DNA of 48,508 bases from the NCBI GenBank assembly GCA_002843155.1, contig PGZD01000012.1:1-48508 (forward strand), in the 5' to 3' direction. The DNA is from Gammaproteobacteria bacterium HGW-Gammaproteobacteria-3. Lineage in GTDB: Bacteria > Pseudomonadota > Gammaproteobacteria > Methylococcales > Methylomonadaceae. Under the pieces are notes generated by a model, which saw nothing but the letters and a program-made list of their open reading frames with translations, was not told the origin of the DNA and made no database searches. Each line of letters opens with the position of its first letter. The first letter of the stretch is position 1. Below, in pieces: positions 1 to 48,508 of the stretch. Both the position numbers and the translations under genes were made by a program.

Positions 1-1
1 T

Positions 2-82
2 GCTATCGCACGTTCCATGGAATGGCGATTTACTAGTGAGGAGGCGCGGGTAAAATTGAAAAAACTTTATCCGACATTATAA
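2..82 (+). pseudogene. C-terminal tail of a transposase-like ORF (partial)
   Basis: An open frame enters from the left edge and ends at TAA 80-82, giving 26 residues that end in WRFTSEEARVKLKKLYPTL. This tail resembles, from memory, the C-termini of IS630-type DDE transposases (WxFTTxDARIKLKxLYP). The rest of the gene lies outside the window, so it cannot be said whether the element is intact. The family assignment rests on one short motif. Confidence 0.45.
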
Positions 83-366
83 AAATGACTGAGTACTGGA
101 AGGGTACAGGTCTCGTTGAGGGCTGAAAGGGGTTGGCCATAAGCTTCCGTGCAGGTTGAAAATTCAAACATTATAAAGGATAAGGTTTTAAATTGAGAAT
201 TGCGATATTGGCAACAAAAACAAAGAAATTTTCAGTCAATATGGTAAAATTTCTGGTTGCCGGATTCTGGAATTAAAGCTTAAAGCCGCTGGCGCGAAAT
301 GCCCGGCGGCGACTTTAATCAAACCCTTTATTTTTCGTTTTGACCTTACTGCTTTTATAAAAAATC
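83..366. other. Intergenic region upstream of pfp
   Basis: AT-rich leader between the transposase tail and pfp. No convincing -35/-10 pair was found. A TGGTAAAAT extended -10-like string lies near 243-251 without a good -35. GCCGC/GCGGC at 285-289 and 306-310 could form a weak hairpin. The region just before the pfp ATG has no clear Shine-Dalgarno sequence. Confidence 0.3.
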
Positions 367-1596
367 ATGAACAAACCTAAAAAAGTCGCAATCCTCACCG
401 CAGGCGGCCTCGCCCCTTGCCTCAGTTCAGCCATCGGCAGCCTCATTGAGCGCTATACCGAAATAGACCCCAGTATTGAAATCATTTGTTACCGAAGCGG
501 CTATAAAGGCCTCTTGCTGGGCGATTCTTATAAAGTCACGCCTGAAATTCGCGCCAAGGCGGGTTTATTGCACCGCTTTGGCGGCTCCCCCATCGGCAAC
601 AGCCGGGTCAAGCTGACCAATGTCAAAGACTGTGTGAAACGCGGTCTGGTGCAGGAAGGTCAGGATCCGCAAAAAGTGGCCGCCGACCAACTGGTCAAGG
701 ACGGTGTCGATGTGCTGCACACCATCGGCGGTGACGACACCAATACCGCAGCCGCCGATCTGGCGGCTTTTCTGGCCAAAAACAACTATGGCCTGACCGT
801 GATCGGCTTGCCTAAAACCGTCGATAACGATGTTTTCCCCATCAAGCAATCTTTGGGCGCCTGGACCGCTGCCGAGCAAGGCGCGCGTTATTTCCGGAAT
901 GTGGTGGCGGAAAACAATTCCAATCCGCGTATGCTGATCATTCACGAAGTCATGGGCCGGAACTGCGGCTGGCTGACTGCCGCCACCGCGCTGGAATACC
1001 GCAAATTGCTCGATAGCAGCGAATGGCTGCCTGAAATCGGCCTGGATCGCGCCGCTTTCGAAGTTCATGCCGTGTTCATTCCGGAAATGGCCATCGATCT
1101 GGCCGCCGAAGCCCAGCGCCTGCGTGCAGTGATGGATAAAACCGATTGCGTCAATATCTTTGTTTCCGAAGGCGCGGGGGTCGATGCCATCGTCGCGCAA
1201 ATGCAAACCCAGGGTCTGGAAGTGCCGCGTGACGCTTTCGGTCATATCAAACTGGACGCGGTGAATCCGGGCAAATGGTTTGGTGAACAATTCGCCGACA
1301 TGATCGGCGCGGAAAAAACCTTGGTGCAAAAATCCGGCTATTTCGCGCGCGCCGCCGCCGCCAACGTCGAAGACATCCGCCTGATCAAATCCTGCGCCGA
1401 TTTGGCGGTCGAATGCGCTTTCCGCCGCGAATCCGGCGTTATGGGGCATGATGAAGATAACAATAACATCTTGCGCGCGATCGAGTTTCCCCGCATCAAA
1501 GGCGGCAAGCCGTTCGACATCGACACGCCCTGGTTTACGCAAACGCTGTCCGAAATCAATCAAGCCAAAGGCGGCAAGGTTGAAGTTTCTCATTGA
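367..1596 (+). CDS. pfp: PPi-dependent 6-phosphofructokinase
   Basis: Interconverts fructose 6-phosphate and fructose 1,6-bisphosphate with pyrophosphate instead of ATP, in the cytosol. The 409-aa length fits the bacterial PFP-type family. GGDDT at residues 121-125 has Asp where ATP enzymes have Gly (GGDGS). PKTVDND at 149-155 has Lys where ATP enzymes usually have Gly (PGTIDND). Both changes are the known signature of PPi use. MGRNCGW near residue 198 is the substrate-binding block. In ribulose-monophosphate methanotrophs this reversible enzyme takes the place of ATP-PFK, which supports the proposed host. The gene stands alone; the next gene is about 200 bp away. A 342-aa antisense ORF inside it is a shadow. 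Confidence 0.95.
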   Translation: MNKPKKVAILTAGGLAPCLSSAIGSLIERYTEIDPSIEIICYRSGYKGLLLGDSYKVTPEIRAKAGLLHRFGGSPIGNSRVKLTNVKDCVKRGLVQEGQDPQKVAADQLVKDGVDVLHTIGGDDTNTAAADLAAFLAKNNYGLTVIGLPKTVDNDVFPIKQSLGAWTAAEQGARYFRNVVAENNSNPRMLIIHEVMGRNCGWLTAATALEYRKLLDSSEWLPEIGLDRAAFEVHAVFIPEMAIDLAAEAQRLRAVMDKTDCVNIFVSEGAGVDAIVAQMQTQGLEVPRDAFGHIKLDAVNPGKWFGEQFADMIGAEKTLVQKSGYFARAAAANVEDIRLIKSCADLAVECAFRRESGVMGHDEDNNNILRAIEFPRIKGGKPFDIDTPWFTQTLSEINQAKGGKVEVSH

Positions 1597-1675
1597 GAAA
1601 ATATTACATTTAAATCCTGCAACCCAAAGGCTCCAAAAAACAAATAAGCACTACTAATCAATGACATAATAGTCT

Positions 1676-1705
1676 GTAGGGTGGATAAGCGTAAGCGCAT
1701 CCACC
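1676..1705. repeat. REP-like palindrome, family A copy 1
   Basis: Imperfect palindrome with GGTGGAT and ATCCACC arms around AAGCG(N)AAGCGC, between pfp and the Nudix gene. Related copies lie at 5034-5062, 6565-6596, 6623-6650 and 20871-20901. Confidence 0.7.
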
Positions 1706-1794
1706 AAAGCCGCTGAAAAGTTACAAATATTGAAAAAAATATTATTTCAATAGCATAGGCCGTAGGCACTACATTTGTTAAAGCTTTAAGTTAA

Positions 1795-2727
1795 ATGAAG
1801 AAAGTCTTGCCCGTCGCCGTGGGCGTTATCAAAAACCCTGCCGGTGAAGTTTTGATCGGCTTGCGCCACCGGTCGGCTCATCAAGGCGGCTTGTGGGAGT
1901 TTCCGGGCGGAAAAATTGAGCCGGGCGAAACAGTCGAGCAGGCTTTGGCGCGGGAGTTGAAAGAGGAACTCGCTATCGATATGACGGCGGGAGAGCCGTT
2001 GATGACTCTCCATCATGATTATGGTGACTTGTGCGTGAGACTTATAGTGTGGACGGTTGACCGTTACATCGGCCTGCCCGAAAGCTGTGAAGGGCAACCT
2101 TTAAAATGGGTAAAACCTTCCGATCTGATACATTTTTCTTTCCCTGAAGCCAATCGGCCGATCATTTCCGCTATCAACCTGCCGCCCTTCTATGCGCTGC
2201 TCGACGGCCCGGACCCAGCCGTTTTACTGAAAAACCTAGCCCATATACTTGATCATGGCGTTAAGCTGGTTCAGGCCCGGTTGAAAGCCTTGCCAAAGGC
2301 TGCGGCCATCAAATTTATTGAACAAGCTTATCCTTTGTGTCGGCAAGCCGGTGCCCGCTTGCTGCTTAACTCATCCATCCAGGGAAGCGCGTCGCTCGCG
2401 GCCGACGGCATTCACCTGACCGGCGAGCATTTGCTGGCATGGCCTTCAAGACCCGAGAAGGGAGAACTTCTTGCGGCCTCTTGTCACAGCGCCGCAGAAT
2501 TACAAAAAGCGCAACAACTGGGCGTTGATTTTGCCGTGTTGGCGCCAGTATTGCCGACGACATCCCATCCCGGCGCCGCGCATTTAGGCTGGGAGCGCTT
2601 TGCGGCGCTGGTCGCCCCGGCCAATGTGCCGGTTTATGCTTTGGGTGGTCTGGCGCTGACCGATTTAGCCGCAGTCAGACGCGCAGGCGGGCAAGGTATC
2701 GCGGGAATCAGCGCGTTTTTGCCGTGA
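1795..2727 (+). CDS. Nudix (MutT-like) hydrolase fused to thiamine-phosphate-synthase-like domain
   Basis: Two-domain protein of 310 aa. Residues 1-125 are a MutT-type Nudix hydrolase, likely removing oxidised nucleoside triphosphates such as 8-oxo-dGTP. The Nudix box runs from G39 to I61, with E45 and R53-E54-x-x-E57-E58. The usual small Gly after EE is replaced (EELAI). Residues about 130-310 resemble a ThiE/TenI beta-alpha barrel (LLLNSS, DGIHLT, APVLPTTSHPG, ALGGL). This fusion is known in gammaproteobacteria as a MutT/thiamine monophosphate synthase protein. Whether the second domain makes thiamine phosphate is not shown. The start ATG follows an AAGCTTTAAGTTAA stretch with no strong ribosome binding site. 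Confidence 0.88.
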   Translation: MKKVLPVAVGVIKNPAGEVLIGLRHRSAHQGGLWEFPGGKIEPGETVEQALARELKEELAIDMTAGEPLMTLHHDYGDLCVRLIVWTVDRYIGLPESCEGQPLKWVKPSDLIHFSFPEANRPIISAINLPPFYALLDGPDPAVLLKNLAHILDHGVKLVQARLKALPKAAAIKFIEQAYPLCRQAGARLLLNSSIQGSASLAADGIHLTGEHLLAWPSRPEKGELLAASCHSAAELQKAQQLGVDFAVLAPVLPTTSHPGAAHLGWERFAALVAPANVPVYALGGLALTDLAAVRRAGGQGIAGISAFLP

Positions 2728-2822
2728 ACGCATTGCCGCTTTCATGAACCTCAAAGATCTTGAAACCTGCCCTGTCTGTGAAGTTTTGGCGTCGATAGTA
2801 AAATGTGAAAAATGCCGCTTGA

Positions 2823-3146
2823 TTAAACGGCGAAACTTTCGCCGCAACCGCACGTTGCGGTGACATTGGGATTGTTGAATTTAAACGCTTCGTTGATGCC
2901 TTCCCGGCAATAATCCAGCTCTATGCCGTCGATAACGACAAGGTCCGCCGCTGTCGTGATAACTTTGACGCCATGTTGCTCAAAGACTTTATCCGTTGCG
3001 GTTATGTCGTCGGCATAGTCAATGCTGTAAGCAAAACCGGAGCAGCCCGATTTTTTAACGCCCAGTTTCAAACCTACGCCTTTACCGCGTTTTTCCAGTT
3101 GCTTTTTAATCTGTCTTGCCGCGTTTTCAGTCAGCGAAATCGCCAT
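2823..3146 (-). CDS. iscA: Iron-sulfur cluster assembly protein IscA
   Basis: A-type Fe-S carrier of 107 aa that passes clusters to apo-enzymes. C35 (SGCSG), C99 and C101 (TCGCG) match the three invariant ligand positions of E. coli IscA by number. It is last in the minus-strand operon iscR - cysteine desulfurase - iscA, 17 bp after the desulfurase. It converges on the Nudix/ThiE gene, with about 95 bp between the stops. No iscU, hscBA or fdx follows. Confidence 0.95.
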   Translation of the reverse strand: MAISLTENAARQIKKQLEKRGKGVGLKLGVKKSGCSGFAYSIDYADDITATDKVFEQHGVKVITTAADLVVIDGIELDYCREGINEAFKFNNPNVTATCGCGESFAV

Positions 3147-3163
3147 TTACCACCTCTTGCCTG

Positions 3164-4270
3164 TTATTGTGGGCACACTGTTTTTAACACATTAATAAAT
3201 TCAATGATGTCTTCAGGACTATTGCTTTGTCCAAGACTGACGCGAATCGCGCTTTTCGCCAAATCTTCCGTAACACCCATAGCTGTCAGTACCGGACTCG
3301 GTTCACCGCCGCCACTGGCGCAGGCGGAGCCGCTGGAGACCGCGATGTTTTTTTGGTCGAGCTGCATTTGCAGCATTTCACCGTCCTTGCCGGCGATACC
3401 GAATTGAACGGTATTGGGCAGACGCTCTGCCCTTTCTGAGAACAGCACAACGCCGGATAGTTCCTTCAAGGCCTGCTCTAGCTGTTGCCTTAGCTGCAAG
3501 AGCCGGTCATTTCGGGTTTTGAACTCGGTCAAAGCCAACTCGGCCGCCTTGCCAAAACCGACAATGGCGGCAACATTTTCAGTACCGGGCCTTAAATTGA
3601 ACTCCTGGCCGCCGCCCAACTGCAACGGTTCGATGTCCAAACCTTTTTCGATAACCAGTGCGCCCGAGCCTTTGGGGCCGTAAATTTTATGTCCCGATAA
3701 CGACATCAACTGCACACCGAGGTCTTTAAACGACAGCGGAATTTTTCCCAGCGCCTGCACGGCATCGGTATGAACCTGAATATTGTGTTCCTGCAACCGC
3801 GACGTCCAGTGCGAAATATCCTGAATGACGCCGGTTTCATTATTGGCCAGCATCAGCGAGGCAAAAGCGATTGACCGCAAATCCACGGATTCCAGTGCCG
3901 CCGAATCAAACAGTCCTTGCCTGTCAACGCCCAGCCATTTGACGGTTGAACCCCGGCGTTGCAAGCGCCGAACCGGCTCACTGATGGAAGGATGTTCTAT
4001 TTGCGAAACCAGCAGCCTCGATCCGAGAGCCGCAGCCTGCAAGGCCAGATTATTGGCTTCGGTGCCGCCGCTGGTAAAAATAATCTGATTTGGCGCCGCA
4101 TCCACCAGAGCCGCGACCTGCTCTCGGGCGCCGTCTATCGCGCTACGGGCGATTCTGCCCGCCCGGTACAGCGACGAAGGATTGCCGTGAAATAAGGTAA
4201 AAAAAGGCTGCATGGCCGCCAGCACCCGTTCATCGAGCGCCGTGGTGGCGTTATGATCGAGGTAGATCAT
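3164..4270 (-). CDS. Cysteine desulfurase, IscS/NifS class
   Basis: PLP enzyme that takes sulfur from L-cysteine as a persulfide for Fe-S assembly. It has 368 aa. SGHK contains the PLP lysine, K195. SSGSAC contains the catalytic cysteine, C317, followed by an ASGGGEPS loop of class I type. TSGGTEANN (66-74) and ANNETG (142-147) are typical PLP-site blocks. It is shorter than IscS (about 404 aa) and lacks the IscS C-terminal tail that docks IscU, so it may be closer to NifS or IscS2; the symbol is left open. It starts 9 bp after iscR stops, so the two are surely co-transcribed. Confidence 0.92.
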   Translation of the reverse strand: MIYLDHNATTALDERVLAAMQPFFTLFHGNPSSLYRAGRIARSAIDGAREQVAALVDAAPNQIIFTSGGTEANNLALQAAALGSRLLVSQIEHPSISEPVRRLQRRGSTVKWLGVDRQGLFDSAALESVDLRSIAFASLMLANNETGVIQDISHWTSRLQEHNIQVHTDAVQALGKIPLSFKDLGVQLMSLSGHKIYGPKGSGALVIEKGLDIEPLQLGGGQEFNLRPGTENVAAIVGFGKAAELALTEFKTRNDRLLQLRQQLEQALKELSGVVLFSERAERLPNTVQFGIAGKDGEMLQMQLDQKNIAVSSGSACASGGGEPSPVLTAMGVTEDLAKSAIRVSLGQSNSPEDIIEFINVLKTVCPQ

Positions 4271-4279
4271 GGCTCAAGA

Positions 4280-4759
4280 TCAGGCGCTGGCCCTTTCCTG
4301 CCGGTGCAGTTCAATCACTTTGGCGTCGTTTTCCTGTCTTTTCGCAACATGCTGGATTTCATGCCTTTCCAGTAAATCACCCAGACTGATGCCACCCAAA
4401 TAACCCCGAATCTGTTCGCTCAAACCCATCCACAATTCATGCGTCAGACACGGCTGATTATTTTGACAATTGCCTTCGCCGCCGCATTTGGTCGAATCCA
4501 GCGGCTCGTCCACCGCCTCGATGACTTCGGCAATGTTGATCTTCCCGGCGGCGCGGCTCAGCTTATAACCGCCGCCCGGGCCTCTGACACCGATGACGAT
4601 ATCGGCTTTGCGCAAACGCGCGAAAAGTTGCTCCAGATAAGACAGCGAAATGGTCTGCCGATTGGCAATATCGGTCAACGTAACCGGTTTTTTCTGGCTG
4701 TGGAAAGCCAGGTCAAGCATGGCAGTGACCGCGTAACGGCCTTTTGTAGTTAATCGCAC
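4280..4759 (-). CDS. iscR: Fe-S responsive regulator IscR (Rrf2 family)
   Basis: [2Fe-2S] transcription factor that represses its own isc operon when clusters are plentiful. It is 159 aa from a GTG at 4759, which gives the family N-terminus MRLTTKGRYAVTAMLDLA. AAGGGG lies 8 bases upstream of that codon. A GTG at 4768 would sit on top of the ribosome binding site. With this start the ligands fall at C92, C98, C104 and H107, the same numbers as in E. coli IscR. The winged helix-turn-helix fills about residues 1-75. It heads the iscR - desulfurase - iscA operon, with the promoter at 4801-4828. Confidence 0.95.
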   Translation of the reverse strand: MRLTTKGRYAVTAMLDLAFHSQKKPVTLTDIANRQTISLSYLEQLFARLRKADIVIGVRGPGGGYKLSRAAGKINIAEVIEAVDEPLDSTKCGGEGNCQNNQPCLTHELWMGLSEQIRGYLGGISLGDLLERHEIQHVAKRQENDAKVIELHRQERASA

Positions 4760-4800
4760 AACCTGCACCCCTTAAGTTAAGCTTTAAGTAAATACTAATT

Positions 4801-4828
4801 ACTATACTTAACCCAGCAAAATAGTCAA
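4801..4828 (-). promoter_or_regulatory. Promoter of the iscR operon with probable IscR operator
   Basis: On the minus strand, TTGACT (4828-4823), a 16-bp spacer and TATAGT (4806-4801). The surrounding DNA holds ATAGTTGACTATTTT and TTAAGTAT. The first half resembles the ATA..GACT half of the known IscR type 1 site. AT-rich inverted repeats (CTTAAAGCTTAA) lie between promoter and gene. Autoregulation is inferred from the family. Confidence 0.6.
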
Positions 4829-4926
4829 CTATTCCTTTATTTTAGTAAGGTTAAAAAAGCCTCTCGCTGCCTTTTATCTTTCCGGTCGTGGGTGCGATAA
4901 GGGGATATGCCAAGCCACACGCATTG

Positions 4927-4943
4927 TGTCAGCTTTTTTTACA
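4927..4943 (+). promoter_or_regulatory. TGTCAG box 1 (distal)
   Basis: TGTCAGCTTTTTTTACA, an imperfect palindrome. First of three near-identical 17-bp boxes; the next begins 195 bp downstream. Proposed activator site, from pattern and position only. Confidence 0.5.
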
Positions 4944-5000
4944 AGGTGATCAGCATTTGCCCTGCGCCAATATCCTGCAATTATTATGCCTGCGCATCTC

Positions 5001-5030
5001 GTAGGAGCCCGGTAAACCTAAGCGACGGGC
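5001..5030 (+). repeat. REP-like repeat family B, left arm of exact 30-bp inverted pair
   Basis: Begins GTAGGAGCCCGGTAAACC and ends AGCGACGGGC. An exact reverse complement lies at 5272-5301. The family recurs at 5198-5220, 6483-6506, 13153-13238 and 13594-13656. Confidence 0.75.
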
Positions 5031-5033
5031 GGA

Positions 5034-5062
5034 AAGGGTGAATAAGCAAAGCGCATCCACCC
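5034..5062. repeat. REP-like palindrome, family A copy 2
   Basis: AGGGTGAATAAGCAAAGCGC followed by ATCCACCCT; a degenerate copy of the 1676-1705 palindrome. It directly follows the family B copy. Confidence 0.6.
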
Positions 5063-5121
5063 TGCATTTTCTATTGGTCGGGTTACGAAATGCATGTAAT
5101 CCAATCGATGCAACCTGTCTA

Positions 5122-5138
5122 TGTCAGTTTTTTTTACA
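5122..5138 (+). promoter_or_regulatory. TGTCAG box 2
   Basis: TGTCAGTTTTTTTTACA. It differs from box 1 at one base and lies within the second unit of a roughly 100-bp degenerate direct repeat that also shares CGCCAATATCCTGC. Confidence 0.5.
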
Positions 5139-5197
5139 AAATTATTTATCGTTTGCCCGGCGCCAATATCCTGCGATAATTGCGCCCGCACACCCCC

Positions 5198-5220
5198 GTA
5201 GAGCCCGGTTTACCGGGCGA
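5198..5220. repeat. REP-like repeat family B
   Basis: GTAGAGCCCGGTTTACCGGG plus CGA; a compact hairpin with GCCCGGT/ACCGGGC arms. Confidence 0.65.
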
Positions 5221-5271
5221 ACAAGCAGCATCCATGCCCCAAGCGCCCAAGGCGCAATAAGCCTGTTCCTT

Positions 5272-5301
5272 GCCCGTCGCTTAGGTTTACCGGGCTCCTA
5301 C
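5272..5301 (-). repeat. REP-like repeat family B, right arm of exact 30-bp inverted pair
   Basis: Perfect reverse complement of 5001-5030 across 241 bp. The pair encloses TGTCAG box 2; box 3 starts 10 bp beyond the right arm. Confidence 0.75.
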
Positions 5302-5311
5302 GCTGCGCCTG

Positions 5312-5328
5312 TGTCAGGTTTTTTTACA
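5312..5328 (+). promoter_or_regulatory. TGTCAG box 3 (promoter-proximal)
   Basis: TGTCAGGTTTTTTTACA, 190 bp after box 2 and about 75 bp upstream of the sigma-54-type promoter. That is a usual distance for an enhancer-binding activator site. Confidence 0.55.
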
Positions 5329-5402
5329 AAAAGGCTGTGTTCGATTCGAATCTTGCTCGCACATCAACAACAACACCTTGTATTTCCTGGAATTTTAAAA
5401 TC

Positions 5403-5418
5403 AGGCACGCTAAATGCG
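5403..5418 (+). promoter_or_regulatory. Sigma-54 (RpoN) type -24/-12 promoter for the PEP-CTERM gene
   Basis: AGGCACGCTAAATGCG. GG at 5404-5405 and GC at 5416-5417 are exactly 10 bases apart, the invariant spacing of sigma-54 promoters (consensus TGGCACG-N4-TTGCA). Control of PEP-CTERM genes by RpoN with the PrsK/PrsR two-component system is known in other PEP-CTERM bacteria. Use here is inferred. Confidence 0.6.
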
Positions 5419-5431
5419 TTATATTTTTCGG

Positions 5432-5466
5432 AAGATAAAAACAGCGTTGAGTACTGTTTTTATCTT
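5432..5466 (+). promoter_or_regulatory. Perfect 13-bp stem-loop in the predicted 5' UTR
   Basis: AAGATAAAAACAG (5432-5444) pairs perfectly with CTGTTTTTATCTT (5454-5466) across a 9-nt loop. It lies 14 bp past the proposed -12 element and 115 bp before the PEP-CTERM ATG. No U-tract follows the stem, so a simple terminator is unlikely. An mRNA leader structure or a regulator site are the alternatives. Confidence 0.55.
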
Positions 5467-5581
5467 AATAATGAGGACAAAATCTTTTTTAACAATGCCA
5501 CACCTGTTGCGAAACAGGGCCGGAAAGCCTTAGAACTCAGTAACACGAGTTAGCTTAGGCTGCACAACCGAGGAATACGTC

Positions 5582-6433
5582 ATGTTTAGTTATCTCAAAA
5601 AAAATAACGGCTTTCGGCTTTTACTGCTGTCCGCCTTGATGACAGTAAGTATTGCCGTCCAGGCGGCGCCAGTATTACAGGTAGGCGCGCCAGCGGGCAG
5701 TGGAGATACAGGCTTCTATGCCGATGTTCAGGCAAACACCACCGATCCTACAGAAACCGATACGGCTATAACCGGCGGCACCACCATTTTATTCGCGGGC
5801 ATAACAGATGGTTTACTGAAACTGGGCGGGCAATTTTCAGGCACCCAAGGTACTGGCGCTAATTATTCTACGGTTGGCAACGGCAACAATGCAAATCCCG
5901 ACCGGTCAATTTTCGACAATCAAGGTGGCGCCATTGTCTTTGTAACCGTTGCGCAAGGCTTGGGTCAAAGTGTTTTCAACAATCTGACTTTAAATAGTGT
6001 CAATGCATTTGCTTGGCAAGACGCAGCCGAGCAATTATTCCCAAACAGCCACGCCCCGGTAAAAGACGCAACGTCGGATTTTGTATTTTTCAATATCGGG
6101 AATTTTTCCGGCACAACCGCGATACCTGATTTTCAAGATGAGTCACTAGGTAATAAAACAGGAGAAATTAAAGAAGTCACCTTAGGCGGCATTCTGAATA
6201 CTTTTGAATGGCTGCATTTTGATATTATTGCTTTGGCTACCGACATACAGGGACAAACTACTTTAAGAACAACGCTTGATAACAACCCGGGGTCACATGA
6301 TGTTACTTTCAAAAACCCTGATTTTAACCCCCCCAATCCCGATCCAGAACCCATTCCAGAGCCTCCAATGGTCTGGCTATTAGGTGCCAGCTTATTGATG
6401 CTGACCGGGTGGCTTCGTAAACACAAATCTTAA
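5582..6433 (+). CDS. PEP-CTERM sorting-domain surface protein
   Basis: Exported protein of 283 aa whose C-terminus is a substrate for exosortase/EpsH. An N-terminal signal peptide (LLLLSALMTVSIAVQA, cleavage before APVLQ) is followed by a Gly/Asn/Thr-rich, Cys-poor body with no recognised catalytic domain. After a proline-rich linker (PNPDPEPIPEPP) comes the sorting signal: PEP, a hydrophobic segment (VWLLGASLLMLTGWL) and basic RKHKS. AGGAA lies about 10 bases before the ATG. Such proteins are usually tied to extracellular polysaccharide. No exosortase gene is in the window. A sigma-54-type promoter lies upstream and a strong terminator downstream, so it is probably monocistronic. Confidence 0.9.
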   Translation: MFSYLKKNNGFRLLLLSALMTVSIAVQAAPVLQVGAPAGSGDTGFYADVQANTTDPTETDTAITGGTTILFAGITDGLLKLGGQFSGTQGTGANYSTVGNGNNANPDRSIFDNQGGAIVFVTVAQGLGQSVFNNLTLNSVNAFAWQDAAEQLFPNSHAPVKDATSDFVFFNIGNFSGTTAIPDFQDESLGNKTGEIKEVTLGGILNTFEWLHFDIIALATDIQGQTTLRTTLDNNPGSHDVTFKNPDFNPPNPDPEPIPEPPMVWLLGASLLMLTGWLRKHKS

Positions 6434-6449
6434 CCTCTGGTTTCGCAAC

Positions 6450-6478
6450 AAAAAAGGGCGCCCACAGCGCCCTTTTTT
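6450..6478 (+). terminator. Rho-independent terminator of the PEP-CTERM gene
   Basis: AAAAAAGGGCGC (6450-6461), loop CCACA, GCGCCCTTTTTT (6467-6478): a perfect 12-bp stem ending in a T tract, 16 bp after the stop codon. Confidence 0.92.
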
Positions 6479-6482
6479 ATTT

Positions 6483-6506
6483 GTAGGAGTCCGGTTTACC
6501 GGACGA
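6483..6506. repeat. REP-like repeat family B
   Basis: GTAGGAGTCCGGTTTACCGG plus ACGA, directly after the terminator; TCCGGT/ACCGGA arms. Confidence 0.65.
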
Positions 6507-6564
6507 TCGGAGCGGGAACGACAATTATCGGTGAATTGCGCTATTTGCAACCAAGCGTTCCTTT

Positions 6565-6596
6565 GTAGGGTGATGATAAGCGCCAGCGCATCCACC
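6565..6596. repeat. REP-like palindrome, family A copy 3
   Basis: GTAGGGTGATGATAAGCGCC followed by AGCGCATCCACC. It forms a head-to-head pair with the copy at 6623-6650. Confidence 0.65.
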
Positions 6597-6622
6597 AAAC
6601 CTTTCGAGCCACAGCCCTGAAA

Positions 6623-6650
6623 GGTGGATGCGCTATCGCTTATCCACCTA
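6623..6650. repeat. REP-like palindrome, family A copy 4 (inverted)
   Basis: GGTGGATGCGCTATCGCTTA followed by TCCACCTA, inverted relative to 6565-6596. The pair resembles a BIME and lies about 50 bp past the protease stop codon, where it could stabilise the 3' end of that mRNA. Confidence 0.65.
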
Positions 6651-6698
6651 CTTTTAATCGTTCCCAACGCAGCCTTTTCAGCCGACAAAACCCATGTG

Positions 6699-8891
6699 CT
6701 ATTTTTTACCTCTGGCGGTAGAGGTGGAACCGACGCTTATCGATACGCTGGCGCCTTGGGCGTTACCGGCTTTATCAAAAGCTTCAACCGTATAGGTAAA
6801 AGTGCCGGTTCCGGGTTTGTCGGTATAGCCGGTGCCGGTAATCGAGGCAATTTTGCTGCCATTGCGGCTCACGACATAGTGATCAAAACCCGAACCTGAA
6901 TCGCTGGAAGCACTCCAGGAAACGGCTACCTGCGATTTTCTTTTTACCGCTGCACTCAAGTTGCCGGGCGCTGTGGGCGCTGTGCCATCGACGACGACCG
7001 TGGCTGATTTTGTTACAGCGGTATGGGCTGCGGCAGAAGCGGTAACGGATTGGGTATAACTGCCGTCGGCACTGGGCGCGGTGGCGGCCCAAGCGGTTGC
7101 AGCCGAGCTTCCGGGGCTGAGAGCGAAAGCGCCCAGAGCCGTGCCGTCACTTGCGGTCAGGGTAAAAGTTGTTAGCCCGCATACTGAAGAGTCTTGATTG
7201 GCCAACGTGATATTGTAGCTGACAGAGGCACCGGCCAGTGTATAAACCGAGGTGGGCGCGAGTGTCAGTGCCGGCGTATTGCTGATACAGGTTTCGACAA
7301 TGGGTGCTGAGGTCGTTGCGCTGGCGCTGTTGGAGTAGCTTGAGTTGCCGATACTGTTATACGCCCGCACCCGGTATTGATAAGTTGTCGATGCGGCCAG
7401 GCCATTATCGGTGAAACCGGTGACATTACTGCTCACGACGGCGATTTCCGACCAATTCACTCCATCCGCCGACCGTTCCAGCCGGAAGCCGGTCTCGTTA
7501 CCGGCATTATCGGACCAGCTCAAGCCGATTTCGCTGTCGGACAAAGCCAGCGCCGAAGCGTTGCCGGGTGCGTTGGGCAAGGTGGTATCGACACTGGCCC
7601 TGAATGCCGCGACAATGCTTTTGGTATTGGTCATGGAGCGGGCGTTGTCTTCAGTCGCGGTGCCGGTAAATTCGCCGTTATAAATCACATTGGGATTGGA
7701 AAAATAGCTGATTTGCGTACCGCCGCTGCAGGAATAGGCCATTACCGTGCGAAAACCGCCGCTTTGACATAAGCGGTAGGCATAGGAGTAATCAAAAGAA
7801 CCTGCTACACCCGCGTTTTCCCTGTTATGGGCATCGCCTTGATTATGCCCGAGTTCATGTGCCAGAGTATTGTTCGAGAGACAGGCGCTGCGCGAATCAT
7901 CGTGTATTACGCTGAAAGCATAAGGCGCGAATGAACTACCCGCATTGCTCATAACATAAGCGATACCGCAGAAGTTGGCATCCGCCGAAACCAGAGCGAC
8001 CTGATCAGCACCGTATTGTGTGCGCAAGGCATGAATTTCGTCCATTTTACCGTCATTGGCACCGGTTATATCGTTCAGGGTGACGCCCATATCACCGCTT
8101 TCGGTATAATTGGTTTGAACCATGTGGACGAGATTCAACTGCATGTCGATATTGCTGTTGATATAAGCCTGATTGGCTTTTGCCACCGCATTGACTATTT
8201 TGCTTTCTATGCCCGCCTGTCCCGATGCGTTGGTCAGGGCTTTGGGCGTATAGGCCACGAGCAGGTCGATGACGGTGCCGCTTCCTGTGGTCGCCGCGCT
8301 GGTCGAAACGCTATCCGGTGATACCGTGGGGTCGATTTGACCGCCTTCGGCGACAAAATCCTCGATTGTTTTCGATTCACTGTGCTTGGGGTTTTTACTC
8401 GGATCGACCTGGGTGATTTCATGCAGGCCATTGGCTCCGACATTGACTTCATACAAGTTTTCACCGATACGCACGGTGCCTGACAGGACGTTGCCGATGA
8501 CGGTCAAAAACACTTCGCTGTCAGGCTCGCCTTCAACATGGCCGATCCAGGTGCTGCGGCCTTTGACTTTATCCACCAGGCGGTCGCGCACGGCAGTAAT
8601 AACTAAATCATCGAAAAGATTCAGCGTCAGAGCATCCGACCACAAAAGATCGGCATGAACCTTGACCGAACGGTTTCTGCCCTTGACAGCTTTGGGCGGC
8701 AGCACTTTATTGGTTGTTTGCGTGACGCCAAAAACATCGAACAAATCCGGCGCCACGGCGCTTTTTTTCCGGCTGTTCTGGCCTCCTGCACCGGCTTGTC
8801 CTGGATTTGCGGCTTGATGAGCATCGGCCCCCGCGAAAGGAACGAGTGCCGACATCAGCAGCGAGACTGATAGTGTTTTGGTAAATTTCAT
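6699..8891 (-). CDS. Secreted metzincin-type metalloprotease with fibronectin type III domains
   Basis: Predicted exported zinc protease of 730 aa. The start at 8891 puts AAGAGAAGAG just upstream and a signal peptide (LSVSLLMSALVPFAGADA) at the N-terminus; the longer frame to 8966 adds 25 residues with neither. A propeptide-like region fills about 25-200. The catalytic domain holds HELGHNQGDAH at 345-355, the HExxHxxGxxH zinc site, and a Met-turn candidate (TVMAYS) about 27 residues on, as in reprolysin-like M12 enzymes. Then come a fibronectin III repeat (about 440-530), a beta-rich region, and a second fibronectin III repeat near the C-terminus. It ends in RGKK with no PEP-CTERM tail. Substrate unknown. 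Confidence 0.85.
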   Translation of the reverse strand: MKFTKTLSVSLLMSALVPFAGADAHQAANPGQAGAGGQNSRKKSAVAPDLFDVFGVTQTTNKVLPPKAVKGRNRSVKVHADLLWSDALTLNLFDDLVITAVRDRLVDKVKGRSTWIGHVEGEPDSEVFLTVIGNVLSGTVRIGENLYEVNVGANGLHEITQVDPSKNPKHSESKTIEDFVAEGGQIDPTVSPDSVSTSAATTGSGTVIDLLVAYTPKALTNASGQAGIESKIVNAVAKANQAYINSNIDMQLNLVHMVQTNYTESGDMGVTLNDITGANDGKMDEIHALRTQYGADQVALVSADANFCGIAYVMSNAGSSFAPYAFSVIHDDSRSACLSNNTLAHELGHNQGDAHNRENAGVAGSFDYSYAYRLCQSGGFRTVMAYSCSGGTQISYFSNPNVIYNGEFTGTATEDNARSMTNTKSIVAAFRASVDTTLPNAPGNASALALSDSEIGLSWSDNAGNETGFRLERSADGVNWSEIAVVSSNVTGFTDNGLAASTTYQYRVRAYNSIGNSSYSNSASATTSAPIVETCISNTPALTLAPTSVYTLAGASVSYNITLANQDSSVCGLTTFTLTASDGTALGAFALSPGSSAATAWAATAPSADGSYTQSVTASAAAHTAVTKSATVVVDGTAPTAPGNLSAAVKRKSQVAVSWSASSDSGSGFDHYVVSRNGSKIASITGTGYTDKPGTGTFTYTVEAFDKAGNAQGASVSISVGSTSTARGKK

Positions 8892-9389
8892 GGCTCTTCT
8901 CTTTTTTGTTGAGTTGATAACAATTTCATGAGGTGAAAGCCAAAAAAACCGACCGCTGTCGATCAATCCGGCAATCCCACTGTCATAGGAAAAATTCCGT
9001 TAGACTGGAAACTTTGCGTCACCCTCTTTCGGGGGTTTTGCCTTTATTCAGATTAATGGGTTTAACTTCAGGCCGGGAAACCTTAGCGGCAGCCCGTCCT
9101 TAGAGTTGATTTAAAGTGTAATGAAAATTCCAGTAAATGATGTGACAGATTAAGCAAAATCCTGTTGGGACTGAGCGAATTGTTTTTATTGTTGTTTGAT
9201 GTGTGCGCAATGTCTCATTTCACTTGTCCAGCAAGATAGGATGGGCTAACGAAGGAAGCCCATGGTGCGTGATGATTGATGGGCTTCGTGCCCCGGCCCA
9301 TCCTACGACGCTTTGTGCATTTGAAGTATATAAAATCAATCTTAGGCCGTTCTTAAAACTTTGCAGATCTCAAGACGCTTCCTGAAATA
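8892..9389. other. Intergenic region with a nested inverted repeat
   Basis: About 500 bp between the protease start and the yfbR stop. Only the palindromic element at 9237-9305 stands out. CCCTCTTTCGGGGG near 9021-9034 could form a small hairpin. No clear promoter for the protease was recognised. Confidence 0.4.
9237..9305. repeat. Nested inverted-repeat element
   Basis: Outer arms TAGGATGGGC (9237-9246) and GCCCATCCTA (9296-9305) are perfect complements. Inner arms GAAGCCCAT (9255-9263) and ATGGGCTTC (9279-9287) are also perfect. Together they form a two-step hairpin of about 69 bp with no coding frame. Confidence 0.65.
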
Positions 9390-9983
9390 TCATTTAAGCC
9401 GCTCCGCTTCATATAAACGATCGACCGTCAAATGCACTGCGGGCAAAAAGTATTCCCGAAAATAATCCACTTCCGGTAGCTCGATCTCATCGAGGCGCCG
9501 CTCGATATCGGCCATGGCATCTTTGAACTCATGGTTGCCGGACTGGATTTCTTCGAGACATTTTATGTAGGCGCTGATGGTGTCGGCCGCTTTGACCAGT
9601 TCATTGATGGATGCGGCACAGGACTCGGTGACGTAGTTATGGAAGTCGTCTTTCAGCGCATCCGGTAAGGTTTCGACCAGGGCGATGGAGGCGATCGATT
9701 CGAGCTCCTTGTAAGTTTCGAATATGCCGCGATTGAATTTTTTAATCGGCGTGGGCAAATCGCCGGTAATGCTTTCATGGGCATCATGATAAAGCGCCGC
9801 CAAAACGACTTCCCCGGGATCGATGGCAGCGCCGAAAAATTCATTTTTGATGGCGCAGAGCAAATGGGCGATAACGCAAACATCAAAAGAATGTTCCTTG
9901 ACATTTTCATTGAAGGAATTGCGTTTAAGGCCCCACCGCTGAATATGTTTGAGGCGGTTTACCGTGGCAAAAAAAGCGCTCAT
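9390..9983 (-). CDS. yfbR: 5'-deoxynucleotidase YfbR-like HD-domain phosphohydrolase
   Basis: Cytosolic HD-superfamily enzyme of 197 aa that dephosphorylates deoxyribonucleoside 5'-monophosphates in nucleotide salvage. The N-terminus (MSAFFATVNRLKHIQRWGLK) and the blocks ENVKEHS, ALYHDAHE and GDLPTPIKKFN match E. coli YfbR closely. EHS and YHD carry the metal-binding His/Asp residues. It is transcribed alone toward the protease. Confidence 0.9.
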   Translation of the reverse strand: MSAFFATVNRLKHIQRWGLKRNSFNENVKEHSFDVCVIAHLLCAIKNEFFGAAIDPGEVVLAALYHDAHESITGDLPTPIKKFNRGIFETYKELESIASIALVETLPDALKDDFHNYVTESCAASINELVKAADTISAYIKCLEEIQSGNHEFKDAMADIERRLDEIELPEVDYFREYFLPAVHLTVDRLYEAERLK

Positions 9984-10078
9984 AAGTGTTTTCCAAAAGT
10001 GGCTGAATTCCGGCCATTTTAAGAAATATTCAGGTTTGATAATAGCTTAAAAAGCTTCAAAACAGCTCATTCACAGTG

Positions 10079-10101
10079 TTATCCACAGATTTTGTGGATA
10101 A
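10079..10101. promoter_or_regulatory. Two perfect, oppositely oriented DnaA boxes
   Basis: TTATCCACA (10079-10087) and TGTGGATAA (10093-10101) are both exact matches to the high-affinity DnaA consensus, inverted and 5 bp apart. They lie upstream of yfbR and of the Met-rich protein gene. DnaA binding is inferred from consensus only. Confidence 0.6.
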
Positions 10102-10218
10102 GCGGCCTCCCCCGGAAAGAATAAGGACAGCAGAATATCCTTACCCCGATATAGGCATTTGATCAACAAAAGCGCATAATGGACGGGTTGTTAATCACTC
10201 TCGTGGGAGCGTCATATT

Positions 10219-10557
10219 ATGAAAACCTTAAAAAAAATTACCGGTCTGTTGGTTCTTATGCTGGCAAGCGCCGGAACCTTTGCAGCGGAAACACCTCAGG
10301 CAGATAGTGCGAAACAGCCGGGAATGAACATGCACCAAGGCATGGCAAACCGCATGGCCGGCATGAGCGAAGAGCAAAAAGACCAACATATGCGAGCCAT
10401 GCAGGAACATATGCTGACCATGCACGAACTTTCAGATAAAATTATCGCCGAACAAGACCCTGCCAAAAAACAGGCGCTCAAAGATCAGCAACTGGAACTG
10501 ATGAAAGCCCATAAAGCACAAATGATGGGGCACATGCAAAAAATGATGCACCAATAG
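10219..10557 (+). CDS. Small exported Met/His-rich protein
   Basis: Not matched to a named family. It has 112 aa: a signal peptide (LLVLMLASAGTFA, cleavage before AETPQ) and then a helical, charged domain unusually rich in Met and His (MNMHQGMANRMAGM, HMLTMHEL, MMGHMQKMMHQ). The layout recalls small periplasmic helical proteins of the Spy/CpxP kind, and the Met/His clusters suggest copper or other metal binding. Both are inference. GGGAG lies about 10 bases before the ATG. The SGNH hydrolase starts 20 bp downstream, so the two are probably one transcript. Confidence 0.8.
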   Translation: MKTLKKITGLLVLMLASAGTFAAETPQADSAKQPGMNMHQGMANRMAGMSEEQKDQHMRAMQEHMLTMHELSDKIIAEQDPAKKQALKDQQLELMKAHKAQMMGHMQKMMHQ

Positions 10558-10577
10558 ATTGCAGCTAAAAGGCGAAC

Positions 10578-11207
10578 GTGAAATCGATCTTATGTTATGG
10601 CGATTCGAACACCTGGGGTTACATCCCCGGTTCCGGTCGGCGCTATCCTTATCACATCCGCTGGCCGGGGCAGATTCAGAGCCTGCTGGGAAGCAATTTC
10701 CGGGTCATCGAGGAAGGCTTGAGTGGCCGCTATACCGTTTGGGACGAACCTTTCCGGCCGGGGCGCAACGGCGCGGCTCTGTTGCAACCCCTGCTGGAAT
10801 CGCATAATCCTTTAAACCTGTTGATACTCATGCTCGGCACCAACGATATTCTGCATTTCAAGGACAACACCCCTTATGACGCCGCGCGCGGTATTGCCGT
10901 TCTGATCGACATTGCCCGGCGCACCCAAACCGGCAGCCACGGCAAGCCACCTCCGGTTTTACTGGTCGCGCCGCCGGTCATCGAAAAACTGTCCGAAACG
11001 CTGAAATTAAAATGCCACGGCGACTTTAACAAATCCTCGGATTTTGCCGGGCATTATCAGGAAACCGCAAAAGAAAAAAACTGTTATTTTTTCAATGCCG
11101 CCGAAGTCTGTAAGCCCAGTTTGGTGGACGGCGTCCATCTGGATGCCGACGGTCACGGCCGCATGGCCCGCGCTGTTGCCGATTTTGTGCGCTCGCTCGA
11201 TATATAA
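10578..11207 (+). CDS. SGNH/GDSL-type esterase
   Basis: Predicted serine hydrolase of 209 aa without a signal peptide, so probably cytosolic. Block I is GDSNTWG (residues 8-14, catalytic Ser in GDS), the oxyanion Gly lies in GLSGR, block III is GTND, and block V is DGVHLD with catalytic Asp and His. N-terminal YGDSNTWGY and the ESLLG-type spacing recall arylesterase/acyltransferases such as that of Mycobacterium smegmatis. The start is GTG at 10578 with AAAAGG just upstream. Substrate not deducible. Confidence 0.87.
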   Translation: MKSILCYGDSNTWGYIPGSGRRYPYHIRWPGQIQSLLGSNFRVIEEGLSGRYTVWDEPFRPGRNGAALLQPLLESHNPLNLLILMLGTNDILHFKDNTPYDAARGIAVLIDIARRTQTGSHGKPPPVLLVAPPVIEKLSETLKLKCHGDFNKSSDFAGHYQETAKEKNCYFFNAAEVCKPSLVDGVHLDADGHGRMARAVADFVRSLDI

Positions 11208-11253
11208 AAGTTTGCGGTACACGCTCTATGCCAAACTGAATACTTGATTCACA

Positions 11254-12771
11254 CTACCAAAACCTCAATCCCAATATCCCCAGCACAGCCCAATAAACTC
11301 CCGCACCCAGTGTGACCGATAACGCCAGATGCAATGCCCGGGCTGAAAAATCCCAGGCATGCCAAGGCCAAGGCACGACTGAATAATGCAATATTAACAG
11401 CATTGCCGCCCCGGCCAATACGGCTTTAAGCGCAAATCCGGCCCAACCCGCACGCGGCCGGTAAACACCGTCTTTTAACAACCGGGCCAACAGCAAACCG
11501 GCATTGCCGAACGCGGCCAATGATGTCGCCAGCGCCAGTCCGGCATGAGCCAGCGGCACAATCAACAGCACATTCAAAACCAGATTGGCCACCAGGGCGT
11601 AAATACCGTAGCGCACCGGCGTCGCCAAATTTTTACCGGCACTAAAGCCGGTCGCCAGTATCTTGACTGACATAAAAGCCATTAAACCCAACGCATACGC
11701 CATCAAACTTCGTCCGGCCCTGATGACATCGGCCGGAACGAACTCATCGTATTGAAACAGGGTAAACAGCACCGGCTCAGCCAGAACTATCAGGCCAATC
11801 GAAGCCGGTATACTCAACAACAGCACGCCTCTCAAACCTCGATCCAAGGTTGCGGAAAAAATGACGACATCCTGTGCGCCCTGATTTCTGGCAAGTTTCG
11901 GCAAGATCACTGTCGCCAAAGCCACGCCCAAAATGCCCAATGGAAATTCGACCATCCGGTCCGAATAATAAAGCCAGGATACGCTGCCGGTTTCAAGAAA
12001 CGACGCCATGAAAGTATCCAACAACAAGTTTATCTGGGTGACGGAAACGGCAAATACAGCCGGGCCCATCCTTTTCAACGTACCCATGACATGCACATCG
12101 TTAAAGCCCCAACGCAGGCGCGGCAGAGCACCTGCACGATGCAAAGCAGGCCATTGCAACAGCAACTGCGCGGCACCCGCAACCGGCACCGCCCAGGCCA
12201 GCGCTAATATCGGCTCGGCCAGTAACGGCGCAATCCGGACTGCGGCAATGATCAGGGCAATGTTTAACAGCACCGGGGTCAACGCGGGTATGCCAAAGCG
12301 TCCTCTGGCATTTAAAATACTCCCGGCAAAAGCCACCGAAACGATAAAAAACAAATACGGCAACATGATCCGCAACATCTGTACCGACAAATCAAACAGC
12401 TCCGCTTCCCGCAAAAATCCGGGCGCAAAAACGACAATAAAAATCGGCGCGGTCGCCATGCCAATGAGTGTCGCCGCTATCAAAAGCAGCGCAAGCGTGC
12501 CACCGGCTTTATCGATAAAATCCTGCTGCCCCACCTTGTCATCCTGGCGTTCATAATCGATTAAAGCCGGAACAAATGTCTGGGCGAAAGCGCCTTCGGC
12601 AAATAAACGCCGAAAAAAATTAGGGATTTTAAAAGCGATAAAAAAAGTGTCGGTCGCGGTATCCGCGCCAAAAATGCGCGCGATCAGCATATCCCGAACA
12701 AAGCCCAGAACACGCGAAACCAGCGTCAAGCCACTCACGACAGCCGCCGATTTAATAATTTTCCGGCTCAC
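11254..12771 (-). CDS. murJ: Lipid II flippase MurJ
   Basis: Inner-membrane MOP-superfamily flippase, 505 aa with about 14 transmembrane segments, that moves lipid II across the membrane for peptidoglycan synthesis. The N-terminus (SGLTLVSRVLGFVRDMLIA, FRRLFAEGAFAQTFVPAL) is the MurJ/MviN signature. It starts with GTG at 12771 behind AAGGATGACTT. It is divergent from rpsT, the usual gammaproteobacterial arrangement. Confidence 0.95.
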   Translation of the reverse strand: MSRKIIKSAAVVSGLTLVSRVLGFVRDMLIARIFGADTATDTFFIAFKIPNFFRRLFAEGAFAQTFVPALIDYERQDDKVGQQDFIDKAGGTLALLLIAATLIGMATAPIFIVVFAPGFLREAELFDLSVQMLRIMLPYLFFIVSVAFAGSILNARGRFGIPALTPVLLNIALIIAAVRIAPLLAEPILALAWAVPVAGAAQLLLQWPALHRAGALPRLRWGFNDVHVMGTLKRMGPAVFAVSVTQINLLLDTFMASFLETGSVSWLYYSDRMVEFPLGILGVALATVILPKLARNQGAQDVVIFSATLDRGLRGVLLLSIPASIGLIVLAEPVLFTLFQYDEFVPADVIRAGRSLMAYALGLMAFMSVKILATGFSAGKNLATPVRYGIYALVANLVLNVLLIVPLAHAGLALATSLAAFGNAGLLLARLLKDGVYRPRAGWAGFALKAVLAGAAMLLILHYSVVPWPWHAWDFSARALHLALSVTLGAGVYWAVLGILGLRFW

Positions 12772-12797
12772 AAGTCATCCTTTGCAAGGAGTATAAT

Positions 12798-12826
12798 TTG
12801 ACAATAATAACATTAAGCAAGATAAT
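12798..12826 (+). promoter_or_regulatory. Sigma-70 promoter of rpsT
   Basis: TTGACA (12798-12803), exactly 17 bp, then GATAAT (12821-12826), leaving a leader of about 35 nt before the rpsT ATG. The -35 is a perfect match and the spacing ideal. Confidence 0.8.
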
Positions 12827-12867
12827 AAACGATTTCCATCAACTCAGAGATCGAGCATTGGGTAACT

Positions 12868-13131
12868 ATGGCTAATTCAGCACAAGCAAAAAAACGCGCA
12901 CGCCAAGCGGAAAAAAACCGCTTGCGTAATGCAGGACAACGCAGCAATTTACGCACTTTCATCAAAAAAGTTCTCGTAGCCGTTAGCACCGGCGACAAGG
13001 AAAGCGCACAAGCCGCCTTTAAAACCGCAACGCCTATCATCGATTCAGCCGTCAACAAAGGCCTGATTCATAAAAACAAGGCTGCCCGCAGCAAAAGCCG
13101 ACTCCACGCCAAAATCCGCGCCCTGTCTTAA
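12868..13131 (+). CDS. rpsT: 30S ribosomal protein S20
   Basis: Basic 87-aa primary-binding protein of the 30S subunit. [20 protein letters not shown] and the Lys/Arg-rich helical body are diagnostic, and the length equals E. coli S20. A strong promoter lies directly upstream; the gene stands alone and is divergent from murJ. Confidence 0.97.
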
Positions 13132-13152
13132 CCCAGCCTGTAACTATTCAGT

Positions 13153-13238
13153 TCGTCCGATGAATCGGGCTCCTACGCAGTGCGCGCCGACTTCGGCTCC
13201 GGTTTACCGGACGATGCACCGCAGGAGTCCGGTAAACC
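13153..13238. repeat. Cluster of three REP-like family B units
   Basis: Units at 13153-13176 (ends GGGCTCCTAC), 13195-13214 (GGCTCCGGTTTACCGGACGA) and 13222-13238 (CAGGAGTCCGGTAAACC), in alternating orientations as in BIMEs. Confidence 0.6.
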
Positions 13239-13535
13239 AAAGGAACCTGCATTTTATAACTTGTGCAACTGACTTGTCCTTTTGTCCGTCTTCTGCGTTG
13301 CCTACAGGGATGTAGGCAAGGGGCGTGAGCCTAGAGCGGCGCTTTGTGCAAACAGTTACATAGTTTACTATCGCTAAGTTTGCACACCTTGAATACGAAC
13401 AAAAATCTTAGCATCAGTCGCCCAAGTTATTTCATGCCCATTCCTAAGCGATAAACGAAGATAAAACTTTAAGCCCGGTTGGACGTAAGCGAAGCAACCT
13501 GTTGCTATGCATCAAGGTTTGGCCCAGTACCTAAA

Positions 13536-13562
13536 TTGGCTATGATTTTGAATCATAGCCAA
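13536..13562. repeat. Perfect 12-bp hairpin
   Basis: TTGGCTATGATT (13536-13547), loop TTG, AATCATAGCCAA (13551-13562). No T tract follows on either strand, so it is not a standard terminator. It lies about 145 bp past the proB stop. Confidence 0.6.
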
Positions 13563-13593
13563 TAACCTGTGGAACTTAGGCGCTGGACACACC

Positions 13594-13656
13594 CGTCGCC
13601 CGATAAATCGGGCTCTATACTTTGCGTGCCGCCTTAGGCCCCGGTTTACCGGACGA
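13594..13656. repeat. Pair of REP-like family B units
   Basis: CGCCCGATAAATCGGGCTC core (13594-13617) and CCCCGGTTTACCGGACGA (13639-13656), just downstream of proB. Confidence 0.55.
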
Positions 13657-13706
13657 AGCGCCGATCTCCAGCCTTTTTGAATGGGTCAGGACAACGAAAA
13701 TAGCGC

Positions 13707-15852
<2,146 letters not shown>

Positions 15853-15894
15853 TCACACGCCATCACGGTATTCAAACCCTGTCTTCACAAACAA

Positions 15895-15923
15895 AAAAGC
15901 CCCACCCTGAGGGCGAGGCTTTT
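15895..15923 (-). terminator. Terminator after rplU-rpmA
   Basis: On the minus strand, AAAAGCCTCGCCC - loop TCA - GGGTGGGGCTTTT followed by more T. The 13-bp stem contains two G-U pairs. It lies between rpmA and obgE and would attenuate read-through into obgE-proB. Confidence 0.8.
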
Positions 15924-15962
15924 CACTGACTGCAAACGCTGCTTTAGGTAGCTAAAGCAGCA

Positions 15963-16220
15963 TTATGCCGCGACAATGCTGACAAATTTACGCTTATTGG
16001 GGCCTTTGACCTCAAAAACGACTTGACCATCAGCCGTGGCAAACAACGTATGATCTTTGCCGCAACCGACATTGTCACCGGCGTGAAATCTTGTTCCACG
16101 CTGACGAACGATAATATTTCCGGCTGTAACAGCCTCTCCGCCAAAGCGTTTTACACCCAGTCTTTTGGCGTTTGAATCGCGCCCGTTGCGCGTACTACCA
16201 CCAGCTTTTTTATGAGCCAT
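15963..16220 (-). CDS. rpmA: 50S ribosomal protein L27
   Basis: 85-aa protein of the peptidyl-transferase region. N-terminal [20 protein letters not shown] is diagnostic and the length equals E. coli L27. It lies 17 bp after rplU in one transcript and is followed by a terminator. Confidence 0.98.
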
Positions 16221-16237
16221 TATGAACTCCCAAACGG

Positions 16238-16549
16238 TTAAGCGGAAATACCAGTGACCTGGATTTCCGTATAATATTGACGGTGCCCCATTTGTTTCAT
16301 GTGGTGCTTACGTCTTCTGAATTTAATGATTTTGACTTTTTTATGCCGACCTTGGGACAAAACAGTCGCGGTAACTTTGCCGCCATCAACAAAGGGTTGA
16401 CCGACTTTTACAGCATCGCCCGTCTGGACCATCAACACTTTATCGAATTCAATACTGTCGCCCGCGCCAAGCTCCAGTTTTTCTATTTTTAAGGTCGTAC
16501 CTTCTTCTACCCGGTACTGTTTTCCACCTGTTTGAATTACCGCATACAT
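16238..16549 (-). CDS. rplU: 50S ribosomal protein L21
   Basis: 103-aa protein that binds 23S rRNA. The start at 16549 gives [17 protein letters not shown], the family N-terminus, and exactly the E. coli length; GGAG lies 8 bases upstream. The longer frame adds MMELTR, which contains that ribosome binding site. [16 protein letters not shown] near the C-terminus is the conserved basic block. It is first in rplU-rpmA and divergent from ispB. Confidence 0.97.
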
Positions 16550-16571
16550 CCGCGTCAGCTCCATCAAGCAT

Positions 16572-16592
16572 ATCTGTTAAAAGTGAACAGAT
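16572..16592 (-). promoter_or_regulatory. Hairpin at the start of the rplU leader
   Basis: ATCTGTT (16572-16578) and AACAGAT (16586-16592) form a perfect 7-bp stem with a 7-nt loop, starting within a few bases of the expected transcription start. It may protect the mRNA 5' end or take part in ribosomal-protein autoregulation; neither is shown. Confidence 0.45.
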
Positions 16593-16593
16593 A

Positions 16594-16622
16594 ATTATAT
16601 TTTTAAAGACAAACCAAGTCAA
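16594..16622 (-). promoter_or_regulatory. Sigma-70 promoter of rplU-rpmA
   Basis: Minus strand TTGACT (16622-16617), a 17-bp spacer, and a perfect TATAAT (16599-16594), about 45 bp upstream of the rplU ATG. Confidence 0.8.
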
Positions 16623-16679
16623 ACTTAAAAAATCAACCCGGCATCAAATTTATCCGTATAAAATAACACAACTTAACTA

Positions 16680-16709
16680 TTGACACCAGCATACTTTATT
16701 CAATAGGAT
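16680..16709 (+). promoter_or_regulatory. Possible sigma-70 promoter of ispB
   Basis: TTGACA (16680-16685), 18 bp, TAGGAT (16704-16709), about 100 bp before ispB. The -10 match is moderate. Confidence 0.4.
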
Positions 16710-16809
16710 GCTCTGTTGCTTTAATTATCTTTTAAGAATAACAAAAAAGCCTGTTTTCATGTACCACCCATCATGAAAAAACATTGCTACTTATCAACAA
16801 AAAGCACTC

Positions 16810-17817
16810 ATGACAGCCCAATCAACACTCAATCCAGCGGCCATTCCAATAGACTTCAACGCCATTAAAGAACTGACCGCGCAAGAAGCCAAGGCGGTGG
16901 ACCGGCTCATTCTCGACCAATTGAGCTCCGATGTTCTTCTGATCAACCAGGTCGGTCATTACATCGTCAACAACGGCGGCAAAAGACTGCGCCCGATGCT
17001 GCTTTTGCTGAGCGCGAAGGCGTTGTGCGAAATCGATAAAAACCATCTCATTCTCGCCGCCGTCGTCGAATTCATTCACACCGCTACGCTTTTGCATGAC
17101 GATGTAGTCGATGAGTCGGCGTTGAGACGCGGACAAGAGACAGCCAATGCGGTATGGGGCAACTCCGCCAGCGTTTTGGTAGGTGATTACCTGTATTCCA
17201 GCGCCTTTGAGATGATGGTGCGCACCGACAACATGCGCGTTATGGAAATCCTTTCAAAAACCACAACCGCTATCGCCGAAGGCGAAGTGCTGCAACTTCT
17301 GAACTGCAACAACCCGGAAACCACCGAAGCCAAATATCTCGAAGTCATTTCCCGCAAAACCGCCATACTGTTCAGCGCCGCGACCCGCCTCGCCGCTGTG
17401 ATTTCCGGCGCCGATCAGGAAACCGAGGACAATCTCGCCTGCTACGGTCAACATCTGGGCATCGCCTTTCAATTGATCGACGACGCACTCGATTACAAAG
17501 CCACACAAGAAGAACTGGGCAAAAATCTGGGCGACGATCTGGCCGAAGGCAAACCGACCCTGCCTTTAATTTATGCGATTGAAAACGGTACGGCAGACGA
17601 AGCCGAAATTATTGTCAACGCCATCAAAAACGGCAACCGCGACGTCTTTAGCGAAGTTTACGCCGTCGTGAAAAAAACCCAGGCCATTACCTACACCGAA
17701 CAACGCGCCAATGAAGAGGCGCAAAAAGCGGTAGCTTCGCTAGACAAGCTGCCCGAGTCCGTTTACAAAACAGCACTGATCGCACTCGCCCGGTTTTCGG
17801 TACAACGAAGCTACTAA
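16810..17817 (+). CDS. ispB: Octaprenyl diphosphate synthase
   Basis: Trans-polyprenyl synthase of 335 aa that makes the side chain of ubiquinone. LLHDDVVDES holds the first Asp-rich motif (DDxxD) and QLIDDALDYK the second. GGKRLRPMLLLL binds the isopentenyl diphosphate substrate. The chain length (C40) is inferred from the family and the conserved position opposite rplU. The UbiF-type gene at 20994 acts later in the same pathway. Confidence 0.94.
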   Translation: MTAQSTLNPAAIPIDFNAIKELTAQEAKAVDRLILDQLSSDVLLINQVGHYIVNNGGKRLRPMLLLLSAKALCEIDKNHLILAAVVEFIHTATLLHDDVVDESALRRGQETANAVWGNSASVLVGDYLYSSAFEMMVRTDNMRVMEILSKTTTAIAEGEVLQLLNCNNPETTEAKYLEVISRKTAILFSAATRLAAVISGADQETEDNLACYGQHLGIAFQLIDDALDYKATQEELGKNLGDDLAEGKPTLPLIYAIENGTADEAEIIVNAIKNGNRDVFSEVYAVVKKTQAITYTEQRANEEAQKAVASLDKLPESVYKTALIALARFSVQRSY

Positions 17818-18169
17818 GCTACTAAATCAGTCCCAACACCTTGGTTGATTAGTGTCGAAAAACTCAAAACGGCATTAAAACTGTGATACAGCTCAAAATT
17901 CCAGCCAATAACCCACTGAATTTTGATGAAAAGAGTGGCATTGATAAAACGGCAAACTACACTTTTCGATGAATATTCGGGGTTGATTGCTACCGGCTAC
18001 GGCCCGGACTGTTCATCCGCAACGCCTGTTCAGCAGCCAAAGAGCACAGAACTCTAATCATTTTTCAAAAAGGAAGCCCTTAATTTTTCTTGGCAGGATT
18101 CAACCTGGAGGACTTGCATCTTCCTTGGCGTGACCGGCTCTTTTGACTTTCTTAGAGAGATATAGACAA
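17818..18169. other. Intergenic region downstream of ispB
   Basis: About 350 bp. No tRNA, terminator or clear promoter was recognised. AGAGAGATATAGACAA just before 18170 is the only plausible ribosome binding region. Confidence 0.3.
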
Positions 18170-18433
18170 ATGAAAAAAATATTTTTTTTATCCGCCCTTT
18201 TTTCACTTAACGCATGGGCCGCGCCCGTCAATATCAACACCGCCGACGCTCAAACCATTTCCGAATCCTTAAAAGGCATCGGCCTGAAAAAAGCCGAAGC
18301 CATCATCAAATACAGGACTGAACAAGGGGCATTTAAAAGCCTGGACGATCTGACCCATGTTTCCGGCATCGGCCCGAAAACGGTCGAAGCCAACAAAGCC
18401 GATATTTTGTTCAGCACACCCGGCAAAAAATAA
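18170..18433 (+). CDS. Exported helix-hairpin-helix protein, ComEA-like
   Basis: 87-aa protein. The start at 18170 exposes a signal peptide (KKIFFLSALFSLNAWA, cleavage before APVNINTA). The mature part is one ComEA-type double helix-hairpin-helix unit: NINTADAQTI, LKGIGLKKAEAIIKYR and VSGIGPKTVEANK. Such small periplasmic DNA-binding proteins are tied to DNA uptake or are of unknown role. The gene stands alone with a terminator 25 bp after its stop. Confidence 0.88.
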   Translation: MKKIFFLSALFSLNAWAAPVNINTADAQTISESLKGIGLKKAEAIIKYRTEQGAFKSLDDLTHVSGIGPKTVEANKADILFSTPGKK

Positions 18434-18457
18434 TTTCGCATAAATTATTGCTCAAAC

Positions 18458-18490
18458 AAAGCCAGGTAATTCGAATGGTTACTTGGCTTT
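18458..18490 (+). terminator. Terminator of the ComEA-like gene
   Basis: AAAGCCAGGTAA (18458-18469) pairs with TTACTTGGCTTT (18479-18490) with one G-U pair, followed by TTT. Confidence 0.8.
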
Positions 18491-19122
18491 TTTGGTTTAA
18501 ACAAATATTAGGCTTATGTATCAATAACATCCGCCATTGCTTTGCATCGACAAAATACATTCAAAACCCGGGTCAGGTCTGACTGGAATTTGAAAAGAAT
18601 GCAGGTATTAAGAAGGGAATAATAGGCTTTGATGGGTTGAATTCGCCTCATAACAAGCGCCTTTTTTAAAGCTTAAACTTGATAAGATGAGCAAGTTTGC
18701 TCTTTCAATTCGACAGACTCCTGGAAGAAATTTCTGACTTAGGGTCCGCCGCAGCACAGGCGGCTTAGGAATCTGTTTGGTTTTATCACTTTGATCCCAA
18801 ATTTTGCATTTTTGAAAGTCCATAACCCCGGGGATTTAATTTGCCCCCTTAATAATTAGCGCGCGCTATTGACTTTTATCCAGCCCTCATCAACAATTTA
18901 CAACCCGCAAACCCTCTTTTTCCGACGTCTTGACTCAAGCTGCCCGGACTACTTCAGAGACTGCTTTCAAGGCCATCGGTAAAGCCAATCCCGAGCAATG
19001 CTCAAACCATTACCGCCGGTAACGCTCACGCCCTGTTTTCAAAACAGCCGCCCTACTTGAATTGAAGCTTTTGCATTCCGACATGAATGCGGGTATCAGA
19101 TAACTTTCCCGAGGTTTTGTGT
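18491..19122. other. Intergenic region with possible decayed coding DNA
   Basis: About 630 bp. A GGGTCAGGTCTGACTGG string at 18570 resembles, weakly, edges of REP-associated transposase loci. From about 18928 a frame reads LTQAARTTSETAFKAIGKAN and then continues in a shifted frame as AQTITAGNAHALFSK, which hints at an old frameshifted gene. No homolog is recognised. A 71-aa ORF (18608-18823, minus) has no support. Confidence 0.3.
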
Positions 19123-20829
19123 ATGTGTAAAAATTTGGTTATTGTCGTCAGCGCCTTGATGTCGCTCATTGCTCCCGGCATACCGGCCGCCACCGATTTG
19201 CCGGCAACCGCCCAAATCGAGACGGACCCCGCAGAGCCTGCATGTCCCGACTTTAACCCACAAGAATGGCGCCAGGAACAAGCCATTGACGGCGTCAATA
19301 TCCAGGCATCGCGCTTATGCAACCCGGATAACCCCGCCGATATTGCGGCCTTCGTCAAAGGCACCAACCACATTTCGATGGATACCCTGATGAATACCCA
19401 GCTTGCCGCCGACGCCGTCACCAAATGGGACGATATAGACGGTGACGGCGACCCTGACCGCATCATCATCAAACTTGAAGTGGTGGAGCTGAACGGCCAT
19501 TCCCCCGATTTCGCCGGTTTGGTCACCACTTTCGACATTGCCCCCGGCATACAGCCTACTTTCTGGGTGTTTGCGCCCAAAACCCGGGATATGTCTACGC
19601 TGAGCCTTTACGAACTCCAGGCCAATCCATTATTACGGTTACCGTCGCCGGTTATTCGGGTCGAGCAGGGAGACATCGTTCATATAGTCCTTGAAAACAC
19701 CCATTATTTGCCGCATTCACTGCATCTGCACGGCATCGACCATCCTTTCATGAATCACGGCGGCGGCGCCAACGACGGCGTCGGACAAACCAGCGGCATG
19801 GATGTCATGCCCGGCCAAAGCAAGACTTATGTCATCAACCCGCGCCAACCCGGCACCCAGTATTATCACTGCCATGTGCAACCGCACACCCATATTCCGA
19901 TGGGTCTCCAGGGCATTTTCGTGGTGGAAGAAAACCGCCCCAACAACTGGGTACAAACCTTCAATGTCGGCGCCGGTCAAGTCAGGCATCCTTCGGTGGC
20001 GGTCAGCGAACAGTATGTCCGGGAATATGACCTGCATTATGAAACGGCCGACAAAGAACTGCACGAACAAGTCGCGCGCTCGGCCAACGATCCGCGCTTG
20101 ATCGCCCGCAACATGAATACCGGTTACGACATCACGGAAGCCGACGATGATTATTTCATGCTGAACGGCCGCTCTTTTCCTTACACCTTGAGGGAGTCGC
20201 TGATTGAAATGGAACCCGGTAAAAAAGTAAAGCTGCGCGTCATGAACGGCGGCACCGAAACCCTGGCCCTGCATCTGCACGGACACAAACCCACCGTGAC
20301 CCATTACGATGGCGTCGATAACGGTCCCGGCTCCTATATCACCCGCGATGTTCACGGCCTGACTCCTGCGCAGCGACTGGATCTGGAATTAAGTGGTGTC
20401 GATGATGGCCTGCACAGCTTCGGCGAAGGCGTCTGGATGTTTCATGATCATGTCGAAAAAGCTTTCACCACCGACGGCGTCGGCGAAGGCGGCGATATAA
20501 GCCTGGTCGTCTATAAAAACTTCATCACTGAAAACGGCATTCCGTCAGTCCACGGTATGAGCCTTGCCTCCTATTTCAGCAAAGGATTCTGGCAAAAGAA
20601 ATATCCACTCTGGCAGGATTATGATGAATGGAAAAGTCTGGGGCTGCCGGATCCGCGATCGATCTATCAAACCGCAAAAGTGGCGGTTATGGAACCTCCT
20701 CAAAACAGCACATCGCCCGAATCGACCAGCGACTTGCCAAGCCGCCTGTTTTCAGGATTCGTAGCCGGTCTTTTGCTTTATCTGCTATGGACCCGGCGGC
20801 AGCTTGTCATTAACCGGATACGCGTATAG
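19123..20829 (+). CDS. Membrane-anchored multicopper oxidase
   Basis: Exported copper oxidase of 568 aa; the role (cuprous ion, metal or phenol oxidation) is not fixed by sequence. The start at 19123 has CGAGG upstream and gives a signal peptide (LVIVVSALMSLIAPGIPAA). All four His pairs of the trinuclear copper site are visible: H201-L-H203, H249-C250-H251, H384-L-H386 and H441-D-H443. The type 1 copper ligands C250, H255 and M260 lie in the first cupredoxin domain only; the second has Asp where a Cys would be. A C-terminal helix (FSGFVAGLLLYLLW) probably anchors it, with a basic end. DGDGDPDR (about residue 106) looks like a Ca-binding loop inserted before the first domain. Confidence 0.88.
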   Translation: MCKNLVIVVSALMSLIAPGIPAATDLPATAQIETDPAEPACPDFNPQEWRQEQAIDGVNIQASRLCNPDNPADIAAFVKGTNHISMDTLMNTQLAADAVTKWDDIDGDGDPDRIIIKLEVVELNGHSPDFAGLVTTFDIAPGIQPTFWVFAPKTRDMSTLSLYELQANPLLRLPSPVIRVEQGDIVHIVLENTHYLPHSLHLHGIDHPFMNHGGGANDGVGQTSGMDVMPGQSKTYVINPRQPGTQYYHCHVQPHTHIPMGLQGIFVVEENRPNNWVQTFNVGAGQVRHPSVAVSEQYVREYDLHYETADKELHEQVARSANDPRLIARNMNTGYDITEADDDYFMLNGRSFPYTLRESLIEMEPGKKVKLRVMNGGTETLALHLHGHKPTVTHYDGVDNGPGSYITRDVHGLTPAQRLDLELSGVDDGLHSFGEGVWMFHDHVEKAFTTDGVGEGGDISLVVYKNFITENGIPSVHGMSLASYFSKGFWQKKYPLWQDYDEWKSLGLPDPRSIYQTAKVAVMEPPQNSTSPESTSDLPSRLFSGFVAGLLLYLLWTRRQLVINRIRV

Positions 20830-20870
20830 GTTTATTCCATAGAATGAAAAGCGGAGCGCGCCACTTATCT

Positions 20871-20901
20871 GCCGGACGCGCTATCGCTTATCCAGCCTAC
20901 C
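20871..20901. repeat. REP-like repeat family A, partial
   Basis: GCCGGACGCGCTATCGCTTA followed by TCCAGCCTACC; shares GCGCTATCGCTTATCCA with 6623-6650 but has a diverged left arm. Confidence 0.5.
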
Positions 20902-20993
20902 GTGTGATCCCTGTTCAGCAGGCTGGAGAATGACGAAAAAGCCGAATGCCTTATGAAACATCGGGATTTTAGGTGCGGGGTAGACAGAATTGT

Positions 20994-22208
20994 TCAAATC
21001 AGCGGCTCGCCCCGCGCCAGCTTCGGCAACTTGCCTTCGATGCCCATCGCATAACGCATGACTTTATTTTTTGCAGGACCAATGCGTTCGGCAAGACCCA
21101 GGCCTAAATTCCGTAAAAACTTTAACGGCGGCGCAGCGTTACTGAAAACCCGATAAAATATATCCATGACCGTCATCATTTGCAGGTTCTGGTTGCGCCG
21201 CGCCCGTTCATAACGTTTCAACACCGCGTTATCGGCAATATCGCGCCCGGCCCGATGGGCTTCGATCAACACCTCGGCCAGCGCCGCCGCATCCAGCAAA
21301 CCGATGTTGACGCCCTGCCCCGCCAGAGGATTGATCATATGCGCGGCATCACCGACCAGAACCACGCCGGGCTTGACATAGTTTTGTGCGTGCTGGCGCT
21401 TCAACGGAAAACTGGCCGTTCCCAAAATGGCCTCGATCTTACCCAGACAATCCGGGAAAGCCTGTGTCACTTCCTGTAACAATCGTTCATGGGACAAGTT
21501 TTTTAACCGCCTGACTTCATCCGGCGAGTGATACCAGACCAACGAGCCGTAATGCCCCGGCAACGGTAAAAAAGCCTGCGGCCCGCTGGGAACAAAGCGT
21601 TGCCAGGTAATATCCTGCTGCGCATAGCCGGTTTCAACATAAATGACCAGTGCGTGCTGCTTATAATCCCAACTGGTAACACCCAGCCCCGCCGCCTGAC
21701 GCACCCGGGATTGGCCGCCGTCCGCCGCCACCAGAACTTTGGCTCTTAAAATCCGGTGATCGTCCAGTTCGATTTCGGAACTTTTGCCCTGGTAATCGAT
21801 GCGTCTTATCGTAGCCGGGCACATTAATTCAATATTGTTGAAATCCTGCAAACGCTCCAGCAGCGCTAATTGCGTAATTCTGTTTTCGACGATATAACCC
21901 AATTCATCATAACCTACGGCGTCACTGCAAAATTCGGTGTCGCCGGCCGTCTCCCACACCCGCATACGCTTGAACGGACACAGCCTGCGGCTTTCGATAC
22001 CCGGCCAGGCGCCCACCGTTGCCAGAATTTTTTGGGATGCAATACTCAATGCCGAAACTCTAAGGTCATGCATCTGGTCAAAGCTGAAAGGTTCCGGCAG
22101 CGTCTGCTCGATCACTGCGACACTCATGCCGCTATGACCCAAGCCACAAGCGACGGCCGCACCAACCATGCCGCCACCGACGACGACGACATCAAAATTT
22201 GATTTCAT
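20994..22208 (-). CDS. ubiF: UbiF-type ubiquinone biosynthesis hydroxylase
   Basis: FAD-dependent aromatic-ring hydroxylase of the UbiH/UbiI/UbiF/COQ6 family, 404 aa, acting late in ubiquinone synthesis at the membrane. DVVVVGGGMVGAAVACGLG is the FAD dinucleotide fold; VAADGGQSRVRQ is the DG motif; GDAAHMINPLAGQGVNIGL is the second FAD motif. Matching blocks such as QRFVPSGPQAFLPLPG, SLVWYHSP and PPLKFLRNLGL favour UbiF over UbiH or UbiI. Which ring position it hydroxylates needs comparison with other family members. It is monocistronic. Confidence 0.85.
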   Translation of the reverse strand: MKSNFDVVVVGGGMVGAAVACGLGHSGMSVAVIEQTLPEPFSFDQMHDLRVSALSIASQKILATVGAWPGIESRRLCPFKRMRVWETAGDTEFCSDAVGYDELGYIVENRITQLALLERLQDFNNIELMCPATIRRIDYQGKSSEIELDDHRILRAKVLVAADGGQSRVRQAAGLGVTSWDYKQHALVIYVETGYAQQDITWQRFVPSGPQAFLPLPGHYGSLVWYHSPDEVRRLKNLSHERLLQEVTQAFPDCLGKIEAILGTASFPLKRQHAQNYVKPGVVLVGDAAHMINPLAGQGVNIGLLDAAALAEVLIEAHRAGRDIADNAVLKRYERARRNQNLQMMTVMDIFYRVFSNAAPPLKFLRNLGLGLAERIGPAKNKVMRYAMGIEGKLPKLARGEPLI

Positions 22209-22529
22209 AGCGACTCGATTAAATTATGCGATAATTTTAGTAAATGTCAGTCCGTGTATAATGATAATGCAGAATCGACACGATAAACTACAGGGCAAGC
22301 CGCATCACCAGACAGAAAGAGCTTGTGGCCTTTTATTCCGGCTTAAAATCGGCTCACACTGAATACGGTGTGCAAATGACATAAAGGGTATCTCATGGTA
22401 TCATTCGTGAGTTTTTCTATTCGTTAAAATTTCAATGCTGCCTTACGGCTATCGACTCTAACACGCATCGATAAAAAAACGAACTACAAACGCTGAGTTA
22501 CTTCAGCATGATTAAAACGGGCCGGATAC
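22209..22529. other. Intergenic region between ubiF and the glutamate synthase gene
   Basis: About 320 bp serving two divergent genes. TCACACTGAATACGGTGTGC near 22351 is an imperfect inverted repeat. No clear sigma-54 promoter or NtrC site, which might be expected for nitrogen control, was seen. On the minus strand CTGACA - 18 bp - TAATTT is a weak candidate for ubiF. Confidence 0.3.
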
Positions 22530-25500
22530 ATGACTATAAATTCCCGATTGCTTAATACAAACCCTATGCTTTACGACGCTGATTTATCGCAAGATAGCTG
22601 TGGCGTAGGCTTTATTACCCATAAAAAAAGCCTGCAAACACATGATCTTCTGATCAAATCACACGAGGCGCTCTGCACCATACCTCATCGCGGCGGCATG
22701 AGCGCCGAAGGCATCGGTGACGGCGCAGGTGTTAATGTCGATTTATCGCTCAAGTTTTTTCGCAAAATTACGGGTGCCAACGCGCTACGCCAGGGTCATT
22801 TCGGCGTCGCCAATTTTTTCTTTCCCGAAGATCACGAGCATTACGATGCGGTCGCAACCGAACTGGTGGAAAGGCATCTGACGCAATTTAGCCTGCCTGT
22901 CATTAAATGGCGTAACATTCCGGTTGATAACACTGTCATCAATAAAGCATCGAGAAAAGCGCAACTGCCTATCAAACAGCTTATTTTCGGACGCCCGCCC
23001 GCATTGGCGGACGCCACGCACTCGGCATTCGAAAGCCATATCCAGAACGCGCTGCTGGCCATCGAGGCGGATGTATTCAGCCGCGAAGAGCTGTCCGGTT
23101 TTTACCCTTTATCGATGAGTTCCCGCACGCAAGTCTACAAAGGCCGCCTGAATTCTTTTGAAGTCATCCCTTATTTCATCGACCTGTACGATACCGATCA
23201 CGAAATCAATACGCTGTTTTTTCACACCCGCTTTTCAACCAACACCGCGCCCGCGACCATGATGGCGCAGCCATTTCGCTATATGGCGCATAACGGCGAA
23301 TTGAATACCGACAAGAAAAACCGCCTGAGCGAAAATGCCATTGCCCGCCAACATAACAAACACATCGTCTTTCCTTGCGGTTTGTCCGATTCCGGCCGTC
23401 TCGATCAAACCTTGACCCGCCGCATCAACGAAGACAACCTGGATGTGGTTACCGCCGTATTGGCGATGATGCCGCCTGCCTGGGAAAACGATACGACATT
23501 GCCGCCCAAAGTGCGCGCCATGCTCGAATACTTCAGTCTTTATGAAGAAAAAAACGATGGCCCGGCCGCGCTTATTTTCAGCGACGGCATCCGCGTCGGC
23601 GCGCGCCTGGACCGTTTGGGGCTACGCCCCTTGCGCTCGGTCGAAACCGAAGATTATCTGGCGGTCATGTCGGAAGCCGGGCAAATCGATTTTCCACCCG
23701 CAGAAGTGCTTAAACGCGGGCGTATCGAAGCGGGCGGCATGCTGTACTTCGACCACAGCACCGGCGCCAGCTACAACAATCATCAGGTCATGGCGCGTCT
23801 GGCCGATGAAAAAGACTATCAGGCGCTGCTGCGCAGGCGCTGCCTGTATCTATCCGAATTACCGGTCGTCGAGGCTGCGGAATTGGTTCCAACCAGCTCC
23901 GAACTGAATATCGCCCAGCAACATACGGCTTATTCGCTGAACCAGGAAAGCTTCAAATTTCTGCTCGACCCGATGCTCGCCACCGGCATGGAAAAAGTCT
24001 CGGCCATGGGTTACGGCATAGCGCCCAATGCACTTTCCGACGCCGAAGGCGGCATGTCCCGCTACTTCAGCCAACGTTTTGCCCAGGTCACCAATCCGCC
24101 GCTGGATTCATTACGGGAAAGCGACGGCATGACCCTGCGCGTGGCCTTGGGCGCCAAGCCAACCTTTTCCGAGGCGCACAGCAAACAATTGATGCTGGAA
24201 TCACCGATTCTGCAGAGAACACAGCTCGAACAAATCCGCAGACAGGATCAAGTCAAGACTGTCACTTTGTCCATGTTCTACACCCCCGATTTCGACCATA
24301 CCAAAGCCAACGAAGACGCACTGGAAGCGGCGCTTCTGGCTATTTGCGAACAAGTCGGGCAGGCCGCCCGCCAAAATACCGGCATCATCATCCTGAGTGA
24401 TGTCGGCATCAGCGCCGACAGGGCCGCCATCCCGGCGCTGCTGATGATCGCGGCGGCCAATCAGTATCTGGTAAAACAAGGCCTGCGTTTCAATTCCTCG
24501 CTGCTGGTTGAAACCGGACAAATCGCCAGCGCCCATGATGTCGCGACGCTGCTGGGTTTTGGCGCTTCGGCCATTTGCCCGATCAGTGTTTACAACCGGG
24601 TGCTTGAACAATACCCGGCCGACAAACAGCAAAAAGCCCTGGATAATTTCAAAAAAGCGGTCGAAAAATCGTTGATGAAAACCATGGGCAAGTTCGGCCT
24701 GTGTACCGTGGAAAGCTACATTGGCGGCGAATTTTTCGAATCCAATTATCTCGATACCAACGAACCCCGGTTAAACGCCTATTTCCCCAACATCAATGCC
24801 CCGGTCGGCGGCGTCCGCTACGCCAATATCGCCAAAAGTGCGACCGATTGGCATCAAAAAGCCCTGAGCGTAAAAGAAGAAAAAGACATTCCTTTCCTCG
24901 GCCTGTTCAAGGAACGCCAGGAAGGCGCGGGCCATAGCTTCGGCAATGCCGCAGTCAGGGAATATATCAACATGACCGATGAAGCCATCCTCTATATTCC
25001 CGAGGATAAATCCGTACCGGCGAGCGACACCGCCTACACGGCTTTCGGCTATGAAAAATGCAGCCCCGGGCAAATCGATGGTTTCGGCATTACGCCCGCC
25101 TACCGCAGCTTCGTCAAAAATCTTTATGTTGAGCGCGCCAATCGCCCCGCCGCTTTGCGCGACATCATGGAACTACCGGCCGATGTCAGCCAGGCACAGG
25201 ATGTGAGCGATTTTGACCGCATCCTCGGCAAACAAAATCTGATCGGCAACAACAACTTTCTGGTTCGCGGCCTGACCATCGAGCAGAGCCATGATGTTTG
25301 TTATACGCTGGCGTTCACCGAAAATAACACGCCAACGCGTCTTGGCAATCTGGCCGAACACCTTAAAACCCGCTTCGGACTTTCCGGCTCCGGCATTGAA
25401 GTGTCGAATGCCGCCTGCGCCATTCGTGTAACCGAACCGGACAGCCTGCTCGCGCATTATTTAGCCACGCTACAGACCGCGCGCGCCGCCATTGCCTTGA

Positions 25501-28013
25501 CGGATGTTCAGCCTGCCCATGAAATCACCCGCACTTTAGCCTCCGGCGCCATGAGTCACGGCGCCCTGATCGCCGAAGCCCATGAAGCGGTCGCGCAAGG
25601 CACCAACATTGCCGGCGCCTTGAGCAATTCCGGCGAAGGCGGTGAACATTCGAGCCGGTTCAATACCCTGCGCTCCAGCAAAATCAAACAATTCGCCTCC
25701 GGTCGCTTCGGCGTTTGGGCCGGTTATCTGGCCGATCCCAACATCGAGGAAATTGAAATCAAAATCGCCCAGGGCGCCAAACCCGGCGAAGGCGGCCAGT
25801 TACCCGCGCCCAAAGTATCGGTCGAAATCGCAGCGCTGCGCGGCGGCACGCCGCAAGTCGAACTGGTCAGCCCACCGCCCCATCACGATACCTATTCGAT
25901 CGAGGATCTGGGGCAATTGATACACGACGCCAAAGCCGCGCGGGTGCGCGTGGTGGTCAAGCTGGTGTCATCGGAAGGCATCGGTACCATTGCCGTCGGC
26001 GTGGCCAAAGCCGGAGCCGATGTCATCAACGTGGCCGGCAATACTGGCGGCACCGGCGCCGCTTCGGTCACCAGCCTCAAACATACCGGCCGTTCCGCTG
26101 AAATCGGCATCGCCGAAGTGCATCAGGCTCTGGCCGTCAACGGTCTGCGCGACAAAATCATACTGCGTTGCAGCGCTGCCCATCAAAGCGGTCTGGATGT
26201 CGTCAAATCGGCCATTCTGGGCGGTGATTCCTTTGAATTCGGCACCACAGCGCTAATGATGCTGCGCTGCGTCATGGCCAAGAACTGTAACATCAAATGC
26301 CCTGCGGGCCTTACCACCACCCACGAAGAATTCAAAGGCGACCCGAGAGTGTTGGCGCAGTATTTTTTGAATCTCGCGCATGAAGTTCGTGAAATTCTGG
26401 CGGTGCTGGGCTACCGGAGCCTAAAGGAAATTCGCGGACAAACCGACTTGTTGCACCTGATCAATCATAAATCGATGGTCGGCCAACTCGATTTTACTTT
26501 GCTTCTGACCCAAGTTCCTGTCGTCAAAGTCGAAAAACCCATCTATCTGGAAGCCAATTTCAGCATTGACGATAACATTATCGAACGGGTCAAAACCGAG
26601 ATCATTGACGGCGGGAAAGCACAAATCGTCATCGAAGGCGAAGGCTTTAAACTCAATAACTGCAATAAAACAGTCGGCGGCCAGACCGCGATAGATATTG
26701 AACGCTGCCTCGCCTATGAACTGGACGAACAACAAATCGCCCAGTCACCCTGTATTTACACCAACCAGCACGGTCGCCGCTATCTGGCGCCTGAGACAAT
26801 CATCATCCGCACTCAGGGGTCGGCCGGACAAAGCTATGCCGCGTTTATGAACGACGGTATGCGCATGGAACACACCGGCACCTGCAATGACGGCGTCGGC
26901 AAATCCGCTTGCGGCGGTCTTCTGATTGTCGAATCACCCGGCGGCGGCAGTAAAACACCCGGCAACAACGTGCTGATCGGCAACTTCGCGCTGTTTGGCG
27001 CCACCGGCGGCAAAGCCTTTATCAACGGCGAAGCGGGCGACCGTTTTGCCGTGCGTAATTCCGGCGCGATGGCCGTCGTGGAAGGCGTCGGTGATTTCGC
27101 CTGCGAATATATGACCAATGGCGCGGTATTGAATCTGGGCGGCTTCGGCAAAGGTTTTTGCAACGGCATGTCAGGCGGCAATGCTTACCAATACGACCCT
27201 GACAATGCCTTGCTGCAACGCTATGACACCTCTTCAGTGGAGCTGCACAGCCTGTCTGAAAACACCGACACAGCCCTGGCCCATGAACAATTCATCCTGT
27301 CCATGCTGGAACAACACGCCGAATACGCCAATTCCAGCAAAGCGCGTAAAATTCTCGCCAACTGGGAAAACGAACGCGGCCATTTTAAATTTGCCATTCC
27401 ACTCTGGCTTTATAAAACCCAAACGGCCGAGTACCTTAGCCAAACGCTGGATCGTAAAGCAATCATAGAAGAGTTGGCCACAGCTTACGCGGTGCGGCAA
27501 ATACAGGAAATGACAGCGGCCTACCGGCAACAAGCCCCCTTGTTTGCAGGCGCTATTCCCAATTATGGCGCAACCGACAGCCGCTTGACTTTCAAACTGG
27601 TCAACAGCTACGCCGTGATCGACAAAGCCTGTCAAATTGCTAAAGAGCTGTTAAAGCAACAAGCAGCCCCGGTCACGGCCGATCTGATCGAAAAAACCGC
27701 GCGTAAACTGATTGAAAGCCGTCCCCGTAAAATTCAGGACGCACTGGTCAAAAACACGCGCGAAGCGTATAGCAACTACAGCGATGAGCAATTGACCTGG
27801 CTTTTGGCCGACAAACGCCTCAATGACTATAAAACAGCGCTCGCCCGCCGTGATGTTCAGAGCTTTTACTCCATCGGTTCCACCGCCTGGATCATTGAGC
27901 AGGACAGCATTAACCGGCAGGCATTGGCAGGCATACCCGGCGTCGAGGAATATCTGGCCAGCTTGGTCGGCTCCGGCATTGTTCAAGACATGATGACCCC
28001 TGCGAGCGCTTGA
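22530..28013 (+). CDS. Divergent, enlarged glutamate synthase (GltB-like)
   Basis: Glutamine:2-oxoglutarate amidotransferase-like protein of 1827 aa; standard GltB is about 1500. C24 (DSCGVGF) is the nucleophile of an N-terminal Ntn glutaminase, with RFSTNT and QPFRYMAHNGE behind it. The FMN synthase domain begins near 1005 (GAMSHG) and holds GAKPGEGGQLP, SPPPHHDTYSIEDL and GNTGGTGAASVTSLKHTG. The 3Fe-4S cysteines C1247, C1253 and C1257 are spaced x5/x3, not the usual x5/x4. The C-terminal GXGXG domain is clear (ATGGKAFINGEAGDRFAVRN). Extra parts: about 100 residues at roughly 884-986, and about 155 at the C-terminus. No gltD is present; a CysJ-type diflavin reductase follows 86 bp on. Function as a true glutamate synthase is likely but not certain. 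Confidence 0.85.
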   Translation: MTINSRLLNTNPMLYDADLSQDSCGVGFITHKKSLQTHDLLIKSHEALCTIPHRGGMSAEGIGDGAGVNVDLSLKFFRKITGANALRQGHFGVANFFFPEDHEHYDAVATELVERHLTQFSLPVIKWRNIPVDNTVINKASRKAQLPIKQLIFGRPPALADATHSAFESHIQNALLAIEADVFSREELSGFYPLSMSSRTQVYKGRLNSFEVIPYFIDLYDTDHEINTLFFHTRFSTNTAPATMMAQPFRYMAHNGELNTDKKNRLSENAIARQHNKHIVFPCGLSDSGRLDQTLTRRINEDNLDVVTAVLAMMPPAWENDTTLPPKVRAMLEYFSLYEEKNDGPAALIFSDGIRVGARLDRLGLRPLRSVETEDYLAVMSEAGQIDFPPAEVLKRGRIEAGGMLYFDHSTGASYNNHQVMARLADEKDYQALLRRRCLYLSELPVVEAAELVPTSSELNIAQQHTAYSLNQESFKFLLDPMLATGMEKVSAMGYGIAPNALSDAEGGMSRYFSQRFAQVTNPPLDSLRESDGMTLRVALGAKPTFSEAHSKQLMLESPILQRTQLEQIRRQDQVKTVTLSMFYTPDFDHTKANEDALEAALLAICEQVGQAARQNTGIIILSDVGISADRAAIPALLMIAAANQYLVKQGLRFNSSLLVETGQIASAHDVATLLGFGASAICPISVYNRVLEQYPADKQQKALDNFKKAVEKSLMKTMGKFGLCTVESYIGGEFFESNYLDTNEPRLNAYFPNINAPVGGVRYANIAKSATDWHQKALSVKEEKDIPFLGLFKERQEGAGHSFGNAAVREYINMTDEAILYIPEDKSVPASDTAYTAFGYEKCSPGQIDGFGITPAYRSFVKNLYVERANRPAALRDIMELPADVSQAQDVSDFDRILGKQNLIGNNNFLVRGLTIEQSHDVCYTLAFTENNTPTRLGNLAEHLKTRFGLSGSGIEVSNAACAIRVTEPDSLLAHYLATLQTARAAIALTDVQPAHEITRTLASGAMSHGALIAEAHEAVAQGTNIAGALSNSGEGGEHSSRFNTLRSSKIKQFASGRFGVWAGYLADPNIEEIEIKIAQGAKPGEGGQLPAPKVSVEIAALRGGTPQVELVSPPPHHDTYSIEDLGQLIHDAKAARVRVVVKLVSSEGIGTIAVGVAKAGADVINVAGNTGGTGAASVTSLKHTGRSAEIGIAEVHQALAVNGLRDKIILRCSAAHQSGLDVVKSAILGGDSFEFGTTALMMLRCVMAKNCNIKCPAGLTTTHEEFKGDPRVLAQYFLNLAHEVREILAVLGYRSLKEIRGQTDLLHLINHKSMVGQLDFTLLLTQVPVVKVEKPIYLEANFSIDDNIIERVKTEIIDGGKAQIVIEGEGFKLNNCNKTVGGQTAIDIERCLAYELDEQQIAQSPCIYTNQHGRRYLAPETIIIRTQGSAGQSYAAFMNDGMRMEHTGTCNDGVGKSACGGLLIVESPGGGSKTPGNNVLIGNFALFGATGGKAFINGEAGDRFAVRNSGAMAVVEGVGDFACEYMTNGAVLNLGGFGKGFCNGMSGGNAYQYDPDNALLQRYDTSSVELHSLSENTDTALAHEQFILSMLEQHAEYANSSKARKILANWENERGHFKFAIPLWLYKTQTAEYLSQTLDRKAIIEELATAYAVRQIQEMTAAYRQQAPLFAGAIPNYGATDSRLTFKLVNSYAVIDKACQIAKELLKQQAAPVTADLIEKTARKLIESRPRKIQDALVKNTREAYSNYSDEQLTWLLADKRLNDYKTALARRDVQSFYSIGSTAWIIEQDSINRQALAGIPGVEEYLASLVGSGIVQDMMTPASA

Positions 28014-28099
28014 TTCAAGGCAACTTTTCCAACACTCCACCTTTGCGGGCAACGCTCACAAGGGTGGACGTATGCTCAATAATTTGCATTTAAATAAAA

Positions 28100-29842
28100 A
28101 TGAAAACACCCCATATCCCCCAAGACGCGCCTTACAGCGAAAGCCAAAGAGCCTGGCTGAGCGGTTTTTTTGCCGGTATGCACACGCACATGATTCAAAG
28201 CGCGGGCACAGCCAATCAAACCAATGCGCGTCTGATCAACATTCTTTACGGTTCGCAAACCGGAAATTCCGAAGCGCTGGCCCATGACGCCGCCAATGCC
28301 GCCAAGGCGCACGGTTTAAAGCCGCAGGTTCTAAGCCTCGATGAAATCGATCCGGACGCACTCGCCAAAATGGACTATGTCCTGGTGATTACCAGCACCT
28401 ACGGGGAAGGTGAAATGCCGGATAATGCGCAACTGCTGTGGGAGGCTTTGGCGTCGGAGTCGGCGCCGGAACTTTCAGGAATGAAATATTCGGTGCTGGC
28501 CTTGGGCGATACCAGCTACGATTTGTTCTGCCAGGCCGGTATCAATTGGGATACAAGGCTGGAACAACTGGGCGCAAAACGTTTATATGATCGCATCGAT
28601 TGCGATGTCGATTTTGAAGAACCCGCAGAGAACTGGATAGCGGCCGTCATCCCGCATATGGCTGAAGGTACCGGAACCACAGTCATTATCGATACCGCTA
28701 CGGCCGCCATCGAAGCCCCAAAATTCAGCCGCAAGCATCCTTTCCCTGCCAAAATGCAGGTCAATCGTTTGCTCAGCGCGGAAAACTCATCCAAGGAAAC
28801 CCGCCACTACGAAATTTCCATCGCAGGCTCGGGACTGAGCTACGAAGCGGGCGATGCCTTAGGGATAATTCCCACCAACTGCCCGGAACTGGTAGCCGAC
28901 ATTATCAAAGCCATCGGTTGCCAGGGCGATGAAGAAGTGCCCAACAATGGCGACTTGATGCCTTTGAACGAAGCGTTACACACACATTTTGAAATCAAAC
29001 TACCCAGCAAGGAACTGCTTGAAGAAATCGGCCGCCGTTCCGGCGACCAGGAATTGAACACTCTATTGAGCGCTGACAATAAAGATAAACTGACCGACTA
29101 CCTGTGGGGACGGGATATACTCGACTTATTGCTGCAATTCCCGGCTATGGAATTCTCCGCCGCTGAATTTATTGCCTTGTTAAAACCTTTGCAACACCGC
29201 GCCTATTCCATTTCCTCCAGCAGCAAAAAATACCCGGACTCGGTTCATCTGACCGTCGCCAGCGTCCGTTATCAAAGCCACGGCCATTCACATAAAGGCG
29301 TCTGCTCGACTTTTCTGGCCGACCGGGTCAGCGAAGAGACCGAAGTGCGTTGTTTTTTTACGCCCAATAAAGTTTTCAGAGTCCCCGCCGATGACACGCT
29401 GCCCATGATCATGGTCGGCCCCGGCACCGGTGTCGCGCCCTTCCGTGCTTTTTTGCAGGAACGCGAATGTAGAAACGCCCCCGGCAAAAACTGGCTGTTT
29501 TTCGGTGACCGTAACGCCGCCACTGATTTTCTCTATCGGGAAGAACTTGAAGCCATGCAGGCCAGTGGTTTATTGACCGAACTCGATCTGGCTTTTTCCA
29601 GAGACCAGCCGGAAAAAATCTATGTGCAGGACAGAATGCGGGAAAAAGGCAGGCAACTGTTTGCCTGGCTGGAAGCGGGCGGCTATTTCTTCGTCTGCGG
29701 TGACGCCTACCACATGGCCAAGGATGTTGACCAGGCCTTGCACGAAATTATCGCCGAGCACGGCCATTTATCGCCGCAACAGGCTGTCGATTACGTCAAT
29801 CAACTGAAAAAAGACAAACGTTATGTCAGGGATGTTTATTGA
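28100..29842 (+). CDS. cysJ: CysJ-type NADPH diflavin reductase
   Basis: NADPH-to-FMN electron-transfer protein of 580 aa. An N-terminal YSESQRAWLSGFFAGM segment as in CysJ is followed by a flavodoxin domain (LYGSQTGNSEALA, TSTYGEGEMPDN, ALGDTSYDLFC), then an FAD domain (RAYSISSS, GVCSTFLADR) and an NADPH domain (MVGPGTGVAPFRAFLQER). It ends in KRYVRDVY as CysJ does. In E. coli this protein feeds sulfite reductase CysI; no cysI is in the window. Instead it follows the glutamate synthase gene by 86 bp on the same strand, so it may serve that enzyme. The symbol reflects sequence type, not proven role. Confidence 0.88.
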   Translation: MKTPHIPQDAPYSESQRAWLSGFFAGMHTHMIQSAGTANQTNARLINILYGSQTGNSEALAHDAANAAKAHGLKPQVLSLDEIDPDALAKMDYVLVITSTYGEGEMPDNAQLLWEALASESAPELSGMKYSVLALGDTSYDLFCQAGINWDTRLEQLGAKRLYDRIDCDVDFEEPAENWIAAVIPHMAEGTGTTVIIDTATAAIEAPKFSRKHPFPAKMQVNRLLSAENSSKETRHYEISIAGSGLSYEAGDALGIIPTNCPELVADIIKAIGCQGDEEVPNNGDLMPLNEALHTHFEIKLPSKELLEEIGRRSGDQELNTLLSADNKDKLTDYLWGRDILDLLLQFPAMEFSAAEFIALLKPLQHRAYSISSSSKKYPDSVHLTVASVRYQSHGHSHKGVCSTFLADRVSEETEVRCFFTPNKVFRVPADDTLPMIMVGPGTGVAPFRAFLQERECRNAPGKNWLFFGDRNAATDFLYREELEAMQASGLLTELDLAFSRDQPEKIYVQDRMREKGRQLFAWLEAGGYFFVCGDAYHMAKDVDQALHEIIAEHGHLSPQQAVDYVNQLKKDKRYVRDVY

Positions 29843-29924
29843 TCTTTTCTGGTTAATCAACGTTTAATCCTGATACCGCTATACGTTTATTGCGTAAGGT
29901 GAAAAGCTTCAGCGCCTCCATCTT

Positions 29925-31107
29925 TTGGATACCAACATAAATGTTACTCTGACCCCGAAAATACCCAAACAGCGTGCTGCCGGTCAGCGTGCTGCGCTGG
30001 CGCCGCAAAAGCGCGGGCGCAAGGCCGACCCGGCTCAGGCCGAGGACCGTCGTGTGCGCCAATTTACCCAGGATAATGAGCGCCTGCGTCGTAGACTCGC
30101 TCAGGCCAATGCCATTATTGATGTCCAAAAAAACTTTGCGTCTTGTTCGGACTGCCGACGGACGAGACGCCGAGCGAGTCCAACTGATGCAAGCCCTTAA
30201 CCAGTTGGCCCCGGAGGTCGGCCTGGCTCCGGCGTGTGCAGCCCTGAATTTGAACCGCAGTTCGGTCTATCGCGAGGATGCCCGTCGGCGCCACCTGGCG
30301 CCTGTGCCGGTAACGCGGGCGCCTCGTCCGTCCGTCCCGCTGGCTTTCTCGACTAATGAGCGGCAGCAGTTGCTGGAGGTGCTTAACAGCGAACGCTTCG
30401 CCGACTGCCCGCCGTATTTTGTTTATGCCACTCTGCTGGACGAGGGGCGCTACATCGGCTCGGTGCGCACCTTGTACCGCGCCCTGGAGGCAGACGGCCT
30501 GTCCGCAGAGCGCAGGCGCCAACGGATGCACCCGGTCTACACCAAGCCTGAACTCCTGGCCACCGCGCCTAACCAGGTGTCGTTGGCTGGATGGTCGCCC
30601 CGCAGGAAACCGCCGAACTGGCCAAGCAACTGATCGCCGAGACGGTAGCCAAGCACAACATTCCGCCGCATACGCTGACGCTGCATGCCGATCGCGGTTC
30701 CAGCATGCGCAGCAAGCCCTACTGGTCGATCTGGATGTCGCCAAGACCCATAGCCGGCCTTATGTCTCGGATGACAATCCCTATTCCGAGGCCCAGTTCA
30801 AAACCCTGAAATATCGGCCTGATTTCCCCGTCCGCTTCGGCTGCATTGAGGCTGCCCGCAGCCATTGCCAACGCTTCTTCCCGTGGTACAATCAGTCCCA
30901 TTGCCACGCGGCATCGGTTACATGACCCCGGCCACCGTCCATTTCGACCAAGCGGTTACGGTATACCAAGCCCGCGCAAAAACCCTGGAGATTGCCTTCC
31001 TCGCCAATCCAAAGCGATTCAAAGGAAAGTGCCCTTTGCCACCCAGTTTGCCTAACGCCGTTTGGATTAATCCGCCGATTAACACAAAGGAGAACCTCGA
31101 CCCATAA
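29925..31107 (+). pseudogene. Decayed IS3-family transposase
   Basis: Pieces of one transposase lie in at least four reading frames. A Lys/Arg-rich coiled N-part (QDNERLRRRLAQANAIID) shifts frame at a run of seven A (30127-30133). Then come VYREDARRR and VRTLYRALEADGLS. Near 30580 the block that should carry the first catalytic Asp (WSWDIT in relatives) is deleted. LHADRG gives the second Asp and SDDNPYSEAQFK the Glu, in two further frames. The tail (GYMTPATVHF to INPPINTKENLDP) is in another. It cannot be active. No clear terminal inverted repeat pair was found, so the element's ends are not set. Confidence 0.85.
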
Positions 31108-31241
31108 ATACACAACAATTAGACACTAAATAAAACAACTTGGTGTCTCAATGTCATTGACACATTCCGCCCTCACCCTAGGCATCATGACACCGGTCCG
31201 CGTGGACTCGAACTGCATGTGTCCACGATACAAATGGAAAA

Positions 31242-32633
31242 CTATTTTTTCTGTTTTCCGTGTTTGATCAAACGCTGGCGTTTTTTGATCTGATGCTCGG
31301 TCAGTTTGTTTTTTATCCCTTCGAAGGGATTGACCGGTGATTTGAATTCCAGCCGGATGGGCGTGCCCTTGAGCTTTAATTGCTCCCTGAAAAAATTCAT
31401 CAGATAGCGTTTGTAGGAGCCTGGCAAAGCATCTGTCTGGGTGCCGTGCACAATCACCACGGGCGGATTTCTGCCGCCTTGATGCGCATATTTGAGCTTG
31501 ATGCGGCGACCGTTGACCAGTGGCGGCTGATGCGAGTCAACCGCATCCTTCAAAATTCTGCTGAGCACCGGCGTGGACATGTCGATCATGGCGGCATCGT
31601 ACAGCGTGTGCACGACATCGAACAATTTGCCGACGCCGCTGCCGTGCAAGGCCGAAATCGGGTGTTTCTGGGCAAAATCGACAAACGACAGTTTAACCTC
31701 GAGCTGACGTTTGATCAGCATTTTTTGCTCGCTGTCCAGGCCGTCCCATTTATTCAGGCCGATAATCAGGGCGCGCCCGGCTTCCAGCACCAGCCCTAAA
31801 AGATGGGCGTCCTGATCGGTGACGCCTTCGCTGGCATCAATCAGATAAATCACGACATTAGCTTTTTCAATGGCCTGCAAGGATTTGATAACGCTGAATT
31901 TTTCGATCGCCAGCGCTACTTTGGAGCGGCGGCGCATACCGGCGGTATCGATCAGGATAAATTTTTCGCCGTTGCGTTCAAACGGAATATAAATACTGTC
32001 GCGCGTCGTTCCCGGCTCATCGAAAACAACCACCCGCTCTTCACCCAACAAGCGGTTGACCAGTGTCGATTTGCCGACATTGGGGCGACCGACGATGGCA
32101 ATGGCGATACCGCTGTCGGCCTCGTCGATGTGCGCCACAGGTTCCGGCAATAACTCATCGACCCGCGCTAACAGCTCGGACACGCCGCGCCCGTGGGCCG
32201 CTGCAATCTTGATCGGGCTGCCCAGGGCCAGACTGTAAAAATCGGCGGCGGCCAGCTCGGCATCGATGCCGTCGGTTTTATTGGTGACCAGCAGCACGGG
32301 CTTGTCGAGTTTTCTGAGGCTCTCGGCAATAGCCTGATCGGTAGCGCTCAAACCTTCGCGGGCATCGACCAGAAACAAGATCACATCGGCCTCTTCCAGC
32401 GCCACTTCTACCTGCTTTCTGGCAAAGCCACTAACGCCTTCGGCATCATCGGCGATACCGCCGGTATCGACCACCAGATAGTCCCTGTGCCCGCGTTTGA
32501 CGCGGCCGTATTGCCGGTCCCGGGTCAAGCCGGGATAATCGGCGACCAGCGCTTCGCGGCTGCGCGTCAAATAATTGAATAAGGTGGATTTGCCGACATT
32601 AGGCCGTCCGACCAGGGTGATGACAGGTAACAT
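31242..32633 (-). CDS. der: Ribosome biogenesis GTPase Der (EngA)
   Basis: Essential 50S-assembly GTPase of 463 aa with two tandem G domains. The first P-loop is [14 protein letters not shown] at residue 8, with DTGGI and NKTD. The second is [16 protein letters not shown], with DTAGMRRR and NKWD. A C-terminal KH-like domain follows and ends in basic [14 protein letters not shown]. It is last in the ndk-to-der gene row, 3 bp after bamB. Confidence 0.97.
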
Positions 32634-32636
32634 AAT

Positions 32637-33815
32637 CTAAAACCGGGCCTTGAGGGCAGCCAGTGTGCCGTCCTGTGCGTAAACATAAATCACATCGTCA
32701 TGCGCTATGGGCTGCGCGGTGATGGCGGCATCGGCAATTTTTAAACGTCCTAATTGCCTGCCGTCGGTTTTGGACAGCCAGTGCAGATAACCTTCAAAAT
32801 CGCCCACCACGACAAATTCGTCATAAACCAGCGGCGCCGACAGTTTCCGTTGATGCAGGTCGCTTTGTTTCCATAACGCGGCGCCGTTGCGCTGATCTAC
32901 TTGCCAGACATCGCCGGCATTGTCGCTGATATAAAGATAGCGCGTGTCATAGCTCATGCCGGTGTAGGATGAAATATCGGGATTGCGCCAAATGACTTCG
33001 CCATTTGGCACCAGCACCGCGCTGGCGCCGCCTTGATAGCTGGCAATAAAAATGACGCCGTCGTTCGCCACCGGGTCCACATCCAGATCGACCAGCCTTT
33101 CTATTTCCGAACGACCGCCCGGAATGGCGATACTGGTTTCCCAAAGATGCTTGCCGTCGGCCAGCCGCAGCGCCACCAGCTTGCCGTTGGCAAAACCGGC
33201 GATAACCTTTTCCTCGATCACTAAAGGTGCGCCGCTACCGCGTATACTGAGCGCGGGGACGCTCAATTCATAAGCCCACGCGGTACTACCATCGGCGGCA
33301 TTCAGGGCGATGATACGGCCATCGGTGGTTCTAACCACGACAAGCGCCTCTGCGAGTACCGGAATGGCCAGAACCTCACTCGATACGGTCGCGCGCCAAA
33401 GCCGGTCGCCATTGGCAGGATTCAATGCGATGACGGCGGCATCACGCGTACCGAGGATAATCGTGCCGGAGTTTACCCCGGGGCCGCCGGAAAAGGCTTC
33501 CTCTGTCTCGGCTTCCCAGACTTGCCTGCCGCCGTTCAATTCAAACGCCTCAACCAAACCGGCACTGTCTGCGGCAAAGACGGTTTCATCAGCAATGGCT
33601 GGCACCAGTTTTAAAAATTTTTCATCGGCACCGTCACCCACCGTTTCCCGCCACAGTTTTTCGATCACCACTTCAGGTTTGTACTCGACCAGTTCATTCG
33701 GCGGGTCGCTGTTATCTTCACCGCCGAAAAAAGAATTGGTCAGGTCCTTCACGGCATCGACAGCGGCACACCCGGACAAGCCCAAAACCAGCAGAGCGGT
33801 TAAAAAAAGCCTCAT
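32637..33815 (-). CDS. bamB: Outer membrane protein assembly factor BamB
   Basis: Lipoprotein subunit of the BAM complex, 392 aa. The lipobox LSGC places the lipid on C16. The body is a PQQ-type beta-propeller with repeated G-x-x-W-blade motifs (GRQVWEAETEE, GDRLWRATV, GKHLWETSI). The start codon overlaps the yfgM stop (ATGA), which implies translational coupling. The bamB-der pair is standard in gammaproteobacteria. Confidence 0.95.
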   Translation of the reverse strand: MRLFLTALLVLGLSGCAAVDAVKDLTNSFFGGEDNSDPPNELVEYKPEVVIEKLWRETVGDGADEKFLKLVPAIADETVFAADSAGLVEAFELNGGRQVWEAETEEAFSGGPGVNSGTIILGTRDAAVIALNPANGDRLWRATVSSEVLAIPVLAEALVVVRTTDGRIIALNAADGSTAWAYELSVPALSIRGSGAPLVIEEKVIAGFANGKLVALRLADGKHLWETSIAIPGGRSEIERLVDLDVDPVANDGVIFIASYQGGASAVLVPNGEVIWRNPDISSYTGMSYDTRYLYISDNAGDVWQVDQRNGAALWKQSDLHQRKLSAPLVYDEFVVVGDFEGYLHWLSKTDGRQLGRLKIADAAITAQPIAHDDVIYVYAQDGTLAALKARF

Positions 33816-34462
33816 TGTTCAGGCGCCGCGATAATTTCAGCTTGAGTCAAATCGTCAATTTTAAGTTGCAGCAAAGGCGATTGATAGTCGCTTCCCAGCG
33901 CTGACTGGTAGGCGGTTCTGGCTTCATCGAGGCGCTCCAGGGCAACATACAAATCGCCTTTGAGCTCGTCATAATTTCCCGAAAAACCAATCGTTGCAGC
34001 GGGGTCGGTTTCGGCAATCAGTTGCAGACCTTGCTCGTATTCACCTTTGGCCAGCAACAGACGAATCAGGCGCAGGCGGGCAACATGTTCGAGTTCATCA
34101 TCCGCCGAAGCCAGCGTTGCCTTTAGAATTTGTTGCGCGGCATCCAAGTCCTTGGCCTCGACTTTGCTTTTGGCCTGGTATAGACCGGCGTAAGTGCTGT
34201 AAGCCGTGGCGCCAAACTGTTGATGAATACGCTCGGCTATTTTTTCAGCGGATTCGCTATTGCTCTGGTTTGCGGCCAGTACCAATTGCTCATACAACGC
34301 GGAAGCCTGTAAGGATTGGTCTTGTTTGTAGTGTTTCCAGAAATTCCAGGCCACGATCAAGGCGACGCCGACAATGACACCAACAAGTGTTGCCACGCCA
34401 TTTTCTCTCCACCAGCGTTTCAGCGCTTCGACCTGTTGTTCTTCGGTTTCGTAAATTTCCAT
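33812..34462 (-). CDS. yfgM: YfgM-like membrane-anchored TPR protein
   Basis: Periplasmic chaperone-like partner of the SecYEG translocon in E. coli, 216 aa. The start at 34462 gives MEIYETEEQQVEALKRWWRENG, aligned with E. coli YfgM; a GTG one codon earlier is the alternative. A single N-terminal membrane helix (ATLVGVIVGVALIVAWNFW) precedes a TPR-like helical domain. It lies between hisS (41 bp) and bamB (4-bp overlap). Confidence 0.9.
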   Translation of the reverse strand: MEIYETEEQQVEALKRWWRENGVATLVGVIVGVALIVAWNFWKHYKQDQSLQASALYEQLVLAANQSNSESAEKIAERIHQQFGATAYSTYAGLYQAKSKVEAKDLDAAQQILKATLASADDELEHVARLRLIRLLLAKGEYEQGLQLIAETDPAATIGFSGNYDELKGDLYVALERLDEARTAYQSALGSDYQSPLLQLKIDDLTQAEIIAAPEQ

Positions 34463-34503
34463 CACGGTTCTTCTGTAGGATTGAACAAAAAATAAATCAG
34501 ACT

Positions 34504-35775
34504 TTAAAGCCCATTTCTTAATAAAGATATAGCGTCGGTTAAAGACAATGTTTGCTGCGCCCTCTCCTCTCGCAAAGCTTTGATAGACACTTGACCTTGC
34601 GCCACCTCATCTTCACCGAGGATGATGGCATAATCGGCGCCGCTTTTATCGGCTTTTTTGAATTGATTTTTAAAGCTGCCGCCACCGCAATGTACCTGCA
34701 ATTTCAGCGTCGGCAGGGCGTCTCTGATGGTTTCGGCCCAGCGCATGCCCAGTTGCCCCGCTTCATCACCGACGCAAATCATATAGGCATCGATTTTATG
34801 GGTCTTTGCTATGCCGGGCACTGTTTCCACCAGCGCAAGAATCCGCTCCATGCCCATGGCAAAGCCGATGGCGTAATTATCCTTGCCCCCCAATTGCCCG
34901 ATCAAGCTGTCATAACGGCCACCGGCGCAAATGGTGCCTTGTGCGCCCAAGGCGTCGGTCACCCATTCAAAAACGGTTTTGCTGTAATAATCGAGTCCCC
35001 GCACCAGACGCGTATTCAATTGATAGCGAATGCCGACCGCCGTTAAGGTATCGGTCAATGCCTGAAAATGCGCTTTGCTTTCAGCGCCTAAAAACTCGGT
35101 CAGTTCGGGCGCATTGGCAATGAGGCCCTGCATTTGCGGGTTTTTACTGTCGAGAATGCGCAGCGGATTGGTATTTAAACGCCTTAAACTGTCGGCGTCC
35201 AGTTGATCGAGATGGCCGTTGAAATAATCGACCAGATGCCCCCGGTAAACAGTGCGTTCCTCGATTGTGCCCAGCGAATTGAGTTCAAGCACGACCTTGT
35301 CGAATATGCCCAGTTTTCGCCAAAACCGGGCGCTCAATAAAATGAGTTCGGCATCGATGTCAGGGCCTGCCATGCCATAAGCTTCGACGCCCAATTGATA
35401 AAATTGCCGGTAACGGCCTTTTTGCGGACGTTCGTGCCTGAACATCGGACCGTAGTACCACAAACGGTGCACCTGGTTATGAAGCAAGCCATGTTCCAGT
35501 GCAGCCCGAAGGCAACCGGCCGTGCCTTCGGGGCGCAGGGTCAGAGAGTCGCCGTTGCGATCGTCGAAACTGTACATTTCTTTTTCGACGATGTCGGTCA
35601 CTTCACCGATCGAGCGGTGGAATAATTCGGTTTTCTCAACCAGCGGCAACCTGATTTCACTGTAACCGTAAGCGCCCAAAACGTCCCTGAACACCTGCTC
35701 TGCATATTGCCAGAGCGGCGATTGCTCCGGCAGGATGTCATGCATACCCCGGATCGCTTGAATATTATTCGCCAT
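34504..35775 (-). CDS. hisS: Histidyl-tRNA synthetase
   Basis: Class II synthetase of 423 aa that charges tRNA-His. Motif 2 ([17 protein letters not shown]), the histidine motif ([14 protein letters not shown]) and motif 3 ([13 protein letters not shown]) are clear, with an anticodon-binding domain at about 325-423. It overlaps the end of pilW by 11 bp. In many relatives rodZ and ispG lie between pilW and hisS; both are missing here. Confidence 0.97.
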
Positions 35776-36538
35776 TATTTTTTTGTCGTACTGAATCGAG
35801 CTGTTGTGCTTGTTCTGATAAAGGATAGGTTTCGTGCAATAATTTTTTGTAGTCTTCGGCGGCGGCCTGATTACCCAACGCGCGTTCTGTTTGATAAGCG
35901 TACCACAACGTTTGCGAGGTATGCCGGGCGACGCTCAAATAGCGCCCCAAAAAGCCTTTGGCCGCCCAGTATTCGCCTTTCCGGTAGCTGATGGCCTGCA
36001 TGTCCGATAACGCCGCCGCATAAAAAGGCTGTAACTGCAAGGCCTGCCTGAAATACGCTTCGGCCTTGGCGGTATGCTCCTGCGCCAGTTCGCAGCGTCC
36101 GGCATTGGTCAATGCCAACCATTGCCGGTTATTCAAAGGGGAATCGATGGCCTGCTTCAGGTATTCAAGGCCCGTTTCATAACGGCCTCGATCGCACAAA
36201 AAGCGCCCGTAATTATTGAGCACGCCCAGATCTTCGGATGTGGTATCGAGTGCTTCTTCATAAAGTTTTCGGGCTCGTTCCGGCTGTTTTAATTTCTCAT
36301 AAAGATAAGCCAGAGCATTGGTTATCCGGGCATTTTGAGAATCGAGGCTGTGCGCTTTTTCCAGATGCTCCCTGGCAATGGCCAATTTGTCCATGTCGAT
36401 ATAACGGACACCCAGTTGCAAGTGAGTGTCCGCCGATTCTTCCTGCTTGGTTTTTGTTTTTGAGCTACAGCCCGATAGCGCCAAAAGTACCGCCAACACG
36501 CCTGCCAAGAGCCAGGTAAACTTGCCATTAAGCCGCAT
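35765..36538 (-). CDS. pilW: Type IV pilus biogenesis lipoprotein PilW/PilF
   Basis: TPR lipoprotein of 257 aa needed for secretin (PilQ) assembly and pilus stability. The lipobox LSGC follows a signal segment ([12 protein letters not shown]). Several TPR units follow, such as [20 protein letters not shown] and [20 protein letters not shown]. It overlaps rlmN by 11 bp and hisS by 11 bp, so the three are coupled. Confidence 0.93.
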
Positions 36539-37640
36539 GCCCCACCTCCACTTTTTGCAATTTTAAATGTCTGCGGCTTTTATCCGCCACCTGGCCGACC
36601 AATTGGCCGCAAGCTGCGTCAATATCTTCACCCCGGGTTTTCCGGATGGTCGTCACCAGGTCGGCATTTTGCAGCACGGTTCGAAAATGGTCGATAACCT
36701 CGGAGCTGGAGCATTGATAGGATGAATTCGGAAACGGGTTGAACGGAATCAGGTTTATTTTACAAGGCACGGTTTTTAACAATTTGACCAGACCTTTGGC
36801 ATCCTGAACCGAATCATTGATGCCTGCCAGCATGACATATTCAAAAGTGATGCGGCGGCGAGGCGCGATTTTTACATTGTCCCGGCACGCCTCCAGCAAT
36901 TCTTTGAGCGGGTATTTTTTATTGATCGGCACCAGTATATCCCGAAGCGCATCGGTAACGGCATGAAGCGATACCGCCAGACTGACATCGCAGACCTGGG
37001 TCAAGCGATACATGGCGGGCACTACGCCGGATGTGCTGATGGTTACGCGGCGCTTGGACAAACCGTAGGCAAAATCATCCAGCATCAGGTTCACCGATGT
37101 CACGACGTTATCAAAGTTAAGCAGCGGCTCGCCCATACCCATCATGACGACGTTGGTTATTTTTTGCCCTTGACCCAGACGTTTTTGCGCAAAATACAAT
37201 TGCCCGACGATTTCAGCAGCGTTCAGGTTACGGTTAAAACCTTGTTGTGCGGTTGAACAAAAAGTACAGGCCAGCGCGCAACCGACTTGAGAAGAAACGC
37301 ATAAAGTACCGCGTCCCTCCTCGGGAATGAATACAGTCTCGATTCGATTACCGCAATCGGTTTGCAAGGCCCATTTGCAGGTGCCGTCGGCGGCCACTTG
37401 CTCGACCACGCACGCAGGCGTCGCCAAGGTGCAATTTTCTTTCAAATAGCCGCGCAGGGATTTACTTAAATTGGTCATCAGATCAAAGTCTTCGACATTT
37501 TCCTGATACAACCATTTAAGCAGTTGGGTCGCCCTAAAAGGCTGCTCGCCGATTTCGGCAAAAAAGGCCGCCAGACCTTTTCTGTCGAAACCCAGCAAGT
37601 TTATTTTTTGCTTGTCAACGGGTACGGACACAAATTTCAT
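36528..37640 (-). CDS. rlmN: 23S rRNA/tRNA adenine-C2 methyltransferase RlmN
   Basis: Radical SAM enzyme that methylates A2503 of 23S rRNA and A37 of some tRNAs. It is 370 aa from the ATG at 37640 ([23 protein letters not shown]), overlapping the end of ndk by 26 bp; a GTG at 37631 is possible. The longer frame to 37727 lies deep inside ndk. [11 protein letters not shown] holds the CxxxCxxC cluster ligands. [10 protein letters not shown] is the GEP motif. DAACGQL near the C-terminus carries the methyl-carrying Cys. Confidence 0.94.
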
Positions 37641-38046
37641 CGTTTGAAAAAAAGAAGGCAATTTCTTCTTTGGCCGTTTCCGCAGCATCTGAACCATGAA
37701 CGGCGTTTTCATCGATACTGTCTGCAAAGTCGGCGCGGATAGTGCCGGGGGCGGCGTCTTTGGGATTGGTCGCCCCCATCAGTTCGCGGTTTTTGGCAAC
37801 GGCATTGTCGCCTTCCAGAACCTGCACGACCACGGGGCCTGAAATCATAAACGCGACCAAATCATTGAAAAAAGGCCGCTCTTTATGTACTGCGTAAAAA
37901 CCTTCCGCTTGTTCGCGCGTCAAGTGCAGCATTTTGGAGGCAATGATTTTCAGACCGTTTTTTTCGAAACGGCTGTAAATTTCACCGATGACATTTTTAG
38001 CGACGGCATCCGGCTTAACGATTGAAAAAGTACGCTCTAGGGCCAT
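37615..38046 (-). CDS. ndk: Nucleoside diphosphate kinase
   Basis: 143-aa enzyme that equilibrates nucleoside di- and triphosphates. NAVHGSDA carries the phosphorylated His. The N-terminal [12 protein letters not shown] and the C-terminal [12 protein letters not shown] are typical, and the length equals E. coli Ndk. It heads the ndk-rlmN-pilW-hisS-yfgM-bamB-der row. Confidence 0.97.
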
Positions 38047-38082
38047 TTTTGTTTAAACTCCGGTTTATGTGGAAAATTTTTC

Positions 38083-38088
38083 ATTATA
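38083..38088 (-). promoter_or_regulatory. Probable -10 element of the ndk operon
   Basis: Perfect TATAAT on the minus strand about 37 bp before the ndk start, preceded by a C/G-rich CGGC. The -35 region is poor, so this is a candidate only. Confidence 0.4.
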
Positions 38089-38453
38089 GCCGATCAGTCC
38101 GTGTTTTTAGAAGCCATTCGATCATTTATGCCTTATTTAATCCAGTTTCGGCACCTCGGCGACGCCATGAGCTTGCGCCTGAATTTGAAGTATAAAACAC
38201 AGGATGGAAAAGCTTAAGAACAGGCATAAATTAATTTACGCAATTACCATGAAGAACATGAAAGGCATGAAGAACATGAAGTCTTCATGTCCTTCATGTT
38301 CTTCATGGTTTAAAAATAAAACCTGCTCAAGTTTTTTTCTGCACTTTCCTTAAGCGCTCCACCTTTTGCCGGATTTATCCAGCCTACGTCTGAAGACGAG
38401 GATATTGACCCAGGCCAACCGGAAAACGCGCAACACGGAATAGCCGAGGCTGA
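38089..38453. other. Intergenic region between secF and ndk
   Basis: About 365 bp. The main feature is the CATGAA inverted repeat at 38247-38308. TTATCCAGCCTAC near 38376 is a fragment of the family A repeat. No terminator for secF was recognised. Confidence 0.4.
38247..38308. repeat. Long inverted repeat built from CATGAAGAA units
   Basis: The 26-bp arms 38247-38272 and 38283-38308 match at 24 positions with a 10-nt loop. Each arm is itself made of repeated CATGAAGAA/CATGAAGG-type units. The transcript could fold into a stem of about 26 bp. No open frame is involved. Confidence 0.75.
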
Positions 38454-39380
38454 TTAAGGCATATTGTCGATATCCCCGCCTTCTTTTACCGGCACCATCA
38501 AGTCTTCCTGGGATACGCCCAGCGCCAGGGTAATCGAACTGGCGACATAAATGGACGAATAAGTGCCGATTAAAATACCCACCAGCAAAGCCAGGGAGAA
38601 GTTATGAATAATCTCACCGCCCAATGCCGCCAGCGCAATCAATACCAGAATCGTGGTGAATGAGGTCATCAACGTCCGGCTCAGGGTTTCATTCAATGAA
38701 ATATTCATGATTTCTTCTGCGGCGCCATGCCTGAGTTTTCTGAAATTCTCACGGATGCGGTCAAACACCACGATGGTATCGTTGATGGAATAACCGATGA
38801 CGGCCATGACTGCCGCCAGTACGGTCAAATCAAATTCGAGCCGAAATAGCGAGAAAAAACCCAGGGTAATGAGAGTGTCGTGTATCAATGCGGTCACCGC
38901 ACCCAGCGAGAATTTATATTCAAAACGCCAGGCCACATAAATCAATATGCCGAACACCGCATACAACAGCGCCAGGCCGCCGTCTTCAGCCAGCTCATCG
39001 CCCACTTGCGGGCCGACAAATTCAACGCGCCGCAAATCAGCGGGTTCGGCAGTTTTTTTATTGATCGCCGCCAGCACCTTGTCACTCAATTCGGCGCTGC
39101 TGACGCTTTCGTGCGGTTTCAGGCGAATCAGCACATCCCGGGTGGTGCCAAAATGCTGCACGGTCGCATCATCAAAGCCCGCCTCAGTCAAGGCACTGCG
39201 CAGCTCCGCCAATTCCACGGACTGTTTGTAACCGACTTCAACCAGCGTACCGCCGGTGAAATCGATGCCCATCACCAATCCCTGCGTCGCCAGCGACACG
39301 ATTGACGCGACCATCAACACCGTGGAAAAAACAAAGGCCAGCTTGCGCTTACCTAAAAAATCTATCGTTTGTTGCAACAT
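38454..39380 (-). CDS. secF: Protein translocase subunit SecF
   Basis: Membrane protein of 308 aa with six predicted helices and one periplasmic domain; with SecD it uses the proton gradient to finish protein export. GIDFTGGTLVEVGY and the VIGYSINDTIVVFDRIREN block are diagnostic. It lies 32 bp after secD in tgt-yajC-secD-secF. Confidence 0.96.
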   Translation of the reverse strand: MLQQTIDFLGKRKLAFVFSTVLMVASIVSLATQGLVMGIDFTGGTLVEVGYKQSVELAELRSALTEAGFDDATVQHFGTTRDVLIRLKPHESVSSAELSDKVLAAINKKTAEPADLRRVEFVGPQVGDELAEDGGLALLYAVFGILIYVAWRFEYKFSLGAVTALIHDTLITLGFFSLFRLEFDLTVLAAVMAVIGYSINDTIVVFDRIRENFRKLRHGAAEEIMNISLNETLSRTLMTSFTTILVLIALAALGGEIIHNFSLALLVGILIGTYSSIYVASSITLALGVSQEDLMVPVKEGGDIDNMP

Positions 39381-39412
39381 GTTTTCAGCTCCTTGTTAGC
39401 GCTTCAAGCCAA

Positions 39413-41260
39413 TTAAATGGACAGTTTTTCGACCCGGCGGTTACCGTAGATCCAATTGACCAGCATCCGCGTACCCAAAACCGCCGTGAACATCGACGAC
39501 AAAATACCGATGGACAAGGTCACCGCAAAGCCTTTGATAGGGCCGGTGCCGAATCCGAACAACACCAGCGCAACCAGCAAGGTGGTGATATTGGAATCGA
39601 AAATGGTGCCGAAGGCTTTTTCATAGCCGCTGAAAATACTCGATTGCGGCGTATTGCCGAGTTTTATTTCCTCGCGTATGCGCTCGAATATCAGCACATT
39701 GGCATCCACCGCCATGCCGATGGTCAACACGATGCCGGCAATGCCCGGCAGGGTCAATGTCGCTTGCAGCATCGACAAAATCGCGACGATCACCACCAGA
39801 TTGAAGCCCAGCGCCAGATTGGCGACCAAACCAAACACCCGGTAATACGCTGTCATAAACACCAGCACCAGAACAAAGCCGACCATCACCGAATTCATGC
39901 CCTGATCGATGTTATCCTGCCCGAGGCTCGGCCCGACGGTGCGTTCTTCGACGATATCGACCGGTGCGGCCAGGGCGCCTGCACGGAGCAACAAGGCCAG
40001 ATTACGCGCTTCCTGCGGGCTGTCGAGTCCCGTGGTCTGAAAACGTTTGCTGAAGGCGCCCCGAATGGTGGCGACACTGATGACTTTTTCCACTTTTTCC
40101 TTGACCCGGACTTTTTCGCCATTGACATCACGGGTTTTGACTTTGTATTCAATGAATACCACCGCCATGGGCCTGCCGATATTGTCCCTGGACACTTTGC
40201 CCATTTTCTTGGCGCCAATGCCGTTCAAGGTAATAAAAACAGCCGCCGAACCATTTTCATCGAGTCCGGACGAGGCATCGACAATCTGATCGCCGGTCAC
40301 AATGATGCGTCTATCCAACAGAATGGGAGCACCGTTTTTTTCATAATACAACCGGCTGCCTATCGGGACATGGCCGTCCACCGCCTGTTGCACATCGTGC
40401 TCGGTATCGACCAGCCGGTATTCCAGTGTTGCGGTTGTACCGAGAATGTCCTTGGCGCGGGCCGTGTCCTGTATACCCGGCAATTGCACCACGATACGAT
40501 TGTCACCCTGTTGCTGAATCACCGGCTCCGCCACGCCCAGCTCATTGACCCGGTTACGTAGCGTGGTCATATTCTGCGCCAGGGCGAATTTCCTGACTTC
40601 CCGCTGCTCGGTCTCGGAAACTTGCAGCCAAAGCTGATCCGGCAGCTCGGATGGCTCGACATCCAGCGTTGAAAAATCGTTGCCCACCAAAACAAGGGCG
40701 GCTTCCTTGTCTTGAGGCGATTTTAATTTAACTTTTATCACGCCCCCTTCTTTGGCAACAGCGCGGTAACGAATTTTCGCATCCCGCAAAGCTGAACGGA
40801 CGTCATTAGTGTAGCGCTCTTCGGCCTGTTTGACGGCGGCATCCATATCGACTTCCAGAAGAAAATGCACACCGCCGCGCAAATCCAGCCCCAGATACAT
40901 GGGACTTGCACCCAAAGCCTGCAACCAGGCCGGTGTCGCGGGCGCCAGATTCAATGCGACCGTCGTGTTGGAGCCGATTTTATCTCTGAGCAAATCCGCC
41001 GCTTTCAGTTGATCAGCGGTATTATTGAAGCGAACCAGAATCTGGCCGTTATTGAACTCTAGTGCTTTAGGTGTCAATCCGGCTTGTTTGATTTGCTCGG
41101 CTATGGTTTGAACCTGAGTTTGCTCCAATGGCGCAAGGCCTGACGAAGACAGTTGCACGGACGGGTCGTCACCGAACAGATTGGGCAAGGCAAAAATAAA
41201 GCCGATGATCAGTACAATCACTATTAGCAGGTTTTTCCAAAAAGGGAAATGGTTTTGCAT
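39413..41260 (-). CDS. secD: Protein translocase subunit SecD
   Basis: 615-aa RND-type membrane protein of the Sec holotranslocon. An N-terminal helix (LLIVIVLIIGFIFALP), LGLDLRGGVHFLLEVD, a large periplasmic region, and five C-terminal helices with GMAVDANVLIFERIREE are all typical. The 419-aa antisense frame inside it (39302-40561) is a shadow. Confidence 0.97.
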   Translation of the reverse strand: MQNHFPFWKNLLIVIVLIIGFIFALPNLFGDDPSVQLSSSGLAPLEQTQVQTIAEQIKQAGLTPKALEFNNGQILVRFNNTADQLKAADLLRDKIGSNTTVALNLAPATPAWLQALGASPMYLGLDLRGGVHFLLEVDMDAAVKQAEERYTNDVRSALRDAKIRYRAVAKEGGVIKVKLKSPQDKEAALVLVGNDFSTLDVEPSELPDQLWLQVSETEQREVRKFALAQNMTTLRNRVNELGVAEPVIQQQGDNRIVVQLPGIQDTARAKDILGTTATLEYRLVDTEHDVQQAVDGHVPIGSRLYYEKNGAPILLDRRIIVTGDQIVDASSGLDENGSAAVFITLNGIGAKKMGKVSRDNIGRPMAVVFIEYKVKTRDVNGEKVRVKEKVEKVISVATIRGAFSKRFQTTGLDSPQEARNLALLLRAGALAAPVDIVEERTVGPSLGQDNIDQGMNSVMVGFVLVLVFMTAYYRVFGLVANLALGFNLVVIVAILSMLQATLTLPGIAGIVLTIGMAVDANVLIFERIREEIKLGNTPQSSIFSGYEKAFGTIFDSNITTLLVALVLFGFGTGPIKGFAVTLSIGILSSMFTAVLGTRMLVNWIYGNRRVEKLSI

Positions 41261-41330
41261 TTTTTTATTCCAACATTAAAAGCGCACTCCGCCGCAGATG
41301 CGTAAAAGTCGCGCCGGCGGCAGGCGGGGT

Positions 41331-41678
41331 TTAGACCTTAGGTTTTTTGGCAATCGCTTTATAGGTGCCTTTAGGCATTAAATTGGCGATGGCGTGGCGT
41401 TGTACCTGAAGAAAAGTATTCTCGCCCACTTCGAGTTTGACGAAATTTTCATCCAGATCGGCGATTTTGCCCAGCACGCCGCCTGTGGTGACTACTTCAA
41501 CGCCTTTAGTCAATGACGCCACCATCTGTTTTTGTTCTTTCGCGCGTTTGGATTGCGGACGCAAGAACAGAAAGTAAAAAAATACCAGAATCCCCAACGG
41601 AAACAGCATACCCTCTATACCCGGCTGTTGCGCTGCCGGAGCCGCCTGAGCAAAGGCATCGGAAATAAAGAAACTCAT
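41331..41678 (-). CDS. yajC: Preprotein translocase accessory protein YajC
   Basis: 115-aa single-helix membrane protein associated with SecDF. The start at 41678 (MSFFISDAFAQ) has GAGG 7 bases upstream; the ATG two codons earlier overlaps that site. LFPLGILVFFYFLFLRPQSKR is the membrane helix and basic stop. It lies between tgt and secD as usual. Confidence 0.95.
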   Translation of the reverse strand: MSFFISDAFAQAAPAAQQPGIEGMLFPLGILVFFYFLFLRPQSKRAKEQKQMVASLTKGVEVVTTGGVLGKIADLDENFVKLEVGENTFLQVQRHAIANLMPKGTYKAIAKKPKV

Positions 41679-41720
41679 GATCATCCTCGGTTGTAGTTGT
41701 TATCAATAAAAAGCCCGTTA

Positions 41721-43203
<1,483 letters not shown>

Positions 43204-43205
<2 letters not shown>

Positions 43206-43286
43206 ATACTTCGCGCGGCCACATTTGCGTTAAATTAACGCGTTATTTTGTCATAAAATCCGCAAACATGATCGCGCAAAGTATAT
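43204..43286. mobile_element. 83-bp element with 26-bp imperfect terminal inverted repeats (MITE-like or hairpin)
   Basis: The left arm 43204-43229 (ATATACTTCGCGCGGCCACA...) and right arm 43261-43286 are inverted repeats with 21 of 26 positions matching. Between them GCGTTAAATTAACGC (43228-43242) is a perfect small palindrome. It lies exactly at the 5' end of the hicB remnant. No target-site duplication was confirmed. A small non-autonomous element, an RNA hairpin or an operator array are all possible. Confidence 0.5.
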
Positions 43287-43290
43287 ATTT

Positions 43291-45294
43291 TTACGACAAG
43301 AGACCTTTAAGCTGCGCCAGATTGGCTTTGCCACGGGCTTTGATGACATCCGGCTCCAGTTGTTTTTTATTGGCCCATTCCAGATCCTCGGCCGGCAGTT
43401 CATTTAAAAACCGGCTGGGCTCGCATTCGCTGATCTCGCCATAGCGTTTGCGGTGCGTGCAGTAACTGAAGGTGCAGCTACGCTGGGCGCGGGTGATGCC
43501 GACATAAGCCAGTCTTCGTTCTTCTTCGATATTATCGGTATCGATACTGTTCTGGTGCGGCAACAGATTTTCTTCCATGCCGATCAAAAACACATGCGGA
43601 AACTCCAGCCCTTTAGCCGCATGCAACGTCATCAAACTGACCTGATCACCGGCTTCCTGCTCCTGATTGCGCTCCATGATGTCCATCAGCATGACTTTGG
43701 CGACCATTTTTGACAAGGATTTATCGGTTTCCCGGGCATTGTCGGCCATGCGCTTGAGCCAATCGATCAATGCCTGGACGTTCTCCATTTTACGCTGGGC
43801 CGCTTGCGGTGATTTACTGTTTTCCCGAAGCCATTGCTCATAGCCGAGGGTCTCGATAATCTCCTCGATTACGGTAAAAGTATCCTCGCGCTCGATGCGC
43901 TCCGCCGTCTTGCGCGTCCATTGGTTGAATTTATCGAGCCGGTGCCGGGCTTTTTCAGACAGCCTTTGCGCCAGACCCAATTCCGAGCTGGCGGCAAACA
44001 GACTGATATGGCGCTCATTAGCATACGCACCCAATTTTTCCAGGGTGGTCGGGCCAATTTCGCGCCGGGGCGTGTTGATGATACGCAAAAACGCGGCATC
44101 GTCATCCTGATTCACGAACAGGCGTAAATAAGCCAATAGGTCCTTGATTTCCGCGTAAGCAAAAAACGAAGTGCCGCCACTGATAAAATAGGGCACATTG
44201 TTTTCGCGCAAGGCGTGCTCAAACAGCCGGGATTGATGATTACCCCGGTATAAAATGGCATAATCCTTATAATTGCCGCCGGTTTTGAATTTATGATGAA
44301 CGATTTCGGCGACGATTTGCTTAGCTTCGAGCGTTTCATCCCGGTGGCTCAACACCCGCAGCGGATCGCCGAAACCCAACTCACTCCATAGCTTTTTTTC
44401 AAACGCATGGGGGTTGTTGGCAATCAATTGATTGGCGACTTTTAAAATACGTCCGGCGGAACGGTAGTTCTGTTCCAGTTTGATCACTTTCAGGCGGGCA
44501 TAGTCTTTTTGCAATTGCGCCAGATTTTCCGGCTTGGCGCCGCGCCAGGCATAAATGGACTGGTCGTCGTCGCCGACCACGGTAAAGCGCCCCAGGTTGC
44601 CGGCCAGCATCCGCACCAGTTGATATTGGGTGGCATTGGTATCCTGGTATTCATCGATCAAAAGATAGCGAATCTTGTTTTGCCATTTTTCCAAAACGGC
44701 TTCGTGTTGCTGAAACAATAACACCGGCAACAGAATCAGGTCGTCAAAATCGACCGCGTTATAGGCTTTCAGGCTGCGGTTATAGTCAGTATAGAGCACG
44801 GCTGCCGGATGCTGCTCCGCACCGACGAAAGACAGCGCCTGCCGGGGCGTAACGAAGGCATTTTTCCACTGGCCGATTTGCCAGGCATAGTGATCCACTT
44901 TATCGATGTCGCAATCCTTGCTGCCGTGGCTGATCAGGTTTTTCAACAAGGCCTGTTTGTCCTGCTCGTCGAATAAGGTCAAGGCGGCCTTATAATCCAG
45001 GGCTTTGTGTTCTTTACGCAAAATATCCAAACCCAGAGAATGGAAAGTGGACACGGTCAGGCCGCGTATTTGCTTATCGTCCAATAATTTGGACACCCGC
45101 GTTTTCATCTCGCGCGCGGCTTTGTTGGTAAAAGTGAGCGCCGCGATGTTCCGGGCGAGCGTGCCCTGTTTGACCAGATAGGCAATTTTTTCGGTAATGA
45201 CGCGGGTCTTGCCGCTGCCGGCCCCGGCCAACACCAACAAGGGCTGGTCGAGGGTTGTGACCGCCGCTTGTTGCTGGGCGTTTAATCGAGTCAT
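43291..45294 (-). CDS. rep: ATP-dependent DNA helicase Rep
   Basis: Superfamily 1A 3'-5' helicase of 667 aa that helps replication forks pass bound proteins. GAGSGKT (24-30) is Walker A, LLIDEYQDTNATQY Walker B, GDDDQSIYAWRGA motif III, and LMTLHAAKGLEFPHVFLIGM and YVGITRAQ motifs V-VI. Close matches such as KVIKLEQNYRS.GRILK and ISGGTSFF favour Rep over UvrD. It lies between the epimerase gene and the hicB remnant. Confidence 0.95.
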   Translation of the reverse strand: MTRLNAQQQAAVTTLDQPLLVLAGAGSGKTRVITEKIAYLVKQGTLARNIAALTFTNKAAREMKTRVSKLLDDKQIRGLTVSTFHSLGLDILRKEHKALDYKAALTLFDEQDKQALLKNLISHGSKDCDIDKVDHYAWQIGQWKNAFVTPRQALSFVGAEQHPAAVLYTDYNRSLKAYNAVDFDDLILLPVLLFQQHEAVLEKWQNKIRYLLIDEYQDTNATQYQLVRMLAGNLGRFTVVGDDDQSIYAWRGAKPENLAQLQKDYARLKVIKLEQNYRSAGRILKVANQLIANNPHAFEKKLWSELGFGDPLRVLSHRDETLEAKQIVAEIVHHKFKTGGNYKDYAILYRGNHQSRLFEHALRENNVPYFISGGTSFFAYAEIKDLLAYLRLFVNQDDDAAFLRIINTPRREIGPTTLEKLGAYANERHISLFAASSELGLAQRLSEKARHRLDKFNQWTRKTAERIEREDTFTVIEEIIETLGYEQWLRENSKSPQAAQRKMENVQALIDWLKRMADNARETDKSLSKMVAKVMLMDIMERNQEQEAGDQVSLMTLHAAKGLEFPHVFLIGMEENLLPHQNSIDTDNIEEERRLAYVGITRAQRSCTFSYCTHRKRYGEISECEPSRFLNELPAEDLEWANKKQLEPDVIKARGKANLAQLKGLLS

Positions 45295-45378
45295 ACGGAA
45301 TTAAAGGAAGTTGAATGATTGGCGTGGCGTGCTTGGCTGAATAACAGAAATTTTTTACGTTCTCGTGGGACACGCCGT

Positions 45379-46290
45379 TCAGCGCACGACAGGCTCTGAC
45401 AGTATTTGCGTCAATGCCGGTTTAAGCTCAGGGTAGGCAAAAGTAAAGCCTTGCTCTATCAAACGCTGCGGCACAACGCGTTGACTGCCCAATACCAGTT
45501 CGGACATCTCTCCCAGCGCCCATTTCAATACCCGGGCGGGCACCGGCAGCATGGCCGGACGTTTTAGACAAGCAGCCAGTGTTTGCGTAAACTCGGCATT
45601 GGTCACCGGCGCCGGAGCTGTCGCATTATAAGCGCCGCGCATACTGTTATCGGCTATCATGACGTGCGCGATAGCAAGCCAGTCTTGCCGGTGTATCCAT
45701 GACATCCACTGCCTGCCTTGCCCCAGGCGTCCACCCAGCCCCAAACGAAACGGCAACAGCATATTTTGCAAAATACCGCCGCCCTGCCCCAGCACCAGAC
45801 CGGTTCTGATCAGACAGACTCTGATACCGTATTGCTCGGCTTGCAGAGCGCTGTTTTCCCAATCCCGGCACAAGCGGTGCGCAAAATCATCCCGAGCAAT
45901 GGCCTGTTCGGTCAGCACGGCATCCCCCTGATCGCCATAAAAGCCAATGGCCGAACCACTGATTAACAGGCTGGGTTTAATTGTCATCAGCGCCAGGCTT
46001 TTAACCAGCATATCGGTCAATCCGATGCGGCTGTCCAACAGAACCTGTTTGCGGGACGGTGTCCAGCACGCGGCAAAAATAGGTGCTCCGGCAAGATTTA
46101 TGACGACATCATAATGGTCCGCTGCGGACAATTGCTCGAAGCCACTCAAGGTTTTAACCGTATCGCCAAAAATCCCGGCGGCTTTTGCAGGACTTCGAGT
46201 CAACACCGTGACCTGATGTGCTTGGGCCACTAAACTTCGTGTCAGAGCGCTACCAATAAAACCGGTGCCGCCTGTTATAAGAATTTTCAT
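45379..46290 (-). CDS. yfcH: NAD(P)-dependent epimerase-like protein, YfcH/TIGR01777 type
   Basis: Short-chain dehydrogenase-like protein of 303 aa, function in the cell not established for the family. The start at 46290 gives MKILITGGTGFIGSALTRSL, the Rossmann motif, with AAGGGTG upstream; the longer frame adds 13 residues. ISGSAIGFYGDQGD and the C-terminal domain (VPARVLKWALGEMSELVLGSQRVVP) are typical of this group. It lies about 55 bp after djlA. Confidence 0.9.
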   Translation of the reverse strand: MKILITGGTGFIGSALTRSLVAQAHQVTVLTRSPAKAAGIFGDTVKTLSGFEQLSAADHYDVVINLAGAPIFAACWTPSRKQVLLDSRIGLTDMLVKSLALMTIKPSLLISGSAIGFYGDQGDAVLTEQAIARDDFAHRLCRDWENSALQAEQYGIRVCLIRTGLVLGQGGGILQNMLLPFRLGLGGRLGQGRQWMSWIHRQDWLAIAHVMIADNSMRGAYNATAPAPVTNAEFTQTLAACLKRPAMLPVPARVLKWALGEMSELVLGSQRVVPQRLIEQGFTFAYPELKPALTQILSEPVVR

Positions 46291-46343
46291 GAGTACACCC
46301 TTGGGAATAAATGTGACGGGTAAAAACAACCCTTATCTGCTGT

Positions 46344-47153
46344 CTAAAGTCCCCTTGCCTCAACAATGGTTTCATAGGCTTTTCTGATTTGTTGGGTTTT
46401 TTCCTTGGCCAGCGTCATCATTTCTTGCGGCAGGCCTTTAGCCACCAGTTTGTCGGGATGATGCTGGCTGATCAGACGGCGATAGGCTTTTTTGATTTCG
46501 GCATCCGAGGCGTTGGCATCGACCCCCAAAATGGCATAAGCATCGGCGACCTTGTGTTGCGGCCGGGCCGGTTGCTGGTAATGGCCGCTGCTATAGCTAT
46601 AGAAACGCTGTTGCGCCAAAAGTTGCAGCTTGAGGCGTTCGTATTCGAAGCGGGTAACGCCTAAATGATGACAAATAGTCAGCAGCAAACGATCTTTTTC
46701 CCGGCTCAAGTCGCCATCGGCCAGCGCGGCTTGCACCTGAATTTCCAAAAACATCCTCATTAAATGCGTATAACGGTGACATTCGCTTTGCAGCTGCATC
46801 AAGACATCAGGCAATGGGAACGCAGGGCTTTTACCTTGCTGAAATAGCGAAATGGCAATTTTGCGCTGTTCTGCGGTTAACCGCATGTTGGCCATGACTT
46901 GTTTTGCCAGCTCGATTTCCGCAGGTGAAACGCGCCCATCGGCTTTGGCAATGTGGCCCATGACGGAGAAAGTCGCAGTAAAAAAAGCGCTTTGCACCCG
47001 GACTTGAGCGTCCGCGCCCAGACGCTCATCCTGATCACCCAGAGCCAGGCCTTGATCAAAGTGATGACCGACAGAGGCGCCAAGAATAGCGCCCAGAGGC
47101 CCACCCAGCATAAATCCGAACGCGCCGCCGAGCAATTTGCCTAACCAACTCAT
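46344..47153 (-). CDS. djlA: Co-chaperone DjlA
   Basis: Membrane-anchored DnaJ-like co-chaperone of 269 aa. The ATG at 47153 has GGGA upstream; the longer frame starts with TTG at 47162. A Gly-rich N-terminal segment (LLGGAFGFMLGGPLGAILGA) is the DjlA-type anchor. A TerB-like helical domain follows (about 50-185), then a C-terminal J domain with HHPDK (HPD motif). It is divergent from purC, with about 70 bp between them. Confidence 0.94.
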   Translation of the reverse strand: MSWLGKLLGGAFGFMLGGPLGAILGASVGHHFDQGLALGDQDERLGADAQVRVQSAFFTATFSVMGHIAKADGRVSPAEIELAKQVMANMRLTAEQRKIAISLFQQGKSPAFPLPDVLMQLQSECHRYTHLMRMFLEIQVQAALADGDLSREKDRLLLTICHHLGVTRFEYERLKLQLLAQQRFYSYSSGHYQQPARPQHKVADAYAILGVDANASDAEIKKAYRRLISQHHPDKLVAKGLPQEMMTLAKEKTQQIRKAYETIVEARGL

Positions 47154-47221
47154 TGTTCCCAATCTTGTGCTGTTAAAAATGCTAGAATTATGCCATTTAC
47201 ACTCATTTATAGCGAGGCATT

Positions 47222-48118
47222 ATGACCGCTCCGGCCACTCTTTACCAATCATCCCTGTCCCATTTGCCACTCCGTGCCCGGGGCAAAGTGCGCGATATTT
47301 ACGACCTCGATGACAAGCATCTGTTGATTGTCACCACCGACCGCTTATCGGCATTCGATGTCATATTACCGGACCCGATTCCGGGCAAGGGCCGGGTTTT
47401 GACCCATGTCTCGAATTTCTGGTTTAACAGGTTACAACATATCCTGCCCAACCATTTGGCGGATATTACACTGGAACAAGTGTTGCCTAATGAAGCTGAA
47501 CGCTCACAGCTTGAAGGCCGCGCCATTGTCGTCAAAAAATTGCAGGCGCTACCGGTCGAGGCCATTGTGCGCGGCTATCTCATCGGTTCCGGCTGGAAAG
47601 ATTATCAACGCACCGGAGCGATATGCGCTATCGCCTTACCGAAAGGCTTGCAACAGGCCCAGCAATTGCCGGAACCCATTTTCACGCCTTCAAGCAAAGC
47701 CGAAATGGGCGCTCATGATGAAAACATCACTTTTGCCAAAGTCGTTGCATTGATAGGCCCGACACTGGCGGAACAAATGCGCCGCGCCAGCTTGCAGTTA
47801 TATACGGAAGCGGCCGCCCATGCACTGGAGCGCGGCATTATTATCGCCGACACCAAATTCGAATTCGGCCTCGATGCCAACGGCGTCCTGCATTTGATCG
47901 ATGAAGCGCTGACGCCGGACTCATCGCGGTTCTGGCCTGCCGAGCACTATCGCGTAGGCATCAGCCCGCCCAGTTTCGACAAGCAGTATGTGCGTGATTA
48001 TCTGGAAACGCTCGATTGGGATAAAAAACCACCGGCGCCGGCCCTACCCGCCGCCGTGATCGAACAAACGGCGGCGAAATACCGCGAAGCGGAAATCAAG
48101 CTTACGCAAGCCTCGTAG
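47222..48118 (+). CDS. purC: SAICAR synthetase
   Basis: Purine-synthesis enzyme of 298 aa that joins CAIR and aspartate using [30 protein letters not shown] and IADTKFEFG are diagnostic, with EARTP-like [10 protein letters not shown] for the phosphate-binding end. The length fits the longer bacterial type. It stands alone, transcribed against the djlA group, and converges on the mscS fragment. Confidence 0.96.
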
Positions 48119-48141
48119 CGCTGGCCAATCCCGTACCAGTT

Positions 48142-48411
48142 TCATCCGGCCTCGGTTTCGGCACGCGATGGCGTGAAGGCGTCGTCAAAGTGGGCTTCGT
48201 TGCGGTGGATCCTGACCTGGGTCGGATAGGCGAAACTAAGGTTATTCTTTGCCAAGATGTCGGCGATTTTAAACAAAACATCCTCTTTGACTTGCAGCCA
48301 TTCCTCCCAATTGACGGTTTTGGCAAAACAATAAATCAAAATATCAATTGAAAAATCACTGTAGCGGTCCAGATAAACCAATTGCGTGGCTTTAATGCCA
48401 TGTGTGTCCTC
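48142..48411 (-). pseudogene. C-terminal fragment of an MscS-type mechanosensitive channel
   Basis: Minus-strand frame of 89 residues beginning EDTHGIKATQLVYLDRYSDF and running through VNWEEWLQVKEDVLFKIADIL and LSFAYPTQVRIH. This matches the cytoplasmic C-terminal domain of MscS-like channels. The frame upstream of 48411 runs into an insertion-sequence end and then a stop, so the membrane part is separated or lost. It keeps its natural stop. Confidence 0.8.
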
Positions 48412-48508
48412 TAGGAGCCTGTCGGACTTCCGCCAGCTAACGTGGCTTTCTGGTAAAATAGCGACCTAACCAACATAACAATCCAGAATCCCCATGGCCC
48501 GTTTCATT
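48412..48508 (+). mobile_element. Left end of an IS1182-like insertion sequence (partial)
   Basis: From about 48412 the sequence TAGGAGCCTGTCGGACTTCC resembles, from memory, the GCCTGTCGGACTT terminal repeats of IS1182-like elements. It abuts the mscS fragment and leads to a transposase-like start codon at 48494. The right end lies beyond the window. Confidence 0.55.
48494..48508 (+). CDS. Start of a probable transposase (partial)
   Basis: ATG at 48494 opens MARFI and runs off the window. MARF starts are found in IS1182-type transposases. Only five codons are visible, so this rests mainly on the adjacent IS-like end. Confidence 0.35.

Follow-up and report, generated by a model that had tools for sequence, protein, structure and literature searches.

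A predicted PrsR-type promoter with three boxes and a c-di-GMP-I riboswitch leader upstream of a PEP-CTERM gene in Methylococcales

Architecture of the PEP-CTERM locus

The window analyzed here is the whole of a 48,508-nucleotide stretch of DNA (contig PGZD01000012.1, our C58) from Gammaproteobacteria bacterium HGW-Gammaproteobacteria-3, a member of the Methylococcales whose 3.13-Mb genome is assembled in 135 contigs. Near its start lies a forward-strand gene (5582-6433) for a choice-of-anchor N / PEP-CTERM protein of 283 aa. The protein scores 70.8 bits against the choice-of-anchor N model NF038141 (cut-off 40), and its C-terminal PEP-CTERM signal scores 19.1 bits against TIGR02595 in the genome scan and 14.6 bits when the protein is searched alone, around a cut-off of 16. 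No orthologue of this protein was found among the named genomes.

Three forward-strand copies of a 17-nucleotide box, TGTCAG-N-TTTTTTTACA, precede the gene. Box 1 (TGTCAGCTTTTTTTACA, 4927-4943) and box 2 (TGTCAGTTTTTTTTACA, 5122-5138) are predicted distal PrsR-type sites, and box 3 (TGTCAGGTTTTTTTACA, 5312-5328) is the predicted PrsR-type site nearest the promoter. They differ solely at position 7 (C/T/G), and their starts lie 195 bp (box 1 to box 2) and 190 bp (box 2 to box 3) apart, as the initial annotation had described in pointing to a near-regular array with a single variable base. A search of the whole window at up to two mismatches returned nothing beyond these three boxes; shuffled windows gave a mean of 0.62 matches at up to three mismatches, and none of 100 shuffles reached four. 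Boxes 1 and 2 are products of a local duplication: 85 nucleotides following box 1 (4934-5018) recur on the same strand after box 2 (5130-5214) at 71% identity, with a local score of 59 where shuffles reached 19 at most. The duplication that the annotation had placed around these two boxes is thus real, at this measured length instead of the roughly 100 bp first proposed, and box 3 lies outside it.

The region between the boxes also holds a perfect 31-nucleotide inverted repeat, with arms at 5000-5030 and 5272-5302, the latter ending 9 nucleotides before box 3. The arms are copies of a REP-like dispersed intergenic repeat, GTAGGAGCCCGGTAAACCTAAGCGACGGGC, and are not boxes; the same repeat occurs again at 6493 and at many other sites in the genome, at times in pairs whose members lie about 200-215 bp apart (contigs C24 and C77). 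Far downstream, at 38244-38311, a long imperfect hairpin is formed by the repeated unit CATGAAGAACATGAA, probably a coding or tandem repeat, and its match to an animal microRNA model is a chance one.

Downstream of box 3, by 74 nucleotides, is a predicted forward-strand sigma-54 -24/-12 element of the form GG-N10-GC (AGGCACGCTAAATGCG, 5403-5418), at essentially the 75 bp claimed for it previously. Its score is moderate, the -24 part beginning AGG and not TGG, and roughly 1.3% of positions taken at random in the window have as good a score at such an offset. Given this element, transcription would be expected to start near 5429. A perfect 13-bp hairpin (5432-5466, forward strand), perhaps a stabilizer of the mRNA, would then stand at the 5' end of the transcript, ahead of a feature that the earlier account of the promoter-gene interval had omitted: a predicted c-di-GMP-I riboswitch aptamer (5487-5568, forward strand) in the leader of the PEP-CTERM gene. 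The aptamer scores 46.1 bits against RF01051, above the gathering threshold of 35, and 43.1 bits against RF03167 (c-di-GMP-I-GGC), below the threshold of 59, and the leader folds more stably than its shuffles (z -3.6). Read against the family alignment, a consensus G-C pair in the short helix of the aptamer is swapped to C-G; in the related copy L051 the pair next to the swapped one appears altered on both sides as well. Immediately 3' of the aptamer we read a likely Shine-Dalgarno sequence, GAGGAA (5570-5575, forward strand), six nucleotides ahead of the ATG, and this adjacency makes translational control plausible.

A second c-di-GMP-I riboswitch (8967-9052, reverse strand; RF01051 77.2 bits, stronger than the leader copy) precedes the convergent gene for a secreted metalloprotease (6699-8966, reverse strand) similar to the biofilm-associated Mep72. 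It is one of two RF03167-type matches in the genome; the other is presumably the aptamer at 5488, and if so, the genome's two riboswitches both serve two neighboring genes.

Boxes, PrsR and promoter spacing across genomes

The genome-wide statistics that follow come from pattern searches of the contigs. The box pattern has five exact and four one-mismatch matches in the 3.13-Mb genome, and the reversed-pattern control has none. All five exact copies (three in the window and one each on C82 and C92) lie upstream of PEP-CTERM genes, which answers the call of the initial annotation for such a scan. The one-mismatch copies lie before a PEP-CTERM gene on C108, within a coding sequence on C90 and, as a pair, on C24. 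Four of the five TIGR02595 genes in the genome scan have a box, the exception being on C111, and the C92 gene, like that of the window, has three, 321 and 187 bp apart. On C24 (57236-57274) the paired boxes are separated by 22 bp, or roughly two turns of the helix; a sigma-54 element follows at 63 bp, and the pair precedes a Sel1/SLT lytic transglycosylase gene. This gene, while not a PEP-CTERM gene, is likely an additional PrsR target. Reverse-strand matches to TGTCAGGAATTTATACA near the C82 and C108 genes were rejected as boxes because, on our reading of the translation, they fall in the coding start of a neighboring gene and in its duplicated fragment. Two matches on C90, one inside a hemN-like open reading frame and one just beyond a gene end, were treated as chance.

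Haft and colleagues reported in 2006 that PEP-CTERM genes of proteobacteria are preceded by a 17-nucleotide motif with TTTACA at its end, present in some cases as repeated copies, of which the most 3' lies 62.8 nucleotides (SD 10.6) before a sigma-54 motif, and they proposed PrsR as its binder (PMC1569441). The window boxes agree with this motif 1 in length, in the TTTACA end and in placement before a PEP-CTERM gene; the GG-N10-GC element, at a gap of 74 nucleotides, falls within 32-92 nucleotides of the most 3' copy; and the genome encodes PrsK (TIGR02916, 701 bits against a cut-off of 300) and PrsR (TIGR02915, 718 bits against 502.6) as neighbors on C46. The PrsR-site motif, its repetition and the PrsR proposal are therefore already known, and the window boxes are a further instance of that kind.

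Beyond this genome, TGTCAGNNNTTTTTACA was found in 94 of 201 genomes of Methylococcales. A combined pattern of box, 55-85 nucleotides and YGG-N9-TGCW was matched in 77 of the 251 order genomes searched and in 24 of a phylum sample of 398, and its reversed control gave one match per search. In a sample of 55 genomes, hand-chosen from the lists of these searches, PrsR scored above its cut-off in 22 of the 23 with box and promoter versus 2 of the 32 without (Fisher P 5e-12). Those two are the PrsR genomes of the box-negative set, and they lack the pattern. One genome (G016) has three box-promoter matches without a PrsR above the family cut-off, so that its PrsR has either diverged or fallen into a gap of the assembly.

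Agreement with the Haft motif, confinement to PEP-CTERM genes, the presence of prsK-prsR, co-occurrence across genomes and the spacing to the promoter all support the identification of the boxes as very probable PrsR sites of a sigma-54 promoter, much as the initial annotation had suggested. In the literature searched, we found no published binding test of PrsR on its site. Two other readings of the boxes deserve mention. They might be pieces of a mobile or dispersed (REP) repeat that plays no part in regulation, the outcome that the initial annotation had named as its own refutation, and REP-like repeats do lie between them and at many other sites in the genome. Those repeats, however, differ from the boxes in sequence and do not contain them. 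The genome-wide distribution of the boxes contradicts the repeat reading too: they are neither embedded in a repeat nor scattered irrespective of gene class, and the intergenic boxes outside the window precede PEP-CTERM genes or the one lytic transglycosylase gene, and a sigma-54 element lies at the customary distance from them. We regard this reading as very improbable. Binding by another NtrC-family regulator or by a nucleoid protein that favors T-tracts has somewhat more to recommend it, since some dozen AAA+ activators are encoded in the genome and a T-tract is part of the box, but the co-occurrence is specific to PrsR, as it was in the earlier phylogenetic profiling, and TGTCA and ACA are conserved beyond the T-tract; such a binder seems to us improbable.

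The distance from the proximal box to the promoter keeps to one helical face. The gaps of 142 box-promoter pairs in the 251 order genomes fall into two peaks, at 62-64 bp (n=55) and 72-75 bp (n=62), with few at 66-70 bp (n=2) or 76-81 bp (n=4), and 47 gaps from outside the order behave likewise (26 at 61-63 bp, 7 at 72-73 bp and 1 at 66-70 bp). For a period of 10.5 bp the circular statistic reaches 0.72 within the order and 0.71 outside it, exceeding all of 20,000 uniform draws; the counts take in some paralogous or orthologous pairs, and the two samples were drawn from separate genome groups. The window's box 3 sits on the larger peak, although it is absent from the counted pairs because its -24 element starts AGG. 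Two such peaks are what would be expected if activation required PrsR to stand on one set side of the helix with respect to the polymerase. The text of Haft and colleagues, searched for helix, helical and phase, does not mention phasing and gives the gap as a mean, SD and range only. The rule makes a direct prediction: lengthening the interval from box 3 to the promoter by 5 bp should abolish activity, and lengthening it by 10-11 bp should bring the activity back.

The upstream boxes

Promoters of Methylococcales commonly have extra upstream boxes, which share one orientation, stand at a broad spacing of about 200 bp and are without a promoter each. In a sample of fetched loci that is enriched for arrays, 23 of 44 promoter-bearing boxes have a further one, pointing the same way, within the 600 bp upstream. 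Upstream boxes in the opposite orientation accompany six of the 44, three of them in divergent promoters and three involving the TGTCAGGAATTTATACA coding-sequence match. A sigma-54 element at the usual distance follows 3 of 50 distal boxes, two of which see the promoter of the proximal box, versus 40 of 82 last boxes. We looked for separate sigma-54 promoters belonging to boxes 1 and 2 and found none at the usual distance. Across the order the distances between boxes are broad, from 22 to 534 bp. Those above 50 bp are non-uniform (KS P 0.003), with a median of 209 bp, which makes the 190-195 bp of the window typical of the order, and they are enriched at 170-215 bp, a bin picked post hoc; helical phasing of the box-box distances was not significant (P 0.058). 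Tighter triple arrays, of a geometry unlike the roughly 200-bp arrays, also exist: L048 (in G055) has three boxes 25 bp apart and L058 (in G189) three boxes 42 bp apart, and both arrays have a sigma-54 element at one of the customary distances.

What, then, might boxes 1 and 2 do? We favor the view that they are extra PrsR sites in the orientation of box 3, most likely raising PrsR occupancy or oligomerization there. Box 3 might instead be the sole working site, boxes 1 and 2 being passive leftovers of the duplication and of inserted repeats, spaced almost regularly by coincidence. The flank that the two share, the dispersed repeats that occupy the inter-box region and the breadth of the order-wide distances are all in keeping with that history. 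The boxes are nonetheless intact at 16 of 17 positions, although drift has left the duplicated flanks only 71% identical; flank duplication is absent from most multi-box promoters of relatives, and about half of the promoter-bearing boxes in the array-enriched sample have a further same-orientation box. We hold this alternative to be possible but less likely than not. NtrC-type activators work through DNA looping, and the array could have been built for it, PrsR on the distal boxes contacting the promoter or the PrsR of box 3 through loops some 190 bp long. The non-uniform distances, their median and the post hoc enrichment would suit such loops. The distances vary widely, however, their helical phasing is not significant, and many promoters have the proximal box alone. 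We regard an array designed for looping as possible but less likely than not.

A two-input model and its relation to known systems

Returning to the reading of the boxes as PrsR sites, we consider it probable that the locus combines a PrsK/PrsR-RpoN promoter of a PEP-CTERM surface protein with a c-di-GMP riboswitch. PrsR is one of the NtrC-type activators and has a Fis-type DNA-binding domain; in its phosphorylated form it would bind box 3 and, positioned 74 bp upstream on a set face of the helix, would drive open complex formation by sigma-54 RNA polymerase at 5403-5418. The transcript would then run through the c-di-GMP-I riboswitch, and because the aptamer's 3' end abuts the Shine-Dalgarno sequence, protein output would depend both on the PrsK signal and on the level of c-di-GMP; the response of the riboswitch to its ligand, like the sign of that response, is a prediction of this model.

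The leader of the window is one of a recurring type. Its core, GCYACACC-N12-GGGCCRGAAAG, has at least 120 matches in the named genomes, and most of the copies checked pass the RF01051 threshold. Among the matches listed, 113 have an intact hairpin (the window and L051 included) and 88 of these a complete downstream open reading frame. By a simple ad hoc rule, not a curated model, that looks for P-x-P, hydrophobic and basic segments at the end of the open reading frame, a tail resembling a sorting signal follows 41 of the 113 listed copies versus 28 of 1123 other open reading frames at the same loci. Box, sigma-54 element, riboswitch and tailed gene are clear together in the window and at L051, L172 (Methyloprofundus), L201 (Methylobacter), L233 (Ca. 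Methylobacter favarea) and L234 (Methylomonas); two weaker cases, L134 and L144, have a box and no good promoter at the usual distance. Our search of the literature found no record of PrsR boxes combined with a c-di-GMP riboswitch. It is tempting to generalize, and we do so tentatively, giving the idea a little less than an even chance: some exosortase-substrate genes of Methylococcales may form a two-input gate, with transcription set by PrsK/PrsR through a proximal box on a fixed helical face and distal boosters, and translation set by a c-di-GMP riboswitch.

PrsR has been a predicted regulator of PEP-CTERM genes since 2006. What is new relative to the literature searched is the rule of the helical face, the account of distal boxes across the order and the recurrence of a leader that joins PrsR boxes to a riboswitch. 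The leader riboswitch would tie the exosortase/exopolysaccharide system of methane-oxidizing bacteria directly to c-di-GMP, the main second messenger of biofilms.

The closest known relatives of this locus are the motif 1/motif 2 promoters (PrsK/PrsR/PrsT) of Haft and colleagues, with which it shares a repeated 17-nucleotide motif ending in TTTACA, a sigma-54 motif, prsK-prsR and a long non-coding leader followed by a PEP-CTERM gene. It departs from their description in its three boxes 190-195 bp apart and in the c-di-GMP-I riboswitch of its leader, and the gap that they gave as a mean of 62.8 and SD of 10.6 is resolved here into helical steps (62-64 and 72-75). The pepA gene of Aquincola tertiaricarbonis, as presented in the excerpted text of its report (PMC9850573), is a PEP-CTERM gene that resembles ours in its dependence on RpoN (there RpoN1), in its -24/-12 promoter, mapped there by experiment, and in a predicted upstream enhancer, but its intergenic region is about 85 nucleotides and a riboswitch goes unmentioned in that excerpt. 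The aptamer has the fold of the c-di-GMP-I (GEMM-I) riboswitches of RF01051 and RF03167 and a score above the RF01051 gathering threshold; it differs from those families in its C-G-swapped core and in its placement behind a sigma-54 promoter with PrsR boxes. In Methylophaga nitratireducenticrescens GP59, according to the available portion of the report (PMC12530212), c-di-GMP riboswitches flank four PEP-CTERM/VPLPA-CTERM genes near exopolysaccharide genes; PrsR boxes and sigma-54 promoters, which set the present locus apart, are not discussed in that portion.
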